A DNA stretch of 64,000 nucleotides, taken from the NCBI RefSeq assembly GCF_009683175.1, contig NZ_WKKW01000001.1, positions 682,001 through 746,000 on the forward strand, given 5' to 3'. Source of the DNA: Bifidobacterium asteroides (lineage in GTDB: Bacteria; Actinomycetota; Actinomycetes; Actinomycetales; Bifidobacteriaceae). The notes under the pieces are model-generated. The model saw nothing but the letters and a program-made list of their open reading frames with translations. It ran no database searches and was not told the origin of the DNA. The translations under genes were made by a program, and so were the position numbers. Below are positions 1-64,000 of this stretch, in pieces (within the stretch, counting starts at the first letter, position 1; each line of letters starts with the position of its first letter).

Positions 1-531
1 GACCAGCTGCAGAACTACGTCCTGGGCGGCATCATCGGCGGCGTCATCTACAGCGACAGCATCTCAATGGCCCAGTACATTGTCATCCTACTGATATGGG
101 CGGCGCTGATTCTCATCACCCGGTATGCCAAGACCCACATCCACGCGGTGGGCAAGTACATCGACGGCGAACCGGTCACCATCATCAAGAACGGCAAACT
201 GCTGGTCCAGAACTGCCTCAAGGTCAACCTGACGGCCAAGGAGGTGGACTTCAAGCTGCGCACCAAGGGCATCAATGACATCCGCGACGTCAAGCGGGGC
301 ATCGTCGAGCAGAACGGCGGCCTGACCATCATTTCCGAGGGCGACAAGGACGTGCGCTACCCGGTGGTCATGGACGGGCGGGTCAATCCCGACGTTCTTG
401 ACACCATGGGACGGGACGAGGACTGGCTCGACGAGCAGCTGGCCAAGCAGGGCATACACAAGGTCAGCGATGTGTACATGGCCCGATACCAGAACGGCGA
501 GTTCTACGCCGTCACCTACCAGGACCAGTAG
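1..531 (+). CDS. DUF421 family membrane protein, 3' part
   Basis: The reading frame is open from the first base, so the 5' end lies outside the window; 176 codons are visible. The visible part starts in a glycine-rich segment (NYVLGGIIGGVIY), continues through a transmembrane stretch (QYIVILLIWAALILIT) and ends in a soluble domain with the GKYIDGEPVTIIKNGK element typical of DUF421 (YetF/YcaP-like) proteins. These are small membrane proteins with a cytoplasmic alpha/beta domain and poorly known function. An internal ATG at 67 is not the start, because homology-like sequence precedes it. No clear T-tract terminator follows. Family call is confident; function is unknown. Confidence 0.8.
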   Translation, partial: DQLQNYVLGGIIGGVIYSDSISMAQYIVILLIWAALILITRYAKTHIHAVGKYIDGEPVTIIKNGKLLVQNCLKVNLTAKEVDFKLRTKGINDIRDVKRGIVEQNGGLTIISEGDKDVRYPVVMDGRVNPDVLDTMGRDEDWLDEQLAKQGIHKVSDVYMARYQNGEFYAVTYQDQ

Positions 532-800
532 TGTGCTATAGACGCAATCTGAAGCATCCTGACGGTGACCAAGGCTCATTGAGCGGGGCCATCCGGCCTT
601 ATCTCAAGCTTGATTGTTCCAGCGCTGACAGGTAAAATCCATGTCCATATTGTTTTGGCGTAGCATGTGAACGGCATTCAACGAATTCAAAGCCGACTCC
701 AATCGGCAGTTCCGCGCTCGACGCTCCCGAGGCGTAGGCGGGTTTGAGGAGACCTGGTCGAGGCCCATCCCAGCGGGGATGAACCCTTTCAAGGAATGCC

Positions 801-1364
801 GTGTTTTTGAGATTGTTGTTTATCGCTTTAGGTGTATCTTCTGACGCTTTTGCCGTCTCCATCAGCAAGGGACTGTCCGTGGACCGGCTGCGAGCCCGCC
901 ATCATTGGCTGGTCGGACTTTGGTTCGGCGGATTCCAGACTCTGCTGCCCCTGCTGGGCTACTTCACCGCCTCCATGCTGCAGGACTCCTTGGCCGCCGT
1001 GGATCACTGGATTATCTTCGGCATCCTTTCAGTCATCGGGGTCAACATGATCCGCGAGGGCGTCTATGGCGAGGAAGAAGGAGCAAAGGGCGAGGAGGAC
1101 TTCTCCTGGCGGCAGATGCTCCCTGCAGCCATCGCCACCAGCATCGACTCATTCGGCGTGGGCGCAGGCCTTGCCTTGCTGGGAATCAACATCTGGCTGT
1201 CCGCATTGGTCATCGGGCTGGTGACGGCTGCGGCCTCCATTCTGGGACTGCGCATCGGATACGCGGTCGGGTCCCGCTGGCGCAAGCCTGCCAGAATCGC
1301 CGGCGGCATCATTCTGATCGTCATGGGCATCCAGATTCTTTTGGATCACCTGATGAATGCCTGA
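801..1364 (+). CDS. mntP: Manganese efflux pump MntP
   Basis: The 187-residue integral membrane protein has the usual MntP length and organisation, two homologous halves of three helices. Each half carries an acidic in-membrane motif: SSDAFAVSISKG near residue 13 and TSIDSFGVGAGLA near residue 113. Conserved aspartates of this type are needed for Mn2+ export in the family. The start is a GTG at 801 with AAGGAA at 791-796 four bases upstream. mntP genes are often preceded by a yybP-ykoY manganese riboswitch, but I could not recognise its conserved loops in 532-800. That 269-base gap shows only weak hairpins. The gene converges on the minus-strand membrane protein, leaving one base between the stops. 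Confidence 0.9.
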   Translation: MFLRLLFIALGVSSDAFAVSISKGLSVDRLRARHHWLVGLWFGGFQTLLPLLGYFTASMLQDSLAAVDHWIIFGILSVIGVNMIREGVYGEEEGAKGEEDFSWRQMLPAAIATSIDSFGVGAGLALLGINIWLSALVIGLVTAAASILGLRIGYAVGSRWRKPARIAGGIILIVMGIQILLDHLMNA

Positions 1365-1365
1365 C

Positions 1366-2028
1366 TCAGAACGTCGTCTGCAAGACCATAGCGGCCAGAA
1401 CCACGATGGAGCCGGCCAGAAGAACCGACATCAGCGCCAGGCCAACGGCCCCACGCCGATCAGCTGCCTCCTGGGCCCAGCGATAACCGGAGGTCATGAG
1501 CCCAACCAGCAGCAGCAAGGCCACAAGCACCACCAGAATCGGCATCAGGTCAGGATGCAAGCCTCTGACCAGCTCCGGCAGAAAGACCCACCCTGAGGCG
1601 GCCACAGCGGTCACCCCGCCCATGGCGGTTGCAGAAATGCCACGGATAACCATCCGTCGATCCCGACGCAGCATCTGACGAACAAACATAAATACAGCCA
1701 GAAGTGCCAGCAGGAATGCCGCAGCCGACAGCCAGGCCCAGAGGGCACCAGGCCCCTGCACGACCAGGGACGGCACCAGAGCGACCAAGGCCAGCAGACC
1801 AGACACGGCTCGGTCAGGACCGGGTCGGATGCCCCGGCCCACCAGGGGCCAAGAGACCAGCATGGCTGACGACAGCACCAGGACCAGAACGGCCTGCACC
1901 CATCGAGCGACCCGGGGCTCGGCCAGCAAGCCCGCCGCCACGCCCGGCAGAATCAGGGCCGCCAGGGCCAGCAGCTGGGTCAGGGCGGGCGCGCGCCCAT
2001 CCCGGGTTTCTTTTACGGTCTGCGCCAT
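1366..2028 (-). CDS. Hypothetical multi-spanning membrane protein
   Basis: The 220-residue protein is mostly hydrophobic, with about six predicted membrane segments separated by short Arg-rich loops (for example VRQMLRRDRRM). I do not recognise a family. The ATG at 2028 is preferred over an upstream codon at 2061 because AGGAGG sits six bases before it (minus-strand GCAGGAGGACCC-ATG). The gene is divergent from glnR with a 163-base gap, and convergent with mntP. It may be a small actinobacterial conserved integral membrane protein; nothing in the neighbours suggests a specific role. Confidence 0.7.
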   Translation of the reverse strand: MAQTVKETRDGRAPALTQLLALAALILPGVAAGLLAEPRVARWVQAVLVLVLSSAMLVSWPLVGRGIRPGPDRAVSGLLALVALVPSLVVQGPGALWAWLSAAAFLLALLAVFMFVRQMLRRDRRMVIRGISATAMGGVTAVAASGWVFLPELVRGLHPDLMPILVVLVALLLLVGLMTSGYRWAQEAADRRGAVGLALMSVLLAGSIVVLAAMVLQTTF

Positions 2029-2191
2029 GGGTCCTCCTGCCTGTCCCCGTCGGGGAGCCATACGTCACATCCTAGGGCAAGGCCATCCTGTGAACTCGGA
2101 GCCCCTGTGACGGGCCGATTGTACAATGATGACGACTGTTCAACGAATCCACCCCCGCTATGGACGAACGGACAGGGAAGAAGGTACCCCC

Positions 2192-3031
2192 GTGACGGAT
2201 CTGACCTTGATGACCTGCGCCGAGGACCCGGCATCGGTTCTGCCAGCCTTGGCCCTGCTCTCCCATCGAGTGCGCGTCCTGCCCCTGGATGCCGCCTCCC
2301 TGGTGAGAATGCCCGAGGACACCGTGCTGCTGATTGATGCCAGCGACGACCTGGCCGAAGCCAAGACCCTCTGCAGCCTGACCCGGGCCTCGGGTCTGTC
2401 CACACCCATCATCCTGATTCTGAGCGAGGGCGGCTTCACCGTGGTCAATGCCGGCTGGGGCGTGGCCGACGTCATCATTCAGTCCGCATCACCTGCCGAG
2501 GTCGAAGCCCGGCTGCGTCTGGTCTGCCAGCGTGTGACACCGACACGCAAGCCTGATGTCCAGCCGGAAGAGGTGGAAGACCAAGTCCCCACCGGTCAGG
2601 TCCGCTCGGGCGATCTGGTTGTGGACACCGAGAGCTACACGGCCCGAATCCACGGTCGGCCGATCAATCTGGCCTACAAGGAGTTCGAGCTGCTCAAATA
2701 CCTGGTCCAGCATCCCGGCAGGGTCTTCACCAGAGCCCAGCTCCTCCAGGAGGTCTGGGGTTATGACTACTACGGCGGCACCAGAACGGTGGATGTGCAC
2801 GTGCGGCGGCTCAGGGCCAAGCTGGGCAGCGAGTACGAGCACCTGATCGGCACGGTCCGCAACGTGGGCTACCGGTTCGACCCGCCCTCCTCGGCAAGGA
2901 CGACCTCAGTGCCCAAACCGGAGCCGGAGGCCGGGACCAATCCAGACCCAGCCGAGCAACACGAGCAACAGGACAGCCAGTCAGAACAACCCCAGGATTC
3001 CAAGAAGAAGAAAACCGATCATAGTGACTGA
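2192..3031 (+). CDS. glnR: GlnR-type orphan OmpR family regulator
   Basis: The 279-residue protein has an N-terminal receiver-like domain (about 1-115) and a C-terminal OmpR/PhoB winged helix (about 135-235). The DNA-binding domain is close to actinobacterial GlnR: FELLKYLVQHPGRVFTRAQL, EVWGYDYYGGTRTVDVHV, RRLRAKLG and GTVRNVGYRF. The receiver resembles GlnR (ALALLSHRVRVLPLDA, VLLIDASDDL) rather than a phosphorylated response regulator, and no histidine kinase is adjacent. GlnR controls nitrogen assimilation genes in actinobacteria. The GTG at 2192 is chosen because AAGAAGG precedes it at 2178-2184; an ATG at 2126 would add 22 residues not typical of the family. A charged tail of about 45 residues, rich in Glu, Gln and Lys, ends the protein. 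It overlaps nth by 8 bases. Confidence 0.85.
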   Translation: MTDLTLMTCAEDPASVLPALALLSHRVRVLPLDAASLVRMPEDTVLLIDASDDLAEAKTLCSLTRASGLSTPIILILSEGGFTVVNAGWGVADVIIQSASPAEVEARLRLVCQRVTPTRKPDVQPEEVEDQVPTGQVRSGDLVVDTESYTARIHGRPINLAYKEFELLKYLVQHPGRVFTRAQLLQEVWGYDYYGGTRTVDVHVRRLRAKLGSEYEHLIGTVRNVGYRFDPPSSARTTSVPKPEPEAGTNPDPAEQHEQQDSQSEQPQDSKKKKTDHSD

Positions 3032-3740
3032 TGCATCATCAAACCGAAAGCGCCCCCAGGGCAGGGAAAGCAAGGCCCGACGCCTGGCCCGCATGCACGA
3101 GGAGTACCACATCCTCTGCCAGGTCTTTCCCGAGGCGGTCTGCGCCCTGCACTTCCGCAACCCCTTCGAGCTGCTGGTGGCCACGGTCCTGAGCGCCCAG
3201 ACCACCGACAAGCGGGTCAACTCGGTGACCCCCGAACTCTTCGAGCGCTACCCCGACCCCGAATCAATGGCCCAGGCCCAGCCTGCCGAACTGGAGTCCA
3301 TCATCCACCCGGTGGGCTTCTACCATGCCAAGGCCCGACACCTCCTGGGGCTGTCCCTGATGCTGACCGAGGACTACGGGGGCAAGGTCCCCCAGACCAT
3401 GGAGGAGCTGACCAGCCTGCCCGGCGTGGGGCGCAAGACCGCCAACGTGGTCCTGGGCAATGCCTTCAACATCCCCGGATTCCCGGTGGACACCCACGTC
3501 ACCCGGGTCACCGGCCGTCTGCGCTGGCGGACCGACTGGCGCAGCACCCACCCCGATCCGGTGAAGATCGAGCATGAGATCTGTGACTGCTTCCCGCCCG
3601 AGGACTGGACCAATCTGTCGCACAGGCTGATTCTGCACGGCCGGGCTACCTGCCACGCCCGTAAGCCTGACTGCCTCCACTGCCCTCTTGCCGAAACATG
3701 CCCCAGCGCCGAGCTCCTGGCCGGACCAGCCTCTCGGTAG
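3024..3740 (+). CDS. nth: Endonuclease III (DNA glycosylase/AP lyase)
   Basis: The 238-residue protein is a base-excision repair enzyme that removes oxidised pyrimidines and cleaves abasic sites. The helix-hairpin-helix LPGVGRKTANVV lies at residues 132-143, with catalytic Lys138. Catalytic Asp156 is in PVDTHVTR. The C-terminal 4Fe-4S ligands follow the standard C-X6-C-X2-C-X5-C spacing (Cys210, 217, 220, 226). The GTG start at 3024 lies inside the end of glnR, so the two are probably co-transcribed and translationally coupled. Confidence 0.95.
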   Translation: MTDASSNRKRPQGRESKARRLARMHEEYHILCQVFPEAVCALHFRNPFELLVATVLSAQTTDKRVNSVTPELFERYPDPESMAQAQPAELESIIHPVGFYHAKARHLLGLSLMLTEDYGGKVPQTMEELTSLPGVGRKTANVVLGNAFNIPGFPVDTHVTRVTGRLRWRTDWRSTHPDPVKIEHEICDCFPPEDWTNLSHRLILHGRATCHARKPDCLHCPLAETCPSAELLAGPASR

Positions 3741-3750
3741 AATCAAAACC

Positions 3751-5283
3751 ATGGCACGCGGCAGACACAAACAAATCAGATCCGGAATCATCTTTTTCCT
3801 GGTACTGGCGGTCCTGACCGCGGGCACCTACATGGCCTGGCCGCTGGTGACAGGCCAAGGAGGCTGGCGGCTGCCCTGGGCCCAGGAGGGTTCAGGCCGA
3901 ATCGTGCGCATCCGTGCACGCCAGGCCCCCGTCTCCCTGGACATCCGCACCGAACCAGGACGCGCCACCGACCAGGCCCTGATGGGCAACGTCTACCAGA
4001 CCCTGACCAGGCCCGACGCCAAGGGTCGGCCGACGCCCGGCCTGGCCCAGAACTGGGAGGTCTCCGCAAACGGCCTGCTCTACACCTTTCATCTACGCAA
4101 TGACGCCCGCTTCGCCGATGGACGCCGCCTGACCTCGGAGGATGCCCTCTGGTCCCTGCACCAGATCATCGACCACCAGTACCAGGGCCATCGGGACTTG
4201 GACGGACTGGCCAGGGTCACCAACCCCGATGATGCCACACTGGTAATCGGCCTGAAGAGCCCGAACGCCAGACTGCTGACCGCCCTGAGCGGTCGGGCAG
4301 GCATAGTCTACGACCGCCAGGCCCGGGTCAACTATTCCACTCGATCAGCCGGCTCAGGCCCCTACCAGGTGGATGACTGGCAGCCGGGCACCAGCCTGAC
4401 CCTGACTGCCAACAAATCCTACCGAGGCCCGGATAAGGCCGCCATCGGCAAGGTGATATTCACCTATACCGGCAGCCCGCAAGAAACCATCAAGGATCTG
4501 GACCAGGGGCGCCTGGACGCTGTAGTGGACCTGGATCCTGCCACCGCCGCACAGGCCCACAAGAAACCGACCGCCACGCCCAGCACAGACAATGTGGTCC
4601 TGGCCTTCAACAACATAGCAACCAGCCCGCTGTCCGACCAGCATATGCGCGAGGCCGTCCGCTACGCCCTGGACCGGGAAGCCGTTGCCAAACTGGAGGG
4701 AGGCGGAGCCAAGGCACTGGGCGGACCGCTCAACCAGCTGAGCCCCGGCTACGATCCTGACCTACAGGCCTTCCCCTTCGACCGTGCTCAGGCGATTCAT
4801 CGGTCCTCCTACTACCGCCCTTCCTTCTTTAAGAACGGTCTGCGTCTGGTCTATCCCCGCGAATTCGGCAGCCAGGTGGGCGAGCTGATGCGCACACAGC
4901 TCAAGGCAGCAGGCATCCCCACCCAGGTCTCCATGGTGGATCAGCCTACCTTCCGTGACCAGGTGCTCAACCGCCGCGACTACGACATGGCCCTGATGGT
5001 CATGGACAACGATGAAATCGACCGCTTCGCCGACCCCGACTCCACCATGCTCTTCGACAACGTCGATGTCCAGAACTCCTGGAAGCAGGTGACCGACTGC
5101 ACCGACCAAAACACCTATGCCGAGCGACTGAAGGCCTTTGCCCGACAGGTCAGCGACCTCTCCCCCAGCGACTGGCTGTATCAGCGCACGCCCCTGGTCC
5201 TCACCGCCCCCCGCCTCCAGGGCATGCCCAGCTCTCTGTTGGACCGCTACCTGCCCCTGTGGAACCTGCGCATCCAGGGGTGA
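3751..5283 (+). CDS. ABC transporter solute-binding protein, family 5
   Basis: The 510-residue protein matches the peptide/nickel-type solute-binding family 5 (OppA/DppA fold): RIRARQAPVSLDIRTEP early, then NVYQTLTRPDAKGRPTPGLA, WEVSANGLLYTFHLRNDARF and an ALDREAV segment. It starts with one hydrophobic segment (residues about 10-32) after basic residues, but no lipobox cysteine is visible, so it looks membrane-anchored or signal-peptide-cleaved rather than a lipoprotein. The ATG at 3751 is used; an earlier in-frame start would overlap nth by about 50 bases. No permease or ATPase gene is adjacent, so it is an orphan component; peptides are the likeliest ligand but this is inference. Confidence 0.85.
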   Translation: MARGRHKQIRSGIIFFLVLAVLTAGTYMAWPLVTGQGGWRLPWAQEGSGRIVRIRARQAPVSLDIRTEPGRATDQALMGNVYQTLTRPDAKGRPTPGLAQNWEVSANGLLYTFHLRNDARFADGRRLTSEDALWSLHQIIDHQYQGHRDLDGLARVTNPDDATLVIGLKSPNARLLTALSGRAGIVYDRQARVNYSTRSAGSGPYQVDDWQPGTSLTLTANKSYRGPDKAAIGKVIFTYTGSPQETIKDLDQGRLDAVVDLDPATAAQAHKKPTATPSTDNVVLAFNNIATSPLSDQHMREAVRYALDREAVAKLEGGGAKALGGPLNQLSPGYDPDLQAFPFDRAQAIHRSSYYRPSFFKNGLRLVYPREFGSQVGELMRTQLKAAGIPTQVSMVDQPTFRDQVLNRRDYDMALMVMDNDEIDRFADPDSTMLFDNVDVQNSWKQVTDCTDQNTYAERLKAFARQVSDLSPSDWLYQRTPLVLTAPRLQGMPSSLLDRYLPLWNLRIQG

Positions 5284-5327
5284 AAAGGCCGGCGCCCCTT
5301 GTCACTGTTCGTCCATAAAATGCTGGT

Positions 5328-8069
5328 ATGTCTGCTGAACACCAAGGAATCGTCAATGCCCATCTGACCCCCCTGCCCGACAGGGTGGGCGTGGATGGCC
5401 TGGAGGAAAAGTGGTGCCGCGACTGGGACGAGTCCGGCGTCTACCGCTTCCGCAACACCCGCGAGCGCTCCCGCGTCTACTCCATCGACACCCCGCCGCC
5501 CACGGTCTCCGGGCATTTGCATGTGGGGCACGTCTTCTCATACACCCATACCGACGTGATCGCCCGGTTCAAGCGGATGCAGGGCTACGACGTCTTCTAC
5601 CCCATGGGCTGGGACGACAACGGCCTGCCCACCGAGCGGCGGGTCCAGAACTACTACGGGGTCCGTGTAGACACCTCGCTCAAATACGATCCGGACTTCA
5701 AGCCCCCCTTCCATGGGACCAAGGGCAAGAAGATCAGCGCCAAGGATCAGGTGCCCGTCTCCCGTCAGAACTTCATCGAACTGTGCGAGGAACTGACCGC
5801 CGAGGACGAGAAGCTCTTCGAGCAGCTCTGGCGGTCGCTGGGCCTGTCGGTGGACTGGTCGCAGACCTACCACACCATCGGCGAGCATCCCCGACGGGTG
5901 GCGCAGAAGGCTTTCCTTCGGAATCTGGCCCGGGGCGAGGCATACCAGAAGGAGGCCCCGGGACTCTGGGACGTGACCTTCCAGACCGCCGTGGCCCAGG
6001 CCGAGCTGGAGTCGCGCGAGTACGACGGCTTCTACCACAGGGTGGCCTTCCGGTTCGCTGACGGCACGCCAATATACATCGAGACCACCAGGCCTGAGCT
6101 GCTGGCGGCCTGCGGCGCTCTGATCGCCCACCCGGACGACAAGCGCTACCAGAAGTATTTCGGGCAGAAGGTCTACTCCCCCCTGTTCAAGGTCGAGGTG
6201 CCCATCCTGGCCCATCCCGCCGCAGAGATGGACAAGGGAGCCGGCATCGCCATGTGCTGCACCTTTGGCGACGTGACCGACGTGCAGTGGTGGCGGGACC
6301 TGAACCTGCCCACCAGGTCCATCATCCAGCGCAACGGACGAATCGTCATGGACGTGCCGGATTGGATCACCGATGAAGGCGGACGACGCATCTTTGAGCA
6401 GACCGAGGGCAAGACCACCTTCTCAGCCCGCAAGATCATCGTGGACGCCCTGCGCGAGTCCGGCGACCTGGACGGCGAGCCCAAGCCCACCAAGCGCATG
6501 ACCAATTTCTACGAGAAGGGCGACAAGCCCCTGGAGATCGTCACTTCCCGTCAGTGGTACCTGCGCAATGGCGGCACCGACCAGAAACTCAACAAGGAGC
6601 TGCTGGAGCGCGGCAAGGAACTCAACTTCCACCCGGACTTCATGCGGGTGCGCTACAACAACTGGGTCGAGGGCCTGAACGGCGACTGGCTGATTTCCCG
6701 CCAGCGCTTCTTCGGTGTCCCCTTCCCTCTCTGGTACCCGGTCAAGGAGAACGGCGAGACCGACTACGCCCGTCCCATCACCCCGGCCGAGGACAGGCTC
6801 CCCATCGACCCCAGCAGCGATGTGCCCGAGGGCTTCGAGGAATCCCAGCGCGACCAGCCCGGCGGCTTCACAGCCGAGAAGGACATCATGGACACCTGGG
6901 CCACCAGCTCCCTGACCCCCCAGATCGTGACCCACTGGGCCGAACCGGGCGAACAGGACCAGGCCCTCTTCAAGGCCACCTTCCCCATGGATCTGCGCCC
7001 CCAGGGCCAGGACATCATCCGCACCTGGCTCTTCAGCTCCATGGACCGTGCCCATTTGGAGAACGGCTGCCTGCCTTGGAGTGATACCACCCTGTCGGGG
7101 TGGATCCTGGATCCGGACCACAAAAAGATGAGCAAGTCCAAGGGCAATGTTGTGGTGCCGGACGAGCCCATCAAGAAGTATGGCGCTGATGCCGTGCGCT
7201 ACTGGGCATCCTGCGCCCGGCTGGGTCTGGACGCCACCTACGATGAGGGACAGATGAAGATAGGCCGCCGTCTGGCCGTCAAACTCCTCAACGCCGTCAA
7301 GTTCGCCCTGGCCATCGGTCGGGAGGATGAGAACCATAAGGTCACCCGGTCAGCGGAGGCCACCTGGAACCCTGCTGACGTGACGGCTCCCCTGGATCGC
7401 GCGGTCCTGGCCGGCCTTGCCCAGGTGATCGATCAAGCCACCAAAGCTCTGGAATCATACGAGCACTCCAAGGCCCTGGAGGTGACCGAATCCTTCTTCT
7501 GGGACTTCTGCGACAACTACATCGAGCTGGCCAAGAACCGGGCCTACGGAACTGCGGATGCCACCGGCAGAACCCCTGACGAGGCCCAGGTGCTGAGCGC
7601 CCGCACGACCCTAGGACTGGTCCTGGATGCTCTGGATCGTCTCCTGGCTCCCTTCCTGCCCTTCGCCACCGAGGAGGCTTGGCAATGGATGCACCAGGGG
7701 GATGGATCGGTTCACCGGGCATCCTGGCCACGCCCAGAATCATACCGGGCAGCTGCCCAGGGCCAGGATCCGGCTCTTCTGGCATGGGCAGGTACGGCCT
7801 TGGCCTCCCTGCGGCGAATCAAGTCCGAAGCCAAGGTCTCCATGAAGACCCCTATCCTCTCCGCCTCCTTGAGCGTGGCGCCGGAGGGCCTGGGAGCCGT
7901 CAAGGCCGCCCTGGACGACATAGCCGAAGCGGGCAAGGTCACAGGAGATCTGAATCTGGTCGAGGAGACCACCCAGCCCGAGGCCAAAGGAGCCGGCGAG
8001 GATGAAGCGGGTATCCGAGTGACCGCCAGCCAGCTGGGCGAACCCCCGGCCAAGAAGCCTCGTAAGTAG
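5328..8069 (+). CDS. valS: Valine--tRNA ligase
   Basis: The 913-residue class I synthetase charges tRNA-Val. The HIGH-type motif appears as HLHVGH at residues 63-68 after PPPTVSG, and the KMSKS loop as KMSKSKGNVV near residue 600. The editing domain between them and the anticodon-binding domain after about residue 650 (ESFFWDFCDNYIELAKNRAYG) are present. Length and lack of a long C-terminal coiled coil suit the shorter actinobacterial form. The ribosome binding site is weak (GCTGG). A strong terminator follows at 8089-8130. Confidence 0.97.
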   Translation: MSAEHQGIVNAHLTPLPDRVGVDGLEEKWCRDWDESGVYRFRNTRERSRVYSIDTPPPTVSGHLHVGHVFSYTHTDVIARFKRMQGYDVFYPMGWDDNGLPTERRVQNYYGVRVDTSLKYDPDFKPPFHGTKGKKISAKDQVPVSRQNFIELCEELTAEDEKLFEQLWRSLGLSVDWSQTYHTIGEHPRRVAQKAFLRNLARGEAYQKEAPGLWDVTFQTAVAQAELESREYDGFYHRVAFRFADGTPIYIETTRPELLAACGALIAHPDDKRYQKYFGQKVYSPLFKVEVPILAHPAAEMDKGAGIAMCCTFGDVTDVQWWRDLNLPTRSIIQRNGRIVMDVPDWITDEGGRRIFEQTEGKTTFSARKIIVDALRESGDLDGEPKPTKRMTNFYEKGDKPLEIVTSRQWYLRNGGTDQKLNKELLERGKELNFHPDFMRVRYNNWVEGLNGDWLISRQRFFGVPFPLWYPVKENGETDYARPITPAEDRLPIDPSSDVPEGFEESQRDQPGGFTAEKDIMDTWATSSLTPQIVTHWAEPGEQDQALFKATFPMDLRPQGQDIIRTWLFSSMDRAHLENGCLPWSDTTLSGWILDPDHKKMSKSKGNVVVPDEPIKKYGADAVRYWASCARLGLDATYDEGQMKIGRRLAVKLLNAVKFALAIGREDENHKVTRSAEATWNPADVTAPLDRAVLAGLAQVIDQATKALESYEHSKALEVTESFFWDFCDNYIELAKNRAYGTADATGRTPDEAQVLSARTTLGLVLDALDRLLAPFLPFATEEAWQWMHQGDGSVHRASWPRPESYRAAAQGQDPALLAWAGTALASLRRIKSEAKVSMKTPILSASLSVAPEGLGAVKAALDDIAEAGKVTGDLNLVEETTQPEAKGAGEDEAGIRVTASQLGEPPAKKPRK

Positions 8070-8088
8070 GCTCTACAATTCCCAATAC

Positions 8089-8130
8089 AACCGGGACGGT
8101 TCGGCCATAGGCACCGCCCCGGTTTTCCTT
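8089..8130 (+). terminator. Rho-independent terminator of valS
   Basis: A 12-base arm (8089-8100, AACCGGGACGGT) pairs with 8113-8124 (ACCGCCCCGGTT) with one mismatch across a 12-base loop, and the stem runs directly into TTTTCCTT. Confidence 0.85.
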
Positions 8131-8294
8131 CCGTGTCACTGGTGACAACGGCAATCCTACAATGTCAGTCGAGCCATCGTCGCTCATGCAAAAGTGCAGC
8201 TTCCATACTTCTCCGTAACTGAAGCATGCCTCTTGCAATCAATTTGCCCAGCAAGAGCCTGATCAGGTCACTATGAACTGTACGAAGAGTGTAA

Positions 8295-8303
8295 TGCTAT
8301 AGT
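8295..8303 (+). promoter_or_regulatory. Candidate extended -10 promoter for the first RCC1 protein
   Basis: TGC-TATAGT lies 94 bases before the ATG at 8397. A -35 box is weak (TGAACT at 8274-8279, 18-base spacer), so the extended -10 would carry the recognition. A short hairpin AAAGTC/GACTTT (8305-8323) follows near the expected transcript start. The remaining 8131-8396 gap holds no gene that I can see. Confidence 0.4.
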
Positions 8304-8396
8304 AAAAGTCATAGAGGGACTTTATTTTAGTGTGCATCGACGCAGATTTAGGGGCTACGACCTGGGGAATCGGCACGCTTGGGGAGGAAGAATCGA

Positions 8397-11300
8397 ATGG
8401 GGAATGCTCATGGCATCCGCAGACTGGTGACGCTGACAGCCATGATCGGATTGGCACTGATCGGAGCATCAACAGGCGCATACGCAACCACCGGCGACAT
8501 GGCACCTGCATCTGCCACAGAATCGCCCTCGCCCAGTCCGGACAGTAGCGCAAGTCCATTGCTTCGGACAGGAAGCGAAGCACAGGTTGGAGCCGTTGCT
8601 CCGACCGCCTCACCATCACCGCTGGCCAGCAACAATCCTTCACCGTTCAAGTCCATCCAACTGTTCAACAGCAAAAGGGCGGACAGATCGTTCAGGGACA
8701 GCTCACCGAGAGACAAGTCACCCCAGACCAGGGATTCATCCTCATATACCCTCACCTTCGAGCCCGACGGGGGCTCGCTGGTATCCGGCTCGCCTGCCCT
8801 GAGCCAGACAGTAGCCTCAGGTCATCTGGCATCCCCACCTGCTGTCAACAAATCAGGCTACCTGTTTGACGGATGGTTCCTCAAAGGTTCCAACGTCGCT
8901 TATGATTTCGGCAAGCCGGTCACCAGCACGCAGTCGCTTACGGCCCATTGGTCATCGGTCAATGATAGGCAGTGGACGACAACCGACGTCAGCGGCGACG
9001 ACACCGGCGGCTCTGCAATCACCTTGACTCCCCCTAAGCCCAGAGGGGTGAGATTCGCTCAGGTCAGCGCCGGCCACGACCACACCCTGGCCGTAGGTTC
9101 GGACGGCCACGTCTACGCCTGGGGCGACAACATCAAGGGCGAGCTTGGCGACAACAGCACAATCAACAAAAACACCCCAGTGCGGATTACCGAAAACGAG
9201 GCCATCAAGGGAAAGACCTTCATATCCGTCAGCGCGGGAACCACATTCTCCATGGCCCTAGCCTCGGACGGCACCGTCTACACCTGGGGCGACAACAGTC
9301 GCGGCGAACTCGGCAACGGGTCCACCACGAATTCTTCAGTACCGGTAAAGGTGAATCTTAATGCCACCATCACCGCCATCAGCGCCGGATACTGGCATGC
9401 CATGGCCCTGTCCTCAAGCGGGACGATCTACACATGGGGAGACAATCAATACGGCCAGCTCGGCAACGGGCGCACGGGCATCAACGTCAACTCTTCACCA
9501 GCAGCAGTCTCTTCATCCGGCGTCACCTTCACCACCATCAGTGCCGGATACGATTTTCAAACGGCGCTGGACAGCCAAGGACATGCCTACGCCTGGGGAC
9601 GCAACCAGGGCGGCCAGCTCAGCATCGGCACCATGGACGGCACCAGCAGTGGTTCCAACGTCTACACTCCATCGCGCATTTACGGCGACTCGACCGGCAA
9701 CCCAGACAGCACTGTCTATACCGACATCGATGCAGGGTACCTGCACGTCCTGGCACTGAGCAATACAGGCAAGGTGTACTACTGGGGTTATCCCCTGACC
9801 AAAGGAGATGACCCCAATGCCGACAGCGTCCACTCCTTCTATCCCAGCCTGTTAAGTCTGCCCACGGGAGCGGCGACGCCTGTTTCAGTCAGCGCCGGGG
9901 ACTACTCCTCTGCGATAGTCGACTCTGCAGGCAGCCTGTACATGTTCGGCAGCAATTCCAGCGGCCAGCTGGGCGACGGAACCACAAAACCCAGATCAGA
10001 TTCAGATATGACCAAGGTGAGCCTGACAGGCATCACAGTCGCCGCATTCGATGTCTGCCGGCACAGTCTGGCCATCGGCTCGGACGGGCTCCCCTACAGC
10101 TGGGGCGAAGCGAAAAACGGCAAGCTGGGACAAGGCAGCAAGGGACTTCAAAGCGGTTCGCAGACCACGCCTGCAGCGGTCGGCCCGCCTCAGATAGATC
10201 TGGCCAAGGTGACCTTCGGCAGGACGGATGTAGCCAAGACCGACACCAACAGCCCGATTAGCCGAACTTCAGCAGGCGACGACACCTGGAGTTCAAATAC
10301 CCCATGGACGGTCACTACCCCGCACCACACTTACGGAACCACCAAGATCAGGATCAACGACGGTCAATGGTCCATTGGCGGCGCCGCACAGCAGGGGCAA
10401 AGCATCGGCAACTATACATTCACACCCACTGCCCAGAAGATCACTTTTGATTCGGACGGAGGCTCATCAGCCTCGGACCAGTTCGTCACCGCAGGCAAGC
10501 AGGCTTCGCGCCCCACCGTCACCAAGGCAGGTTTCCTGTTCGACGGCTGGTTCATCAAGGAGGCGGACGGCAGCTCCAATGTGGCCTACGACTTCAGCAG
10601 TCCGGTCACCGGGCCACTGAATCTGAAAGCGCATTGGTCTTCGTCAGACATGAAATGGAAGACCTCGGATGCCCTCCATGGCGACGACACCGGGGGCTCC
10701 AAAATCACCCTGACTCCCCCCAAGCCCAGAGCAGTGAGATTTGCCCAGGCCAGCGCCGGGCGCTACCACACTCTGGCTGTGGGTTCTGACGGACACGTCT
10801 ACGCCTGGGGAAATCAGGCCAGCGGCGGACTGGGGAACAGCAAAAACTCAGGCACGGCGACGACACCTGTGCGGATCACCGAAAATGATGCCATAAAAGG
10901 AAAAATCTTCATAGCCGTCAGCGCCGGGGATGCTTATTCCATGGCCCTGGCCTCGGACGGCACGGTCTACACCTGGGGCAGCAACGGCAAGGGACAGCTC
11001 GGCAACGGCACTACCGATAATTCCAACGAACCAGTACAAGCACAGACAGGCGATGCCAAAATCACCGCCATCAGCGCGGGACGGGCATATGCCATGGCCC
11101 TGGCCTCGGACGGTACGGTCTACACCTGGGGCGACAACGGCAAGGGACAGCTCGGCATCGGCAACTATGACAGCCATTCCACCCCTACCAAGGTCACGGC
11201 GTTGTCCAACATAACAGCCATCAGCGCAGGATTTACCTCGGGCACGGCCCTGGACAGTCAAGGCCACGCTTGGACTTGGGGCCAGAACGACAAGGGGCAG

Positions 11301-13883
11301 CTTGGCAACGGCGCTCCTAATGACAGTCCGACACCGACACGTGTCCAAGACCTAGACACCGGACAGCCTGATACTCGGTTCTATATAGCCATCAGCGCGG
11401 GCTACCAGCATGTGCTGGCGCTGGATACGGATCATGACCTCTATGGATGGGGTTCCGGCACCGCCATCGGCTCCACCACAGATACCAATGTCAGTAGGAG
11501 AGGATCCACCGCGATTAGCTTTGGAGACGAGCCTGTCAACATCACCTCCATCAGCGCGGGCGACGATGGATCCGAAGCCATAAACGACAGCGGAAGGATC
11601 TATACCTGGGGCAAGGAGGGCTACGGCCAGCTGGGCAATGGCGTGAACGACAATACGGCATGGCAGACCAATCCGAAAACCATCACCCTGGCCCAGTCGG
11701 TAGGGGCTCGCGCGGTATCCACCTCCAGCCATCACCAGACGGCCATTGGGTCTGACGGATTGCTCTACACCTGGGGATACAGCTACTACAACCAGCTCGG
11801 CCGAACCGGAGCGACCTCAGTGCCTGGCACTACACAGTCGCCGCAGATCACCCTGATTAAGGTCATCTTCGGCACCATGGCCAGCAGCACCAAGCCAGCC
11901 ACAAACCTGACCCAGACAGGTAAAGACACCTGGGATGCAAACCGGGATTGGACCTTCGTCACACCCGCGTACCCGTACGGCCCCTCCAGTTTCACCATCA
12001 CATGGACTATTGCCGACGATACCGGGGACTCAAGGCAGACACAGCAGTTCGACTACACCTTCGATCGGACCAAGAAACGCATAACGCTTGACCCTGAGGG
12101 AGGTACTGGAGCTGCATGGACAAGCAAAGACATCGAGGAAGGCGAATTGGTACCCCGACAGACCGTGGCCAAGACGGGCTTCCTGTTCGACGGATGGTTC
12201 GTCAAAGCGGCTGACGGCAGTTCAAATGTTGCCTACGACTTCGGCAAGCCGGTCACGGACCCGTTGACCCTGGTCGCGCACTGGACACTGTCGACTCAAA
12301 TGACCGTCGACCCAACCGTCAGTCCATCCACTGGCGGATACCAGGTCACCGTCACTCCGCCCTCGCAGCGCGGCATCCGCTTCGCCCAGGTCAGTACAGG
12401 CAAAAACCATACCCTGGCCGTCGGCAGCGACGGCAACGCCTACGCCTGGGGAAACAACAGCACGGGACAGCTCGGCAACGGCAGCAAGGACAGCAGCAAG
12501 ACGCCCGTCCAAGTGAAGAAGCCATCCGACGCAGGTACCGACTTCGCCTACATCCAGGTAAGTGCTGGATATGGATTTTCGTTGGCCCTCGGCAGTGACG
12601 GCAATGCCTACGCCTGGGGAGACAACGGCAGGGGGCAGCTCGGCAACGGCAGCAAGGACAGCAGCAAGACGCCCGTCCAAGTGAAGAAGCCATCCGACGC
12701 AGGTACCGACTTCGCCTACACCCAGGTAAGTGCAGGAGGCTATCATTCCCTGGCCATCGGCAAGGATCATCAGGTCTACGCCTGGGGAGATAGAAGCAAC
12801 GGCGGACAAGTGGGCGATGGCAACACAACCGGGAACGCGCCTGCTCCTGTAGCTGTCAACGCAAGCGCCACCAGTCCTGGGTTCCAGGCCAGACAGGTCA
12901 GTGCGGGATACCAGCACTCTCTAATCATCGGCATAAGCGGACAAACTTACGCCTGGGGATACGGCGACAGCGGCAGACTGGGCAACAATGCCAAATCCTC
13001 ACAGGCCACTCCTGTGTCGGTATCGTCACCCGTGCAATACGAGGACGGATCGACAGGATTCTTCGCCACTCAGGTCAGCGCAGGAGGCTCGCACTCCCTG
13101 GCCATTGGCAGAGACGGCAAAGCCTACGCCTGGGGTGCGAATACCGATGGGCGACTGGGCACCGGAGACACCAATGATGCCGCAATACCGACCCTGGTGG
13201 CTGATCCTGACGGAGGCAGCGATGGATTCAAACCCACCGAGATCAGCGCCGGTGGATGGTTCTGCGCGGGAATCGACGACAAAGGGCGAATCTATACCTG
13301 GGGAAACAACGGACAAAACGCCCTAGGCAATGTCTCCATCTCAGGATCCATCAGCGCATCCCCCGTCTTGGTGAGTAAGGACGGTAGCACCATACAGATC
13401 AGTGCAGGCGAGCGCCAAGTCCTGGCCATCGATTCCGACGGCATGGCCTACGGTTGGGGCGACAACAGCGGCAGACAGCTAGGCACCAATTTGGACAGCA
13501 CTTCCGTCAAAGCAGCAACTTTGGTCTGCCCGCCGCAATTGACCATCAGCTCAGTCACCGTCGGCACGGATCCACATACTGCTGCAGTTCTTGAACTGAC
13601 CCGGAGCGGCACGGCAGACACATGGGGATCATGGAATACCTGGACCTTCTATACCCCAGCCTTCAAGGCAGGCCAAACAACAGTCAATATCACCTGGGAT
13701 GTGGGCCAAGGCAGCTCTCAGACTGAGAGCCTGCCCTTTACCTACAGGGATATTCTGCCCCTGACCGGCAGCCAGGGTCTGCTCGTCATTCTGCTTGTAG
13801 GGCTTTTCGTGACGGTGACGGTCCTGGCGGCGAGGCAACATTACCTGGAAACAGCCCATCAGACTCTAGCCAGCACTCACTGA
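8397..13883 (+). CDS. LPLTG-anchored surface protein: three InlB-repeat/RCC1-propeller modules
   Basis: The 1828-residue secreted protein begins with a signal peptide (MGNAHGIRRLVTLTAMIGLA) and a Pro/Ser-rich linker. Three modules follow, each an InlB/Listeria-Bacteroides type B-repeat (YLFDGWF...VAYDF...LTAHWS), a block of seven RCC1 repeats and an Ig-like strand-rich segment. B-repeats lie near residues 117-188, 680-748 and 1228-1298; RCC1 blocks near 215-600, 775-1150 and 1322-1714. Each RCC1 unit carries SAG...ALxSDG..Y.WG....GQLG; seven per block equals one seven-bladed propeller. It ends with the sortase signal LPLTG (about 1787), a hydrophobic span and a short tail. The ATG at 8397 has GGGGAGGAAG six bases upstream. 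Probably an adhesin or glycan/protein-binding surface factor; the ligand is unknown. No sortase gene is in the window. Confidence 0.9.
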   Translation: MGNAHGIRRLVTLTAMIGLALIGASTGAYATTGDMAPASATESPSPSPDSSASPLLRTGSEAQVGAVAPTASPSPLASNNPSPFKSIQLFNSKRADRSFRDSSPRDKSPQTRDSSSYTLTFEPDGGSLVSGSPALSQTVASGHLASPPAVNKSGYLFDGWFLKGSNVAYDFGKPVTSTQSLTAHWSSVNDRQWTTTDVSGDDTGGSAITLTPPKPRGVRFAQVSAGHDHTLAVGSDGHVYAWGDNIKGELGDNSTINKNTPVRITENEAIKGKTFISVSAGTTFSMALASDGTVYTWGDNSRGELGNGSTTNSSVPVKVNLNATITAISAGYWHAMALSSSGTIYTWGDNQYGQLGNGRTGINVNSSPAAVSSSGVTFTTISAGYDFQTALDSQGHAYAWGRNQGGQLSIGTMDGTSSGSNVYTPSRIYGDSTGNPDSTVYTDIDAGYLHVLALSNTGKVYYWGYPLTKGDDPNADSVHSFYPSLLSLPTGAATPVSVSAGDYSSAIVDSAGSLYMFGSNSSGQLGDGTTKPRSDSDMTKVSLTGITVAAFDVCRHSLAIGSDGLPYSWGEAKNGKLGQGSKGLQSGSQTTPAAVGPPQIDLAKVTFGRTDVAKTDTNSPISRTSAGDDTWSSNTPWTVTTPHHTYGTTKIRINDGQWSIGGAAQQGQSIGNYTFTPTAQKITFDSDGGSSASDQFVTAGKQASRPTVTKAGFLFDGWFIKEADGSSNVAYDFSSPVTGPLNLKAHWSSSDMKWKTSDALHGDDTGGSKITLTPPKPRAVRFAQASAGRYHTLAVGSDGHVYAWGNQASGGLGNSKNSGTATTPVRITENDAIKGKIFIAVSAGDAYSMALASDGTVYTWGSNGKGQLGNGTTDNSNEPVQAQTGDAKITAISAGRAYAMALASDGTVYTWGDNGKGQLGIGNYDSHSTPTKVTALSNITAISAGFTSGTALDSQGHAWTWGQNDKGQLGNGAPNDSPTPTRVQDLDTGQPDTRFYIAISAGYQHVLALDTDHDLYGWGSGTAIGSTTDTNVSRRGSTAISFGDEPVNITSISAGDDGSEAINDSGRIYTWGKEGYGQLGNGVNDNTAWQTNPKTITLAQSVGARAVSTSSHHQTAIGSDGLLYTWGYSYYNQLGRTGATSVPGTTQSPQITLIKVIFGTMASSTKPATNLTQTGKDTWDANRDWTFVTPAYPYGPSSFTITWTIADDTGDSRQTQQFDYTFDRTKKRITLDPEGGTGAAWTSKDIEEGELVPRQTVAKTGFLFDGWFVKAADGSSNVAYDFGKPVTDPLTLVAHWTLSTQMTVDPTVSPSTGGYQVTVTPPSQRGIRFAQVSTGKNHTLAVGSDGNAYAWGNNSTGQLGNGSKDSSKTPVQVKKPSDAGTDFAYIQVSAGYGFSLALGSDGNAYAWGDNGRGQLGNGSKDSSKTPVQVKKPSDAGTDFAYTQVSAGGYHSLAIGKDHQVYAWGDRSNGGQVGDGNTTGNAPAPVAVNASATSPGFQARQVSAGYQHSLIIGISGQTYAWGYGDSGRLGNNAKSSQATPVSVSSPVQYEDGSTGFFATQVSAGGSHSLAIGRDGKAYAWGANTDGRLGTGDTNDAAIPTLVADPDGGSDGFKPTEISAGGWFCAGIDDKGRIYTWGNNGQNALGNVSISGSISASPVLVSKDGSTIQISAGERQVLAIDSDGMAYGWGDNSGRQLGTNLDSTSVKAATLVCPPQLTISSVTVGTDPHTAAVLELTRSGTADTWGSWNTWTFYTPAFKAGQTTVNITWDVGQGSSQTESLPFTYRDILPLTGSQGLLVILLVGLFVTVTVLAARQHYLETAHQTLASTH
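12468..12720 (+). repeat. Near-identical duplicated RCC1 unit (168-base period)
   Basis: The 85 bases at 12468-12552 recur at 12636-12720 with no difference that I could find; the first mismatch is just after them (ATCC versus ACCC). The period is 168 bases, one 56-codon RCC1 unit, so propeller blades 1 and 2 of the third block are a recent in-frame duplication. Other blades in the same protein are much more diverged. Confidence 0.85.
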
Positions 13884-13891
13884 TACCTCAT

Positions 13892-13925
13892 GGCCGATGG
13901 CACAGGAGTTAACCCGTGCCGTCGG
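13892..13925. terminator. Hairpin between convergent genes, no T tract
   Basis: GCCGATGGCAC pairs with GTGCCGTCGGC with one mismatch, between the end of the first RCC1 protein gene and the end of the chorismate mutase gene. Neither side carries a run of T, so it may end transcripts weakly, protect 3' ends or work with Rho. Confidence 0.4.
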
Positions 13926-13947
13926 CATGACAATATGACGGATTTGC

Positions 13948-14304
13948 TCAGCGTGAGTTGACCTGGCTGGCCAACTGTTTATGGTCGCGCTTTGCGGCAT
14001 CGGCCACCAGATGCAGATAGGCCTCAGCTAGATCAGGATCCAGCCCGTAATCTTCAGCCCTGCCTCGCAGGACCGCTATTTGTGCGCTCTCCCGATGCAT
14101 ATCCGCCGAGGCGAATCCTGCCTGGGCCTTGAGCAGCCCGATGCGGCGGGTCACCCGGAACCGTTCGGCCAGCATGGCTACAACGGCGGCATCGATGGTG
14201 TCCACATCGGCACGCAGCTCCTCCACCTGGCGGGCGGCCTGGGATTGTGGACCCCCGCTCTGCGCCTGGTCATCGATCACTGTTTCCGTCTTTGCATCGC
14301 TCAT
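13948..14304 (-). CDS. Chorismate mutase, AroQ type
   Basis: The 118-residue all-helical protein converts chorismate to prephenate for phenylalanine and tyrosine synthesis. The core RADVDTIDAAVVAMLAERF, then RVTRRIGLLKAQAG, matches the AroQ family, whose arginine and lysine residues bind the dicarboxylate substrate. A polar 25-residue N-terminal extension precedes it. The gene stands alone between two plus-strand surface-protein genes. The ATG at 14304 has only a weak ribosome binding site. Confidence 0.9.
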   Translation of the reverse strand: MSDAKTETVIDDQAQSGGPQSQAARQVEELRADVDTIDAAVVAMLAERFRVTRRIGLLKAQAGFASADMHRESAQIAVLRGRAEDYGLDPDLAEAYLHLVADAAKRDHKQLASQVNSR

Positions 14305-14467
14305 AAAATACCAGTCTAATCAAGCGCCCTAGGCGACTATGCCGGGCTCCTCTCCACCTTGCCAGTGGTGTTATTGTATTGGATGGGATTATTGACTCTT
14401 GGGGAGAGTCTCGTTCGCCTACACCTGCCTATGCAAGTGCCGGACGCATGGGGGAGGATGCCTTCAC

Positions 14468-17400
14468 ATGAAGATGGTACGTAGTCGTCGCGTCACAGTG
14501 CTTGTCAGCCTATGCTGTATTTTGGTCACCTGCAGCATGCTCGGCCTGCAATTCGGTCAAGCAGCGCCGGAAGCCAATGAGACCGCAGTCGCAACTCAGG
14601 GAAATGGAGCAATTGGTACTGGAACCAATACTCCCGGACAGATTCCTTCGGTTTCCCCCGGTCCGTCATCATCACCGTCGGGCATGCCCACCCTGTCCAA
14701 CGGCACTCATGCGACGGCAACAGAACAATCAGCGCCTGCCGCCAGCACATCGCCTACCTCGCCGTCCTCATCATCGCCCGACACAGCAGGTTCCCCGGAG
14801 CCGACCTCAACCGCCTCTTCCCCATCGAATGCCACCAGCCACACAGTCACTTTCGACTACAACATGCAGTCTGCAACTCCGACAACCACGACTGTGGCTG
14901 ATGGCGCCCAGGTTGCTCGCCCCAGTCCTGAACCCACCCGCCGAGGATTCGTTCTCGAAGGATGGTTCGCAGGCAAGGTAGCCTATGACTTCTCCGCTCC
15001 TGTACACGCGAACCTGACCCTGAAAGCCAAGTGGGCCCGGGCCGACCAGACCTGGACCATGCAACCGCAAGAGGGACCAGAATCAGGAGGCACCGGAGTG
15101 ACTCTTACCCCGCCCCCGCCCTCCGGTGTCCGTTTCAGCCAGGTCAGTGCAGGCATCCGGTTCTCACTGGCTTTGGGATCGGATGGCAACGTCTACGCCT
15201 GGGGCTTTAATCGTGCCGGTCAGCTGGGCGATGGCACTATTGTCAACAGGTCGACACCCATAAGGGTGCCTAGGCCCGAAGAGGCCCGCAATGACAAGGA
15301 TTTTCGGTTCGTCAGCGTCAACGCTGGTCAGTTCTTCAGCATGGCCCTGGACAACCATGGCACCCTCTGGTCCTGGGGATACAACTATCTGAAGACCTTG
15401 GGCAACCCCAATGTGCCCGACAGCGGCATGCATGACTACTCAGAATATCTGGTCAAGGTGATGCTGCCTGAAGGGGCGCCGGCCGGATTCACCTACAAGG
15501 CCGTCAACGGTAATTACAACCACACCCTGGCCTTAGGATCAGATGGCAACGTCTATGGCTGGGGCTCCTGCAGCGAAGGAGAGACCGGCCACCACGATTG
15601 CGACGACACATGCGACTACAAGCCCAGCCTCATCCAGGGATTCGACAAGAAACACAAAATCGTCGCCCTACAGACCGGACTGAACTACTCCACGGCTCTG
15701 GACGACGCTGGCACGGTATGGTCATGGGGAAGCAACCTTGACCACCAGTTGGACCCATCCGCCGGCGCGGTCGTTGGTAACGATAAGCCGATCAAGATTT
15801 ACGGCCTTGACAAGGTCCATGTGGTGGCCATTGCAAACGGCTTCGCAAACACTCTGGCCCTGGATGACCAGGGAAGGGTTTGGACCTGGGGTATGAATAA
15901 AGCCGGCCAAATCGGCAACGGATCAAGCCCCAGCAAGACCGATATATTCAAAGACCCGGTCCAGGTCAGCTTCCCGCAGGGGACCAGAATCACTGCCATC
16001 ACTAGCGGCGGCAATTTCTATCTTAGCCACGCCATGGCTCTGGATTCCGACGGCAATATCTGGGCCTGGGGCGACAACAGCTACGGACAAATGGGCGACG
16101 GCAGGACCTCTGCAGCAGACAGCCCTCAGACCACTCCGGAACGCTTGGAGGATCCGAAACTTGCCGGCCGACACTGGATCAGCATCGACGCTGGCGAGGA
16201 GTATAACCTGGCTATCTGCGACGACGGCCTGACCTACAGCTGGGGACGTGACGACATGGGTCAGCTGGGTCAGGGCACCAGCGGCGATGGCGCCCATAAC
16301 CGGCCCTCCGCGGTCGCCTTCCCCTGGCCGGCAAAACTGACCGGACTCAAATTCGACACAACGGATATCACCACCGGAATGAAGGCGCAAAAGAACGGGA
16401 CCTGGACGGCTACCACCCCACCGCACGCACCAGGGCTGGTGGATGTGGCCCTGGCGTGGACTTTGAACGACCAAGAACAGACCCAGGTCCACCTGCCCTT
16501 CCGCTATCTGTCGAACGGTGTGACCGTAACCTTCCAGTCGGAGAGCGATTCACCGGCGCCACCCAGCCAGAGTCTGGAAGCGGGAGAGCGGGCAGTCCGC
16601 CCCAGCGCTGATCCGACCAAGGCCGGCTTCCGCTTCGATGGCTGGTTCCTAGGCAAGACCGCCTACGACTTCTCCAAGCCAGTCACCAGTTCCATGACGC
16701 TCAAGGCCCACTGGAGCCCTGAGAGTCAGAACTGGACCATGACCCCGGACCATGGAACCGAGATGGGCGGGACGAAGGTCACCCTGACACCGCCAGCCCT
16801 GCGAGGCATTCGCTTCAGCCAGGTCAGTGCCGGTTCCCACTGGTCCCTGGCCCTGGGATCCGACGGGAAGGCCTACGCCTGGGGCAAGAACGACAGCGGC
16901 CAGCTGGGCAATGCGAACATCGCCAAGGGCGGCACCAGCACCATGCCGGTCCGAGTGGATATGCCCGAGAAGGCGGAGGCCAACTTCGTCTTCACCCAGG
17001 TCAGCGCGGGCCGGGACTATGGCCTTGCTCTAGGCTCCGATGGAAAGGCCTACGCCTGGGGCAACAACGATGTCGGCCAGCTGGGCGACTCCACCCTGAA
17101 TGCCCAAGGCCGGCCCCATCCGGTACCGGGTCTGCCGGCCAAGATCCAGTCCATCAGCGCCGGCGGTGGACATGCCTTGGCTCTGGATTCCCAGGGACGA
17201 GTCTGGTCCTGGGGCGCCAACCAATACGGGCAGCTGGGCCTGGATAATGCCGGAGGCGATACCGTCTCGCCAGACGGGCGAACCAGCCCTGCCATGGTGA
17301 CCGGAATCCCGGTTACTACAACGGCAATAAGCGCTGGAAGCCGGTATTCACTAGCCATGACCGTGGATGGACAAGTCTACGCCTGGGGCACCAATGATTC

Positions 17401-18223
17401 CGGCCAGTTGGGCGATCCCTCCCTACCAGTGAGCGCTGACGGCGCCAACCCCACGCCGTCTGCCGTTCAAGGACTAACTGGCGAAATGAGCGCCATCAGC
17501 GCTGGAGACCACCAAGCTCTGGCCCTGGATTCCCAAGGACGCATCTGGACCTGGGGACAGGTCAAGGGCGAGAACAAGAAAACCCCTGCCCTATTGACCC
17601 TTCCCGACGGACTGCCGACGGGGTTTGCCATCACGCAGATCAGCGCCGGCACCGGAGCATCCTCCGCCCTGGGCTCCGATGGACAGATCCTGACCTGGAG
17701 CAATGCCGCAGAAGGCTCAGACCCAACATCCTTGGCCAAGCCCGAGGACACGCCTGCAGATTTCAGTTTCACAGCCGTCAGCACGGGCGACCCGAGCTCA
17801 CTGGCCCTAGGCTCCGACGGCCTGGCCTACGGATGGGGTGCCGACGATGCCGGCCAACTGGGCGACGACCAATCCGGACCGGACCTGAACAGCAAGACTC
17901 CACAGGCTGTTGTGATCAGAAGCCTGGTTAAGACGGTCACCTTCGCCGGACTGGCTACAGAGGGAACCCCGCAGTATCAGAACGGCACCTGGTTGGCAAT
18001 CACTCCTCGTTACAGGCCCGGGCAGGTGGATACCGTCATTCAATGGAGCCTGGTAGGCGTGGATCAAAAGGATCAGACCCTGCCCTACACCTACGACCAG
18101 TTGGCCGTCCTGCCCCTGACCGGCAGCACTGGCGTGATTCTGCTGATCATAGCTGGCCTGCTGGGCATGGGAGCCGCCATGGCTGCCAGATTCCATCGGC
18201 GGGAGAACAAAATGGCAGCATGA
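14468..18223 (+). CDS. LPLTG-anchored surface protein: two InlB-repeat/RCC1-propeller modules
   Basis: The 1251-residue paralogue of the 8.4-13.9 kb protein has a signal peptide (VTVLVSLCCILVTCSMLG), a Ser/Thr/Pro-rich stalk (about 40-120), then two modules. B-repeats lie near residues 122-190 (FVLEGWF...VAYDF) and 685-750 (FRFDGWF...TAYDF). RCC1 blocks of seven units lie near 213-620 and 775-1155, with one degenerate blade (ILTWSN) in the second. An Ig-like segment follows each block. It ends with LPLTG (about 1215), a hydrophobic span and the basic tail RFHRREN. The ATG at 14468 has GGGGGAGGATG upstream, in a leader block resembling that of the first protein. It probably presents two propellers on the cell wall; the target is unknown. 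Confidence 0.9.
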   Translation: MKMVRSRRVTVLVSLCCILVTCSMLGLQFGQAAPEANETAVATQGNGAIGTGTNTPGQIPSVSPGPSSSPSGMPTLSNGTHATATEQSAPAASTSPTSPSSSSPDTAGSPEPTSTASSPSNATSHTVTFDYNMQSATPTTTTVADGAQVARPSPEPTRRGFVLEGWFAGKVAYDFSAPVHANLTLKAKWARADQTWTMQPQEGPESGGTGVTLTPPPPSGVRFSQVSAGIRFSLALGSDGNVYAWGFNRAGQLGDGTIVNRSTPIRVPRPEEARNDKDFRFVSVNAGQFFSMALDNHGTLWSWGYNYLKTLGNPNVPDSGMHDYSEYLVKVMLPEGAPAGFTYKAVNGNYNHTLALGSDGNVYGWGSCSEGETGHHDCDDTCDYKPSLIQGFDKKHKIVALQTGLNYSTALDDAGTVWSWGSNLDHQLDPSAGAVVGNDKPIKIYGLDKVHVVAIANGFANTLALDDQGRVWTWGMNKAGQIGNGSSPSKTDIFKDPVQVSFPQGTRITAITSGGNFYLSHAMALDSDGNIWAWGDNSYGQMGDGRTSAADSPQTTPERLEDPKLAGRHWISIDAGEEYNLAICDDGLTYSWGRDDMGQLGQGTSGDGAHNRPSAVAFPWPAKLTGLKFDTTDITTGMKAQKNGTWTATTPPHAPGLVDVALAWTLNDQEQTQVHLPFRYLSNGVTVTFQSESDSPAPPSQSLEAGERAVRPSADPTKAGFRFDGWFLGKTAYDFSKPVTSSMTLKAHWSPESQNWTMTPDHGTEMGGTKVTLTPPALRGIRFSQVSAGSHWSLALGSDGKAYAWGKNDSGQLGNANIAKGGTSTMPVRVDMPEKAEANFVFTQVSAGRDYGLALGSDGKAYAWGNNDVGQLGDSTLNAQGRPHPVPGLPAKIQSISAGGGHALALDSQGRVWSWGANQYGQLGLDNAGGDTVSPDGRTSPAMVTGIPVTTTAISAGSRYSLAMTVDGQVYAWGTNDSGQLGDPSLPVSADGANPTPSAVQGLTGEMSAISAGDHQALALDSQGRIWTWGQVKGENKKTPALLTLPDGLPTGFAITQISAGTGASSALGSDGQILTWSNAAEGSDPTSLAKPEDTPADFSFTAVSTGDPSSLALGSDGLAYGWGADDAGQLGDDQSGPDLNSKTPQAVVIRSLVKTVTFAGLATEGTPQYQNGTWLAITPRYRPGQVDTVIQWSLVGVDQKDQTLPYTYDQLAVLPLTGSTGVILLIIAGLLGMGAAMAARFHRRENKMAA

Positions 18224-18318
18224 CAGGGGCAGGGACGACACTATGAAAAAACCTGGGCTGACAGGCTTCGAGTAGATCATCGCCCTAAACAGCTGTCTTG
18301 TTTCGCCACTGCTTATGC

Positions 18319-18360
18319 ATTGGGCCCTATCCACGAACTGAATCGCGGATAAGGCCCAAT
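18319..18360. terminator. Strong hairpin between convergent genes
   Basis: ATTGGGCCCTATCC (18319-18332) pairs with GGATAAGGCCCAAT (18347-18360), a 14-base stem with one mismatch and a 14-base loop. It lies between the second RCC1 protein gene and the end of rho. No T tract follows on either strand, so intrinsic termination is uncertain. Confidence 0.5.
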
Positions 18361-18385
18361 AAACATGTCAGGCGTCAGGCCCGAG

Positions 18386-20281
18386 TCACTTCTGAGCCAG
18401 CATGGACTGGTTGATAGCCGACAGGAAGTCCCGGTTGGTGGCCGTCTTCTTCAGCCTGGGCACCAGGGTCTGGTAGGCCTGCTCGGTCTCCATGCCGCCC
18501 AGGAGGCGACGCAGCCGGTAGACCACAGCCAGCTCCTCGGGCGCGGTGATCAGCTCTTCGCGCCGGGTGCCGGAAGCGTTGATGTCGATGGCGGGGAACA
18601 TGCGCTTGTCGGCCAGGTCCCTGGTCAGCCTCAGCTCCATGTTGCCGGTGCCCTTGAACTCCTCGAAAATGACCTCGTCCATCTTGGACCCGGTCTCCAC
18701 CAGGGCCGAGGAAATGATGGTCAGGGAGCCGCCGTTTTCGATGTTGCGGGCGGCGCCAAAGAAGCGCTTGGGCGGATAGAGGGCCTGAGCATCCACGCCG
18801 CCGGAGAGGATGCGGCCGGAGGCGGGAGCGGAGATGTTGTAGGCTCTGGCCAGACGGGTCATGGAATCCAGCAGGACCACCACATCCTGCCCCAGCTCCA
18901 CCAGACGCTTGGCCCGTTCGATGGCCAGCTCGGCCACGGTAGTGTGATCGCTGGCTGGGCGGTCGAAGGTGGAGGAGATGACCTCGCCCTGGACCGTGCG
19001 CTCCATGTCGGTGACCTCCTCGGGCCGCTCATCCACCAGGACCACCATCAGATGCACCTCGGGGTTGTTGGCGGTGATGGAGTTGGCGATGGACTGCAGG
19101 GTCAGGGTCTTGCCGGCCTTGGGCGGCGAAACGATCAGACCGCGCTGACCCTTGCCAATGGGGGCGACGATGTCGATCAGACGACCAGTGATGTTCTTGG
19201 GCTGGGTCTCCATCCGCATGCGCTCCTGCGGGTAGAGGGGGGTCAGCTTGTTGAAGTGGGGCCGTCCTGCAGCCTCCTCCACACTCATGCCGTTGATGGT
19301 GTCGATGGCCTGCAGAGGAACGAACTTCTGCCGCTGATTGCGGTGCTCGCCCTCGCGGGGGGGACGGATGGAGCCGTGCACGGCATCGCCCTTGCGCAGG
19401 CCGTACTTCTTGACCTGGCCCATGGAGATGTAGACGTCGTTGGGGCCGGGCAGGTAGCCGGAAGTGCGCACGAAGGCGTAGGAGTCCAGCACATCCACAA
19501 TGCCTGCCACGGGGACCAGGTCCTCGGGCTTGAAGTTCTCCCTGGGCTCATAGTCACGATCCCGGCCGCTGCTGCGGTGGTTGTTGCGGTTGCGTCGGTC
19601 GTTGCGATCGTTGCGGTCATTGCGATCGCCCCGGTTCCGGCGGTCATAGCCGTTATGACGGTAGTCACGCCCTTCCTCGCCGCGATCCTCGTAGCTGCGC
19701 CGACGGGGCCGGTCATTCCGTGAGGGCAGAGCCGCCAGAATGTCGTCCAAATTGCGAACCGAACCGGAGCCTGCGCGCTCCTCATCATGCTCATGCTCGT
19801 TCCGGCCACGGTTGGAGTGGAAGCCTCGGGATGAATCCGTGCTGCGGTGACGGCGACGGGATATGACCACGTTCTCCTCGTCCGCCACCGTATGGGGGAA
19901 GCGGGTCCGGTGCTCGCTATGACCGCTCTTATGATCGTCAATACCCAAAACATCGAAGAGGTCTCCGACAGGACGATCGTCCTTGGATTCCTCCGATCCC
20001 TTGGTATCCGTGGTCTCCTGTCCTCCTTCCGCGGAGGAGTCCGTCTCCTGCTTCGTCGGCTGCTGCTGATCGGTGGCCTGGCCCCCCTTGGCCACGGCGG
20101 CCGCAGCCTTGGGCTTACCAACGGTTACTCCCTCAGGGGCCTTGCCGCCCGAGCGTGCCGCCTCGATCGTCTCGATCAGGACAGGCTTGCGCATGCCGGA
20201 AATACCGCGCAACCCCAGCTGCCTGGCCAATTCCTTGAGTTCGGGCAGCTTCATGGAATGAATATCTTGGCTTGTTGCCAC
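18386..20281 (-). CDS. rho: Transcription termination factor Rho
   Basis: The 631-residue protein is the hexameric RNA-dependent ATPase that ends untranslated transcripts. The N-terminal Rho_N helix bundle ([18 protein letters not shown]) is followed by an acidic, Arg/Asn/Asp-rich insert (about 60-240, with repeated RND and RNR) typical of high-G+C actinobacteria. The RNA-binding domain, Walker A PPKAGKT near residue 385 and the Walker B region [15 protein letters not shown] follow. The GTG at 20281 is used, preceded by GAAGGAAAGG about 11 bases upstream. Confidence 0.95.
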
Positions 20282-20475
20282 TGTTGTAATGCCTTTCCTT
20301 CGCTATGCCTACTTAGGCTAGGCAAATAGCTTGAGAATAGTGCGGGGGTACCGCTCATGAAAATTCGACGCCGACTCGGCTTGTCGAACTTCCATAAGCC
20401 TACAACGAGTGCACGACCGGTGCAAGAACCGACCTGCGTGTCCAGAAATCACAGGTAAACCTCTAGACTGGGCAT

Positions 20476-21138
20476 ATGACTGACCGATCATCTCTGCGTG
20501 AACAACGGCGGAGCGAATTCGTAACCACCGCCATGCGGGTCTTCGACCGGAAAGGCGCTGCAAACACATCCCTGCGTGACGTAATCCGTGCCATGAACCA
20601 CGGCAAGGGCGTAGGAATGAGCGTTTTCTATTACTACTTCAAATCCAAGGACGACCTGATAGATGCCTGCGTGCGCACCTACCTGGCCTCCTACGTGGAC
20701 AATGTGGTCGACATTCTGCAGAATCCTGACCTGAGCGTTCAAGAGGCGCTGGACGACATCTGTCCGCATCTGGTAAGGGCCATCTGGAAGATGGACGTCA
20801 TCTTCGCTGATAAAGCCAACTGGTACAACTACCTGAGCACCAACAGCAATGTGATGGAGGGCTTCGTCAGACAGATCATCGACCCTTTGTCCAAGGCCCT
20901 GGACCGCTGGCTGGATCGGGACGACCTGCCGCAGACCCAGCTGATCCAAACAGCCGGCACCCGCACTGTGGCCTGGCTGATGGCCGACGGGCTCTCGTCC
21001 ATCGTCAGCAACGGCAGAGGAGCCGCCGGAAACCCGCAAATCAGAGAGGTGGTCCGCCAGCGTGTCCGCGAGAGCGTGGCCTTCTTCTCGCAGCTTCTCG
21101 GCCTGCCCTTGAAGCCACCAGCCATCGCCCTGTCGTAA
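20476..21138 (+). CDS. TetR family transcriptional regulator
   Basis: The 220-residue protein has a TetR-type helix-turn-helix in its first 60 residues (FVTTAMRVFDRKGAANTSLR then SVFYYYFKSKDDL). The C-terminal ligand domain resembles no subfamily I know. It stands alone, divergent from rho across 194 bases and convergent with the FAD oxidoreductase, so its targets are unknown. The start at 20476 has no strong ribosome binding site. Confidence 0.88.
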   Translation: MTDRSSLREQRRSEFVTTAMRVFDRKGAANTSLRDVIRAMNHGKGVGMSVFYYYFKSKDDLIDACVRTYLASYVDNVVDILQNPDLSVQEALDDICPHLVRAIWKMDVIFADKANWYNYLSTNSNVMEGFVRQIIDPLSKALDRWLDRDDLPQTQLIQTAGTRTVAWLMADGLSSIVSNGRGAAGNPQIREVVRQRVRESVAFFSQLLGLPLKPPAIALS

Positions 21139-21143
21139 ATGAC

Positions 21144-21173
21144 AAAGCCCCCGACCCTGCAGTCGGAGGCTTG
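21144..21173. terminator. Bidirectional terminator between tetR-type gene and FAD oxidoreductase
   Basis: AAGCCCCCGAC (21145-21155) pairs with GTCGGAGGCTT (21162-21172) with one mismatch and a 6-base loop. On the minus strand the stem runs into TTTGTCATTT, so it best serves the oxidoreductase gene; on the plus strand it serves the regulator gene more weakly. Confidence 0.7.
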
Positions 21174-21198
21174 AAGGGAAACGAAGGCAGAGGTCTGT

Positions 21199-22788
21199 CT
21201 ACTTCTCCTCGTGATAGGACTTCTCGGTGTTGACGTTCCAGACGTTGGCCTTGTCAGTACGACCCGATTTGATGTTGGCCACGGCTTCCATGGATGTGGC
21301 CATGGAGTGGTCCTGGTTGTTGTAGTGATGCTGCCCGTTGCGGCCCACGCAGTAGAGGTTGCCGAAGGAGTCCAGCCATTTGACCAGCTCGGGCATCTGG
21401 GCGTAGGTGTCGAAGTAGGCCGGGTAGGCCTTGACCACCCGCTCCCGGTGCGAGTCCAGCACGTCGGCAGGTCCGTTGATGATGCCCATCCGGGTCAGCT
21501 CCTTGATGGCGAAGTCAGTCGTCTCCTGATCGCTCATGTTCCAGAAGTCATCACCCTCCTTGCAGAAGTACTCCAGGCCGATCCAGACAGTGCCGTCCAC
21601 GTTCTTGACCATGTAGGGGCTCCAGTTGTTGAAAATCTGGATGCGGCCCATCTTGTAGCCGGGATCCTGCACATAGATCCAGCAGTCGGGAACGATGGGC
21701 GGGTCGCCCAGGGTCTTGATGGAGGTGGTGTTGCGGATGCGCAGGTGGCGGACCAACAGGCCAACGGTCACGAAGTCGCGGTAAGGCAGGCCCTGAGCCA
21801 CCCTGACCATCTCCTTGTCAGTGGAGGGCTCCTCGTGGGCGATGGCCTCCACCAGGTCCTTGATGGGCATGGAGGAGATGATCTGGTCAGCCTTCAGGGT
21901 CACCTCCTTGCCATCAGCATTGCGATAGATCACACCGGTCATGTGGCCGTCGCTCTGGGTCAGTCCGATCACACGGGCATCGGTGATCACGTGGACTCCG
22001 TGCTCCACATTGCGTCGCTCCACGGTCTCCCAGAGCTGCCCCGGACCCAGCTTGGGGTACCAGAACTCCTCGATCAGGCTGGTCTCGACCTGATGGGCGT
22101 CGCGCTTCTTGGGCAGCAGCTTCTGGAAGGCGTTCTTGAGCACGCCCATGATGCTGAGCCCCTTGACCCGCTGGGCGCCCCAGTCGGCGCTGATCTCGCG
22201 GGGGTGACGGCCCCAAAGCTTTTCGGTGTAGCCCTCGAAGAACATGGAGTAGAGCTTGCGACCGAAGCGGTTGATATAGAAGTTTTCCAGATTGTCCTCA
22301 GGCAGCTTGTGGACGACGGACTTCAGGTAGCTGAATCCGGCCTGCATGGTCAGCTTGAAGCCCATGGCCCTGAGTGTGTTGAGCGTCAAAGAGATGGGAT
22401 AGTCGAAGAAATGGTGGTTCCAGTAAATCCTGGAGACACGATGACGCTTGAGCATGACCCGGTCGGTCTTCTCCGGGTCGGGGCCGCCGGGCTCCAGGTC
22501 ATGGTGGCGACCAAGTTTTTTGTCGTCATAGGAGGGCGCGCCTTGCAGTGGCAGGACCTCCTTCCACCAGTCCATGATCCGGTCGTCCTTGGAGAAGAAC
22601 CGGTGTCCACCAATGTCCATGCGATTGCCGTTGTGCCGAACTGTGCGGGAGATGCCGCCAAAGGCATCAGTGGCCTCCAGCACAGTGACGTCATAGCGCT
22701 CGTCGCCGCCGTCCTTGACCAGTTCCCATGCCGCTGTCAAGCCGGCGGGCCCTCCGCCGATGACGATCACGGACTGCTTGCGCTCCAT
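21199..22788 (-). CDS. NAD(P)/FAD-dependent oxidoreductase (amine oxidase/UGM-like fold)
   Basis: The 529-residue protein opens with a Rossmann FAD-binding motif ([17 protein letters not shown]) and continues with the family segments [20 protein letters not shown] and [20 protein letters not shown]. It resembles the protoporphyrinogen oxidase/UDP-galactopyranose mutase superfamily, often linked to cell-surface sugar metabolism, but the exact substrate cannot be read from sequence. The ATG at 22788 is preferred because AGGAGG lies six bases upstream. The next minus-strand gene upstream in transcription order is gatB, with DUF2469 and GNAT genes between. Confidence 0.85.
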
Positions 22789-22926
22789 GCCAACCTCCTG
22801 AAAACCGTATGAAATCATCACCACTGTACCCGGCTCGTCCCCAGTCAGATGCTACCGAGCGACTTCCCACACGAATTCCCGCCATTGCGTGGTGCAGACG
22901 TGATGATGCTCGCCCCTGCGCACTGT

Positions 22927-23241
22927 TTAGCCCAGCGAGTCAGGGATATCGATGTCCGTCTTCTGCACTTCCTCCACATTGACGTCCTTGAAAGTGACGA
23001 TCCGGACGTTCTTGACAAACCGGCTGGACCGGTAGACATCCCAGACCCAGGCATCGGTCAGTCGAACGTCAAAGTAGACGTCCTGCCCAGCGGATCGGAC
23101 GTTGAAGTCCACCTTGTTGGCCAGGTAGAACCGCCGTTCGGTCTCGACAACGTAGGTGAACAGCTTGATCACGTCCCGATACTCGCGATACAAGGCCAGC
23201 TCGGCGTTGGTCTCGTAGTTGTCGAGATCCTCAGCACTCAT
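22927..23241 (-). CDS. DUF2469 family protein
   Basis: The 104-residue acidic protein matches DUF2469 across its length (SAEDLDNYETNAELALYREY, then DVIKLFTYVVETERRFYLAN and a DVYFDVRLTDAWVWD segment). The family is nearly confined to actinobacteria and has no known function. Its ATG overlaps the stop of the GNAT gene by the 4-base ATGA, so the two are co-translated. Confidence 0.9.
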   Translation of the reverse strand: MSAEDLDNYETNAELALYREYRDVIKLFTYVVETERRFYLANKVDFNVRSAGQDVYFDVRLTDAWVWDVYRSSRFVKNVRIVTFKDVNVEEVQKTDIDIPDSLG

Positions 23242-24404
23242 CGACTACCTCCATTCGCGCGATCACGGCCATGGCCAAGCGTACGCCACCAGGCACGCTT
23301 GGATCGCTTGGCCTCAGCCGACCCGTAGGCCCAATCCGACGCTGTATGCTCCTCGCCAGACCGCTCGGCAACGGGTTCTTCGGAACCGGACTTCTTCCCC
23401 GCATCCTTGGCGTCCGTCTGACCAGGGCCCGCCGTTTTGTCATTCCTGCCGTTGGGTCCTGCGTGGCCTCCAGCAGATTTTCCTGAACGTGAACCACTCT
23501 TCGGGGCCAGACCGATCTGTTCGCTTGACGTCTGCGAATCCTGAGATGCCGAGGTGGACTCTTTGGACTTTGTTTCGCTGATACCACCATCCTCATCCGC
23601 TGCATATCCATGTGCAACAAGGGCTTCAGCCACACCGGGGTTTTCGCGGATGACATGCATGCCGAAAGCATTCAAAGAACGGATGGGATCGTACTCGTCG
23701 ACCAGGGCGTCCATGACGATCTGATCCTGATACTTGCCGTTCTCGGCGTCCCAGAGCGCATCACGGGAGGTGCCCGAGATCATGAATCCCAGGGACTGAT
23801 AGACGGAGATCGAGCGGGTGTTTTTCTCTGGCACAGCCACCCAGATCCGGTGCAGGCCCAGCCCTGTAGGAGCAGCCGCGTACCCGTAGGTCATGATTCT
23901 GGGCATGGCATCCCGCGAGTAGCCGCGTCCGCGGAAGTGTCTGCCCAGGACCACCTGGATCCTGGCCGAACGGGACCAGCCGTCCACGTCGATCAGGAAG
24001 ATCATGCCGATAACCCCCTTGGTGGCATCAGCATCGGGAGAGCCGTCCTGGTCGGTGTCCGCGTCAGTGACCATGGCCCAGGCCAGGGTGCGGCGGGACT
24101 CGGGATCGCCCACACCCGAATCACGGGCAGCCAGGCCCTTGGACCAGGCCACCGACCGACGCACCCAGGCATTGACCACGGCTCGTTCGGCACTGGGCCC
24201 CTTACCGGTGATGCCGGTGGAATTGTAGAAGGCCTCCAACTGGTCCATTGCCGTCAGATCGGCGATGACGGCCGGCCGCAGGTGCAACATTTCGCCGCGG
24301 ATGTAGGGAATCTCGATCCGGTCGGGCAGCTGTCTGTTCGCTGCGTCTTCGGATCCCTCGGATTGCGTTTGCGGTCGGTCATTGCCCCTGCCGCTCATAG
24401 ACAT
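23238..24404 (-). CDS. GNAT family N-acetyltransferase with disordered C-terminal tail
   Basis: The 388-residue protein has a GNAT domain (about 35-235) with the acetyl-CoA-binding motif as VVLGRHFRGRGYSRDAMPRI and a RimJ-like C-terminal strand (RSISVYQSLGFMISG). After about residue 270 comes a low-complexity tail rich in Ser, Gly, Lys and Glu, ending in a basic KRSKRAWWRTLGHGRDR patch. Substrate is unknown. The ATG at 24404 has GGAGG seven bases upstream. It is the first gene of a pair with DUF2469. Confidence 0.85.
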   Translation of the reverse strand: MSMSGRGNDRPQTQSEGSEDAANRQLPDRIEIPYIRGEMLHLRPAVIADLTAMDQLEAFYNSTGITGKGPSAERAVVNAWVRRSVAWSKGLAARDSGVGDPESRRTLAWAMVTDADTDQDGSPDADATKGVIGMIFLIDVDGWSRSARIQVVLGRHFRGRGYSRDAMPRIMTYGYAAAPTGLGLHRIWVAVPEKNTRSISVYQSLGFMISGTSRDALWDAENGKYQDQIVMDALVDEYDPIRSLNAFGMHVIRENPGVAEALVAHGYAADEDGGISETKSKESTSASQDSQTSSEQIGLAPKSGSRSGKSAGGHAGPNGRNDKTAGPGQTDAKDAGKKSGSEEPVAERSGEEHTASDWAYGSAEAKRSKRAWWRTLGHGRDRANGGSR

Positions 24405-24486
24405 CACGTCACCTCCATGATCGCCACCTTGCGATGGCAATCAATTGTAATCCCTCGCCCCTGGGAAAACCATGAGAAGCCAGGCA

Positions 24487-24525
24487 GTCCGCCGGTCCGA
24501 ACCCGATGGGACCGGGCCGGCGGAC
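24487..24525 (-). terminator. GC-rich hairpin downstream of gatB
   Basis: GTCCGCCGGTCC (24487-24498) pairs with GGGCCGGCGGAC (24514-24525) with one non-Watson-Crick position. No immediate T run follows on the minus strand (TTTT appears about 17 bases later), so it is a possible rather than certain terminator. Confidence 0.45.
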
Positions 24526-24534
24526 CGGGCGCGG

Positions 24535-26037
24535 TCAGGACTTGGCGATGCGCTCCATGACGATCTTGCTTACCGCCTTGGCATCGGCCTGACCCTTGGT
24601 GGCCCGCATGACCGCTCCGATAATAGCGCCCATGGGCTTCATATTGCCGCCCTTGAGCTTGGCCACGATGTCCGGGTTGTCCTTGAGGGCCTGATCGACG
24701 GCTGCATCCAGGGCCCCGTCATCCGAGACCACCTGGTAGCCGTGCTTCTTGACGACCTCGGCCGGCTTGCCCTCGCCTGCCAACACGCCGGAGACGGTCT
24801 GCTTGGCCAGCTTGTCATTGAGCTTGCCATCAGCGATCAGCTGCTCCACATCAGCGACATCCTGAGCCGAAATGGGCAGCTCCTGCAGGCTGACCCCACG
24901 GGCGTTGGCTTCGCGGGAGATCTCGCCCAGCCACCACTTGCGGGCTCCGGCAGCCGTGGCGCCGGCCTTGACCGTATCCTCGATCAGGTCCACGGCATCG
25001 GCGTTGACCGCGTCCTGCATCTGCCGGTCGGTGAAGTCCCACTCCTTCTTGAGACGGGCGCGGCGTTCGCGCGGCATCTCAGGCATCTGGGCCCTGAGCT
25101 CTTCGATATGATCCTTGGTCACATGGACCATGACCAGGTCAGGATCGGGGAAGTAGCGGTAATCGTTGGCATCGGTCTTGACCCGGCCGCCGGCAGTGGT
25201 CTGTGTGGACTCGTCCCAGTGGCGGGTCTCCTGCAGCACCTCCCCACCGGACTCCAGCAGGGCGGCCTGACGGCGGATCTCGTAGGTCAGGGTCTTCTCG
25301 ATGCCCTTGAAGGTGTTGACATTCTTGGTCTCCGACCGGGTCCCCAGAGGGGCATCCGGCCCGGCGTGCAGGGAGACGTTGACGTCGGCGCGCATGTTGC
25401 CCTGCTCCATCCGGGCGTGGGAGATGCCCAGGGCCCGGACGATGTCTCTGATGGCCCGGACGTAGGCCCCGGCCACCTCGGGGGTACGCGCTCCGGCACC
25501 CTCAATGGGCTTGGTCACGATCTCGACCAGGGGGACACCGGCACGGTTGTAGTCCACCAGGGAGTGGTCGGCGCCTTCGATGCGGCCATCGGCCCCGCCC
25601 ACGTGCGTGTTCTTGCCGGCGTCGTCCTCCACATGGGCCCGCTCGATGGGCACACGGAAGATGCTGCCGTCGTCCAGCTCCACATCCAGGTAGCCCTCGC
25701 CATTCAGGGGCTTGTCATACTGGGAGATCTGGTAGTCGCGGGGCATGTCCGGGTAGAAGTAGTTCTTCCTGGCGAACTGGCTCCACTCGTTGACCTTGCA
25801 GTGCAGGGCCAGGCCCAGTTTGACCGCATAGTCGATGGCGGTCTTGTTGACCACGGGCAGACTGCCGGGCAGGCCCAGGGAGACCGGGGTCAGCTGGGTG
25901 TTGGGTTCGCCGCCGAACTCGATATGGGCCGGGCAGAAGAGCTTGGTGTTGGTGCACAGCTCGACATGGACCTCCAGGCCGAACACCGGGTCGTACTTGG
26001 CCACGGCATCGGCGTACTTCATAAGTTTTTCAGCCAT
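24535..26037 (-). CDS. gatB: Aspartyl/glutamyl-tRNA amidotransferase subunit B
   Basis: The 500-residue subunit of GatCAB activates the misacylated Glu-tRNA-Gln or Asp-tRNA-Asn carboxylate for amidation. The start of the catalytic domain ([32 protein letters not shown]) and the C-terminal tail/YqeY domain ([20 protein letters not shown]) are recognisable. It is the last gene of gatC-gatA-gatB, 24 bases after gatA. The ATG follows GGAAGGAAACGGAATCACA. Confidence 0.96.
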
Positions 26038-26061
26038 TGTGATTCCGTTTCCTTCCGATGC

Positions 26062-27615
26062 CTACTTGGTCGATCCCTGAGCCAGGCCATCCAGCCAGGG
26101 GGTGGACAGCTTCTTGGAGATGGGCCCGCCCCACTGCTCCTCCAGGGCCGCCTCAAGAGCTGCGGCAGGCCGGTACATGACCTCATCACGCATTTGGGGG
26201 GCGAAGAACTGGAAACCGACAGGCAGCCCGTCGTCGCTGAGCCCAGCGGGAATCGACATGGCCGGAGTGCCAGCCAGATTAGCCGGAATGGTGGCCACGT
26301 CGTTCAGGTACATGGCCAGCGGGTCGTCCATCTTCTCGCCAAAGCGGAAGGCCGTGGTCGGCGAAGTCGGCGAGACCAGGACGTCGGCCTGTTCAAAGGC
26401 CTTCTCGAAGTCGCGGATGACCAGGGTGCGAACCTTCTGGGCCGAGCCGTACCAGGCGTCGTAGTACCCGGCGGACAAGGCGTAGATGCCCAGGATGATC
26501 CTGCGCTTGACCTCGTCGCCGAACCCGGCCTCACGGGTGGCGGCCATCATGTTGGCAGCCGTCTGTGGGACGCCTTCGGGGGGCATGACCCGCAGTCCGT
26601 AGCGCATACCGTCGTAACGGGCCAGGTTGGAGGAGACCTCGGAAGGCATGATGATGTAGTAGGCGGCCAGCGCATAGGGGAAGTGCGGGCAGGAGACCTG
26701 GACCACCTCGGCGCCCATGGACTCCAGCAACGAGACGGCCTCGTTGAAGCGGGCCTCGACGCCGGGCTGGTAGCCCTCGCCGCCCAACTCCTTGACCAGC
26801 CCCACCTTGAGGCCCTTCAAATCACGATTCTGACCTTGACGAGCGGCCTGGGCCAGAGGGGGAACCGGATTGGGAATTGATGTGGAGTCTCGGCGGTCAT
26901 AGCCACCGATGACCTCCTGCAGCAGGGCCGCATCCAGCACGGTCCTGGAGACCGGACCAATCTGATCCAGGGAGGAGGCCATGGCGATGGCCCCGAACCT
27001 GGAGACACCGCCATAGGTAGGTTTGACGCCCACGGTGCCGGTCAGTGATCCGGGCTGGCGAATGGACCCGCCGGTGTCGGTGCCCAGAGCCAGAGGGGCC
27101 TCAAAGGCGCCGACAGCCGAGGCCGAGCCGCCGCCCGAGCCGCCCGGGACCCGTTCGGTGTCCCAGGGGTTGTGTGTGGGCTTGAAGGCCGAGTGCTCAG
27201 TGGAGGATCCCTGGGCGAACTCATCCAGGTTGGTCTTGCCCAGAATGGGCATCCCTGCGGTCTTGAGTTTCTTGATGACGGTGGCATCGTAAGGCGGCAC
27301 CCATCCCTCGAGGATCTTGGATGCGGCCGTCGTGGGAATGCCCTTGGTGACGATCATGTCCTTGATGGCAATAGGAACGCCGGCCAGTTCCGGCAGCCCC
27401 TCGGCGCCGTCATGGGCCAGACGCTGGTCGAAGGCGTCAGCCTGTTCCAGGGCCTGATCGGCGCTCACCTGCAAAAACGCATCAATGCTGGGCTCGGCGG
27501 CTTCGATCACATCCAGATGAGCCTGGACCAGCTCGCGGCTGGAGACCTGCCCCGACCGCAGCTGTGCGGCCATGTCGGAGGCGGATTGCTTGACCAATTC
27601 TTCCTGTGCGCTCAT
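26062..27615 (-). CDS. gatA: Aspartyl/glutamyl-tRNA amidotransferase subunit A
   Basis: The 517-residue amidase-signature enzyme releases ammonia from glutamine for GatCAB. The Ser-cisSer-Lys triad is present: Lys in PIAIKDM near residue 82, a serine in the [10 protein letters not shown] loop near 157, and the nucleophile in [12 protein letters not shown] near 178. The ATG at 27615 is preferred over an upstream codon because GAGGAGTGA precedes it. Only 4 bases separate it from the gatC stop. Confidence 0.96.
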
Positions 27616-27619
27616 CGTC

Positions 27620-27916
27620 TCACTCCTCACCCAGAATGCGCGGGGCCACAAACATGCCCGACTCGGTGACCGGTGCCCCCGAGAGAGCAGCCTCCTGGGT
27701 CAGTGGTTCCTCAGCCTCATCAGGACGCAGGTAGGCCTCCAGAGGAATGGGATTGGCAGTGGGGGGCACGTCGTCGCCGGCCACCTCCTGGACCTTGGTA
27801 ATGGAATCGGCGATCACGTTGAGTTCGCCCTTGAGGCGGTCAGCCTCCTGATCGGTCAAAGCAATCCGGGCCAAATCGCCCAAGTGCTTGATCTCTTCAC
27901 GTGTAAAAGTTGGCAT
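27620..27916 (-). CDS. gatC: Aspartyl/glutamyl-tRNA amidotransferase subunit C
   Basis: The 98-residue protein is the small scaffold that ties GatA to GatB. Family features are [20 protein letters not shown] at the start and the C-terminal APRILGEE. The start at MPTFTREE (27916) gives the normal length; an ATG four codons upstream is possible. It lies 43 bases after the ABC permease gene, so gatCAB may also be read from that upstream operon. Confidence 0.93.
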
Positions 27917-27959
27917 ACTACTTATCATATGGGTGCTCTATGACACGCAGAAGACAGGG

Positions 27960-28949
27960 TCAACCGATGTCTGCGCGCCTAAAGACCAGGGTTCCCAGAG
28001 CACAGCATAGAGCCGTCCAGACCATCATGATCAGGCCCGACTGCCACCAGGTGGGCCACCATCCGATGCCTGCCCCTGCTGCCTGGCCCAGACCTGAAAG
28101 GAAGGTGCTCAGCAGGCTGGTTGGGGTCAGGCTGAAGGGAACCTGCAGCCGGTCGGCATGAGGGACCAAACCCGCCAGGAGTCCCAGAATCAATGGCAGA
28201 ATCACGGTCAGCCCCAGGAACAGGCCGATCCCACCAGCCTTGGAGCGGCTCAAGGCCCCCAGACCCAGGCCCGTCAAAGCAAAGAGGACCAGCATGAGCG
28301 GACCGCCCAGCAGATCAATCATGGCAAGCCCGGGCTTGTAGGCGGGCAAGGCCCCCGATTTGCCTGGCAGAATCAGGGTCGCCAGGATCCAGCCGAGCAA
28401 CAGACCTACCTGTGCCGCCAACCAAGTCAACAAGGCCAAGGCAAGACCCTTGGCCGTCAGAACCATGCCCCGACGAGGATTGGCCGTCAGCGTGCTCTCA
28501 ATGGTGGCTCCGGAAAACTCACGCGTAAGGACCAGAACCCCCAGAATGCCCGCCACGACCATGGCCGGGAAAAGGCCCGACGCGATGGCCGACCGGAAAA
28601 CGTCACCGGAGGCAGGCAGCAGGTGATCCGGAAGGTGATTGGTCTGCCGACCCGGGCCAGCCAGGACCCGGGTCGCACAGGCCATCAGGCCGGCGCTCAA
28701 TGGCTGCAGCAGCATGACGATCAGGAGGAGGACCCAGGTAGATCGTAGGGAGAGCATCTTGCGCAGCTCCCCTCGGACCGCCCCGAAAAGGGTCAGCTGA
28801 CCTGACGGACGACGCGAATCCAGGAAGGACAGCACCGAAGTCCGACGCAGCCGCGTGAAGGCGGAGCCATGCCGTGGGGTTGCATTATCAGGCCCTGCGG
28901 GTACCTCTCGCCGACTCCGGCGGACTCGGCGGCCGCTGTCGGCACTCAT
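27960..28949 (-). CDS. ABC-2 type transporter permease
   Basis: The 329-residue protein has a basic N-terminal region of about 70 residues and then six likely membrane spans (STWVLLLIVMLLQPLSAGL; GLFPAMVVAGILGVLVL; LALLTWLAAQVGLLLGWILA; others near the C-terminus). The layout matches the ABC-2 permeases paired with drug/antibiotic-type ATPases. The ATG at 28949 overlaps the ATPase stop by ATGA. The basic N-terminal extension is longer than usual. Substrate is unknown. Confidence 0.85.
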   Translation of the reverse strand: MSADSGRRVRRSRREVPAGPDNATPRHGSAFTRLRRTSVLSFLDSRRPSGQLTLFGAVRGELRKMLSLRSTWVLLLIVMLLQPLSAGLMACATRVLAGPGRQTNHLPDHLLPASGDVFRSAIASGLFPAMVVAGILGVLVLTREFSGATIESTLTANPRRGMVLTAKGLALALLTWLAAQVGLLLGWILATLILPGKSGALPAYKPGLAMIDLLGGPLMLVLFALTGLGLGALSRSKAGGIGLFLGLTVILPLILGLLAGLVPHADRLQVPFSLTPTSLLSTFLSGLGQAAGAGIGWWPTWWQSGLIMMVWTALCCALGTLVFRRADIG

Positions 28950-29872
28950 GGCCGCGCATCCCTTCTGCCGTGAATCATGTCCTTGTAGGCCTGTTCCAAG
29001 GAGGCTTTCTCCGGCTGGAAGTCGTAGAGCACCACGCCCTCCTGGGCCAGAATCGAGGCTGTCGAAGCCAGGGGCGCGCCCTGGATGCGGAAACGGGCGG
29101 CATCCGGCGGACAGCTCTCGTCTGGCGGCAGACGGGTGATGCTGATTCCGGCAGCCGTGGCCAGGGCGGCCCTTAACTGGTCGGGCTGCGGCGTTACCGC
29201 ATAGATGGAGTCCCGGGAGTGCTCGCCGATGAATCGGGCCACTGTCGTTCTCTCCAGGACCCTTCCCTTGGCGATGATGACCAGATCGTCGGCGATTTGA
29301 GCCACCTCGTTGATCTTACGGGAGCTCAGGAGGACTGCCCTGCCCTGTGAGGCAAGACCGCGCCAAATGTCCCTCACCCGCTCGGCTCCCCCGGGATCCA
29401 GACCGTAAAGGGGATCATCCAGAACCAGGTTGTGCGGGTCACCCAGAAGGGCTGCAGCCAAGGCCAGTCGCTGACTCATCCCAAGAGAAAGGGAACCTGT
29501 CGGCCTGTCGGCGACCGATTGCAAGCCGACCATCTCAAGCACCTGGTCCACCCGACGTCGATCAATGCCATTGACTGCGGCCAGGGCCAGCAGGTGGTCC
29601 CTGGCCTTGCAGGCAGGATGGGCGTTGCGTGGATTCAGTATCGCTCCTGCTGTCCGCATGGGCGATGAGAGCCGGACGAAAGGCTGGCCATCGAACAGGG
29701 CCTTTCCTGCATCAGGGCGAACCAGCCCCAGAGCAGTGCGCAGTGTGGTCGACTTGCCGGCACCTTTAGGCCCCACAAACCCGGTCACCCGACCGTCCCT
29801 GGCCGTGAAGGAGACACGGTTCAGTGCCTTGCGGGAGCCAAAGCGCTTGGTCAGCGAGTCGATGACAATCAT
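28946..29872 (-). CDS. ABC transporter ATPase with altered catalytic residues
   Basis: The 308-residue protein has the ABC-2 ATPase layout (BcrA/CcmA-like). Walker A is GPKGAGKST at residues 34-42, with Lys36 where Asn is normal. The signature is LSLGMSQR (128-135), common for this subfamily. Walker B is LVLDDP, so the catalytic Glu is Asp153. The switch segment is VLLSSRKINEV, so the H-loop His is Arg185. Both codons were checked on the minus strand (GAT and CGT). Known ABC ATPases rely on this Glu/His pair for hydrolysis, so slow or absent turnover is inferred. It overlaps the methyltransferase gene upstream and the permease gene downstream by 4 bases each. Confidence 0.87.
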   Translation of the reverse strand: MIVIDSLTKRFGSRKALNRVSFTARDGRVTGFVGPKGAGKSTTLRTALGLVRPDAGKALFDGQPFVRLSSPMRTAGAILNPRNAHPACKARDHLLALAAVNGIDRRRVDQVLEMVGLQSVADRPTGSLSLGMSQRLALAAALLGDPHNLVLDDPLYGLDPGGAERVRDIWRGLASQGRAVLLSSRKINEVAQIADDLVIIAKGRVLERTTVARFIGEHSRDSIYAVTPQPDQLRAALATAAGISITRLPPDESCPPDAARFRIQGAPLASTASILAQEGVVLYDFQPEKASLEQAYKDMIHGRRDARP

Positions 29873-30573
29873 GGCCCCGCCACCTCCGCGTGCTGGCAGA
29901 TCCAGGAGTGCATGGCCACGGCAGCCGCAGCCCCGGCGTTGATGGAGCGCACCGATCCGAACTGGGAGATGTAGACCACATCGTCCGCCAGCTCCAAGGC
30001 CTTCTTGGACAGCCCCGGCCCCTCAGCGCCGAACATGAGCAGACAGCGACGGGGAAAGCGATAGGTCTCCATGGGGACGGCCCCGGGGACGTTGTCGATG
30101 GCGATCATGCGGGGGGTGGACTCCCCCTGCCCGGCCGCCTCTTCTCGCAGGGTGGCCGTCATGGTTGCTATGTCGGGGTCGTGGACCACATGCTGGTAGA
30201 GCTCGGTCATCAACGAGCCCTTGCGGTTCCATTTGTGAGGACCGACTATATGGACGCAGCGGGCGGCGAAGGCGTTGGCGGTTCGGACCATGGAGCCGAT
30301 ATTGAAATCGTGGGTCCAATTCTCCACAGCCACCTCGAAGTCATGACGGCCCCGGCGATCCAGGTCGTCCCGAATGGCATCGACCTTCCAATATCGGTAA
30401 CGGTCCAAAACGTTGCGCCGATCCCCCTGCTCCAGCAGTTCAGGGTCATAGCGCTGGTCCGTCGGCAGGGGCTGCTCAGGATGCTCTTCCTGCCAGGGGC
30501 CGACCCCCACCTGGCGGAAGACCGGCTCATCAGAGGCCATGGCCGCTCGGGTCACCGGATCAGGTTCCCTCAT
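29869..30573 (-). CDS. TrmH/SpoU family RNA 2'-O-methyltransferase
   Basis: The 234-residue protein carries the three SPOUT motifs: NIGSMVRTANAF (motif 1), LLMFGAEGPGLSKKAL (motif 2) and SQFGSVRSINAGAAAAVAMH (motif 3). These form the trefoil knot that binds S-adenosylmethionine. The target, a tRNA or rRNA ribose, cannot be read from sequence. A 60-residue N-terminal extension precedes the domain. It overlaps the phosphoribosyltransferase-like gene and the ABC ATPase gene by ATGA at each end. Confidence 0.92.
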   Translation of the reverse strand: MREPDPVTRAAMASDEPVFRQVGVGPWQEEHPEQPLPTDQRYDPELLEQGDRRNVLDRYRYWKVDAIRDDLDRRGRHDFEVAVENWTHDFNIGSMVRTANAFAARCVHIVGPHKWNRKGSLMTELYQHVVHDPDIATMTATLREEAAGQGESTPRMIAIDNVPGAVPMETYRFPRRCLLMFGAEGPGLSKKALELADDVVYISQFGSVRSINAGAAAAVAMHSWICQHAEVAGP

Positions 30574-31247
30574 GACCGCTCCGGAGAGTCATCGGCCGCA
30601 CCGACGAATTGATCCTCCTGGTAGGCGCAGATGAAAGGCAGTCTTTGCCGGGAGCCGTCCACTGGATCGACCACCTGAACGCTGCCATCGGTCCGGCCAC
30701 CCACCAGCGAGGCGATGGCCAACGTCTTGGCACCCTGACGCTGGATGATCCCGCAGTCAAGATTGAGTTCGTTATTCCTGCCCAAGGTAACCAGGGACGA
30801 GGTCTGCACATAGGATTTCCGGCCCAGCCAAGCATCCAGAAGGATAACCCGTCTGCCTTCGATGGACGGGCCCTTGATGGAGGGGTAAACGAAGTCCATG
30901 ACAAAGGCGTCCAGATCCTGCCCACGCGAGGCTGCGGCATGAAGCATGGCATCAGCCAGTGGCACGGCAGCGGCGGTCAGGGCCCCAACCGCATCGAAGT
31001 CGTCGACTGAATAGCCCGCATCCTCCAGGGTGTCCAGAAGAACATGCCCGGCAAGTTCGGCCCCGCGATGATGAAAGGTGACCCCGCTCAGCTCGGTGAA
31101 GGGACGCCCGCCGATCTCCTGGGTCAGGAGTTCACGCAGCTGATCGACCGGCTCAGGCAGGTCCACGTCGGATTTGCGTCCGACCAGATCAGGCGACCCA
31201 GTGGGCCTGAAGGATGAACCCTCTTGTCTCTTCGTTGCCTCGTTCAT
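30570..31247 (-). CDS. Orotate phosphoribosyltransferase-like protein, degenerate PRPP loop
   Basis: The 225-residue protein follows the type I PRTase/OPRT fold order: LTQEIGGRPFTELSGVTFHH, FDAVGALTAAAVPLADAML (substrate loop region) and GRRVILLDAWLGRKSYVQTS in the place of the PRPP-binding loop. In active OPRT the last reads roughly VDDVITAG; here it is LLDAWLGRK, and the flexible-loop R-K-E-x-K motif is missing. It is therefore probably not a working OPRT, though a different phosphosugar ligand is possible. It is the first gene of an ATGA-coupled series with trmH-type, ABC ATPase and permease genes. Confidence 0.7.
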   Translation of the reverse strand: MNEATKRQEGSSFRPTGSPDLVGRKSDVDLPEPVDQLRELLTQEIGGRPFTELSGVTFHHRGAELAGHVLLDTLEDAGYSVDDFDAVGALTAAAVPLADAMLHAAASRGQDLDAFVMDFVYPSIKGPSIEGRRVILLDAWLGRKSYVQTSSLVTLGRNNELNLDCGIIQRQGAKTLAIASLVGGRTDGSVQVVDPVDGSRQRLPFICAYQEDQFVGAADDSPERS

Positions 31248-31284
31248 GCTTATCAGACTAGCGCCGGAGGCCCCTAAGCGGCAC

Positions 31285-32637
31285 TCACTGCCCTTGGTCA
31301 GGCAAAACTTCCGGAGCTGTCAGCTCCCTGATATTGCCCTTGTCTGAATCGATCATGTCGACCGAATCGATGACCTTGGAGGGATCCATCTGCTGCAGCT
31401 TGCGGGCGGTGACCAGAACGCGCGACTCCAAAGAGGAGGCGAACTTGTTGTAGGCGGTCACTGTGGCAGTGATGGAACGGCCCAGTTTGTTGGCCCGATC
31501 ACCCAAGACCACAAAGCGGTCATAGAGCTCGTGGGTCAATGTAAAGAGAGTCCGGGCGTCCTCGGACAGGTTCTGCTGCTGCCAGGCATAGGCCACCGAC
31601 TTGAGCACAGCCCAGAGAGTCACCGGCGAGGTCAGGGCCACCTTTTGGGCAAAGGCATCATCCATCAGGGTGGGATCCACCTCCAGGGCGGCCTGCAGAA
31701 GGGAGTCGTTGGGGATGAAGGCCACCACGAAGTCCGGGGCCGTTTCGAAGGCGTTCCAGTATTCCTTATCGGCCAGGGCCTTGACGTGCTCGCGCAGGGC
31801 CCGGGCATGCGCCTTGAGCAGTTCGTCCCGGCGGCGCAGCTCGTCGTCCGAAGCAGTATCGGGAATCTCGCAGGCCCGCTGGTAGTCGGAATAAGGGGCC
31901 TTGGCATCAATGGGAATGGTCTTGCCGCCGGGCAGATGGACCACCATATCGGGGCGCAGGACGCGACCATCCGAGGCCGTGACCACTACCTGAGTATCGA
32001 AGTCCACATGCTCCAGGAGCCCCGCAGATTCGACGATATTCCTGAGCTGAGCCTCGCCCCAGGCGCCGCGTACCTTGTTGTTGCGCAGGGCCGAAGCCAA
32101 AGAGCTAGTCTCCTTGTCCAGTCGCCCCTGCTGCTCGCCCAGACTCTTCAGCTGCTGCCCCAGGGAGCCCATCTCCTGCTTGCGGCCCTCCTCGATCTGG
32201 GCAACCTTGTGTTGTAGGGCGTCAAGATTCTTTTGCACCGGGGCCAGAGCCGAGAGCACCTTGCTCTCCTCCTCCATGCTCTCAGCCTGCTTGCGCCGCT
32301 TCTCCTCCTCCTGAGCCTGGGCGCGGCGGCGCTCCTGCTCGATTCTGATCTGTTCGGCCTGCTGGGCCTGGGCCAGCTGGGACTTGACAAAGGAGAGCTC
32401 GCGGTTCAGACCGTCCACCTTGGTCCGTGCCTCAACCAGAGCCGCATCGGATCCATGTAGCCGTTCCTGGGCCTGATCCAGCTGCGCGCGCAGCTCATCC
32501 ACCTGGCCGTCGGACCCCATACCGACGGCCTTCCGACCCTGGGCACGACCCAGCACATACCCGGCCAGTCCTCCCAGGACTATACCGATCAGCAGGAGAA
32601 GCACCACCATGACCACTGATGACGTAGAATCGAACAT
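31285..32637 (-). CDS. rmuC: DNA recombination protein RmuC
   Basis: The 450-residue protein has an N-terminal membrane anchor (VVMVVLLLLIGIVLGGLAGY), a long Gln/Glu/Arg-rich coiled coil (about 30-190) and a C-terminal RmuC domain (KVRGAWGEAQLRNIVESAGL, IPIDAKAPYSDYQRA, FVVAFIPNDSLLQAALE). RmuC limits recombination at inverted repeats and has a restriction-endonuclease-like fold. The ATG at 32637 puts the membrane anchor at the N-terminus; AGGAGG lies 13 bases upstream, which is far. The start codon sits inside a LexA-like palindrome. Confidence 0.93.
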   Translation of the reverse strand: MFDSTSSVVMVVLLLLIGIVLGGLAGYVLGRAQGRKAVGMGSDGQVDELRAQLDQAQERLHGSDAALVEARTKVDGLNRELSFVKSQLAQAQQAEQIRIEQERRRAQAQEEEKRRKQAESMEEESKVLSALAPVQKNLDALQHKVAQIEEGRKQEMGSLGQQLKSLGEQQGRLDKETSSLASALRNNKVRGAWGEAQLRNIVESAGLLEHVDFDTQVVVTASDGRVLRPDMVVHLPGGKTIPIDAKAPYSDYQRACEIPDTASDDELRRRDELLKAHARALREHVKALADKEYWNAFETAPDFVVAFIPNDSLLQAALEVDPTLMDDAFAQKVALTSPVTLWAVLKSVAYAWQQQNLSEDARTLFTLTHELYDRFVVLGDRANKLGRSITATVTAYNKFASSLESRVLVTARKLQQMDPSKVIDSVDMIDSDKGNIRELTAPEVLPDQGQ

Positions 32638-32645
32638 ATGTTCTA
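32630..32645. promoter_or_regulatory. Candidate LexA (SOS) box at the rmuC start
   Basis: TCGAACATATGTTCTA matches the actinobacterial LexA box TCGAAC-N4-GTTCGA at 11 of 12 defined positions, with a perfect GAAC-ATAT-GTTC core. It overlaps the rmuC start codon (32635-32637). The divergent P-type ATPase-like gene begins 168 bases away. Confidence 0.6.
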
Positions 32646-32813
32646 GTAAACCTCCTGCACTGGACCCGGAAACCAGATCGGCGCGGCAGGCTGCCGGCGA
32701 TAATCGGAGAATTCGTTTTTTCCGCAAGGAATCGGCCTTAAGACCGGTGCCGGACCGCAATTAAGGGCAGAATAGGAAATATCAAGGGGTTGGAGCAAGA
32801 CCGAAGGAGATCC

Positions 32814-34889
32814 GTGGGTATCGATATCTTCCTGGCGATAGCCGATCTGGTCGTGGCCTGTGCGGTCACCTGGCTGATCATCTGGTACTTCCTTATGCCG
32901 TCGGCCCACACCAGTGACCAGGATGCAGCCGCGGGCTCCCCGACCAACCGCTCCTGGCGCGATCCCGAGGATTGGGGCAAATGGGGAGCCGATCTGGACT
33001 CCCGCAGCCACCGTCTGCTCAGGCCGACCATCGTAAGTGCCCTGCTGACCGCGCCCGTCCTGGTTCTGGATCTGTTCGATCGATTCGGCCCTGATCTGAT
33101 TCCCTCCTGGCTGGCCAGCCCCTGGGTCCAGGCTATTCTGATAACCCCGGTCATCTTCTACTGCGGCCGTGGAATACTCATGGATGGCTGGAAGTCCATG
33201 ACCGAGCACCGCTGCAGCCCCGATCTCCTGGCCATGCTGGCCACAAGCCTGGCCTACCTGTACAGCCTGGCCACCTGTCTGGCCGGATCCCTGCTGCCGG
33301 AGGGATCACGATCCCCATACTTCGATCTGATTGGCGTGGTCATCACCCTCCTCTTGCTGGCCCGGGTCATCGGCACCAAAATGGAAGCATCCTTGGTGGC
33401 CTCTCTGAACCATCTTACGGAGATCCGGCCAGTCTCAGGTCTGGTGGCCGATTCCGAGCATCCGCAGACAGTTCCCGCCCAGATGCTTGCACGCGACCGG
33501 ATCCACCCAGGCGATCTGCTCCTGGTACGCACAGGAGAGCGCCCAGCCGCCGATGGGGTTGTGGAGTCAGGGTCGGCCCTGGTGGACGACAGCGAACTGA
33601 CTGGTGGCGACCGACCCCGGCCATGCGGACCCGGCGACCGGATCCTGGCCTCCAGCAAAGTCCTGGAGGGTCGACTGTCCATCCGCGTGGATGCCGCCGG
33701 CGATAATACCTATGCAGCCAGGCTCGTGAAGATCATTCCTCAGGCCCTGGTCGAGCGATCCCCCGCCATGCGCAGGATGGATCGAATCGTCCACACAGCC
33801 ATCGCCCTGATCATGATCCTGGCTGTCTGGACCTTCATGCTCTGGCTCATGCTGGGACCACAGCCCCACCTGGCCCATGCTGTAGGCAATGCCGTCTGTG
33901 TGCTGACCATCGCCTCTCCCGCCGTCGCAGCCATGACCATCCCCATGGCCTTTCGAACCAGCCTGGAGACGGGCCTGGCCCACGGTCTGCTCTTCACTTC
34001 GCCGCGGGCCATGAACCACCTGGGGCGGGTGCGCACCTTAATTCTCGACGACTCCTCTCTGCTGGATCCCGACGACTCGGAGGGCCAAGGTGTCCACACG
34101 GAATCCCTGACCAGGACCGCCACCCATCTACGCTCCCTGCGGGTGAGCAGCCTGATCCTGGATGGAAGCCACCAGCCGGACGACAGGATTGAGCGGGCGG
34201 CCCGTCAGGCAGGTGTGGATATGCTGATCACCCGGCTGACCCCCGAGCGCAAGCGCGAGTGCATGGATCGGCTCAATCACGACCTGACCCGGACCAGCAG
34301 GGGCGTACCAGCGGATCGAACTGGTCAAGACACCGCATCAGGCTCAAAGCAGGACCGCACCAGCCTCGTGGCTCTGGCGGCTGGAACCGCAGCGGATCCC
34401 GAACTGACGGCCAGGGCTCAGGTGGGTATCACTTTGGGTCCAAAACTCAAAGCCGACAGGGACCATGCCGAGGATGACACCGACCCGCCGCAGCCGGACC
34501 TGATCCTGCACCAGGGCGACCTGGACGGGACCAGTAGAGCCATAGAACTGAGCCGAGCCACCACCCAGGTCATCAGGCAGAACCTGACCTGGTCCACCGT
34601 CTACAACATGATCGCCCTGGTCATTGCCACCGGAATCTGCCAACCTTTCCTGGGCTGGATGCTCAACCCCATGATCGCAGCAGTAACAGGAGCCCTATCC
34701 ACCATCCTGGCCATGCTCAACGTTCGTCGCCTGCACCGGCTGCGGCACCTGCGCCGCCGCTGGCTACACCTGGCCCTGATCGACACGGACCAGCTCCCGA
34801 CAGTCGCTGCACGGCGCCCTCAGATCATCGTCGACAGCCAGTGGGAGTCCATGCAAGAGGGCAAGGACCCGGCTGCTGCTATGGATTGA
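32814..34889 (+). CDS. P1B-type ATPase-like protein lacking catalytic motifs
   Basis: The 691-residue protein keeps the heavy-metal P-type ATPase outline: about eight membrane spans, an actuator-like region and a shortened cytosolic loop, with recognisable segments such as SPDLLAMLATSLAYLYS and VGNAVCVLTIASPAVAAMTI. Every hallmark is altered. TGE is TGG (near residue 262). The metal-site CPC is SPA (near 367). DKTGT is DDSSL (near 411). GDGxND is AAGTAAD (near 521). The P/N domain between the last two is about 110 residues, far shorter than normal. The frame is intact. GTG at 32814 has AAGGAGA just upstream; TTG at 32790 is an alternative. Autophosphorylation and metal pumping look impossible. 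Confidence 0.8.
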   Translation: MGIDIFLAIADLVVACAVTWLIIWYFLMPSAHTSDQDAAAGSPTNRSWRDPEDWGKWGADLDSRSHRLLRPTIVSALLTAPVLVLDLFDRFGPDLIPSWLASPWVQAILITPVIFYCGRGILMDGWKSMTEHRCSPDLLAMLATSLAYLYSLATCLAGSLLPEGSRSPYFDLIGVVITLLLLARVIGTKMEASLVASLNHLTEIRPVSGLVADSEHPQTVPAQMLARDRIHPGDLLLVRTGERPAADGVVESGSALVDDSELTGGDRPRPCGPGDRILASSKVLEGRLSIRVDAAGDNTYAARLVKIIPQALVERSPAMRRMDRIVHTAIALIMILAVWTFMLWLMLGPQPHLAHAVGNAVCVLTIASPAVAAMTIPMAFRTSLETGLAHGLLFTSPRAMNHLGRVRTLILDDSSLLDPDDSEGQGVHTESLTRTATHLRSLRVSSLILDGSHQPDDRIERAARQAGVDMLITRLTPERKRECMDRLNHDLTRTSRGVPADRTGQDTASGSKQDRTSLVALAAGTAADPELTARAQVGITLGPKLKADRDHAEDDTDPPQPDLILHQGDLDGTSRAIELSRATTQVIRQNLTWSTVYNMIALVIATGICQPFLGWMLNPMIAAVTGALSTILAMLNVRRLHRLRHLRRRWLHLALIDTDQLPTVAARRPQIIVDSQWESMQEGKDPAAAMD

Positions 34890-34913
34890 ATCCACAAAGA
34901 ACAATCTGTGGAG

Positions 34914-34955
34914 CAAAAAGGTTCGGCACCCGGGAATGATCCCGGGTGCCGGACC
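34914..34955 (-). terminator. Rho-independent terminator of clpB
   Basis: GGTTCGGCACCCGGGA (34920-34935) pairs with 34940-34955 with one mismatch and a 4-base loop, and on the minus strand it runs into TTTTTGCTCC. It lies at the 3' end of clpB, between it and the convergent P-type ATPase-like gene. Confidence 0.9.
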
Positions 34956-34964
34956 CAATTGACC

Positions 34965-37748
34965 TCAGTGAGACTGGGTCTGACCTTGATCGTCACCACG
35001 TGCGGCATGACGGCCACGACCTCCATCGCGTCCGGCATCACCGGCATCAGCATCAGCGTCGCCATCAGCCGTCACATCGTCGACCGTGACCGAGTCATCG
35101 ACCAGGTTTTCAGTGGTCCAGGCGGTCAGCTCCAAGTGATCGCCGCCGGTCTGATCCACCAGGACCGTGTCGCCGTCGTGGACCTTGCCAGCCAGCAGCA
35201 TCCTGGCAAGCTGATCGCCCACCTCAGTCTGGACCAGTCGACGCAGCGGACGAGCGCCGAAAGCCGGATCATAACCTATGTTGGCCAGCCACTCCCGAGC
35301 GGAGTCGGTGACATCCAGAGTGATGCGCCGATCGGTCAGCCGCTGGGCCACCTGCTTGACCTGGATGTCCACAATGGAACCCAGCTCGTCGCGGGTCAAC
35401 GGATGGAAGATGACCAGATCGTCCAAGCGGTTGATGAACTCGGGCTTGAAGTTGGCGTGCACAGCATCCATGACGGCCTTGCGCTTGCCTTCCTCATCCA
35501 GGTCGTCCCGGACCAGGAACTGCGAGCCCAGGTTGGAGGTCATGATCAGGATGGTGTTCTTGAAGTCCACCGTCCTGCCCTGGCCATCGGTCAGCCTGCC
35601 GTCATCCAGGACCTGCAGGAGCAGGTCGAAGACCTCAGGGTTGGCCTTCTCCACCTCATCGAAGAGGACCACCGAGTAGGGCCGCCTACGCACGGCCTCG
35701 GTCAGCTGGCCGCCCTCCTCATAGCCCACATAGCCGGGGGCAGCGCCGATCAGCCGGGAGACCGAGGCCTTCTCCATGTACTCTGACATGTCGATGCGGA
35801 CCATGGCCTTCTCGTCGTCAAAGAGGAAGTCTGCCAGGGCCTTGGCCAGCTCCGTCTTACCTACGCCCGTGGGGCCCAGGAACATGAAGGATCCAGTGGG
35901 CCTATCGGGGTCGGCGATGCCGGCACGCGAGCGCCGGACCGCGTCGGAGACTGCATGGATGGCCTCCTGCTGGCCGACCACCCGCTTGCCCAGGTAGTCC
36001 TCCATATGCAGGAGCTTCTCGTTCTCGCCCTCCATGAGCCGTCCCACAGGGATGCCGGTCCAATCAGAGACGATCTCAGCCACGGAATCCGCATCCACAT
36101 GGTCAGGAACCATGGGCTCCTGGGCCGGGCCGCCGGCGATGTCAGCTCCATCGGGACCCGCATCATTGGCGGCGTTCTTGGCCTGCTCGGCCGCGTTCTC
36201 CGCCTGGGCCAGCTGCTTGCGAATGCCGGGGATCTCCCCGTAGAGAATGCGGGAGGCCTTCTCCAGGTCGCCCTCACGAGTGGCCTTGTCGGCCTCGACC
36301 CGCTTGGCATCCAGCTGGGCGCGCAGGTCGCCGACTTTGTTGTGGCCGGCCTTCTCGTTCTCCCAGCGGGCCTTGAGACCACCCAGCTTCTCGCGGGAAT
36401 CCGCCAGCTCGGCCTGCAGCTTGCTCAGACGGTCCTTGGAGGCGGGGTCATCGGCCTTCTTCAGCTGCATCTCCTCCATCTCCAGACGGGTGACGCGGCG
36501 TTGAAGCTCGTCGATCTCCTCAGGCTGGGAGTCCAGCTCCATCCGCAGGTGGGCAGCGGCCTCGTCAACCAGGTCGATGGCCTTGTCGGGCAGCTGACGA
36601 CCAGATATGTACCGGTTGGACAGCGTGGCCGCAGCCACCAGGGCATCATCCCCGATGGTCACCTTGTGGTGGGCCTCGTAACGCTGCTTGAGACCACGCA
36701 GGATGGCCACGGTGTCCTCCACGGAGGGCTCGCCTACGAAGACCTGCTGGAAGCGGCGCTCCAGAGCCGGATCCTTCTCGATATTCTCGCGGTATTCGTC
36801 CAAGGTGGTGGCACCGATCAGGCGCAGTTCACCCCTGGCCAACATGGGCTTGAGCATGTTGCCCGCGTCCATGGATCCCTCGGCGGCACCAGCACCGACG
36901 ATGGTGTGAATCTCGTCGATGAAGGTGATGACCTGACCGTTGGCGCTCTTGATCTCGTTGAGAACGGCCTTGAGTCGTTCCTCAAACTCGCCGCGGTACT
37001 TGCTGCCAGCCACCATGGAGCTCAGATCCAGTGAGATCAGTCTCTTGCCCTGCAGGGTGGTAGGTACGTCGCCAGCCACGATGCGCTCGGCCAGCCCCTC
37101 GACCACAGCTGTCTTGCCCACGCCGGGCTCACCGATGAGAACAGGGTTGTTCTTGGTGCGCCGCGACAGGATCTGCATGACACGACGGATTTCCTGGTCC
37201 CTGCCGATGACCGGGTCCAGCTTGCCCTCCTTGGCCTGGGCGGTCAGATCGGTGGAGTACTTCTCCAGGGCCTTGTAGGTGCCTTCGGCATCCGGGCTGG
37301 TCACCTTGGCGCCGCCGCGCACCTGGGGCACAGCCTTGCGCAGGGTATCGGCCTGCAGACCGTTCCGATTCAGAATATCGGCGGCCTGCGAGGGACCCTG
37401 GGCGATGGCGATGAGCAGGTGCTCGGTGGAGACGTACTCGTCCCCCATGGCCTGCATTTCCTTCTCAGCCTGGGCCAGGGCCATGCTGAGCTGACGGCTG
37501 GCATCGGGCTGCGAGGCCGTGGATCCGCTGGCCGACGGCAGGGCCACCAGGGCCTGACGGACCTCGGCACCGACTCTTTGGCTGTCGCCGCCTGCGGCCT
37601 GGATCAGTCCAGGTACCACGCCGGACTGCTGACGCAGCAGGGAGTCCAGCAGATGGAGCACATCCACCTGGGGGTTGCCGGCAGCCGAGGCCGACTGAAT
37701 GGCATCGCCTATGGCCTGCTGAGCCATGGTGGTGAAGTTTTCGTTCAT
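34965..37748 (-). CDS. clpB: Chaperone ClpB (AAA+ disaggregase)
   Basis: The 927-residue hexameric disaggregase works with DnaK to rescue aggregated proteins. It has the N-domain repeat ([16 protein letters not shown]...), NBD1 with [15 protein letters not shown] near residue 207, a long middle coiled coil ([18 protein letters not shown]) and NBD2 with [14 protein letters not shown] near 624. The ATG at 37748 has GGAGG upstream; an in-frame start 60 bases further up is not needed. The C-terminus carries an unusual Asp/Ala/Gly-rich tail ([17 protein letters not shown]). A HAIR box lies 110 bases upstream, and a strong terminator follows. Confidence 0.97.
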
Positions 37749-37857
37749 AGAGCATCCTCCAACATTCTTCGGCGGGGCCAGCCGAATCACTCGACCAGAC
37801 CCCGTCACGGGTTCATCTGTCTTCTACAACAGCGAAAGGAGGACACCTATTCCCAAA

Positions 37858-37878
37858 CTTGAGCCTTAACGACTCAAG
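37858..37878. promoter_or_regulatory. HAIR box (HspR operator) upstream of clpB
   Basis: CTTGAGC-N7-ACTCAAG matches the HspR-associated inverted repeat CTTGAGT-N7-ACTCAAG with one mismatch. It lies 110 bases upstream of the clpB ATG. In actinobacteria HspR represses clpB and dnaK from such sites, so heat-shock control of clpB is well supported. Confidence 0.85.
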
Positions 37879-37908
37879 TTTTTATATCGTTTGTTTTCCT
37901 GCTATTTG

Positions 37909-38724
37909 CTACTCGTCAATGACCACATTGCGCAGGTAGCCGATTCCCTCCACCTGGACAGTGGCCTCGTCACGGTTTTTCAAGGAACCCGTGGCGTGCG
38001 GGGTACCGGTCATGATAACATCGCCGGGCAGCAGTGTGGCGAAACTGGAGATGAAGGCGATCTGCTCAGGAATGGAGTGAATCAGGTTGGCGGTGGTGCC
38101 GCTTGCCTCGGGCACCTCTTCCCCGTTGAGCCTGAAGGAGATCTTCGCATCCCGATAGTCCAGGTCGGTCTCGATCCAAGGCCCGAGGGGGCAGGCGGTG
38201 TCGAAGCCCTTGCAGCGGGTCCACATAGGATCATTCTTCTGCAGATCGCGCAGGGTTACGTCATTGACGCAGGTGTAGCCCAGCACATAGTCCATGGCCT
38301 CGTTGACGCTCACCTTCCGCGCCATCCTGCCCATGACAACGGCAACCTCGGGCTCGTAGTTCATGTCCTTGCTGTAGGAGGGCTTGACGATGGGGTCGTC
38401 AGGGCCGATGACCGAGGTGGAGGGCTTCATGAAGAGCATGAGCTTCTCCGGAGGCTCCGCGTCCGAGGACTGGCCATGCTCGGCCATGTAGGCGGCGTGA
38501 GCTCGGTAGTTCTTGGCCGCCCCGTAGATCTTGGAGGGGATGACCGGAGCCAGCAGCCGCACATCCTCGTCGTCCAGGGGGTAACGCTTGCCGGTGGGTT
38601 CGACCTGCTGACCGGTCAGGGGGTAGCCGCTCAGCTCGACCAGGTAATCCTTGCCGTCCTGCTTATCAGTTTGGACGAAAGCATATCGTGGGGTGTCCTT
38701 GTAGGAAAAACGCGCGATTCTCAT
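37909..38724 (-). CDS. Fumarylacetoacetate hydrolase family protein
   Basis: The 271-residue protein has the FAH fold: SKIYGAAKNYRAHAAYMAE, then the metal-binding set in SYSKDMNYEPEVAVVMGR (Glu-x-Glu type ligands), a YTCVNDVTLRDLQ segment and GDVIMTGTPHATG near the C-terminus. Members hydrolyse or decarboxylate small beta-keto acids (acylpyruvates, oxaloacetate). The exact substrate is not evident. It sits between clpB and a yggS-type gene on the same strand but without short spacing to either. Confidence 0.9.
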   Translation of the reverse strand: MRIARFSYKDTPRYAFVQTDKQDGKDYLVELSGYPLTGQQVEPTGKRYPLDDEDVRLLAPVIPSKIYGAAKNYRAHAAYMAEHGQSSDAEPPEKLMLFMKPSTSVIGPDDPIVKPSYSKDMNYEPEVAVVMGRMARKVSVNEAMDYVLGYTCVNDVTLRDLQKNDPMWTRCKGFDTACPLGPWIETDLDYRDAKISFRLNGEEVPEASGTTANLIHSIPEQIAFISSFATLLPGDVIMTGTPHATGSLKNRDEATVQVEGIGYLRNVVIDE

Positions 38725-38790
38725 AGGGCACAGTCTAGCCCCAGGCCGGGCCGCTTGATAGGTTCGGGTTCCGAAACAGGCAGTGGCTGG

Positions 38791-39609
38791 TCAGATAAAA
38801 GCCCGCGGTCCGAAGATGGCTGTGCCCACACGAACCTCGGTCGACCCCTCAGCCACTGCATACTCCATGTCTCCGGTCATTCCCATGGACAGCATGGTGC
38901 AGGTGTCGGTGCCCGGCTCCCCCGAATCCCTGATGCGGTCGCGCAGACCGCGCAAATGGGCGAATCCGCTCCTGATGATGGCCTCATCGTCCACATGTGC
39001 GCCGACGGTCATCAGACCCTTAAGCCGAATCCCCTCCATAGCTGCCAGCTCATAGGCCAGATCCAGGGCCCTGTCGGGGGCACATCCCGACTTGGCCTGC
39101 TCGCCGGACTCGTTGACCTCCAGGAGTATGCCCACAGTCCTGCCTGCAGCCAGTGCCCGCGTGGCCAGCTTTCGGGCCAGCGAGGGCCCATCGACAGACT
39201 CGACCGTGTCGACATACGGCAGAATCTTATTGATCTTGTTGGATTGGAGCTGCCCGATAAGGTGGAAGCCCAGGCTGGCGCTTGATGAATCACTGTCTAC
39301 AAGGTCGGTGCCAAGAGCCAGTCCCCTGTCCCGACAGAGCTCCAGCAATCCCTGGGCCTTGGCGGTGACCTCCTGGGGACGGTTCTCGCCGATCCGACGC
39401 ACCCCGGCATCGATCGCTGCCATAATCTCGCCCACATCGCGGGTCTTGGTGGCCGCCAGCAGGGTTACCGAGCCTTCTTTTCGACCAGCGGAGTCTTCCG
39501 CTTTGGCGATCCTGTCGGCCACACGCTTGACCCCATCCGCAATCTGTACGGCCCGTTCTCTGCTAATCTGCTGATTGCCCAGATCCTTGTGGTCCATATA
39601 GGCGACCAT
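38791..39609 (-). CDS. YggS/PLPBP family pyridoxal phosphate-binding protein
   Basis: The 272-residue alanine racemase-fold protein binds PLP and takes part in vitamin B6 homeostasis. The PLP lysine lies in LLAATKTRD, followed by RRIGENRPQEV, FHLIGQLQSNK and the C-terminal VRVGTAIFGPRA, all typical of the family. Members usually have 220-240 residues; the extra length is a loop around residues 100-110 (DSDSSSASLG). The ATG at 39609 has AGGAGG nine bases upstream. Confidence 0.93.
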   Translation of the reverse strand: MVAYMDHKDLGNQQISRERAVQIADGVKRVADRIAKAEDSAGRKEGSVTLLAATKTRDVGEIMAAIDAGVRRIGENRPQEVTAKAQGLLELCRDRGLALGTDLVDSDSSSASLGFHLIGQLQSNKINKILPYVDTVESVDGPSLARKLATRALAAGRTVGILLEVNESGEQAKSGCAPDRALDLAYELAAMEGIRLKGLMTVGAHVDDEAIIRSGFAHLRGLRDRIRDSGEPGTDTCTMLSMGMTGDMEYAVAEGSTEVRVGTAIFGPRAFI

Positions 39610-39740
39610 GACCCGCTACCTCCTTAAAATCCGGAAGCCTTGACTGAGGCCATGGTAGCCAGTGGCTCATACCTGCAAGCCTACGAGCCCGGGAGAAAGC
39701 CGATGTCGGAAACGAGCTACGAAATTCAGTATCGAAGAAC

Positions 39741-40784
39741 CTACAGACTCGGTTTTGCTTCAGAAACGTTCAGCTCGCTCAGGTTTAGCTGTCGGTCCTT
39801 GCGGTCAGCGGCCAGAGTGTTCCACGTGAAACCATCCAGCAGTTCCCGAGCACTGGCAGGTCTGGGACGGTCCAAGATTCCCAGAAGCCAGCCACAGACC
39901 CCCAACACCTGCCTGGACGACCAGCCGTCTCTTCTCAGTGATCCCAGGTCCGGCGATCCGAAACGCTTGGACATCCTCCTGCCGTCCACACCATCAATCA
40001 GAGGCAGATGCGCATATTGAACGCGAGGAGCCTGTGGCTGAAGATGATTCCGGATCCACATCTGAATGGCCGTTGACCTCAGGAGGTCCCTTCCCCGCAC
40101 GATCTGGTTGACACCCATGGCCAGGTCATCCACCGTCACCGCCAACTGGTAGGAAACCAAACCATCCGAACGTTTGACGACCACATCGCCGACCTGCCTA
40201 GGCAAGTTGAATGACTGCGGGCCAAAAATCAGATCGTCGAAGCGACAGATGGCATCCGGTTCGTCGGGCTGATCAGGGACTGCGATTCGCAGACTGTGCC
40301 GCTGCCCTCGAGCCATCCGTTCACTGACAACCTCAGGGGAAAGTCCTCGGCAGGTGCCGGGATAGACGATGAACCCATCGCCTTCATTCGGCGCCGATGC
40401 CGCGCGGATGTCGGCACGGGAGCAGAAGCAGGGATAAATCAGCGGCTGCTCGCCTACCAATTGCTGCGATTCCAGCAGCTTCAATGCCTGCCTGTAGGCA
40501 TCGGCGCGCTGGGACTGGTAGACCACCTCGCCATCCCAATCCAATCCCAGCCAGGCCAGGTCATCCATGATCCAATGATCAGCGTCCTTGACCACCCGTG
40601 GCGTATCTATGTCTTCGATGCGAAGCCGCAGAACCCCGCCAGGCCCTTGCGACCTGACACCCAGCCAGGCCGCCAGACATGCATAGATATTGCCCAGATG
40701 CATCCGCCCGGTTGGCGAAGGTGCCAACCTTCCTACGACCTTGGCCTGGCCGACCTGGTCCACTATCGGTTCTCCCTTGTGCAT
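39741..40784 (-). CDS. gluQRS: Glutamyl-Q tRNA(Asp) synthetase
   Basis: The 347-residue protein is a truncated glutamyl-tRNA synthetase paralogue without the anticodon-binding domain, as in GluQRS, which attaches glutamate to queuosine-34 of tRNA-Asp. It has LAPSPTGRMHLGN (HIGH-type), the zinc-site cysteines in YPCFCSRAD and GTCRGL, and RRMSKRFGS (KMSKS-type). The ATG at 40784 is chosen; GTG at 40805 is equally possible. A parS-like site lies within its 3' end (39818-39833). Confidence 0.9.
   Translation of the reverse strand: MHKGEPIVDQVGQAKVVGRLAPSPTGRMHLGNIYACLAAWLGVRSQGPGGVLRLRIEDIDTPRVVKDADHWIMDDLAWLGLDWDGEVVYQSQRADAYRQALKLLESQQLVGEQPLIYPCFCSRADIRAASAPNEGDGFIVYPGTCRGLSPEVVSERMARGQRHSLRIAVPDQPDEPDAICRFDDLIFGPQSFNLPRQVGDVVVKRSDGLVSYQLAVTVDDLAMGVNQIVRGRDLLRSTAIQMWIRNHLQPQAPRVQYAHLPLIDGVDGRRMSKRFGSPDLGSLRRDGWSSRQVLGVCGWLLGILDRPRPASARELLDGFTWNTLAADRKDRQLNLSELNVSEAKPSL
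39818..39833. promoter_or_regulatory. parS-like ParB binding site inside gluQRS
   Basis: TGTTCCACGTGAAACC matches the ParB site consensus TGTTNCACGTGAAACA at 15 of 16 positions, with the invariant CACGTG centre intact. It lies in the coding sequence (encoding FTWNT on the minus strand). ParB sites cluster around the replication origin in most bacteria. Confidence 0.65.
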
Positions 40785-40874
40785 ACCGACATGCTTGCAT
40801 ACCACCCGGTCATCGAGAAACCATCAGGCAGTCAAACTACTACATGCCCTTGAATGGTCACGCAAGGTAAATGG

Positions 40875-42221
40875 TCAGAAGCTGTCGAGCAAGCGATCGA
40901 TCTCCTCGAAGTGCTTGACCTCAGGGCGCCAGACCGGCTTGCCACGAACAATGACCAACTTCGGGTCAGCCAGGGTCCGCACATTCTTGGCAGGGTCCTC
41001 GTCAAGGACGATCAGATCCGCATCCTTGCCCGTGTCGACCGAGCCAGTGACATTGTCGAAGCCGAGGTTTCGGGCATTGACCTGGGTGGCGGCGTGGAAG
41101 GCCTGAGCCGGGGTGAAGTCAGCGTACCGCACCAGATAGTCGAGCTCTCGCCAAGTGCTGTACTGGGGCACGAAGGTCATGCCGGTGTCGGTCCCAACGC
41201 CGACGGCAATGCCGTTCTCATGAGCCTGCTTGGCGCTCTTGACCATGCCATCGACGACCAGCTCGGAGTTGCCACGAACTATGTCGCTGATTCCGAGCTC
41301 CTGCTGGCTGATCTTGACCAGCGGCAACCCGGCGGACAGGGTGGGATCCAGGGCAGAGAAACCACGAAGCGAGCGCGGATTGTCAAGGAAGAGTCCGATC
41401 ATCTCGTCGTCAAGGGCGCTGCCATGTTCGATGGTGTCCACGCCTGCCTTGAGAGCGGCCTTGACCCCCTCGGGACTCTGAGCGTGTGCTGCGACGAGCA
41501 CACCAAACTCATGGGCCTCATCGCAGACTGCAGCCATTTCCTCCTCGGTCATCTGCGGGCTGCCGGCCTCGCCAAGCTTGGTGGCATCGGTGACGCCGCC
41601 GGTCGCAGCCACCTTGATGGCATTGACACCATGATCCAGGTTCTCCCTGGTTCGACGCCTGGCCTCTTCTGGAGAGGAGCAGGAGAGGGCGATGAAAGGA
41701 TCGCCATGCCCTCCTGGAATCGCCAGGAGTGGACCGGCAGCCAGCATGCGCGGACCGGTCAGTTCATCGGCATCAATCTTGTCGCGCAGACGAACCGCCT
41801 CATAGCCCACATCACCCAGGGTACGAATGGTCGTGACGCCCGAGTTCAACAGTGTAGAAACGTTGCCTTTGATCCTGGCGTCCATGAGGACTCTGCCGGC
41901 AGGGCTGTGCACCACCTTCAAGCCGGCATTGACCACACGCGGCGACAGGTCCGTACCGCCAGACAGGGGCTTGCCGTCGGCAAAGAGATGGGTATGGGCA
42001 TTGATGAGTCCCGGTGCCACAAACTTGCCCGTAGCGTTGATCCGGTGGTATCCGGAAGGCACGTAGGCCAGCGGGGTTGGGCAGACCTGCTCTATCCGGC
42101 CGTCCGCGGACACCAGAACAGACATATCCTTCTGGACCGTGCCTTGCTCATCTCCGGTCGCGATACTCGCGTGCTCGAGCACAAACGGCTCGCGCTCTTT
42201 CCTGCCTTGAAGACGCCCCAT
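40875..42221 (-). CDS. Metal-dependent amidohydrolase
   Basis: The 448-residue TIM-barrel hydrolase has the amidohydrolase metal motifs: PGLINAHTHLF near residue 70, a lysine in AIKVAATGGV, VLVAAHAQS, TIEHGSALD and GVGTDTGM. It resembles the imidazolonepropionase/prolidase-like group often annotated as Xaa-Pro dipeptidase or organophosphate hydrolase; the substrate is uncertain. The ATG at 42221 is preferred because GGGAAGGCAGG precedes it and upstream residues look non-coding. Two CAAGCTTG palindromes lie about 100 bases upstream. Confidence 0.88.
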   Translation of the reverse strand: MGRLQGRKEREPFVLEHASIATGDEQGTVQKDMSVLVSADGRIEQVCPTPLAYVPSGYHRINATGKFVAPGLINAHTHLFADGKPLSGGTDLSPRVVNAGLKVVHSPAGRVLMDARIKGNVSTLLNSGVTTIRTLGDVGYEAVRLRDKIDADELTGPRMLAAGPLLAIPGGHGDPFIALSCSSPEEARRRTRENLDHGVNAIKVAATGGVTDATKLGEAGSPQMTEEEMAAVCDEAHEFGVLVAAHAQSPEGVKAALKAGVDTIEHGSALDDEMIGLFLDNPRSLRGFSALDPTLSAGLPLVKISQQELGISDIVRGNSELVVDGMVKSAKQAHENGIAVGVGTDTGMTFVPQYSTWRELDYLVRYADFTPAQAFHAATQVNARNLGFDNVTGSVDTGKDADLIVLDEDPAKNVRTLADPKLVIVRGKPVWRPEVKHFEEIDRLLDSF

Positions 42222-42309
42222 GGTCGTACCTGCCTTCCCATCTCCGATGCACTCATTGCGAGGAATCGGGCATATATGGTCAATAATATCCATAGCAGGA
42301 CGAACCATT

Positions 42310-42335
42310 CAAGCTTGACTACCCACAAGCTTGAC
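42310..42335. repeat. Two CAAGCTTG palindromes, 16-base spacing
   Basis: AAGCTTGAC occurs at 42311-42319 and 42327-42335; each centres on the 8-base palindrome CAAGCTTG, spaced 16 bases. They lie upstream of the amidohydrolase gene and could be a regulator site. No factor is identified. Confidence 0.4.
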
Positions 42336-42399
42336 AACGCAATCAATAAGGTCTTGAGCCTCCAAGATGAAGCTTGGGGCCTTGTCACCAAGCTGCTGA

Positions 42400-43098
42400 T
42401 CAGGGAGCGAAAAGAACCTTGAAAATCGCGGCTCCGACGATGGCACCGGCGATGGGTGCCACCACTGGAATCCAAGCCTCGCCCCAGCGTGAGTCCCCCT
42501 TATTGGGTACGGGCAGAATCCAGTGCAGGAAGCGCGGCACCAGGTCTCGTGCGGGGTTCAGACCAGGGCCCGTGGGACCGCCCAGAGAGGTGACCAGCCC
42601 CCAGACGATCAAGCCGACGACGATGGAGGCGGCAGCCAACCCCTGAGACCCCCATGGGCCCTGCAAACAGCAGAGGGCTCCCAGAACCAGCACCAGCCAG
42701 CGTGCCAAAGAACTCATTGATAAAATAATTGACCAGCGATCCCGAGGCATCAGTGGTGCAGAAGGTGCCCAAAATCGGCGCAGGCTCCTTGGTCATGCGG
42801 TAGTGCGGGAAGTAGCAGACATAGACAACCAGCTGACCCATGGCTGCTCCAATCAACTGCGCGAGAATATAAGGCAGAACCTGACTCCAGGGGAAGATGC
42901 CGATGACGGCTTGCCCCAGAGTCATGGCCGGGTTGATGTGGGTTCCGGATACCCGCCGAACATGAGCACGAGAAACATGACTCCGAAGCCATATCCCATG
43001 GCGATGGTGAGCCAGCCGGAATGGTGGCCCTTGGTGCCCTCCAGGTCCACGTCGGCGACCGCGCCGTTCCCGACACATTCAACGGCCAGCTTGGTCAT
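42400..43098 (-). pseudogene. Aquaporin/glycerol facilitator (MIP family), frameshifted
   Basis: Three reading frames together rebuild one MIP channel: TKLAVECVGNGAVADVDLEG and GWLTIAMGYGFGVMFLVLMF, then GTHINPAMTLGQAV (first NPA) through YFINEFFGTLA, then LVLVLGALCC and GGPTGPGLNPARDL (second NPA) to KVLFAP. Frame is lost in the C3 run at 42952-42954 (one base missing) and again near 42693-42700. The first membrane helix is also short by about eight residues (ECVGNGAV where EFVGT...LGNGAV is expected), and this lesion is in frame. The product cannot be a full channel unless both frameshifts are sequencing errors. The order of frames and both NPA motifs make the family certain. Confidence 0.85.
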
Positions 43099-43435
43099 GA
43101 GCGAATATTCCACTCGACCCTTCACCCCTCTCTCGATGCCGCCTTGTGACCAAGGCACGGGCATCTTTCAATAGAAACAGGTGATGACACTAGACCGAGA
43201 AGCGCTCATGATCTCCATTGATTCAAGTAATTCTTTGAAATCCGATATCGCGCCAGCCCCAACCGCGTGTCACCATCAACACGACTGCACTTCAACCGGC
43301 ATAGATATTCTATGCCAACTACCACTGATTGTGACGCATTGAGAATCGCATGGAGTGCACTACCTCTAGGGAAAACGAGCAGAGCCCCCACTCAATCAGG
43401 CACATAGACTTCATAAACCGCCGGAGCCTTATCCA
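43099..43435. other. Gene-free stretch with one palindrome
   Basis: I see no gene in these 337 bases. A perfect palindrome GGCATAGA-TAT-TCTATGCC at 43298-43316 could be a regulator site for the broken aquaporin gene. A short open frame here (61 codons) has no recognisable sequence or ribosome binding site. Confidence 0.5.
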
Positions 43436-43449
43436 GGGGGGGGGGGGGG
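43436..43449. repeat. G14 homopolymer
   Basis: Fourteen consecutive G on the plus strand (C on the transcribed minus strand) begin six bases beyond the ecfA1 stop. Runs of this length slip in replication and are prone to sequencing error. Confidence 0.9.
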
Positions 43450-43454
43450 CAGTG

Positions 43455-44273
43455 TCACTGATTTGTCAGTAATGATGTCTGGGGCAGGGCCGCCATGAAA
43501 TCCTCAGAGGTGAGCACGTCGTGGAAGCCCCAGGCCTGGGCCAACTGCGCCAGATAGGGACGGGCCAGATGAGCCTGTTCAAGCAGATCATCATCCCTGA
43601 AGATCCGAGCGATGGGCCCATCCATGAGGATCTGTCTGTCGGCCATGACAATGCCCCGCTGGAAATGACGAGTGACGAACTCCATGTCATGACTGATGGT
43701 GATGACCGTCTTGCCCATTGCCGTCACCTGCTGGATTATCCCTGCCAGCAGGTCCGTAGCGGCCCTGTCCTGACCGGCGGTAGGCTCGTCCAGAATCAGC
43801 ACCTGAGGGTCCATGACCAAAGCCGAGGCTATGGTGACGAACTTGCGCTGCGAGAAGGGAAGGTCATAGGGATGGGAATCCAGGCTGTCACCCAAACCGC
43901 AGACTTCAGCGGCCCAAGCAACCCGCCCCCCGATACGGTCCCGGGCAACATGCTTTTTCACCAGCCCATAGGCTATTTCCCGGCGGATGCTGTCCTGGAA
44001 GATCTGATCGTCCGGATTCTGAAAGACATAGCCGACCTTGGCTGCCACATGGGCGGCATCCTCTTGATCCGTGGAGGTCCCGTCCACCATGACGCGACCA
44101 TGAGTGGGCTTGAGCAGTCCATTCATAAGTTTGACCATGGTGGTCTTGCCGGCCCCGTTGCGGCCGATGATGGCAACAGCTTCCCCAAGCTCGCATGACA
44201 GGCTGACCTCCCGCAAAGCCTGATATCCATTTGGATAGGTATATCCGACCTTATCCAACTCAAGATAGGCCAT
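43455..44273 (-). CDS. ECF transporter ATPase (EcfA1-like)
   Basis: The 272-residue ATPase is one of a pair powering an energy-coupling-factor importer. Walker A is GRNGAGKTT, the Q-loop VFQNPDDQIFQ is typical of Ecf ATPases, Walker B is VLILDEPTAGQD, and the H-loop is ITISHDMEF. The signature is degenerate, LPFSQRK instead of LSGGQ, which is known in some EcfA-type ATPases; its partner keeps LSGGQ. It starts two bases after the partner gene ends. A G14 tract follows the stop. Confidence 0.92.
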   Translation of the reverse strand: MAYLELDKVGYTYPNGYQALREVSLSCELGEAVAIIGRNGAGKTTMVKLMNGLLKPTHGRVMVDGTSTDQEDAAHVAAKVGYVFQNPDDQIFQDSIRREIAYGLVKKHVARDRIGGRVAWAAEVCGLGDSLDSHPYDLPFSQRKFVTIASALVMDPQVLILDEPTAGQDRAATDLLAGIIQQVTAMGKTVITISHDMEFVTRHFQRGIVMADRQILMDGPIARIFRDDDLLEQAHLARPYLAQLAQAWGFHDVLTSEDFMAALPQTSLLTNQ

Positions 44274-44275
44274 CT

Positions 44276-45121
44276 TCAGGCCCCTTTCCGTCCGTAACGT
44301 TTTATGGCATCCTCGACCGAGAGCGGCACGGGATCATTCAACCCCAGCTTCTTGTTGCGCTCCAGAAAGAAGCGGGTGACCTCGGGCAACTGACCACCAT
44401 GATCCAAGACCTGCGGATCGGTCAGCACACGACGCGCTGGCCCACTCATGGCCACCCGGCCGCCTTCCATGAGGATGACCAGGTCACTGTAACGGGCCAC
44501 CAGATCGATCTTGTGCTCAACCAGGATGACGGTCTTGCCCTGGCGCTTGAGCAGAGCGATGATGTTGAATACATCCTCGGTGCTCTGCGGATCCAGCTGA
44601 GAGGTGGGTTCATCCAAAACGACAATGGGTGGGTCCGTCACCAGCACCGCGGCAATGGCCACTCGCTGCCGTTGCCCTCCGGAAAGCTCCAGAGGATTGG
44701 CATCGGCGATGTCGTCCAGGTGAAGCAGATCAATCATGGCATCCACGCGCGCGGCCATCGCCTCCCTCTCCACGCCGAGGTTCTCCAGCGCATAGGCGAT
44801 CTCCTCCCGGACATTGTCTTTGACACCGGACATCTGCGTAAAAGGGTTCTGGAAGGAGTAGCCGACGGTTTCGGTCAGTTCCGCGTCATCGTATTGCTCC
44901 ACAGGCCTTCCGGCCAGCTGAACCTGACCCGTCGGCTCTCCCCGGTAAAAGCGCGGTATGAAGCCGCGGATCAGATTGCAGATAGTGGTCTTCCCCGACC
45001 CATTGGCACCCAGAAGCGCACAGACCTGCCCCTGCTCCACCTGGAAGGAGACATCATGCACGGCATCCTCACGGCCCAGAGGATAACGGTATCCCACATG
45101 TTCCAGACTGATGACACTCAT
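44276..45121 (-). CDS. ECF transporter ATPase (EcfA2-like)
   Basis: The 281-residue ATPase has Walker A GANGSGKTT, the Ecf-type Q-loop YSFQNPFTQM, canonical LSGGQRQRVAIA, Walker B VVLDEPTSQLD and H-loop ILVEHKIDL. The ATG at 45121 overlaps the stop of the T-component gene by ATGA; open frame further upstream lies inside that gene and is not used. With the neighbouring ATPase it forms the heterodimer of the importer. Confidence 0.93.
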   Translation of the reverse strand: MSVISLEHVGYRYPLGREDAVHDVSFQVEQGQVCALLGANGSGKTTICNLIRGFIPRFYRGEPTGQVQLAGRPVEQYDDAELTETVGYSFQNPFTQMSGVKDNVREEIAYALENLGVEREAMAARVDAMIDLLHLDDIADANPLELSGGQRQRVAIAAVLVTDPPIVVLDEPTSQLDPQSTEDVFNIIALLKRQGKTVILVEHKIDLVARYSDLVILMEGGRVAMSGPARRVLTDPQVLDHGGQLPEVTRFFLERNKKLGLNDPVPLSVEDAIKRYGRKGA

Positions 45122-45858
45122 TTCCAGACCCTCCATACGACAAACAGGATCAACAGCAGCAAGCAGATCACCTGAATCACCCGGTCGATCGTGTGTTTGT
45201 CCAGGCGATAAAGGGAGGTCTTGGGAACAGGCGCCAGGAAAGCCCGTGACTGCAGTGCCAGAGCGTGTTCCTCGGTTTGCTGAATCAGGGAGAAAATCAA
45301 TGGTCCCAACATGGGCACGAAGGACTTCACCCGCGCCCAGGCGTTGCCCTCGGTCTCGATGCCACGGGATTTCTGCGCATCCATAATGGTCCTGGAACGA
45401 TTGATCACCTGAGGAACCATGCCAATGGTCGACATGATCACAAAGGTAACCTTCTTGGGCAGATGCGCTTGTTCCATGGCGTAGACCATGTCCTTGGGCG
45501 TGGTCACCTGGAAGTACCACATGATGGCCGAAGCGCTGGATACGATTCTGGAAGTGATTCCCAGGCTCTTGTCCAGACCTGTGGGAGACAAGGCAATGAA
45601 TGCCCAGATATGCGCGCTGTCTGGATAGCGGACGATGAAGACCTGCACCAGGAAGATTACCAGGACGACAGTGCCCACGGATGAGAGGAAGCCCTTGAAG
45701 AACCTCATACCGTTACCGGCCATGATCGCCAGCAACAGAAAAACCGGGAACATGGCATATTGCAGAATGTACCCAGGGGTGAAGATGCCGACAATGATGG
45801 CAAGCAGCACCAGGGCCGCCTTGGAGGACGGATACAGTCGGTCTATGAAACCAGTCAT
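45118..45858 (-). CDS. ECF transporter T component (EcfT-like)
   Basis: The 246-residue membrane protein couples the ATPases to the S component. It has four to five hydrophobic spans in its first 110 residues and the ATPase-contacting coupling helices after them (AQKSRGIETEGNAWARVKSF then LALQSRAF), with the Ala-Arg-Gly-type motifs altered to KSRG and QSRA. It overlaps the S-component gene and the ATPase gene by ATGA at each end. Confidence 0.9.
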   Translation of the reverse strand: MTGFIDRLYPSSKAALVLLAIIVGIFTPGYILQYAMFPVFLLLAIMAGNGMRFFKGFLSSVGTVVLVIFLVQVFIVRYPDSAHIWAFIALSPTGLDKSLGITSRIVSSASAIMWYFQVTTPKDMVYAMEQAHLPKKVTFVIMSTIGMVPQVINRSRTIMDAQKSRGIETEGNAWARVKSFVPMLGPLIFSLIQQTEEHALALQSRAFLAPVPKTSLYRLDKHTIDRVIQVICLLLLILFVVWRVWK

Positions 45859-46463
45859 GATGCCGTGGCAACCTTCCTGACATAGGGGGATCCGTAATTG
45901 AACTTGATCAGGAACCTGTCGGGCAATTTGCGCAGAATCACCCAGCTAACCGAGACATCGATGGCTGTGGAGGCCACTGCGGTAAATATGCTGGTCGAAA
46001 AAACCGACTTGATCAGGCTGGTCCCCGTCACCAGCAAGGCCGCCGTGAGCAGATCGCTGCCGGCGCCAGTGACTCCGCCGAAGACGGCTATGGTGACCGG
46101 TGCCTTGACTATGGCCGCCGCAATGCTGATCACGAAGCAGGCGGCCACTGCGCCGACGATGTTCGTATACCACCGCCAGCGGGAGAGGAGCCCAGCCACG
46201 AACCCTGTAGTCATGGCGACCAAGGCGTAGGGGAAGGCCACAGGATTGAGCATGCCATTGATCACATTGCCCATGAGTCCCGTCACCAAGCCCACCCAAG
46301 GGCCGCCGAGCATTGACACAAAGAGGGTGCCTATCTGGTCGATGAAGATAGGGAATTTCAGAATCGAGGACAGCTGATAACCCACCACGTTGACCGAAAC
46401 GCCTACTGGTATGAGCAGGAGGGCCAGCAGCGAGAAGTCATATCGCAAACCACGTTTCATCAT
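45855..46463 (-). CDS. ECF transporter S (substrate-binding) component
   Basis: The 202-residue protein has six likely membrane spans, the size and shape of an ECF S component. The conserved Ala/Gly pattern in span 1 (LLALLLIPVGVSVNVVGYQL) and the FVSMLGGPWVGLVTGLMGN loop fit the family. Substrate cannot be read directly; the linked nucleoside hydrolase suggests a nucleobase, nucleoside or ribose-derived compound, and this is inference. The ATG at 46463 has GGAAGG five bases upstream (a second ATG follows at once). A 120-base gap separates it from the MFS gene. Confidence 0.82.
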   Translation of the reverse strand: MMKRGLRYDFSLLALLLIPVGVSVNVVGYQLSSILKFPIFIDQIGTLFVSMLGGPWVGLVTGLMGNVINGMLNPVAFPYALVAMTTGFVAGLLSRWRWYTNIVGAVAACFVISIAAAIVKAPVTIAVFGGVTGAGSDLLTAALLVTGTSLIKSVFSTSIFTAVASTAIDVSVSWVILRKLPDRFLIKFNYGSPYVRKVATAS

Positions 46464-46583
46464 GGTTCCTTCCCGCGCCAAGAGATACACTCCCGGCGCT
46501 ACGGGTCCATGCCAGGTTCCCCACCAGTCCAAAGGACAGCAGGGAACCAGTCATGGAATGCCGATGAATTCGCAATATTCTCG

Positions 46584-47990
46584 TCAGGCCTGCTGCTTGT
46601 CCTCTTTCACGTTCTTGAAGACGAAGTAGTAGGACACCATGCCAATAACAATGACCACCGCAAAGATGAAGCAGACATTGGAATAGATGAATGACTGATC
46701 TGTGTGGCCCATGGTCGGCACCAACCGCTTACCCAGGGCAGAGCCAGAAATGAGCACACCTGAGGCGGCAATCATAGCCGTAAGCACCAGTCGCTTTAGC
46801 AGATTGTTGACCGCCATACCACGTCCGACTACCTCATTGGGCAACGCATTAGGCAGGATTGAATTGTAGGCAGGATAAATGATGGTGTACCCAACACCGA
46901 AGAGCACCAACGCCACCCACATAAAGGCGATATTGCCACCCATGAAGAAACCAAACATTAGCTGCGAGAGCAGAATAACCGTGCACCCGATCTGGAAGCC
47001 TTTCTTCGCCCCCACCTTATTGGTGATAAAACCTGAGGACATGCCTGACAAGAAGGCACAGATATTAGCCGGTAGATACATCATGCCGACTGTAGCGCTG
47101 CTGACATCATAATTGGCCTGCATCAGGAACGGGAAGACGAAGAAGAAAGCCGACTGCGTCCCATAGACGATGGCACCCACCAAAGAACCCGTTACCAGCT
47201 TGGGCACCTTGAACAGCGCAATATCAATAATGGGATTGGAAACGAGTTTCGAGCAAATCACGTAAACAACCACTCCCAGCACGGCTATTCCCCACCATAG
47301 AAGAGTGTTCTTGTTAATGGCCAGCAAGATCAATGCAAACGCTGCAGAGAAAACAACGACCGATGGAATATTTATTCGCTGGGCTGTATGTCCCTCATCA
47401 GCTTTGGCTGTGTCAGGCAAATACTTGCGCAAAGCAGGAAGTGCAACCAGCACCAGAACAGGGATGATCATCGTAACCTGCCAAGACATGTACTTGCTGA
47501 TCATCCCGCCAAACACAGCGCCCAGAGCGGCTGAAAGCTGGAACATGGCTGTATTGAAGCCTAGATACTTCGCTTGTTTATCAGCAGACAGATACTTGCG
47601 CACAAAAACCACGAAGCAACCCGGTATAACCGCTGCGCCCACTACTTGGATGGATCTAGCGACGATAATCAGCCAGAAGGAGAACTGCAAGGCCACCATC
47701 AACAGCGACCCCAAGCCGAACATCACAGTTCCAAAAGTAAATAATTTCCGGGGTGACACATCATCTGACAGAGTCGAGTAAATTGCTCCTCCGACTCCGA
47801 AAACCAGCGAGGCGATAGTCGTCAACCAACCTACCTGAGCCGGCGTCAGTGCAAAAGTTTTTGCGATATCAGGCGACACAATTCCAAACATCTGATCGCT
47901 GAACACCTGCATGAAGCAGAGGAAAATCATAAAAGGCATCGCCTTGAGAATCAGCGACTCCTCACGCTGCTCTTGAGTTGTCTCGTTCAT
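46584..47990 (-). CDS. MFS transporter, DHA2-like
   Basis: The 468-residue protein has 12-14 predicted spans. Family features are LTPAQVGWLTTIASLVFGVG (span 2), the GGAIYSTLSDDVSPRK loop and YLPANICAFLSGMSSGF in the second half. Codon choice is richer in A and T than the neighbours (many AAA, AAT, ATA), suggesting recent acquisition or relaxed selection. It follows the nucleoside hydrolase gene after 15 bases, so the two are probably co-transcribed. Nucleoside transport is a guess from this linkage; drug efflux is the alternative for the family. Confidence 0.85.
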   Translation of the reverse strand: MNETTQEQREESLILKAMPFMIFLCFMQVFSDQMFGIVSPDIAKTFALTPAQVGWLTTIASLVFGVGGAIYSTLSDDVSPRKLFTFGTVMFGLGSLLMVALQFSFWLIIVARSIQVVGAAVIPGCFVVFVRKYLSADKQAKYLGFNTAMFQLSAALGAVFGGMISKYMSWQVTMIIPVLVLVALPALRKYLPDTAKADEGHTAQRINIPSVVVFSAAFALILLAINKNTLLWWGIAVLGVVVYVICSKLVSNPIIDIALFKVPKLVTGSLVGAIVYGTQSAFFFVFPFLMQANYDVSSATVGMMYLPANICAFLSGMSSGFITNKVGAKKGFQIGCTVILLSQLMFGFFMGGNIAFMWVALVLFGVGYTIIYPAYNSILPNALPNEVVGRGMAVNNLLKRLVLTAMIAASGVLISGSALGKRLVPTMGHTDQSFIYSNVCFIFAVVIVIGMVSYYFVFKNVKEDKQQA

Positions 47991-48005
47991 TGCATTCCCC
48001 TCTAC

Positions 48006-48947
48006 TCACTGCAGGGCCGCGTTGACGTGGCCATAGAAATCCTTCATGAACCGGTCGGCATCGACCAGCAGTGCGACTTTGGTCGTCGGCTTTTCCGCGA
48101 CCTTGTCGAGATTTTCAATAGTGTTCCCAGTCGCCTCACCGGTCGTAGTCACAGTCATATTCATGGGAATTGTGGTGACAAGACTCGGATCGATGGCCAC
48201 ACCGACGGCCAGGGGATCGTGCAATGCGCATCCAGCCAGATACGGGTGATACTTCTTATACTCAGCTAGGTAGAACTCAACAGCCGTGCTCAGCACATGC
48301 GCCATGGGCGTATCGTAACCTTGCCAGACTTCCAGATTTTCCTTGGTCAGCAGAGTCTTCCTAGTGACATCCAAACCAACCATGGTGAGGTTTACACCAG
48401 ACTCCAGCACGATTTTAGAAGCCTCCGGATCGGCCTTGGCGTTAGCCTCCCCATAGGGGCCGCTGTTACCGGGCGTAATAGCCGCACCCGCCATACTCAC
48501 TAATGTAAAAGTTGGTATGGTGCCTTCGGGAAAGCGCATGAGCACCTTGGCCATATCAGTCATGGGACCTGTGGTGATAATCTGCAGATCATCACCATAC
48601 TGTTTGATGCTGTTGATGATGAAGTCTATGGATTCTTCGGGCTGGGCGTCACCACTGATGTCGGGCAGATTTTGATTACCCAGACCATCCATGCCATGAA
48701 ACATGCCGTTGTATTCACGGGTACGGCTCAAGGGCTTCTCACTGCCCATATAGACTGGGATGTCTTCTCGACCCATCATGTTCACAATGTGCTTGGTGTT
48801 GGAGTAGGTCTTGGGGACAGTAGCCATGCCATAGGAGGCACAGATCCCGATCAGGTCAAGATCCTCGTGAGACAGGGCATAGCAAAGTGCGAGGGCATCG
48901 TCCACACCCGTGTCAACGCATAGAATTGATTTCTTCCGGCTCTCCAT
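48006..48947 (-). CDS. Nucleoside hydrolase (IunH/RihA family)
   Basis: The 313-residue protein splits nucleosides into base and ribose. The calcium-binding motif is CVDTGVDDALAL near residue 10 (the DVDTGxDDA variant), and the C-terminal catalytic histidine is in CALHDPLAVGV. The middle TTGPMTDMAKVL and GNSGPYGEANAKADPEA segments are typical. The ATG at 48947 has a GAGGAAA ribosome binding site. The 327-base region upstream contains the twin operator. It is the first gene of the nucleoside/ECF series. Confidence 0.92.
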   Translation of the reverse strand: MESRKKSILCVDTGVDDALALCYALSHEDLDLIGICASYGMATVPKTYSNTKHIVNMMGREDIPVYMGSEKPLSRTREYNGMFHGMDGLGNQNLPDISGDAQPEESIDFIINSIKQYGDDLQIITTGPMTDMAKVLMRFPEGTIPTFTLVSMAGAAITPGNSGPYGEANAKADPEASKIVLESGVNLTMVGLDVTRKTLLTKENLEVWQGYDTPMAHVLSTAVEFYLAEYKKYHPYLAGCALHDPLAVGVAIDPSLVTTIPMNMTVTTTGEATGNTIENLDKVAEKPTTKVALLVDADRFMKDFYGHVNAALQ

Positions 48948-49162
48948 TGATTTCCTCGTTTCCGTTCCTCTCGGAACTCCCGTCAACCGGAATCAGACGA
49001 GCTGTCACGCGACATTCTCGTCAGCATCGATTCCCACATCAGCGGTCATCCGCCACCCGGTCGCCGTGACCGTGAGGTTGATGGCCGGCATTACTCTCCC
49101 CCGCAATTCCACGGAAAGTCGACGCTTCATCATCATCCGGTGTACAGCGCTCACGCCATTGG

Positions 49163-49206
49163 TTTAACGTTTTATCGCTGTCGTATGATTACGATAAAAC
49201 GTTAAA
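49163..49206. promoter_or_regulatory. Twin LacI-type operator
   Basis: TTTAACGTTTTATCG (49163-49177) recurs as its exact reverse complement at 49192-49206, with a 14-base spacer. Each arm holds an imperfect palindrome around AACGTT, the usual LacI-family centre; the two CG centres are 32 bases (about three helical turns) apart. It lies between the lacI-type gene and the nucleoside hydrolase gene, about 216-260 bases upstream of the latter start. The rest of the 48948-49274 gap shows no gene. Confidence 0.75.
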
Positions 49207-49274
49207 TCATTGCTGTCAACAGAGGCGTGTCAATACCAGATTTGCAATATCAGGTATGGTATGTGATCTTGCAG

Positions 49275-50339
49275 TCAGTCACGATGCAGCGGGCCGACCG
49301 AATCCCTGGCAATGAAGATGGTAGGAATAGCTACCATGTGCCGCTCCCTGCTGTCATTGGCCTCGTGCGGCGAAGCGGCCTTCCCGTCATCGTCAGCGGC
49401 TTCCTCGCGGGCCCCGATCAGCTCCAGCACTTCCCGAACACCTCGACGACCCATCTCCTGGGCCTGTTGGGATATGACCGACACCTGCGGGGTCATAAGC
49501 CGAAAGACCTCAATATCGTCGAAGGAAACCACCGAGATGTCCACGCCAATGACGAGCTGACGCTTCTGCATCAGCCCGATCATGGTGATGGCATCCGGCG
49601 AGTAGCCGAAGATGACAGCCGTGACCTGGTGGGCCATCAGCACATCCAGCCCCGCCACACGCGAGTCATACTCCCCCTGGCAATCCACGACCGGGCAGTC
49701 ACAGTCCGGCATCATCTCGGCGGTCAGCTCACGGAAGGCGCTCTCCCGCTCATAGAGGGTGGTCGAAGCCAAAGAGGAATGCGAGACGAATCCGACGCGT
49801 CGATGACCCTTCCGGAAAAGGGCCTGCAGTGCCTGACGTATACCCTGGCTGGGGTCCGAAACGATGTAAGGCACCGAAGTCAGACCAGGCACCCGTCGGT
49901 CCACAAAGACCAGCGGCAGCCCCCATCTGACTACATCCTCGATGCCATGAGTGGGCACCCCCTTGGGCACAACGATGGCCCCGTCGATCCGCTGGCCCAT
50001 GATATTGCGCAGAAAAGAGTCCTGTCGAGCCGAATCCTCGCCGAAAGAACCAATCAGCGTCGAAATGCCGCGAGCATAGAGCTCCTCCTCCATGGAGGCA
50101 ACCATGTCGGCGAAATAGGCGTTGCGCAAGTCCGGCACCAACAGCCCCACCGTCTTGACCGGATCGGAGCGCATGGCCCGGGCCCGGGAGTCGGGCACGT
50201 AACCCATGGACTTGACCATACTCAGCACAAAATCTCTGGTCTTGCTTGAAAAGCGGCCTTTGCCGTGCAGAATCTGTGAGACAGTGGTAGGCGATACCCC
50301 CGCCCGCTCGGCCACATCGCGAATGGTCACATACGTCAA
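49275..50339 (-). CDS. LacI family transcriptional regulator
   Basis: The 354-residue regulator has the LacI helix-turn-helix at its N-terminus (VTIRDVAERAGVSPTTVSQI) with the hinge following (GYVPDSRARAMRSDPVKTVG), and a periplasmic-binding-protein-like sensor domain. The TTG at 50339 places the domain at the start; GTG at 50330 is the alternative. Upstream in-frame codons back to 50414 lack family sequence. Being adjacent to the twin operator and the nucleoside genes, it probably represses them until a nucleoside-derived inducer binds. Confidence 0.9.
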   Translation of the reverse strand: MTYVTIRDVAERAGVSPTTVSQILHGKGRFSSKTRDFVLSMVKSMGYVPDSRARAMRSDPVKTVGLLVPDLRNAYFADMVASMEEELYARGISTLIGSFGEDSARQDSFLRNIMGQRIDGAIVVPKGVPTHGIEDVVRWGLPLVFVDRRVPGLTSVPYIVSDPSQGIRQALQALFRKGHRRVGFVSHSSLASTTLYERESAFRELTAEMMPDCDCPVVDCQGEYDSRVAGLDVLMAHQVTAVIFGYSPDAITMIGLMQKRQLVIGVDISVVSFDDIEVFRLMTPQVSVISQQAQEMGRRGVREVLELIGAREEAADDDGKAASPHEANDSRERHMVAIPTIFIARDSVGPLHRD

Positions 50340-50550
50340 CGCCAGCCCCCTTATGCCTGCCCAAGAGAGCAGGCTCCTTGCTCTTCTGCCATCATCAAGA
50401 TACCTCACGACCACCGCCGCGTAGGTGAAGGGCGGCAGACAGGCAACGTGAGGAACACGCCAGCCGATTAATCAACAGACCTCAAAGCGTCCCGCTTCGG
50501 CAAGGTCTCATCTCAGGTCGAGAGTGTCAGAATTCCCCTGTTGCTATTTG

Positions 50551-50571
50551 GTATACATTTAGCATACATTT
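50551..50571. repeat. Paired ATACATTT repeat upstream of the lacI-type gene
   Basis: GTATACATTT and GCATACATTT lie 11 bases apart, one helical turn, in an A/T-rich patch. They could be part of a promoter on the minus strand or a regulator site. No gene lies in 50340-50595. Confidence 0.35.
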
Positions 50572-50595
50572 TGGGGCTTGCAGGCCTTAGCGTAG

Positions 50596-50636
50596 ATAAA
50601 GGAAAAGCCCCGCAGCCTTTGCGGCTGTAGGGCTTT
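50596..50636 (-). terminator. Terminator of tRNA-Lys
   Basis: On the minus strand AAGCCCTACAGCC pairs with GGCTGCGGGGCTT around a 5-base loop (plus-strand 50605-50635), with one mismatch and one G-T pair, and is followed by TTCCTTT. It begins eight bases beyond the tRNA 3' end. Confidence 0.85.
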
Positions 50637-50643
50637 GACTCTG

Positions 50644-50717
50644 TGCCCCCACGGGGGCTCGAACCCCGGACACGCTGATTAAGAGTCAGCTGCTCTAGCC
50701 AACTGAGCTATAGGGGC
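50644..50717 (-). tRNA. tRNA-Lys (anticodon CTT)
   Basis: On the minus strand the acceptor stem GCCCCTA pairs with TGGGGGC, the D arm is AGCTCAGTTGG-type, the anticodon loop is ACTCTTAAT with CTT, and the T arm is GGGGTTCGAGCCCC. Discriminator A is present and CCA is not encoded. I see no 3'-end duplication or integrase that would mark it as an attachment site. Confidence 0.95.
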
Positions 50718-50812
50718 AGGGCACTTTCAAGAGCCAAGTAGATACTATACACGGTTTCGGCAGGCCCGCAACACGGCGCGTCACAGGTCTGCCGAATCCA
50801 TGCATAGCCTGC

Positions 50813-52333
50813 TTAGACGATCTTGGGCATGGGCGTGGTCAAGGAGGTGGTCAGGTTCACCTGCAGGAGGCCGGCACCCGTATGGGCCTCGACCTTCTTC
50901 AGGGTGACCGTGCGCTTGTCCTGGTCGGCCCGGTCATCGTCGGTCATGGTAGCTGGCGATTTGACCGCAACCACCACCAGATCCTCGAGGGAGATGCCTG
51001 CCTTGCTGCACAGGTCGGAGGCCGCCTGGAGGCTGTCCTGGAAGCCCTCACGCTCGACGACCCGATCAGCCGGCACGCCGTAAGCGCTCTGGGCAATCCA
51101 ACGGATCCGATCCGGCACGGACATATCATGCAGGCTGGCTGTATCTGCCTGGGCATTCGTGGGCTCCTGCAAGGCCTTGATCAGATCGTCCAGCTGAGGC
51201 TCAAGGGCTTTGCCTCCATCACGGAAGAGGTTACCCGCGATGGGCCTGCGGAAGCCCAGACCATCGGCGGTCTCCCGCAAGGAATCCACCTGGTCGTCCT
51301 CGCCCTCCCAGAGGTTGATCAGCGGGAAGGTGGGGATGCCCAGTCCCTCCAGACGATGCACGTGGAAGGGATAGCGCCAGCTCAGCCTGGGATCGTCCCG
51401 CCAGGTGGTGGCACGTGTGACGACCACGGCGGCGGCCGGCCACTGGGCCCCATACTCGCGGGCGGCGATGTCCAGCCATTTCTGGGCGCCGGCATCGGCT
51501 CCGTAGCCCGCCTCGACGACGACCACGTCATGCCGGGCGCAGGCCATCTCCACGGACACCAGGCTGGGAATGCCGATGGAGACGTTGGCGAATGGCCCGC
51601 CATGCACGTAGACCGGGGAGCCCTCCAAGGTCTGAGTGAAGGCTGGCTTGACAGCATCGGTCAGAATGCCGGTGATCCGCCAGAGGTCCACAAACTCTCC
51701 GAAGGTGACCGGGCGGCCATCCAGGGTTCCCGCGACCATGGCAGCCACGCGCCGTTCGATTTCCTCCATACTCCTGGAGAGCACCACGATCTGCATGAGC
51801 TCGCAGGTGGGCGTCAGCACGGTCCGCTCAGGCAGGTCGCCCTTGCCTCGGTCCACAGTGATCTGCCGCAGGGACCGCGAGGGCACCTCGCTGACTCGGG
51901 GCACCAGAACAGTGTCCAACCGACCCTCGTCCACAGCCTTCTCAGCAAAGGAAACCAACAGGTTCTGGGCGGATTCGATGGCCGCCATCTCCCCGCACAG
52001 ACCCCAGTCCACCAGCTCAGGATGAGTCAGGGAGGACTTGCCGCCACCAGAGGCGCCACCCTTGGATCCGGCAGCGGTAATGCCCATGCTGGGCTGGCGC
52101 AGGACGGCCGCAGCATCCACTCCCCGGGCGCGCAGGGCATCAATCAGGGCGATGGTGGTGGTGGTCTTGCCCTCCCCACGCGATGCCTTCAGCGGGGTGT
52201 CTGCGGTAACCAGCAGCACCTGGCCATGCTTGCGCGGCATATCCGGATGATCCTGCAGATCCTTCAGGTAGCCGAAGGCGTCGATCTTGTCAAACAGGCC
52301 ATATGGCCTGACGTAATCGTCGAAGCCTGTCAT
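50813..52333 (-). CDS. fhs: Formate--tetrahydrofolate ligase
   Basis: The 506-residue enzyme makes 10-formyl-THF from formate, THF and ATP for purine and fMet-tRNA synthesis. The P-loop region is SRGEGKTTTT near residue 51, then ITAAGSKGGASGGGKSSLTH and the substrate loop RITGILTDAVKPAF. It is about 50 residues shorter than the usual 556-residue enzyme. The ATG has GGAGGAGAG upstream. No companion folate gene is nearby. Confidence 0.94.
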   Translation of the reverse strand: MTGFDDYVRPYGLFDKIDAFGYLKDLQDHPDMPRKHGQVLLVTADTPLKASRGEGKTTTTIALIDALRARGVDAAAVLRQPSMGITAAGSKGGASGGGKSSLTHPELVDWGLCGEMAAIESAQNLLVSFAEKAVDEGRLDTVLVPRVSEVPSRSLRQITVDRGKGDLPERTVLTPTCELMQIVVLSRSMEEIERRVAAMVAGTLDGRPVTFGEFVDLWRITGILTDAVKPAFTQTLEGSPVYVHGGPFANVSIGIPSLVSVEMACARHDVVVVEAGYGADAGAQKWLDIAAREYGAQWPAAAVVVTRATTWRDDPRLSWRYPFHVHRLEGLGIPTFPLINLWEGEDDQVDSLRETADGLGFRRPIAGNLFRDGGKALEPQLDDLIKALQEPTNAQADTASLHDMSVPDRIRWIAQSAYGVPADRVVEREGFQDSLQAASDLCSKAGISLEDLVVVAVKSPATMTDDDRADQDKRTVTLKKVEAHTGAGLLQVNLTTSLTTPMPKIV

Positions 52334-52372
52334 GTGGCTCTCCTCCTTTATGATCCTTGTCGATCGGATGGC

Positions 52373-53899
52373 TCAGTTGTCGGACAGATGGTATCCGTTG
52401 CGCATGCCCATGCTGACCGTATAAAGCACCTGGCCCAGCAGGTCATCGGTCTCCTTGCGCAGACGGTCGGCCATGTCCTGGTTTGCAGCTTCCAGGACCT
52501 GACGGACCTCGGGGTTGTCCGTGCCCTTGTCGGCGCCCTCCAGCCTGGCCACCTGTTCGTCCGCAGCGGCGATCAGACGATGGCCCTCGCCTCCAACGCT
52601 CTGCTGGTAGCGTTCGACTGCAGCTGAAGTGCCGGCGAAGGCCGAGTCGCACAGTGCAGCGATCAGCCGATCGGACCAATAGAGGCTGTCGGTGGAGACA
52701 CGATCCGTAGCGTTGGCGAGATAATCAGGCGTTCTTTCCACATTGGCATAGAAGGGAACCAGTGCATTGAAAGCGTTGGACCCGTAGGACATCCACTGGA
52801 TGGCCCGGCAGGATTCAGGCCGGTAGGGGCGCAGCTGAATCAGGGCCAGCTGGTCATTGCGGTTGATGCCGATGGGCCGGTAGAGCCCCTTGGTGTGCTC
52901 GTCGCCGGTCCGCCCATAAGGATCGTAGGGCGTGCCCTGATAGTGGGAGCTGAGCAAGTATTTGACATCCTCCACGGTAATCAGACGCTCGGGCTGGCGG
53001 CACCAGGGGATGTTGTCGCTGGTGGGGGCATGATCAGCGTCCGGCCCATCCCAAATCTCGTCATAGGGATTGAGGAAACGCTGCATATACCAGGCCCGGG
53101 GCGTGTTGTATACATGGTCTGAATCGCTATGGGATCCGAAGGCATCACGGGGGTTGAAGGGCGAGGCCGACTCCACAGCCAGGTTCAGGTGGTTGTCGGC
53201 AATGAACTCCCGCAGGTCGGCCGAGCAGAGGTGGTCGGTCTGGTCTCCGAAGGCGTCATCCAGATCGAACTCGTCGATGCCCAGCTGGTTGGGCATGGTC
53301 ACATAGGAGTCATCGGGTACACGCTTGGCTATCCAATGGTGGCCACCCACGGTCTCCATCCACCAGATCTCGTCCACGTCGCTGAAAGCGATACCGTTCA
53401 TCTCATAGGTGCCATAGCGCTCCAACAGGGAGCCCAGCCGCAGGACACCCTCCCGTGCCGAGTGGATATAAGGCAGGACGATGGTGACCAGATCCTCCTC
53501 GCCGATGCCTCCGGGCACCTCGGCCAGGTAGCCCTCATCGCCGGGACGGCCCTGTGCAGGGGTGAACTCCACCAGCGGATCGGCACCCAGAACACGCTCG
53601 TTGGTAGTGATGGTCTCGGTGGCTGACATGGCCACATTGTCGCTGTTGACGCCTGCTTCGGCCCAGAGCCCCTGATCGAGCACGGCGTTGGGCACCGAAG
53701 TGTAACGCATGGGGTCCTCGGGCAGATCCATCTCCAGGTGGCTGATCACGCTGCGGTAGTGCTGGGGTTGCTGGTCGGGAGTGACCAGGACGAAACGCTT
53801 GGGACGGAACTCTCCGTTGGCTGAATCCTCATTCCGAGCGATGATGGTGGACCCGTCGTAACTGGCATTCTTGCCTATCAGAAGCGTGGTGCAGGGCAT
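52373..53899 (-). CDS. C69 family dipeptidase
   Basis: The 508-residue protein is an N-terminal-nucleophile peptidase of family C69 (PepD-like), releasing amino acids from dipeptides. The catalytic cysteine is Cys3 in MPCTTLLIGKNASYDGSTII, which becomes the N-terminal nucleophile after removal of the two preceding residues. ARNEDSANGEFRPKRF and WWMETVGGHHWIAKR are characteristic. There is no signal peptide, so it is cytosolic. GGAAG lies before the ATG. Confidence 0.92.
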   Translation of the reverse strand: MPCTTLLIGKNASYDGSTIIARNEDSANGEFRPKRFVLVTPDQQPQHYRSVISHLEMDLPEDPMRYTSVPNAVLDQGLWAEAGVNSDNVAMSATETITTNERVLGADPLVEFTPAQGRPGDEGYLAEVPGGIGEEDLVTIVLPYIHSAREGVLRLGSLLERYGTYEMNGIAFSDVDEIWWMETVGGHHWIAKRVPDDSYVTMPNQLGIDEFDLDDAFGDQTDHLCSADLREFIADNHLNLAVESASPFNPRDAFGSHSDSDHVYNTPRAWYMQRFLNPYDEIWDGPDADHAPTSDNIPWCRQPERLITVEDVKYLLSSHYQGTPYDPYGRTGDEHTKGLYRPIGINRNDQLALIQLRPYRPESCRAIQWMSYGSNAFNALVPFYANVERTPDYLANATDRVSTDSLYWSDRLIAALCDSAFAGTSAAVERYQQSVGGEGHRLIAAADEQVARLEGADKGTDNPEVRQVLEAANQDMADRLRKETDDLLGQVLYTVSMGMRNGYHLSDN

Positions 53900-54045
53900 G
53901 TAAGCGTCTTCCTTTTATCTGGTCGCGGTCAACTGTCATCACCAGCCCGGAGGTCGGAGGATGCTTGTCCAACCGACTGCGTGTGTAGACAGGGATGACG
54001 TCCATCTGCGCACTTGGGGCATGGCCTCACTCTAGTGCCAGACAA

Positions 54046-54069
54046 CCCCAATATCAGCCCCAATATCAG
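54046..54069. repeat. Perfect 12-base tandem duplication
   Basis: CCCCAATATCAG occurs twice head to tail, in the 193-base gap between the dipeptidase and PEBP genes. No other role is visible. Confidence 0.8.
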
Positions 54070-54092
54070 AGGATGTGTGCTAAATCAAATCC

Positions 54093-54665
54093 TCATGCAT
54101 CGGCAGGCAGCCAGGCCCGAGCTGCTGCGGCCACAGGCTGGGCGGAATGGATGGCATGGGCCAGGGCATTGAGCCAGAACCCCTCCTCCAGACCGGGCAA
54201 CGCCTCTTGTGTGGCCCAGACCGACAGCACATAGTCATGAGCCCGGTCTGGAGGCGTGGGGCCGTTATAACGCATAAGCACGGCGGGATCGTCGGCGATC
54301 TCTTCCTCCATGACCAGGGGCGAGGCCGCCGAGGTACGTCCTTGGGGCACGCCGGGAATCAGATTAGACACGTTTCTGGAGAAGTCCTCGGGAATGGCCA
54401 AAACGGAGCTTCCGCCCACATCAGACTGCAGGGCAGCCAGAGCGTCTACGGGCAGGTTGGCCAGGGACCAGTGAATCCAGGGGAAGCCACACACGGGCAC
54501 GGAGTCAGGGTCCACCAGCATCCAGTGCAGGTAGCGGACCTCCCGAGGCACATCCTCGAGCCGGAAGGGGAAGGAGACTACGGGACGTCCCTTGCGGGTA
54601 AGGGACTGAGGGGCGCGCTTTGCGTACCGATCGGGAATAGTGCCGAAATCAGTGATAATCCTCAT
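54093..54665 (-). CDS. YbhB/YbcL family (PEBP-like) protein
   Basis: The 190-residue protein matches the phosphatidylethanolamine-binding/Raf kinase inhibitor-like family: VSFPFRLEDVPREVRYLHWM, then VDPDSVPVCGFPWIHWSL and RYNGPTPPDRAHDYVLSVWA. Bacterial members have no settled role. The ATG at 54665 starts just before the conserved domain; upstream open frame up to 54791 overlaps holB and is not used. It is 43 bases downstream of holB and could be read from the topA operon. Confidence 0.88.
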   Translation of the reverse strand: MRIITDFGTIPDRYAKRAPQSLTRKGRPVVSFPFRLEDVPREVRYLHWMLVDPDSVPVCGFPWIHWSLANLPVDALAALQSDVGGSSVLAIPEDFSRNVSNLIPGVPQGRTSAASPLVMEEEIADDPAVLMRYNGPTPPDRAHDYVLSVWATQEALPGLEEGFWLNALAHAIHSAQPVAAAARAWLPADA

Positions 54666-54708
54666 GATTCGATTCTCGCCCGCCCACCCGACGAGGTCAA
54701 GTTCATAC

Positions 54709-55869
54709 TCAGACCAGCAGAGTGCAGAAGAGTGCCTCGAAGACCAGGAGCGGCGAACCGTTGGCAGCCAGCCTCCTGCGAGCCCGGGCAATCAGCTGAA
54801 TGCGGTCGATGGCCCCCTGCCTGGAGAGCCTGACGGACAGATCGGCAATTGCCGCCCGATTTTCCAAATTGACCAGGCCGGCCTTTTCCTCGGCGCCGTT
54901 CTGCAGGACGCCCACATCCCGATAGACGCTGGCCAGGGTGCTTAGGTTGCGGTCCAGCACATCCCGGGTCAGTCTGGTGACCCGACGGCGAACCTGATCC
55001 TTGCCGCCCAGGGCATGATAGGCCCCACGCAGCTGCCGTGGAATACGTTCTTTGTCCCTAAGCCCGTTGATCTGCCGAAACTCCCGCTCGTCCCTGGCCA
55101 CCTCATCGTCCACGGTGGCGGTGGCCTGATCCCGGGCCGCATCCACCACCCGGCCAGCCAGGATCACGGCATCAGAAGCACGCCTAAGGCCCAATAGGCC
55201 CACGACCAGCTCATCACGGTCGGCCAGAACCTGATCCCTGGTAGCGTAGAGACGGGCGATGCCGATGTGCCCCTGGGCCAGACGGGCAGCCTTGGCGGCC
55301 AGGGGCGGGTCCACCCCCACCTGATTAGTCAGGAAATCAGCCACTGCAGTGTTGGATGGCACCGCCAGGTTGAGCACCCTGGTTCTTGAACGGATGGTGG
55401 GCAACACGTCCTGAGCGCTGGGTGCGCAAAGAAGCCAGATGGTATGCTCGGCCGGCTCCTCGATCTCTTTGAGGAGCACATTGGTGGTCCGCTCCAGCAT
55501 CCGGTCCACATCTTCGATGATGATGACCCGCCAACGTGAGGTTGAGGGCATCTGCTCGGAGGTCATGATCAGCTCCCTGACCTCGTTGATGCCGATGGTG
55601 ACCTTGTTGGTGGACAGTATGGTCACATCCGGATGGGTTCCGGCCAGAACCTGCTGAGTGACGCGGGTAGGCTGGTCGCTCAATCCCTGATCCGGACTGA
55701 TCAGGGCTGCCGCGAAAGCCCGGGCCAGATTGGAGCGACCTGAACCAGGAGGGCCACAGATCAGCCAGGACTGTGCCACCTGGTCATGGCCCTGCGCCTG
55801 CGCGGCCACCGTCCGCTTGAGTAGCTCGACCGTGGGCTGCTGGCCCACAATGGCATCCCAGACGCTCAT
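54709..55869 (-). CDS. holB: DNA polymerase III subunit delta'
   Basis: The 386-residue clamp-loader subunit has an AAA+ fold. Walker A is GPPGSGRSN at residues 39-47, with Arg45 in the position of the ATP-binding Lys. The zinc-finger cysteines that usually precede the VLAGTHPDV motif are absent. The [19 protein letters not shown] segment (Walker B-like) and C-terminal collar domain are present. It overlaps tmk by the 4-base ATGA. Confidence 0.9.
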
Positions 55870-56846
55870 CGGCTCTTCCGCAGGAGCCGGGACCGGAGCA
55901 GCCAGCGAGCGCGGGAACCTACAGGAACCGAATCATCATCTGCGTCACCGCCGACTGTCCCTGCCTCCAAGGACTGGTCGTCCTGGTCAACTTCAGCCTC
56001 CGGTGCCTGATCGAAGGTATCCGCAGCATCGGTCCAGTCCGGCTCGGCACCCTGCTCATCGTCCTCATATCCTGCCGTTGATTCATCTTCGTCGGCATCG
56101 TCCTGGGCGTCAGTGTCGTCAGTGTCATCATCGACATCCGGGAGTTCATCGTCGACCTGAGGCAGATCTGGCTCGCGTCCTTCGACCAACTTGTCCAAAT
56201 CGTCCTGGATGATCTGCCAGACCCGGTCGATGGATTGGGTGGCGTCGATAACAAGGAACCGGTCGGGCTCCCTCTGAGCCAGCTGCAGAAATGCCTGACG
56301 CACATGCTGCTGGAAGTCATCGCCAGCCGACTCCAGCCGATCGGGCTCATGATCAAGACGCAACTTGGACTGAGACGGATCCGCGTCCAGCAGATAGGTG
56401 CGCCTGGGCAACAAACCCTGACTGGCCCAGAGGCTCAGCCGACGAATCACATCCACTGACAGATCACGACCTCCGGCCTGATAGGCCACTGAGGAATCCA
56501 GGTAACGGTCGCAGAGCACAATATCTCCGCGATCCAGAGCCGGACGCACCACCTGGGCCACATGCTCAGCCCGATCCGCCGCATAGAGCAGAGCTTCGGT
56601 CCTGGGAGCCAGATCATCGGAGGCATCAACCACATCGGTACCCCCGGTCACGGCGACCGAGGGAAAGGCAGCCAAGCCATGAAGGACGAGTTCTCGGATG
56701 GTCAATCCGACAGGGGTGCCGCCTGGCTCGCGGGTAACCAGGGATCGCAGGCCACGCTCCTGCAGATAGTTGTGTGCTTGTTGGACCTGGGTGGTTTTAC
56801 CTGCACCATCCACGCCCTCGAAGGAAATGAACAAACCATCGCTCAT
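55866..56846 (-). CDS. tmk: Thymidylate kinase with long acidic C-terminal tail
   Basis: The 326-residue enzyme phosphorylates dTMP to dTDP. The kinase domain (about 1-218) has the P-loop [12 protein letters not shown] at 9-20, [10 protein letters not shown] and [13 protein letters not shown] 100-residue extension follows, unusual for the family (normally about 205-215 residues). It is almost wholly Asp/Glu from 225 to 305, then ends with the basic [15 protein letters not shown]. The gene overlaps topA and holB by ATGA, so all three are coupled. Confidence 0.93.
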
Positions 56847-59707
56847 GCCTGATGCTCCCTAGTCTTGGAAGTCCTGGTGGTTTTAGTCTTCTTTGTGGTT
56901 TTGCGGGCGCGCGTGGTCGACTTGGCTGCTGCGGATTTGCTGGACGTCGACTTCCGCGTGGTCGACTTGCGGGTGGTCCGGCCGCGCCGCTTGGCGGGCC
57001 CGGCAGCGCGCTTCTCTGCCAGCAGACGGAAGGCCACCTCCGGCTCGATGGACTGGGCCGTGTACTGCTTGGGCAGGGTCCTGTTGGTCTGCCCGTCGGT
57101 GATGTAGACGCCGTAGAACCCGTCCTTGATGGTGACGGGTTTGCCGCTGTCAGGGTCCGTACCCAGCTCACGAAGAGGAGGCTTGGCCGCGCTCCGGGAA
57201 CGCCGTCCGTACTTGGGCTGGTCGAAAAGGGCCTTGGCCCCGGCCTGGTCGATAGTGAAGATCTGCCCCTCGTCTGTCAGCGAACGTGTTTCGGTGCCGC
57301 CGTCTGTCTTGGTGGCCGTCAGATAGGGACCATAGCGGCCGTTGCTGGCTGTGACGGTAGCCTGGCTGGTTTCTCCCGTCTTGGCATCAGTCAGTTCGAT
57401 GCTGCCCACCGTCCTAGGCAGGCTGAGCAGCTTCAGAGCATCCTCCAAGGTGACCGTATCCGGATCCATGGTCTTGAAGAGCGATGCCATCTTGGGCTTA
57501 GGACCAGTAGTTTGTTTGGTTGTCCGTGCAGACTTGCCGGACGGCTTTTTCTGCTCGGCCGTTTCCTCCTCAGGGCTGATCAGAGCCACATAGGGCCCGA
57601 ATCTGCCCTTGCGCACCTCGACGCGACCGCCGGTCTGTGGATCCTTGCCCAGCTGACGGGGACCGCCGGCGTTGGCTGCAATCAGTTCATGGCCCGCCGC
57701 CACAGTCAGCTCGTCCGGAGCCATGGTGGGCGGCAACGAAGCACGCTTAGGGTTTCCGTCGGCATCCAGGTTAGCCGTATCTTCAAGATAGGGACCATAG
57801 CGGCCGACCCTCACCTGCAGACCATCGCCTATCTCGATGGTGTTGATCTTACGGGCGTCGATGTCTCCCAGCTGGGCCACCTGCTCCTGCAGGCCCTGAT
57901 GAGCCTGGTCAGCGTTTTGAGCGGCACCCGGGCCCGAGCCGAAGTAGAACCGGGTCAGCCAGTCCTTGCCTCGCTCCTTGCCATGGGCGATCATATCCAG
58001 GCCGTTCTCCATCTGCGCCGTGAATTGGTAGTCCACGTACTTGGGGAAGTTGGTCTCCAACAATCTGACCACCGAAAATGCCAGCCAGGAGGGGATCAGG
58101 GCACGGCCGCGCTCGTAGACGTATCCGCGATCGATGATGGTCGAAATGATGCTGGCATAGGTGGAAGGCCTGCCGATCTCCTTGGCCTCCAGGGTCTTGA
58201 CCAGAGATGCCTCGGTGTAACGGGCCGGCGGCTGGGTCTCATGACCCTCGGGATCGACGGAGACAGCACGAAGCACGTCCCCCTGCCGGACCGGGGGCAA
58301 GGAAGAACCCTCATCAGTCTGCTCAGAGCCTGCGCCCATGGCCTTGAGGAATCCAGGGAACTTGATGACAGTGCCTGAAGCCTGGAAGAGGGCCGTACCC
58401 TCCTTGCCCGCCTGCGCCGACAGACGGATGGTGGCTGTGGACCCGGTGGCGTCGGCCATCTGCGAAGCCAGGGTGCGACGCCAGATCAGGGTGTAGAGCT
58501 TGAGCTGGTCAGGGGCCAGACGGTCGGCCAGATCCTGGGGCCTGTGGAAGGTGGAACCGGCGGGCCGGATGCACTCGTGGGCCTCCTGGGCACCGGCCGT
58601 CTTGGTCACATACTGCTTGGACTCGGCCGAAAGGTACTCGGCCCCGTACTCACGCTCAACCCCCTTGCGGGCAGCGGCAATGGCCTCCTGAGAGAGGGTG
58701 ACCGAATCGGTACGCATGTAGGTGATGAACCCGTTCTCATAGAGCCCCTGGGCAGCGCGCATGGTGGCCCGCGAACTCATGCCCAGCCGGTTGCCCGCCG
58801 TCTGCTGAAGGGTAGACGTGGTGAAGGGGGGCTGGGGGCGCCGCCGATATGGCTTGGTCTCCATACCCGTCACCGTGAAGTCCCCATCCTTCAGTTTCTC
58901 AGCCAGTTTCCGGGCGTGCTTCTCATCCAGCTGCAGGACCTGCTCCTTGGCGGCCGCTTCCGTCAGCTGACCCTTGGAGGTGAAGTCCTTGGAACCCGCC
59001 AGCCGCTGCTCCCCCAGGCTGATCATCCGCGCCTGAAAACCGCCAGACGACGCCGATTCCCCGGTATCCTCCTGCACTAGACGCGCCAGCAGATCCCAGT
59101 AGGAGGCCTTGACGAAAGCCATGCGCTCACGCTCGCGCTCCACAATCAGCCGGGTCGCCACAGACTGGACACGCCCGGCGCTCAGCCCCGGACCCACCTT
59201 GCGCCAGAGTACCGGTGAAAGCTCGTAGCCATAGAGACGATCCAAGACCCTGCGGGTCTCCTGGGCATCGACCATGTGGGCATCCACGTCCCTGGTGTGC
59301 TTGAGCGAATTCTTGATGGCCTCTGGGGTGATTTCATGAAAGACCATGCGCTTTACCGGCACCTTGGGTTTAAGGGTCTGGACCAGATGCCAGGCGATGG
59401 CCTCCCCCTCGCGATCCTCATCAGTGGCCAGGTAGAGCTCGTCGGCGTTCTTCAGCGCCTTTTTAAGCTCGGACACCGTGTGCTTCTTCTTGTCGTCCAC
59501 AATGTAGTAGGGCTTGAAGCCATCGTTCACGTCTACGCCGAACTTGCCGTAGGCCTTCTTCTGGGAGGCCGGGATCTGCGACGGCTGAGCCAGGTCGCGG
59601 ATATGGCCCACCGAAGCCATCACCGTGTAGCCCTTGCCCAGGTACCCGCCGATCTTCTTTGCCTTGGTTGGCGACTCAACAATGACGAGCTTATTGCCGG
59701 ATGCCAT
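56843..59707 (-). CDS. topA: DNA topoisomerase I
   Basis: The 954-residue type IA enzyme relaxes negative supercoils. The TOPRIM domain has [12 protein letters not shown] and [16 protein letters not shown]; the catalytic Tyr is in FITYMRTDS near residue 330. Repeated C-terminal domains ([26 protein letters not shown]) replace zinc fingers, as in actinobacteria. A Lys/Arg/Ser/Thr-rich tail (about 60 residues, repeats of RKST and TTRKS) ends it and probably holds DNA. The ATG follows GGAGAG. It is the first gene of topA-tmk-holB. Confidence 0.97.
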
Positions 59708-59854
59708 GGCCTCTCCTTATATTGTGGTCTTTCGCACGCCATCTTACTCACGAGGTTCCGCCACAGTGCAAATCAAGGGGTCATGTGCACGGGTGTGGAT
59801 CCCCGAGTTTGATGGTGGATGAATCAGATGTGTTCAGTACGCCCAAAATCAACC

Positions 59855-60874
59855 TCAGTCATTTTGGGGCGGAGCCGGAGGCCGACCAACAAGGCCCATC
59901 CTGGTCAGAGGCGAAGCTGTGATCTGTCTCATCGCCAGAACCAGTCCCAAGGTCAGCGACAGAACCGAAGCCATCATTATGACAGCCGAGCAGTGAACCC
60001 CGTAGGCCGTCCACCGGGCGCCGATCTCCAGACCGGGGCTGACCTGCCAGATGACATAGCAGGCATAGAGAATCCCCAGGAACCCTGCTACCAGCATCAG
60101 AGTGGAGACAATCTGAATCGAAGCTGAGGACATTCTGGTCCCAGGAACGTCCATCCCGGTGCCACGGGTGGCGGCCAGAGCAATAAGGCAGAGACCAGCC
60201 GGAATAAGAATGCCCATGACCACGTCTGAGGGGCGGTGCCAGCCGCCCTGTACCAGCGAACAGCCCACGGACAAATCAAAGGCGAACCCCACCAAGGCGA
60301 CCGGGGCCCTCCAAATGCGCGGCACCACACAGAGCAGGGCCAGTACCACCGCCAGAGCCAGGATGGTGTGTCCCGAGGGAGCTGAGTTGGCTGCAGAAGC
60401 CTGAGCATGGATCAACACAGGGCGTGGCAGGAAGCGTTTGAGAATGCGTGCCGCCCCGTAGACCACCAGAGCATAAACTGCAACCTGACCGAGCAGCCAC
60501 CGCCGGCGCCGGGCCAGTACCACCGCCAGGGCTGCAAGACCCAGCACCACACAAATCGCCACGGTCACATAAGGAATGGTAAACAGCCGCAGATAAGACT
60601 TGACCAGGGGCACCTGGTCAAGAAAACCCCGGAAGTTGGCCAGGGCCATGTCGTCGTAGGTCTGCCCGGGAACAGTCCAGACGGCCGCCCACCAGACCAA
60701 AGCCGCCAGACCCAGGCAGACCAGTCCGGAGACCAGGCACAGGACCAGGGCTGAAATCCGTGGGCGAGAAGTCAGGGGATCCCGGTCAACATGACTGCCA
60801 TCCTCTTCGGTCTGCTCATTCGGGCTCCGGTACCAGGTCTGTTGTGCTTCGCCCTGCTCGCGCTTGTTGGTCAT
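59855..60874 (-). CDS. PAP2 family phosphatase
   Basis: The 339-residue membrane protein has about six spans and the PAP2 motifs: KRFLPRP (motif 1), APSGHT (motif 2) and GGWHRPSDVVMG (motif 3, with the nucleophilic His and partner Asp). Members remove phosphate from lipid phosphates such as undecaprenyl pyrophosphate. Motif 1 spacing is shorter than the K-x6-R-P consensus. A short Glu/Arg-rich N-terminal tail precedes the first span. The ATG follows TGAGGT. A hairpin CCCAAAAT/ATTTTGGG (59842-59868) overlaps the stop. Confidence 0.88.
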   Translation of the reverse strand: MTNKREQGEAQQTWYRSPNEQTEEDGSHVDRDPLTSRPRISALVLCLVSGLVCLGLAALVWWAAVWTVPGQTYDDMALANFRGFLDQVPLVKSYLRLFTIPYVTVAICVVLGLAALAVVLARRRRWLLGQVAVYALVVYGAARILKRFLPRPVLIHAQASAANSAPSGHTILALAVVLALLCVVPRIWRAPVALVGFAFDLSVGCSLVQGGWHRPSDVVMGILIPAGLCLIALAATRGTGMDVPGTRMSSASIQIVSTLMLVAGFLGILYACYVIWQVSPGLEIGARWTAYGVHCSAVIMMASVLSLTLGLVLAMRQITASPLTRMGLVGRPPAPPQND

Positions 60875-61059
60875 ACCTCAAGACTCTATCCAACCCCTGG
60901 GTCGACAGCCGACACCCCGTCCGACTAACGCGTTCAATTCACCATCTTTACTATATTTCAGCGGACAAAACGGCAATATACAAGGAAACCAACCCTGCCA
61001 ATCAACCATCTTCCTGATTCCGCTGTCTAAGAGAAATCATCAACTCGCCCCAATTTGTG

Positions 61060-61082
61060 TATAATGTTAACAAAAGATGTTA
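61060..61082 (+). promoter_or_regulatory. Candidate -10 box and adjoining operator for the alpha-mannosidase
   Basis: TATAAT (61060-61065) has no clear -35. It is followed by the inverted repeat TAACA-AAAGA-TGTTA (61068-61082), placed where a repressor would block transcription start. The ATG is 99 bases after the -10 box. The rest of the 60875-61163 gap is empty. Confidence 0.4.
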
Positions 61083-61163
61083 GCATGGCAGTTATTCGCC
61101 AGCATTGGAGCCGGGGGCGGTCAGCGCGGTGTTGGCGTATTCCAGCAGACTCTAAGGAGCGTC

Positions 61164-64000
61164 ATGTATCTCAACGTAGAGCGAGAACTTACCAAGTGCG
61201 AACGCGTAATTCGTCAACGCGTCAGCCCTTATGTGGACACGGCCCTGTCGACATGCCAGGTCCGCAGCCACGAAAATCCCGGAGAACCCATACCACCGGC
61301 GCTCTTTCTGGAGGACGCGCGCAACGGAAGAGCGGAATTCCAACCATTTAGACTCGGTACCACCTGGGGGACCACCTGGGGAACCACCTGGTTTGAGCTG
61401 AAGGGAAAGATACCCGTCGACATGCTTAACCCTGTGCCCGACCGGCCCATTGAATTGAACATCGATTTGGGCTGGCATCCCGATTTCGTAGGCGGGCACA
61501 TAGAAGGGATGGTCTTTCGACCTGACGGGACGGTCATCAAGGCCGTTCATCCGCTGAACACCTGGGTACCTCTGATAGGCCCAGCCGGAGTCGATTCAGC
61601 CATTGCTGCCGATGGCTCCTTCACCCTCTACCTGGAAGCAGCCTGCAACCCTGTCATTTTGGGAGTACCGTCGTTCGCCAGGACTGAACTCGGCGCTGGG
61701 CCTACAGGCAGGCCCGACCAGCCTTATACCTTCCGAAAAGCGGATGTCTGCCTGCATGACCGACAGCTGGATGCCTACAGGGCCGACTTGGATGCAGTCA
61801 GCCAACTCATCGGCATCCAGGATAAGGACTCTCTTTGGTACTGGACGCTGGCCAAATCCCTCCAGGCATCCATGAACCTCTATGACGACCAGAACAGAGC
61901 CCAGACCGTAGGCCCAGCCCGTCAAGCCCTGGCCAAGGTGCTGTCGACTCCTGCCGAAAAAGTTGGGCTCAGACACACAGCCATAGGTCACGCCCATATA
62001 GACTCCGCCTGGCTCTGGCCCGTCAGGGAAACCCGCCGCAAGGTGGCAAGAACCGTCTCAAATGTCTTGGCTTTGATGGACGAGGATCCGGAATTCACCT
62101 ACGCCATGAGCTCCGCCCAGCAATATGCCTGGCTTGAGGAAGGCTACCCGGATCTGTTCGCCAGGGTCAAGGCACGAGTAGCCGAGGGCAGGTTCATTCC
62201 CGTGGGAGGCATGTGGGTTGAATCCGACGGTATGCTGCCCAGCGGTGAATCCCTAATCCGACAAATATCCTACGGACAACGGTACTTCCGGGACAGGTTC
62301 GGACTTAGCCCCAAGGGAATCTGGCTGCCTGACAGCTTCGGCTACACCGGCGCTTTCCCGCAAATCGCCCGGCGCAGCGGCTACCAGTGGTTCCTTACGC
62401 AGAAGATCGCCTGGTCAGACACCACCCGCTTCCCCCATCACTCCTTCCTCTGGCAAGGAATCGATGGGTCGCAGATCCTCACCCATTTCCCGCCCTCCGA
62501 CACCTATGGGGCCCAGGTTAGCGCCAAGGAACTGCAGTACTCAGAGCACAATTTCAAGGACAAGGACCTTTCGGACCAGGCCATGATTCTGTACGGCTAC
62601 GGCGATGGCGGCGGGGGTCCTACAAGGCAGATGCTGGGCCGGGTCCACAGATTCGCTGATCTGCAAGGGGTGCCGCCGGTGACCATCGGCACTCCGGATG
62701 AGTTCTTCGAGTCTCTTGGCCGGAAAATGCCGGCAACCGCCGGAGCGGAGATGCCGGTCTGGAAGGGCGAGCTCTATCTGGAACTCCACCGGGCAACGTT
62801 GACCTCTCAACAGGACATGAAGCGGGGATGCCGCCAGGAGGAGTCCCTTCTGCGCATGGCCGAGTATCTATGCGCCATGGCGGCGCTGGACGGAGGGTCA
62901 TACGTCTATCCCCGCCAGGACCTCGACCGGATCTGGAAGACCCTCCTGCTCAACCAGTTCCATGACATTCTGCCCGGATCAGCCATCGCTTGGGTGCATC
63001 GCCAGGCCCGGGAGGCCTACAAGCGAGACCTAGCCAAGCTTGAAACCCTGATCCGATCGGCCTGCGACGCTCTGACGGCAAACCATCCCGACCTTCCGAT
63101 CCTGCCTCAGGCGCAATTGCTTCCCTTTGCGCAGGCAGGCGGCTCCTGGACTCCACAGTCCCCAATCCGTCAAGGTCGGGCAGTCAACCTCACCCAGACC
63201 GAAGAAGGCTGCTTGCTAGACAATGGGTTCCTGCGGGTTCGGCTGAATGCCGCCGGGGCAGTCACCTCCTGCGTGGATACAGCCCGAAACCTAGAAATGG
63301 TCGCCGAGGGCGAGACCATGGGCGTCTATGAGCTCTTCATCGATCAACCCTCCATGTGGGATGCCTGGGATATCGAGCGCGATGCGCTCCTGACTGGGAA
63401 GACCGTGACCGACTCCAGGATCGTCCAAGCGAAAGTCAATCAGAACGGTTCGGCCGAAGTCACTGTAGAGGCCGGATACGGAACCAGCAGCTTCCGCACC
63501 ATGATCAGCCTGTCTCCCGGGTCAAGCTCCCTGGACTTCTCAGCTCGGATCGACTGGCGCGAGAAGGAGCGCTTCCTGAAGGTCCGCATGCCAGTCTCAA
63601 TCATCGCAGACCAGGGCCAGTTCGAATGCCAGTATGGGTATGTGAATCGGCCTGTGACCAAGAACACGCCTGGAGACGAGGCCAAGTTCGAAAGCTGCAC
63701 ACATCGATTCGTCCGAATCGCGGATTCGCGCCAAGCCGTGTCGGTGGTCAACGCCAGCACCTACGGAGCCGATGCCTACCCGCTTCGGAATGATTCGAAC
63801 GAACCATCCGGCACCATGGTCAGGCTGTCTCTTCTGGAATCGCCGATTTTCCCCGACCCGGACACGGATACAGGCATTCACGACTTCCACTGGACCGTCT
63901 CGGCCGGCAACAACCTGGCCGACACCCTGGACGAGGCCAATCGGGTCAACGCGCCGATCCTGAACGACGTGCCCGGAATCGAGCCGCCGGTGACCCTGGA
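61164..64000 (+). CDS. Alpha-mannosidase, GH38, 5' part
   Basis: The frame is open to the right edge (945 complete codons), so the 3' end is missing; family members are about 1000-1050 residues. Zinc and catalytic motifs are present: GHAHIDSAWLWPVRE near residue 276, the nucleophile Asp in WLPDSFGYTGAFPQI near 390, and LLNQFHDILPGSAI near 598. It cleaves terminal alpha-mannose, most likely from host glycans. No signal peptide is seen, so it acts on imported oligosaccharides. AAGGAG lies 5 bases before the ATG. An in-frame 12-base repeat encodes TTWGTTWGTTW near residues 66-76. A candidate operator lies upstream. Confidence 0.95.
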   Translation, partial: MYLNVERELTKCERVIRQRVSPYVDTALSTCQVRSHENPGEPIPPALFLEDARNGRAEFQPFRLGTTWGTTWGTTWFELKGKIPVDMLNPVPDRPIELNIDLGWHPDFVGGHIEGMVFRPDGTVIKAVHPLNTWVPLIGPAGVDSAIAADGSFTLYLEAACNPVILGVPSFARTELGAGPTGRPDQPYTFRKADVCLHDRQLDAYRADLDAVSQLIGIQDKDSLWYWTLAKSLQASMNLYDDQNRAQTVGPARQALAKVLSTPAEKVGLRHTAIGHAHIDSAWLWPVRETRRKVARTVSNVLALMDEDPEFTYAMSSAQQYAWLEEGYPDLFARVKARVAEGRFIPVGGMWVESDGMLPSGESLIRQISYGQRYFRDRFGLSPKGIWLPDSFGYTGAFPQIARRSGYQWFLTQKIAWSDTTRFPHHSFLWQGIDGSQILTHFPPSDTYGAQVSAKELQYSEHNFKDKDLSDQAMILYGYGDGGGGPTRQMLGRVHRFADLQGVPPVTIGTPDEFFESLGRKMPATAGAEMPVWKGELYLELHRATLTSQQDMKRGCRQEESLLRMAEYLCAMAALDGGSYVYPRQDLDRIWKTLLLNQFHDILPGSAIAWVHRQAREAYKRDLAKLETLIRSACDALTANHPDLPILPQAQLLPFAQAGGSWTPQSPIRQGRAVNLTQTEEGCLLDNGFLRVRLNAAGAVTSCVDTARNLEMVAEGETMGVYELFIDQPSMWDAWDIERDALLTGKTVTDSRIVQAKVNQNGSAEVTVEAGYGTSSFRTMISLSPGSSSLDFSARIDWREKERFLKVRMPVSIIADQGQFECQYGYVNRPVTKNTPGDEAKFESCTHRFVRIADSRQAVSVVNASTYGADAYPLRNDSNEPSGTMVRLSLLESPIFPDPDTDTGIHDFHWTVSAGNNLADTLDEANRVNAPILNDVPGIEPPVTL
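61359..61391 (+). repeat. 12-base in-frame repeat in the mannosidase gene
   Basis: ACCACCTGG recurs three times with a 12-base period (61359, 61371, 61383), encoding TTWG-TTWG-TTW. In other GH38 enzymes I recall a single WGTTWF at this point, so two extra copies look like slippage. Confidence 0.7.

What the first reader, a model, noticed from the sequence alone, without database searches (positions are those of the whole stretch)
32814..34889. Full-length P1B-type ATPase with every catalytic signature replaced
Seen: TGE to TGG, CPC to SPA, DKTGT to DDSSL, GDGxND to AAGTAAD, and a shrunken P/N domain, all in one intact 691-codon frame with the membrane layout kept. Known: these motifs are needed for phosphorylation, dephosphorylation and metal binding in P1B ATPases. 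Inference: a maintained pseudoenzyme, perhaps a metal-sensing or scaffold membrane protein, rather than a decaying gene, because no stop or frameshift has appeared.
Basis: partly seen in the sequence, partly recalled or inferred. Interest (0 to 1): 0.75.

Follow-up and report, generated by a model that had tools for sequence, protein, structure and literature searches.

The report
Dead copper pump kept by bifidobacteria
A gene in honey-bee-group bifidobacteria descends, at an unchanged place in the chromosome, from a copper pump; it has lost its fuel-binding part, its phosphorylation motif and its metal ligands, yet selection still preserves the protein, so it probably has a new, non-pumping job.

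Summary
Observation confirmed. Window 32814-34889 (+) is an intact 691-codon relative of P1B copper ATPases with TGE>TGG, CPC>SPA, DKTGT>DDSSL, GDGIND>AGTAAD. All 27 genomes held for its genus carry an orthologue; 0 of 27 keep DKTGT. Within 13 close relatives omega is 0.10-0.13 (the same genomes' complete CopA: 0.05-0.10): retained, not decaying. Two catalytic residues survive in 25 of 27: the acceptor Asp (D412) and the motif-III Lys (K480).

The ancestor is the bigger surprise. Elsewhere in Bifidobacteriaceae the orthologue ("type B": cupredoxin + CopA core + YHS) keeps TGE, CPC, DKTGT and GDGxND in 55 of 55 ORFs, but the nucleotide-binding N domain is excised. So the N domain went first; then, in the window's genus, cupredoxin, YHS and DKTGT, with a second, complete CopA-like gene in the same genomes; then CPC in the bee clade; then the A domain in five species.

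Best reading: a maintained pseudo-pump, acting as a non-catalytic membrane scaffold or regulator (role inferred). Boldest reading: the N-less ancestor is a copper pump run on acetyl phosphate. One structure model came back too poor to use (mean pLDDT 35); the other did not finish.

The parts
32814..34889 (+). pseudo-P1B-ATPase gene, 691 aa, GTG start
   Evidence: start and RBS conserved
32804..32810 (+). ribosome-binding site AAGGAGA
32814..32906 (+). N-terminal membrane anchor (residues 1-31); in type B the same helix precedes the cupredoxin domain
32907..33017 (+). linker (residues 32-68) where type B has the cupredoxin domain
33018..33371 (+). helices MA, MB, M1, M2 (residues 69-186)
33372..33779 (+). 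actuator-domain remnant (residues 187-322)
   Evidence: PF00122 match; absent in five orthologues
33600..33608 (+). TGG in place of TGE (residues 263-265)
33780..34007 (+). helices M3-M4 (residues 323-398)
   Evidence: lowest regional omega 0.053
33915..33923 (+). SPA in place of CPC (residues 368-370)
34047..34061 (+). DDSSL in place of DKTGT (residues 412-416); acceptor Asp D412 kept
34251..34253 (+). K480, motif-III lysine, kept
34377..34397 (+). AAGTAAD in place of VGDGIND (residues 522-528)
34554..34736 (+). helices M5-M6 (residues 581-641); YN kept, last-helix Met replaced by Gly
34737..34886 (+). C-tail (residues 642-691) with conserved RPQIIVD; YHS domain of type B absent
31285..32760 (-). 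rmuC, divergent neighbour (tool start TTG 32760; the conserved ATG is at 32637)
   Evidence: PF02646
34965..37808 (-). clpB, convergent neighbour

Best explanation
The gene is a maintained pseudo-pump. Shown by sequence: it descends in place (beside rmuC and clpB) from a Bifidobacteriaceae copper-ATPase paralogue, type B, that already lacked the nucleotide-binding N domain but kept TGE, CPC, DKTGT and GDGxND. In the window's genus it also lacks the cupredoxin and YHS domains and the DKTGT motif, and no CsoR gene lies beside it; a second, complete CopA-like gene is present in the same genomes; the bee clade has also lost the CPC and last-helix Met ligands. Purifying selection on the protein persists. 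Follows from known P-type ATPase chemistry (recalled): without an N domain, TGE, DKTGT and GDGxND it cannot be phosphorylated from ATP or cycle between E1 and E2, and without CPC and Met it should not bind Cu+ in the canonical site. Inferred: the anchor, the 8-helix core, the small P-domain remnant (perhaps held by a D412-K480 pair, since the two survive or are lost together) and the conserved C-tail act as a static membrane scaffold or regulatory partner of another membrane protein, perhaps of the same genome's working CopA.
For: 0 of 27 orthologues keep DKTGT or GDGxND. Omega 0.129, CI 0.109-0.151, in 13 orthologues; ML 0.103. Frame open in 26 of 27. rmuC and clpB in all 27 pseudo loci: 17 of 17, 10 of 10 more. 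Pseudo rows one clade, 99/97, inside type B. Second ATPase of 952-1091 aa in 27 of 27 genomes, motif-complete in the 10 checked. 44 positions invariant in 21 bee-clade sequences but different from the type-B majority, as expected of a new constraint.
Against: No partner, expression or phenotype is known. Constraint is looser than on CopA (ML 0.103 against 0.053; 0.34 against 0.14 between subclades). One orthologue (G008) is frameshifted. D412 and K480 persist, which leaves room for some residual chemistry. The fold was not verified: the one model obtained has mean pLDDT 34.8. The scaffold role itself rests on exclusion.
Confidence: 0.55

Rival explanations
1. The membrane core still transports something: a passive or non-ATP-driven carrier or channel made by taking the motor off a pump.
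For: Strongest constraint is in membrane segments M3-M4 (0.053) and M1-M2 (0.078); YN is kept in 24 of 27 and FN in 3; the A domain could be dropped in five species, as a carrier would allow.
Against: CPC and the last-helix Met are gone in the bee clade, so copper is unlikely; no substrate is suggested by the neighbours (rmuC, clpB). The C-tail, far from the pore, is also constrained (0.093).
Confidence: 0.2
2. A metal sensor or receptor: the core binds copper or another metal without transporting it.
For: Six orthologues outside the bee clade keep CPC and the last-helix Met, so a metal-binding stage without DKTGT exists in the genus.
Against: The window's clade has lost those ligands, the cupredoxin and YHS domains, and any CsoR gene at the locus.
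Confidence: 0.1
3. A decaying gene that has not yet met a stop or frameshift.
For: It evolves faster than the complete CopA; long branches in the pseudo clade; G008 is frameshifted; ligands and domains are lost step by step.
Against: Omega 0.10-0.13 in two methods; frame open in 26 of 27; the start and RBS are conserved; other frames of the same DNA carry 6-34 stops.
Confidence: 0.06
4. An active P-type ATPase with unusual motifs, phosphorylated at D412.
For: D412 and K480 are kept in 25 of 27 each.
Against: No N domain, no TGE, no K/T/G/T of DKTGT, no GDGxND, no CPC. The same genome has a CopA with these motifs.
Confidence: 0.03

Closest known systems
CopA-type P1B-1 Cu+-ATPase (Legionella CopA, PDB 3rfu)
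   Same: homologous over the membrane core and A domain (E=5.1e-55), same 8-helix layout by alignment and hydropathy
   Different: no N domain, no TGE/DKTGT/GDGxND, no CPC or last-helix Met; extra N-terminal anchor
Type B of Bifidobacteriaceae (name used here; cupredoxin + CopA core + YHS, no N domain)
   Same: same chromosomal place, one clade with the window gene at 100/100, N domain absent in both
   Different: type B keeps TGE, CPC, DKTGT, GDGxND in 55 of 55 ORFs and has cupredoxin and YHS domains (Pfam on one)
Streptococcus pneumoniae CopA/CupA cupredoxin system (PMC5552934, passages)
   Same: membrane-anchored cupredoxin, fused to the N-terminus of CopA there and in types A and B here
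   Different: the window protein keeps the anchor but not the cupredoxin
Guanylyl cyclases of apicomplexans with a degenerate P4-ATPase domain (recalled, no call)
   Same: a P-type ATPase fold said to be kept without catalytic motifs
   Different: eukaryotic, P4 class, fused to a cyclase; no descent shared beyond the superfamily

Membership tests
P1B-type ATPase (as an enzyme) | sequence homology over the E1-E2 core | tested here: met
   PF00122 4.1e-29; 3rfu 5.1e-55
P1B-type ATPase (as an enzyme) | phosphorylation motif DKTGT | tested here: not met
   DDSSL; only the Asp is kept
P1B-type ATPase (as an enzyme) | TGE of the actuator domain | tested here: not met
   TGG
P1B-type ATPase (as an enzyme) | GDGxND Mg2+ motif | tested here: not met
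   AGTAAD
P1B-type ATPase (as an enzyme) | nucleotide-binding N domain | tested here: not met
   D412 to the GDG position about 110 residues, against 201-234 in ten complete CopAs; no HAD Pfam hit
P1B-type ATPase (as an enzyme) | CPC metal motif and last-helix Met | tested here: not met
   SPA and Gly
NCBIfam TIGR01511 (Cu-translocating ATPase) | score over the curated cut-off of 397 bits | tested here: not met
   195.1 bits
Maintained pseudoenzyme | catalytic motifs lost in the whole orthologous group | tested here: met
   DKTGT and GDGxND in 0 of 27
Maintained pseudoenzyme | purifying selection on the protein | tested here: met
   omega 0.10-0.13
Maintained pseudoenzyme | no catalysis in vitro, and a function in vivo | not testable with these tools
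   needs the bench
Type B (N-less CopA, the ancestor) | TGE, CPC, DKTGT and GDGxND kept while the N domain is absent | tested here: not met
   met by 55 of 55 type-B ORFs; the window gene shares only the absent N domain

The most novel reading that the evidence does not exclude
Bifidobacteriaceae carry a P1B pump with complete phosphorylation, actuator and copper-binding motifs but no nucleotide domain (type B), and in the 12 such genomes scanned it is the only hit over the copper-ATPase cut-off. It is phosphorylated directly by acetyl phosphate, the product of phosphoketolase, rather than by ATP. The window gene is its decommissioned descendant, kept as a scaffold after a full ATP-driven CopA took over. 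This would be an ion pump run in nature on an acyl phosphate instead of ATP.
Probability: 0.2. Interest if true: 0.93.

Novelty: new variant of a known kind. Interest (0 to 1): 0.72.

Why it matters
It gives, in one bacterial family and at one chromosomal place, a series from a copper ATPase to a motor-less membrane protein: N domain lost first with the other motifs kept (55 of 55 ORFs), then cupredoxin, YHS and DKTGT, then CPC, then the whole A domain. An ATPase that discards its nucleotide domain before anything else is not what coupling by ATP predicts, and it raises two directly testable questions: how an N-less P-type ATPase is phosphorylated, and what a P-type ATPase core does once it cannot pump. 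It also means that a gene of common gut bifidobacteria that scores as a copper ATPase lacks the ATP-binding domain.

Tried and rejected
Considered and rejected. (1) Recent decay: omega 0.10-0.13 and 26 of 27 open frames. (2) The real gene lies in another frame: the other five frames of the same DNA carry 6-34 stops in the window genome and give omega 0.186-2.78; the one low value (0.186, minus strand, 10 stops) I read as the codon-position mirror of the true frame. (3) N domain supplied in trans: the 143-aa N domain of type A found nothing at E<=0.01 in 10 of 12 type-B genomes; the two hits lie in other frames of 776 and 867 aa. (4) N-less ATPases widespread in the phylum: a 139-aa junction query gave, in the capped listing, mostly hits that end near DKTGT; 14 loci were fetched (12 because their alignment ran to residue 91 or beyond, 2 as top scorers; some other long ones were not fetched). 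Each of the 14 holds an ATPase frame with ordinary spacing, 193-209; two further DKTGT frames, in L147 and L155, show no GDGxND. In an order-wide draw 4 of 297 genomes matched at E<=1e-25, all in this family. (5) N domain hidden in the long spacings of G133, G143 and G144 (169-223): these are low-complexity linkers after the KPDGK motif.

Led nowhere. Plasmid collection: no match. Rfam: one tRNA in the window, nothing at the locus. The model of the window protein has mean pLDDT 34.8, pTM 0.22, no residue at 70 or more, from an alignment of 11 rows; I made no fold search with it. The second job (B. xylocopae protein) was unfinished at the last poll. Literature: 'P-type ATPase' + 'pseudoenzyme' 0 papers; 'P-type ATPase' + 'acetyl phosphate' + 'nucleotide-binding domain' 0; 'P-type ATPase' + 'lacks the nucleotide-binding' 0; with DKTGT, degenerate, lacking: 1, on barnacle Na,K-ATPase. 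Searches gave listings; of all these, five papers were opened, by passages only. The searches cover only the open library held here.

Errors on the way. The first motif table misread minus-strand loci; it was redone, where two rows not counted here (L005, L033) were still in a wrong frame. The first tree held a wrong-strand row for G119 and a distant outgroup; the tree used is, whose rows are 17 of the 27 pseudo loci, 23 of the 55 type-B loci and 10 type A. In one search pairs with dS under 0.02 or saturated were dropped (the n printed there shows how many), and one genome lacked the ABC gene. In the ML run rmuC was cut to 267 codons by gaps. The N-domain motif test got its positive control only afterwards: 10 of 10 type A rows match it.

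Full report
What is there. The window is G000:C1:682001-746000 of a 2.14 Mb genome. Its nearest named relatives at this gene are Bifidobacterium mellis, B. choladohabitans, B. sp. 7101, B. polysaccharolyticum and B. asteroides ESL0199, 92-95% identical. The frame at 32814-34889 (+) is intact and encodes 691 aa. Pfam sees only E1-E2_ATPase; NCBIfam places it among heavy-metal P-type ATPases, well under the cut-offs; the best solved relative is Legionella CopA 3rfu, E=5.1e-55. D412, the position of the phosphorylated Asp, and K480, the motif-III Lys, are still present.

Orthologues. All 27 genomes held for the genus carry the gene. rmuC and clpB flank it in 17 of 17 loci; in the 10 other loci both genes were found in the same 15-16 kb stretch. 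DKTGT and GDGxND are kept in 0 of 27, TGE in 1, CPC in 6, the last-helix Met in the same number, 6; YN in 24 with FN in 3. The Asp of DKTGT is kept in 25 of 27 and the motif-III Lys in 25 of 27; the two exceptions (G014, G018) lack both. Five genomes (G005, G006, G017, G021, G023) have no A-domain stretch; G005 is B. xylocopae by equal contig length, and Pfam finds only the tail of PF00122 in that protein. G008 has a frame break just after M2. The frame is open in the other 26.

Selection. Counting (Nei-Gojobori) over 13 close orthologues: dN 0.045, dS 0.36, mean omega 0.126; pooled 0.129, bootstrap 95% CI 0.109-0.151. Same method and genomes: type A CopA 0.103, ABC ATPase 0.173, yggS 0.110, trmH 0.095, rmuC 0.066, FAH-like 0.041, clpB 0.026. 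ML codon model: 0.103 for the pseudo-pump, 0.053 CopA, 0.097 yggS, 0.032 rmuC, 0.016 clpB; in a second set (three 57-58% relatives plus the window genome) 0.122, 0.058, 0.073, 0.084, 0.032 in the same order. Between the two subclades omega is 0.34 against 0.14 for CopA, so constraint is real but looser than on the pump. By region (13 orthologues) the lowest values are M3-M4 0.053, M1-M2 0.078, A domain 0.085, C-tail 0.093; the highest are the linker where the cupredoxin was, 0.222, and the second P remnant, 0.217. Among 21 bee-clade orthologues 133 positions are invariant; 59 agree with at least 21 of 23 type B (D412 and K480 among them) and 44 differ from the type-B majority.

The ancestor. 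At the same place in other genera of the family lies a protein here called type B: rmuC was found beside it in 21 of 23 loci and clpB within the fetched stretch in 15 of 23. Pfam, run on one, gives cupredoxin (PF13473), E1-E2_ATPase, HAD and YHS (PF04945). All 55 loci found in the family hold an ORF with CGMNM, CPC, DKTGT, TGE and GDGxND. The N domain is missing: DKTGT to GDGxND is 97-223 residues, 52 of 55 under 160, against 201-234 in ten type A CopAs. The N-domain HP motif is in 0 of 55 type B and 10 of 10 type A. The three longest spacings are low-complexity linkers placed after KPDGK. Against 3rfu the type-B alignment covers residues 88-434 and 552-732, so 117 residues of Legionella CopA are replaced by 14. 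In the Cu-ATPase profile the G117 protein is hit at positions 2-278 and 366-541. Type B is under selection: pairwise omega 0.09-0.21 in eight pairs. In 12 of 12 type-B genomes scanned it is the only listed place over the Cu-ATPase cut-off. A CsoR gene (PF02583) was found in 15 of 23 type-B loci and 0 of 27 pseudo loci; the window genome's type A CopA has one beside it.

Order of events. In the careful tree (50 rows, rooted on type A) type B + pseudo is one clade (100/100), and the 17 pseudo rows are one clade inside it (99/97). Read on that tree, by me: N domain lost at the base of type B + pseudo; cupredoxin, YHS and DKTGT lost at the base of the genus; CPC and the last-helix Met lost at the base of the bee clade; A domain lost in one branch of it. 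All 27 genus genomes have a second hit in a frame of 952-1091 aa; the 10 checked are complete CopAs. In genus g14, (E<=1e-130, four candidates scored per genome) lists type A or type B, never both. So displacement by a complete CopA is a likely release (inference). The tool warns of long branches in the pseudo clade.

Mechanism. The window protein has no nucleotide domain, no phosphorylation motif beyond D412 and K480, no TGE and no canonical metal site; on known P-type chemistry (recalled) it cannot run a pump cycle. What is kept is the anchor, the 8-helix core, a small P remnant and the C-tail. I take it for a static scaffold or regulator (inferred). D412 and K480 persist together and vanish together, which suggests a structural pair (inferred; only one lineage lacks them). 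For type B: acetyl phosphate is a known donor for P-type ATPases. It drives Ca2+ transport by the sarcoplasmic reticulum pump like ATP (statement and reference in PMC7961605, passages), and H+,K+-ATPase whose nucleotide site is blocked by FITC can still hydrolyse it (PMC4215238, passage). Phosphoketolase, which makes acetyl phosphate, is present in 14 of 14 family genomes tested; its central role in the bifid shunt is recalled. That is the novel case; it is untested. One published hint: in B. breve UCC2003 Bbr_0268 (silP, cation-transport ATPase), whose number adjoins csoR Bbr_0269, rose 6.7-fold (table; 7.6 in the text) under iron limitation (PMC5449479, passages). That Bbr_0268 is the type-B gene is my inference from that neighbour.

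Limits. The type-B set was chosen by similarity, so distant or broken ones may be missing. Outside the family only 297 order and 396 phylum genomes were sampled (the draws include family members). The fold is unverified. PMC5552934 and PMC6244367 were seen by passages and gave background only.

Noticed in passing
L078:7059-9818 (-) and 54 further loci (L075-L098 in part, L157-L188): Motif-intact P1B copper ATPases without an N domain, fused to cupredoxin and YHS domains, in 55 genomes of the family.
   Followed up: partly
window 32814-32903: The first 30 codons have a synonymous divergence of 0.059 against 0.35 for the whole gene among 13 orthologues, and a block upstream is also conserved: perhaps a promoter or RNA element shared with the divergent rmuC. 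Rfam found nothing there.
   Followed up: partly
window 8379-13883 and 14399-18223 (+): Two large proteins (1834 and 1274 aa) made of RCC1-type repeats plus Listeria-Bacteroides repeat domains, possibly surface proteins.
   Followed up: no
window 30570-31247 (-): 225-aa protein without a Pfam match, found in 39 of 40 loci (not in L080).
   Followed up: no
L073 (G008), gene on the minus strand: The only orthologue of 27 with a broken frame; the break lies just after M2. Assembly error and true loss were not told apart.
   Followed up: partly
L060 (G012), between uppORF (ends 1583) and rmuC (starts 5051): About 3.5 kb separate two genes that adjoin in the window: an insertion in that genome, content not examined.
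   Followed up: no
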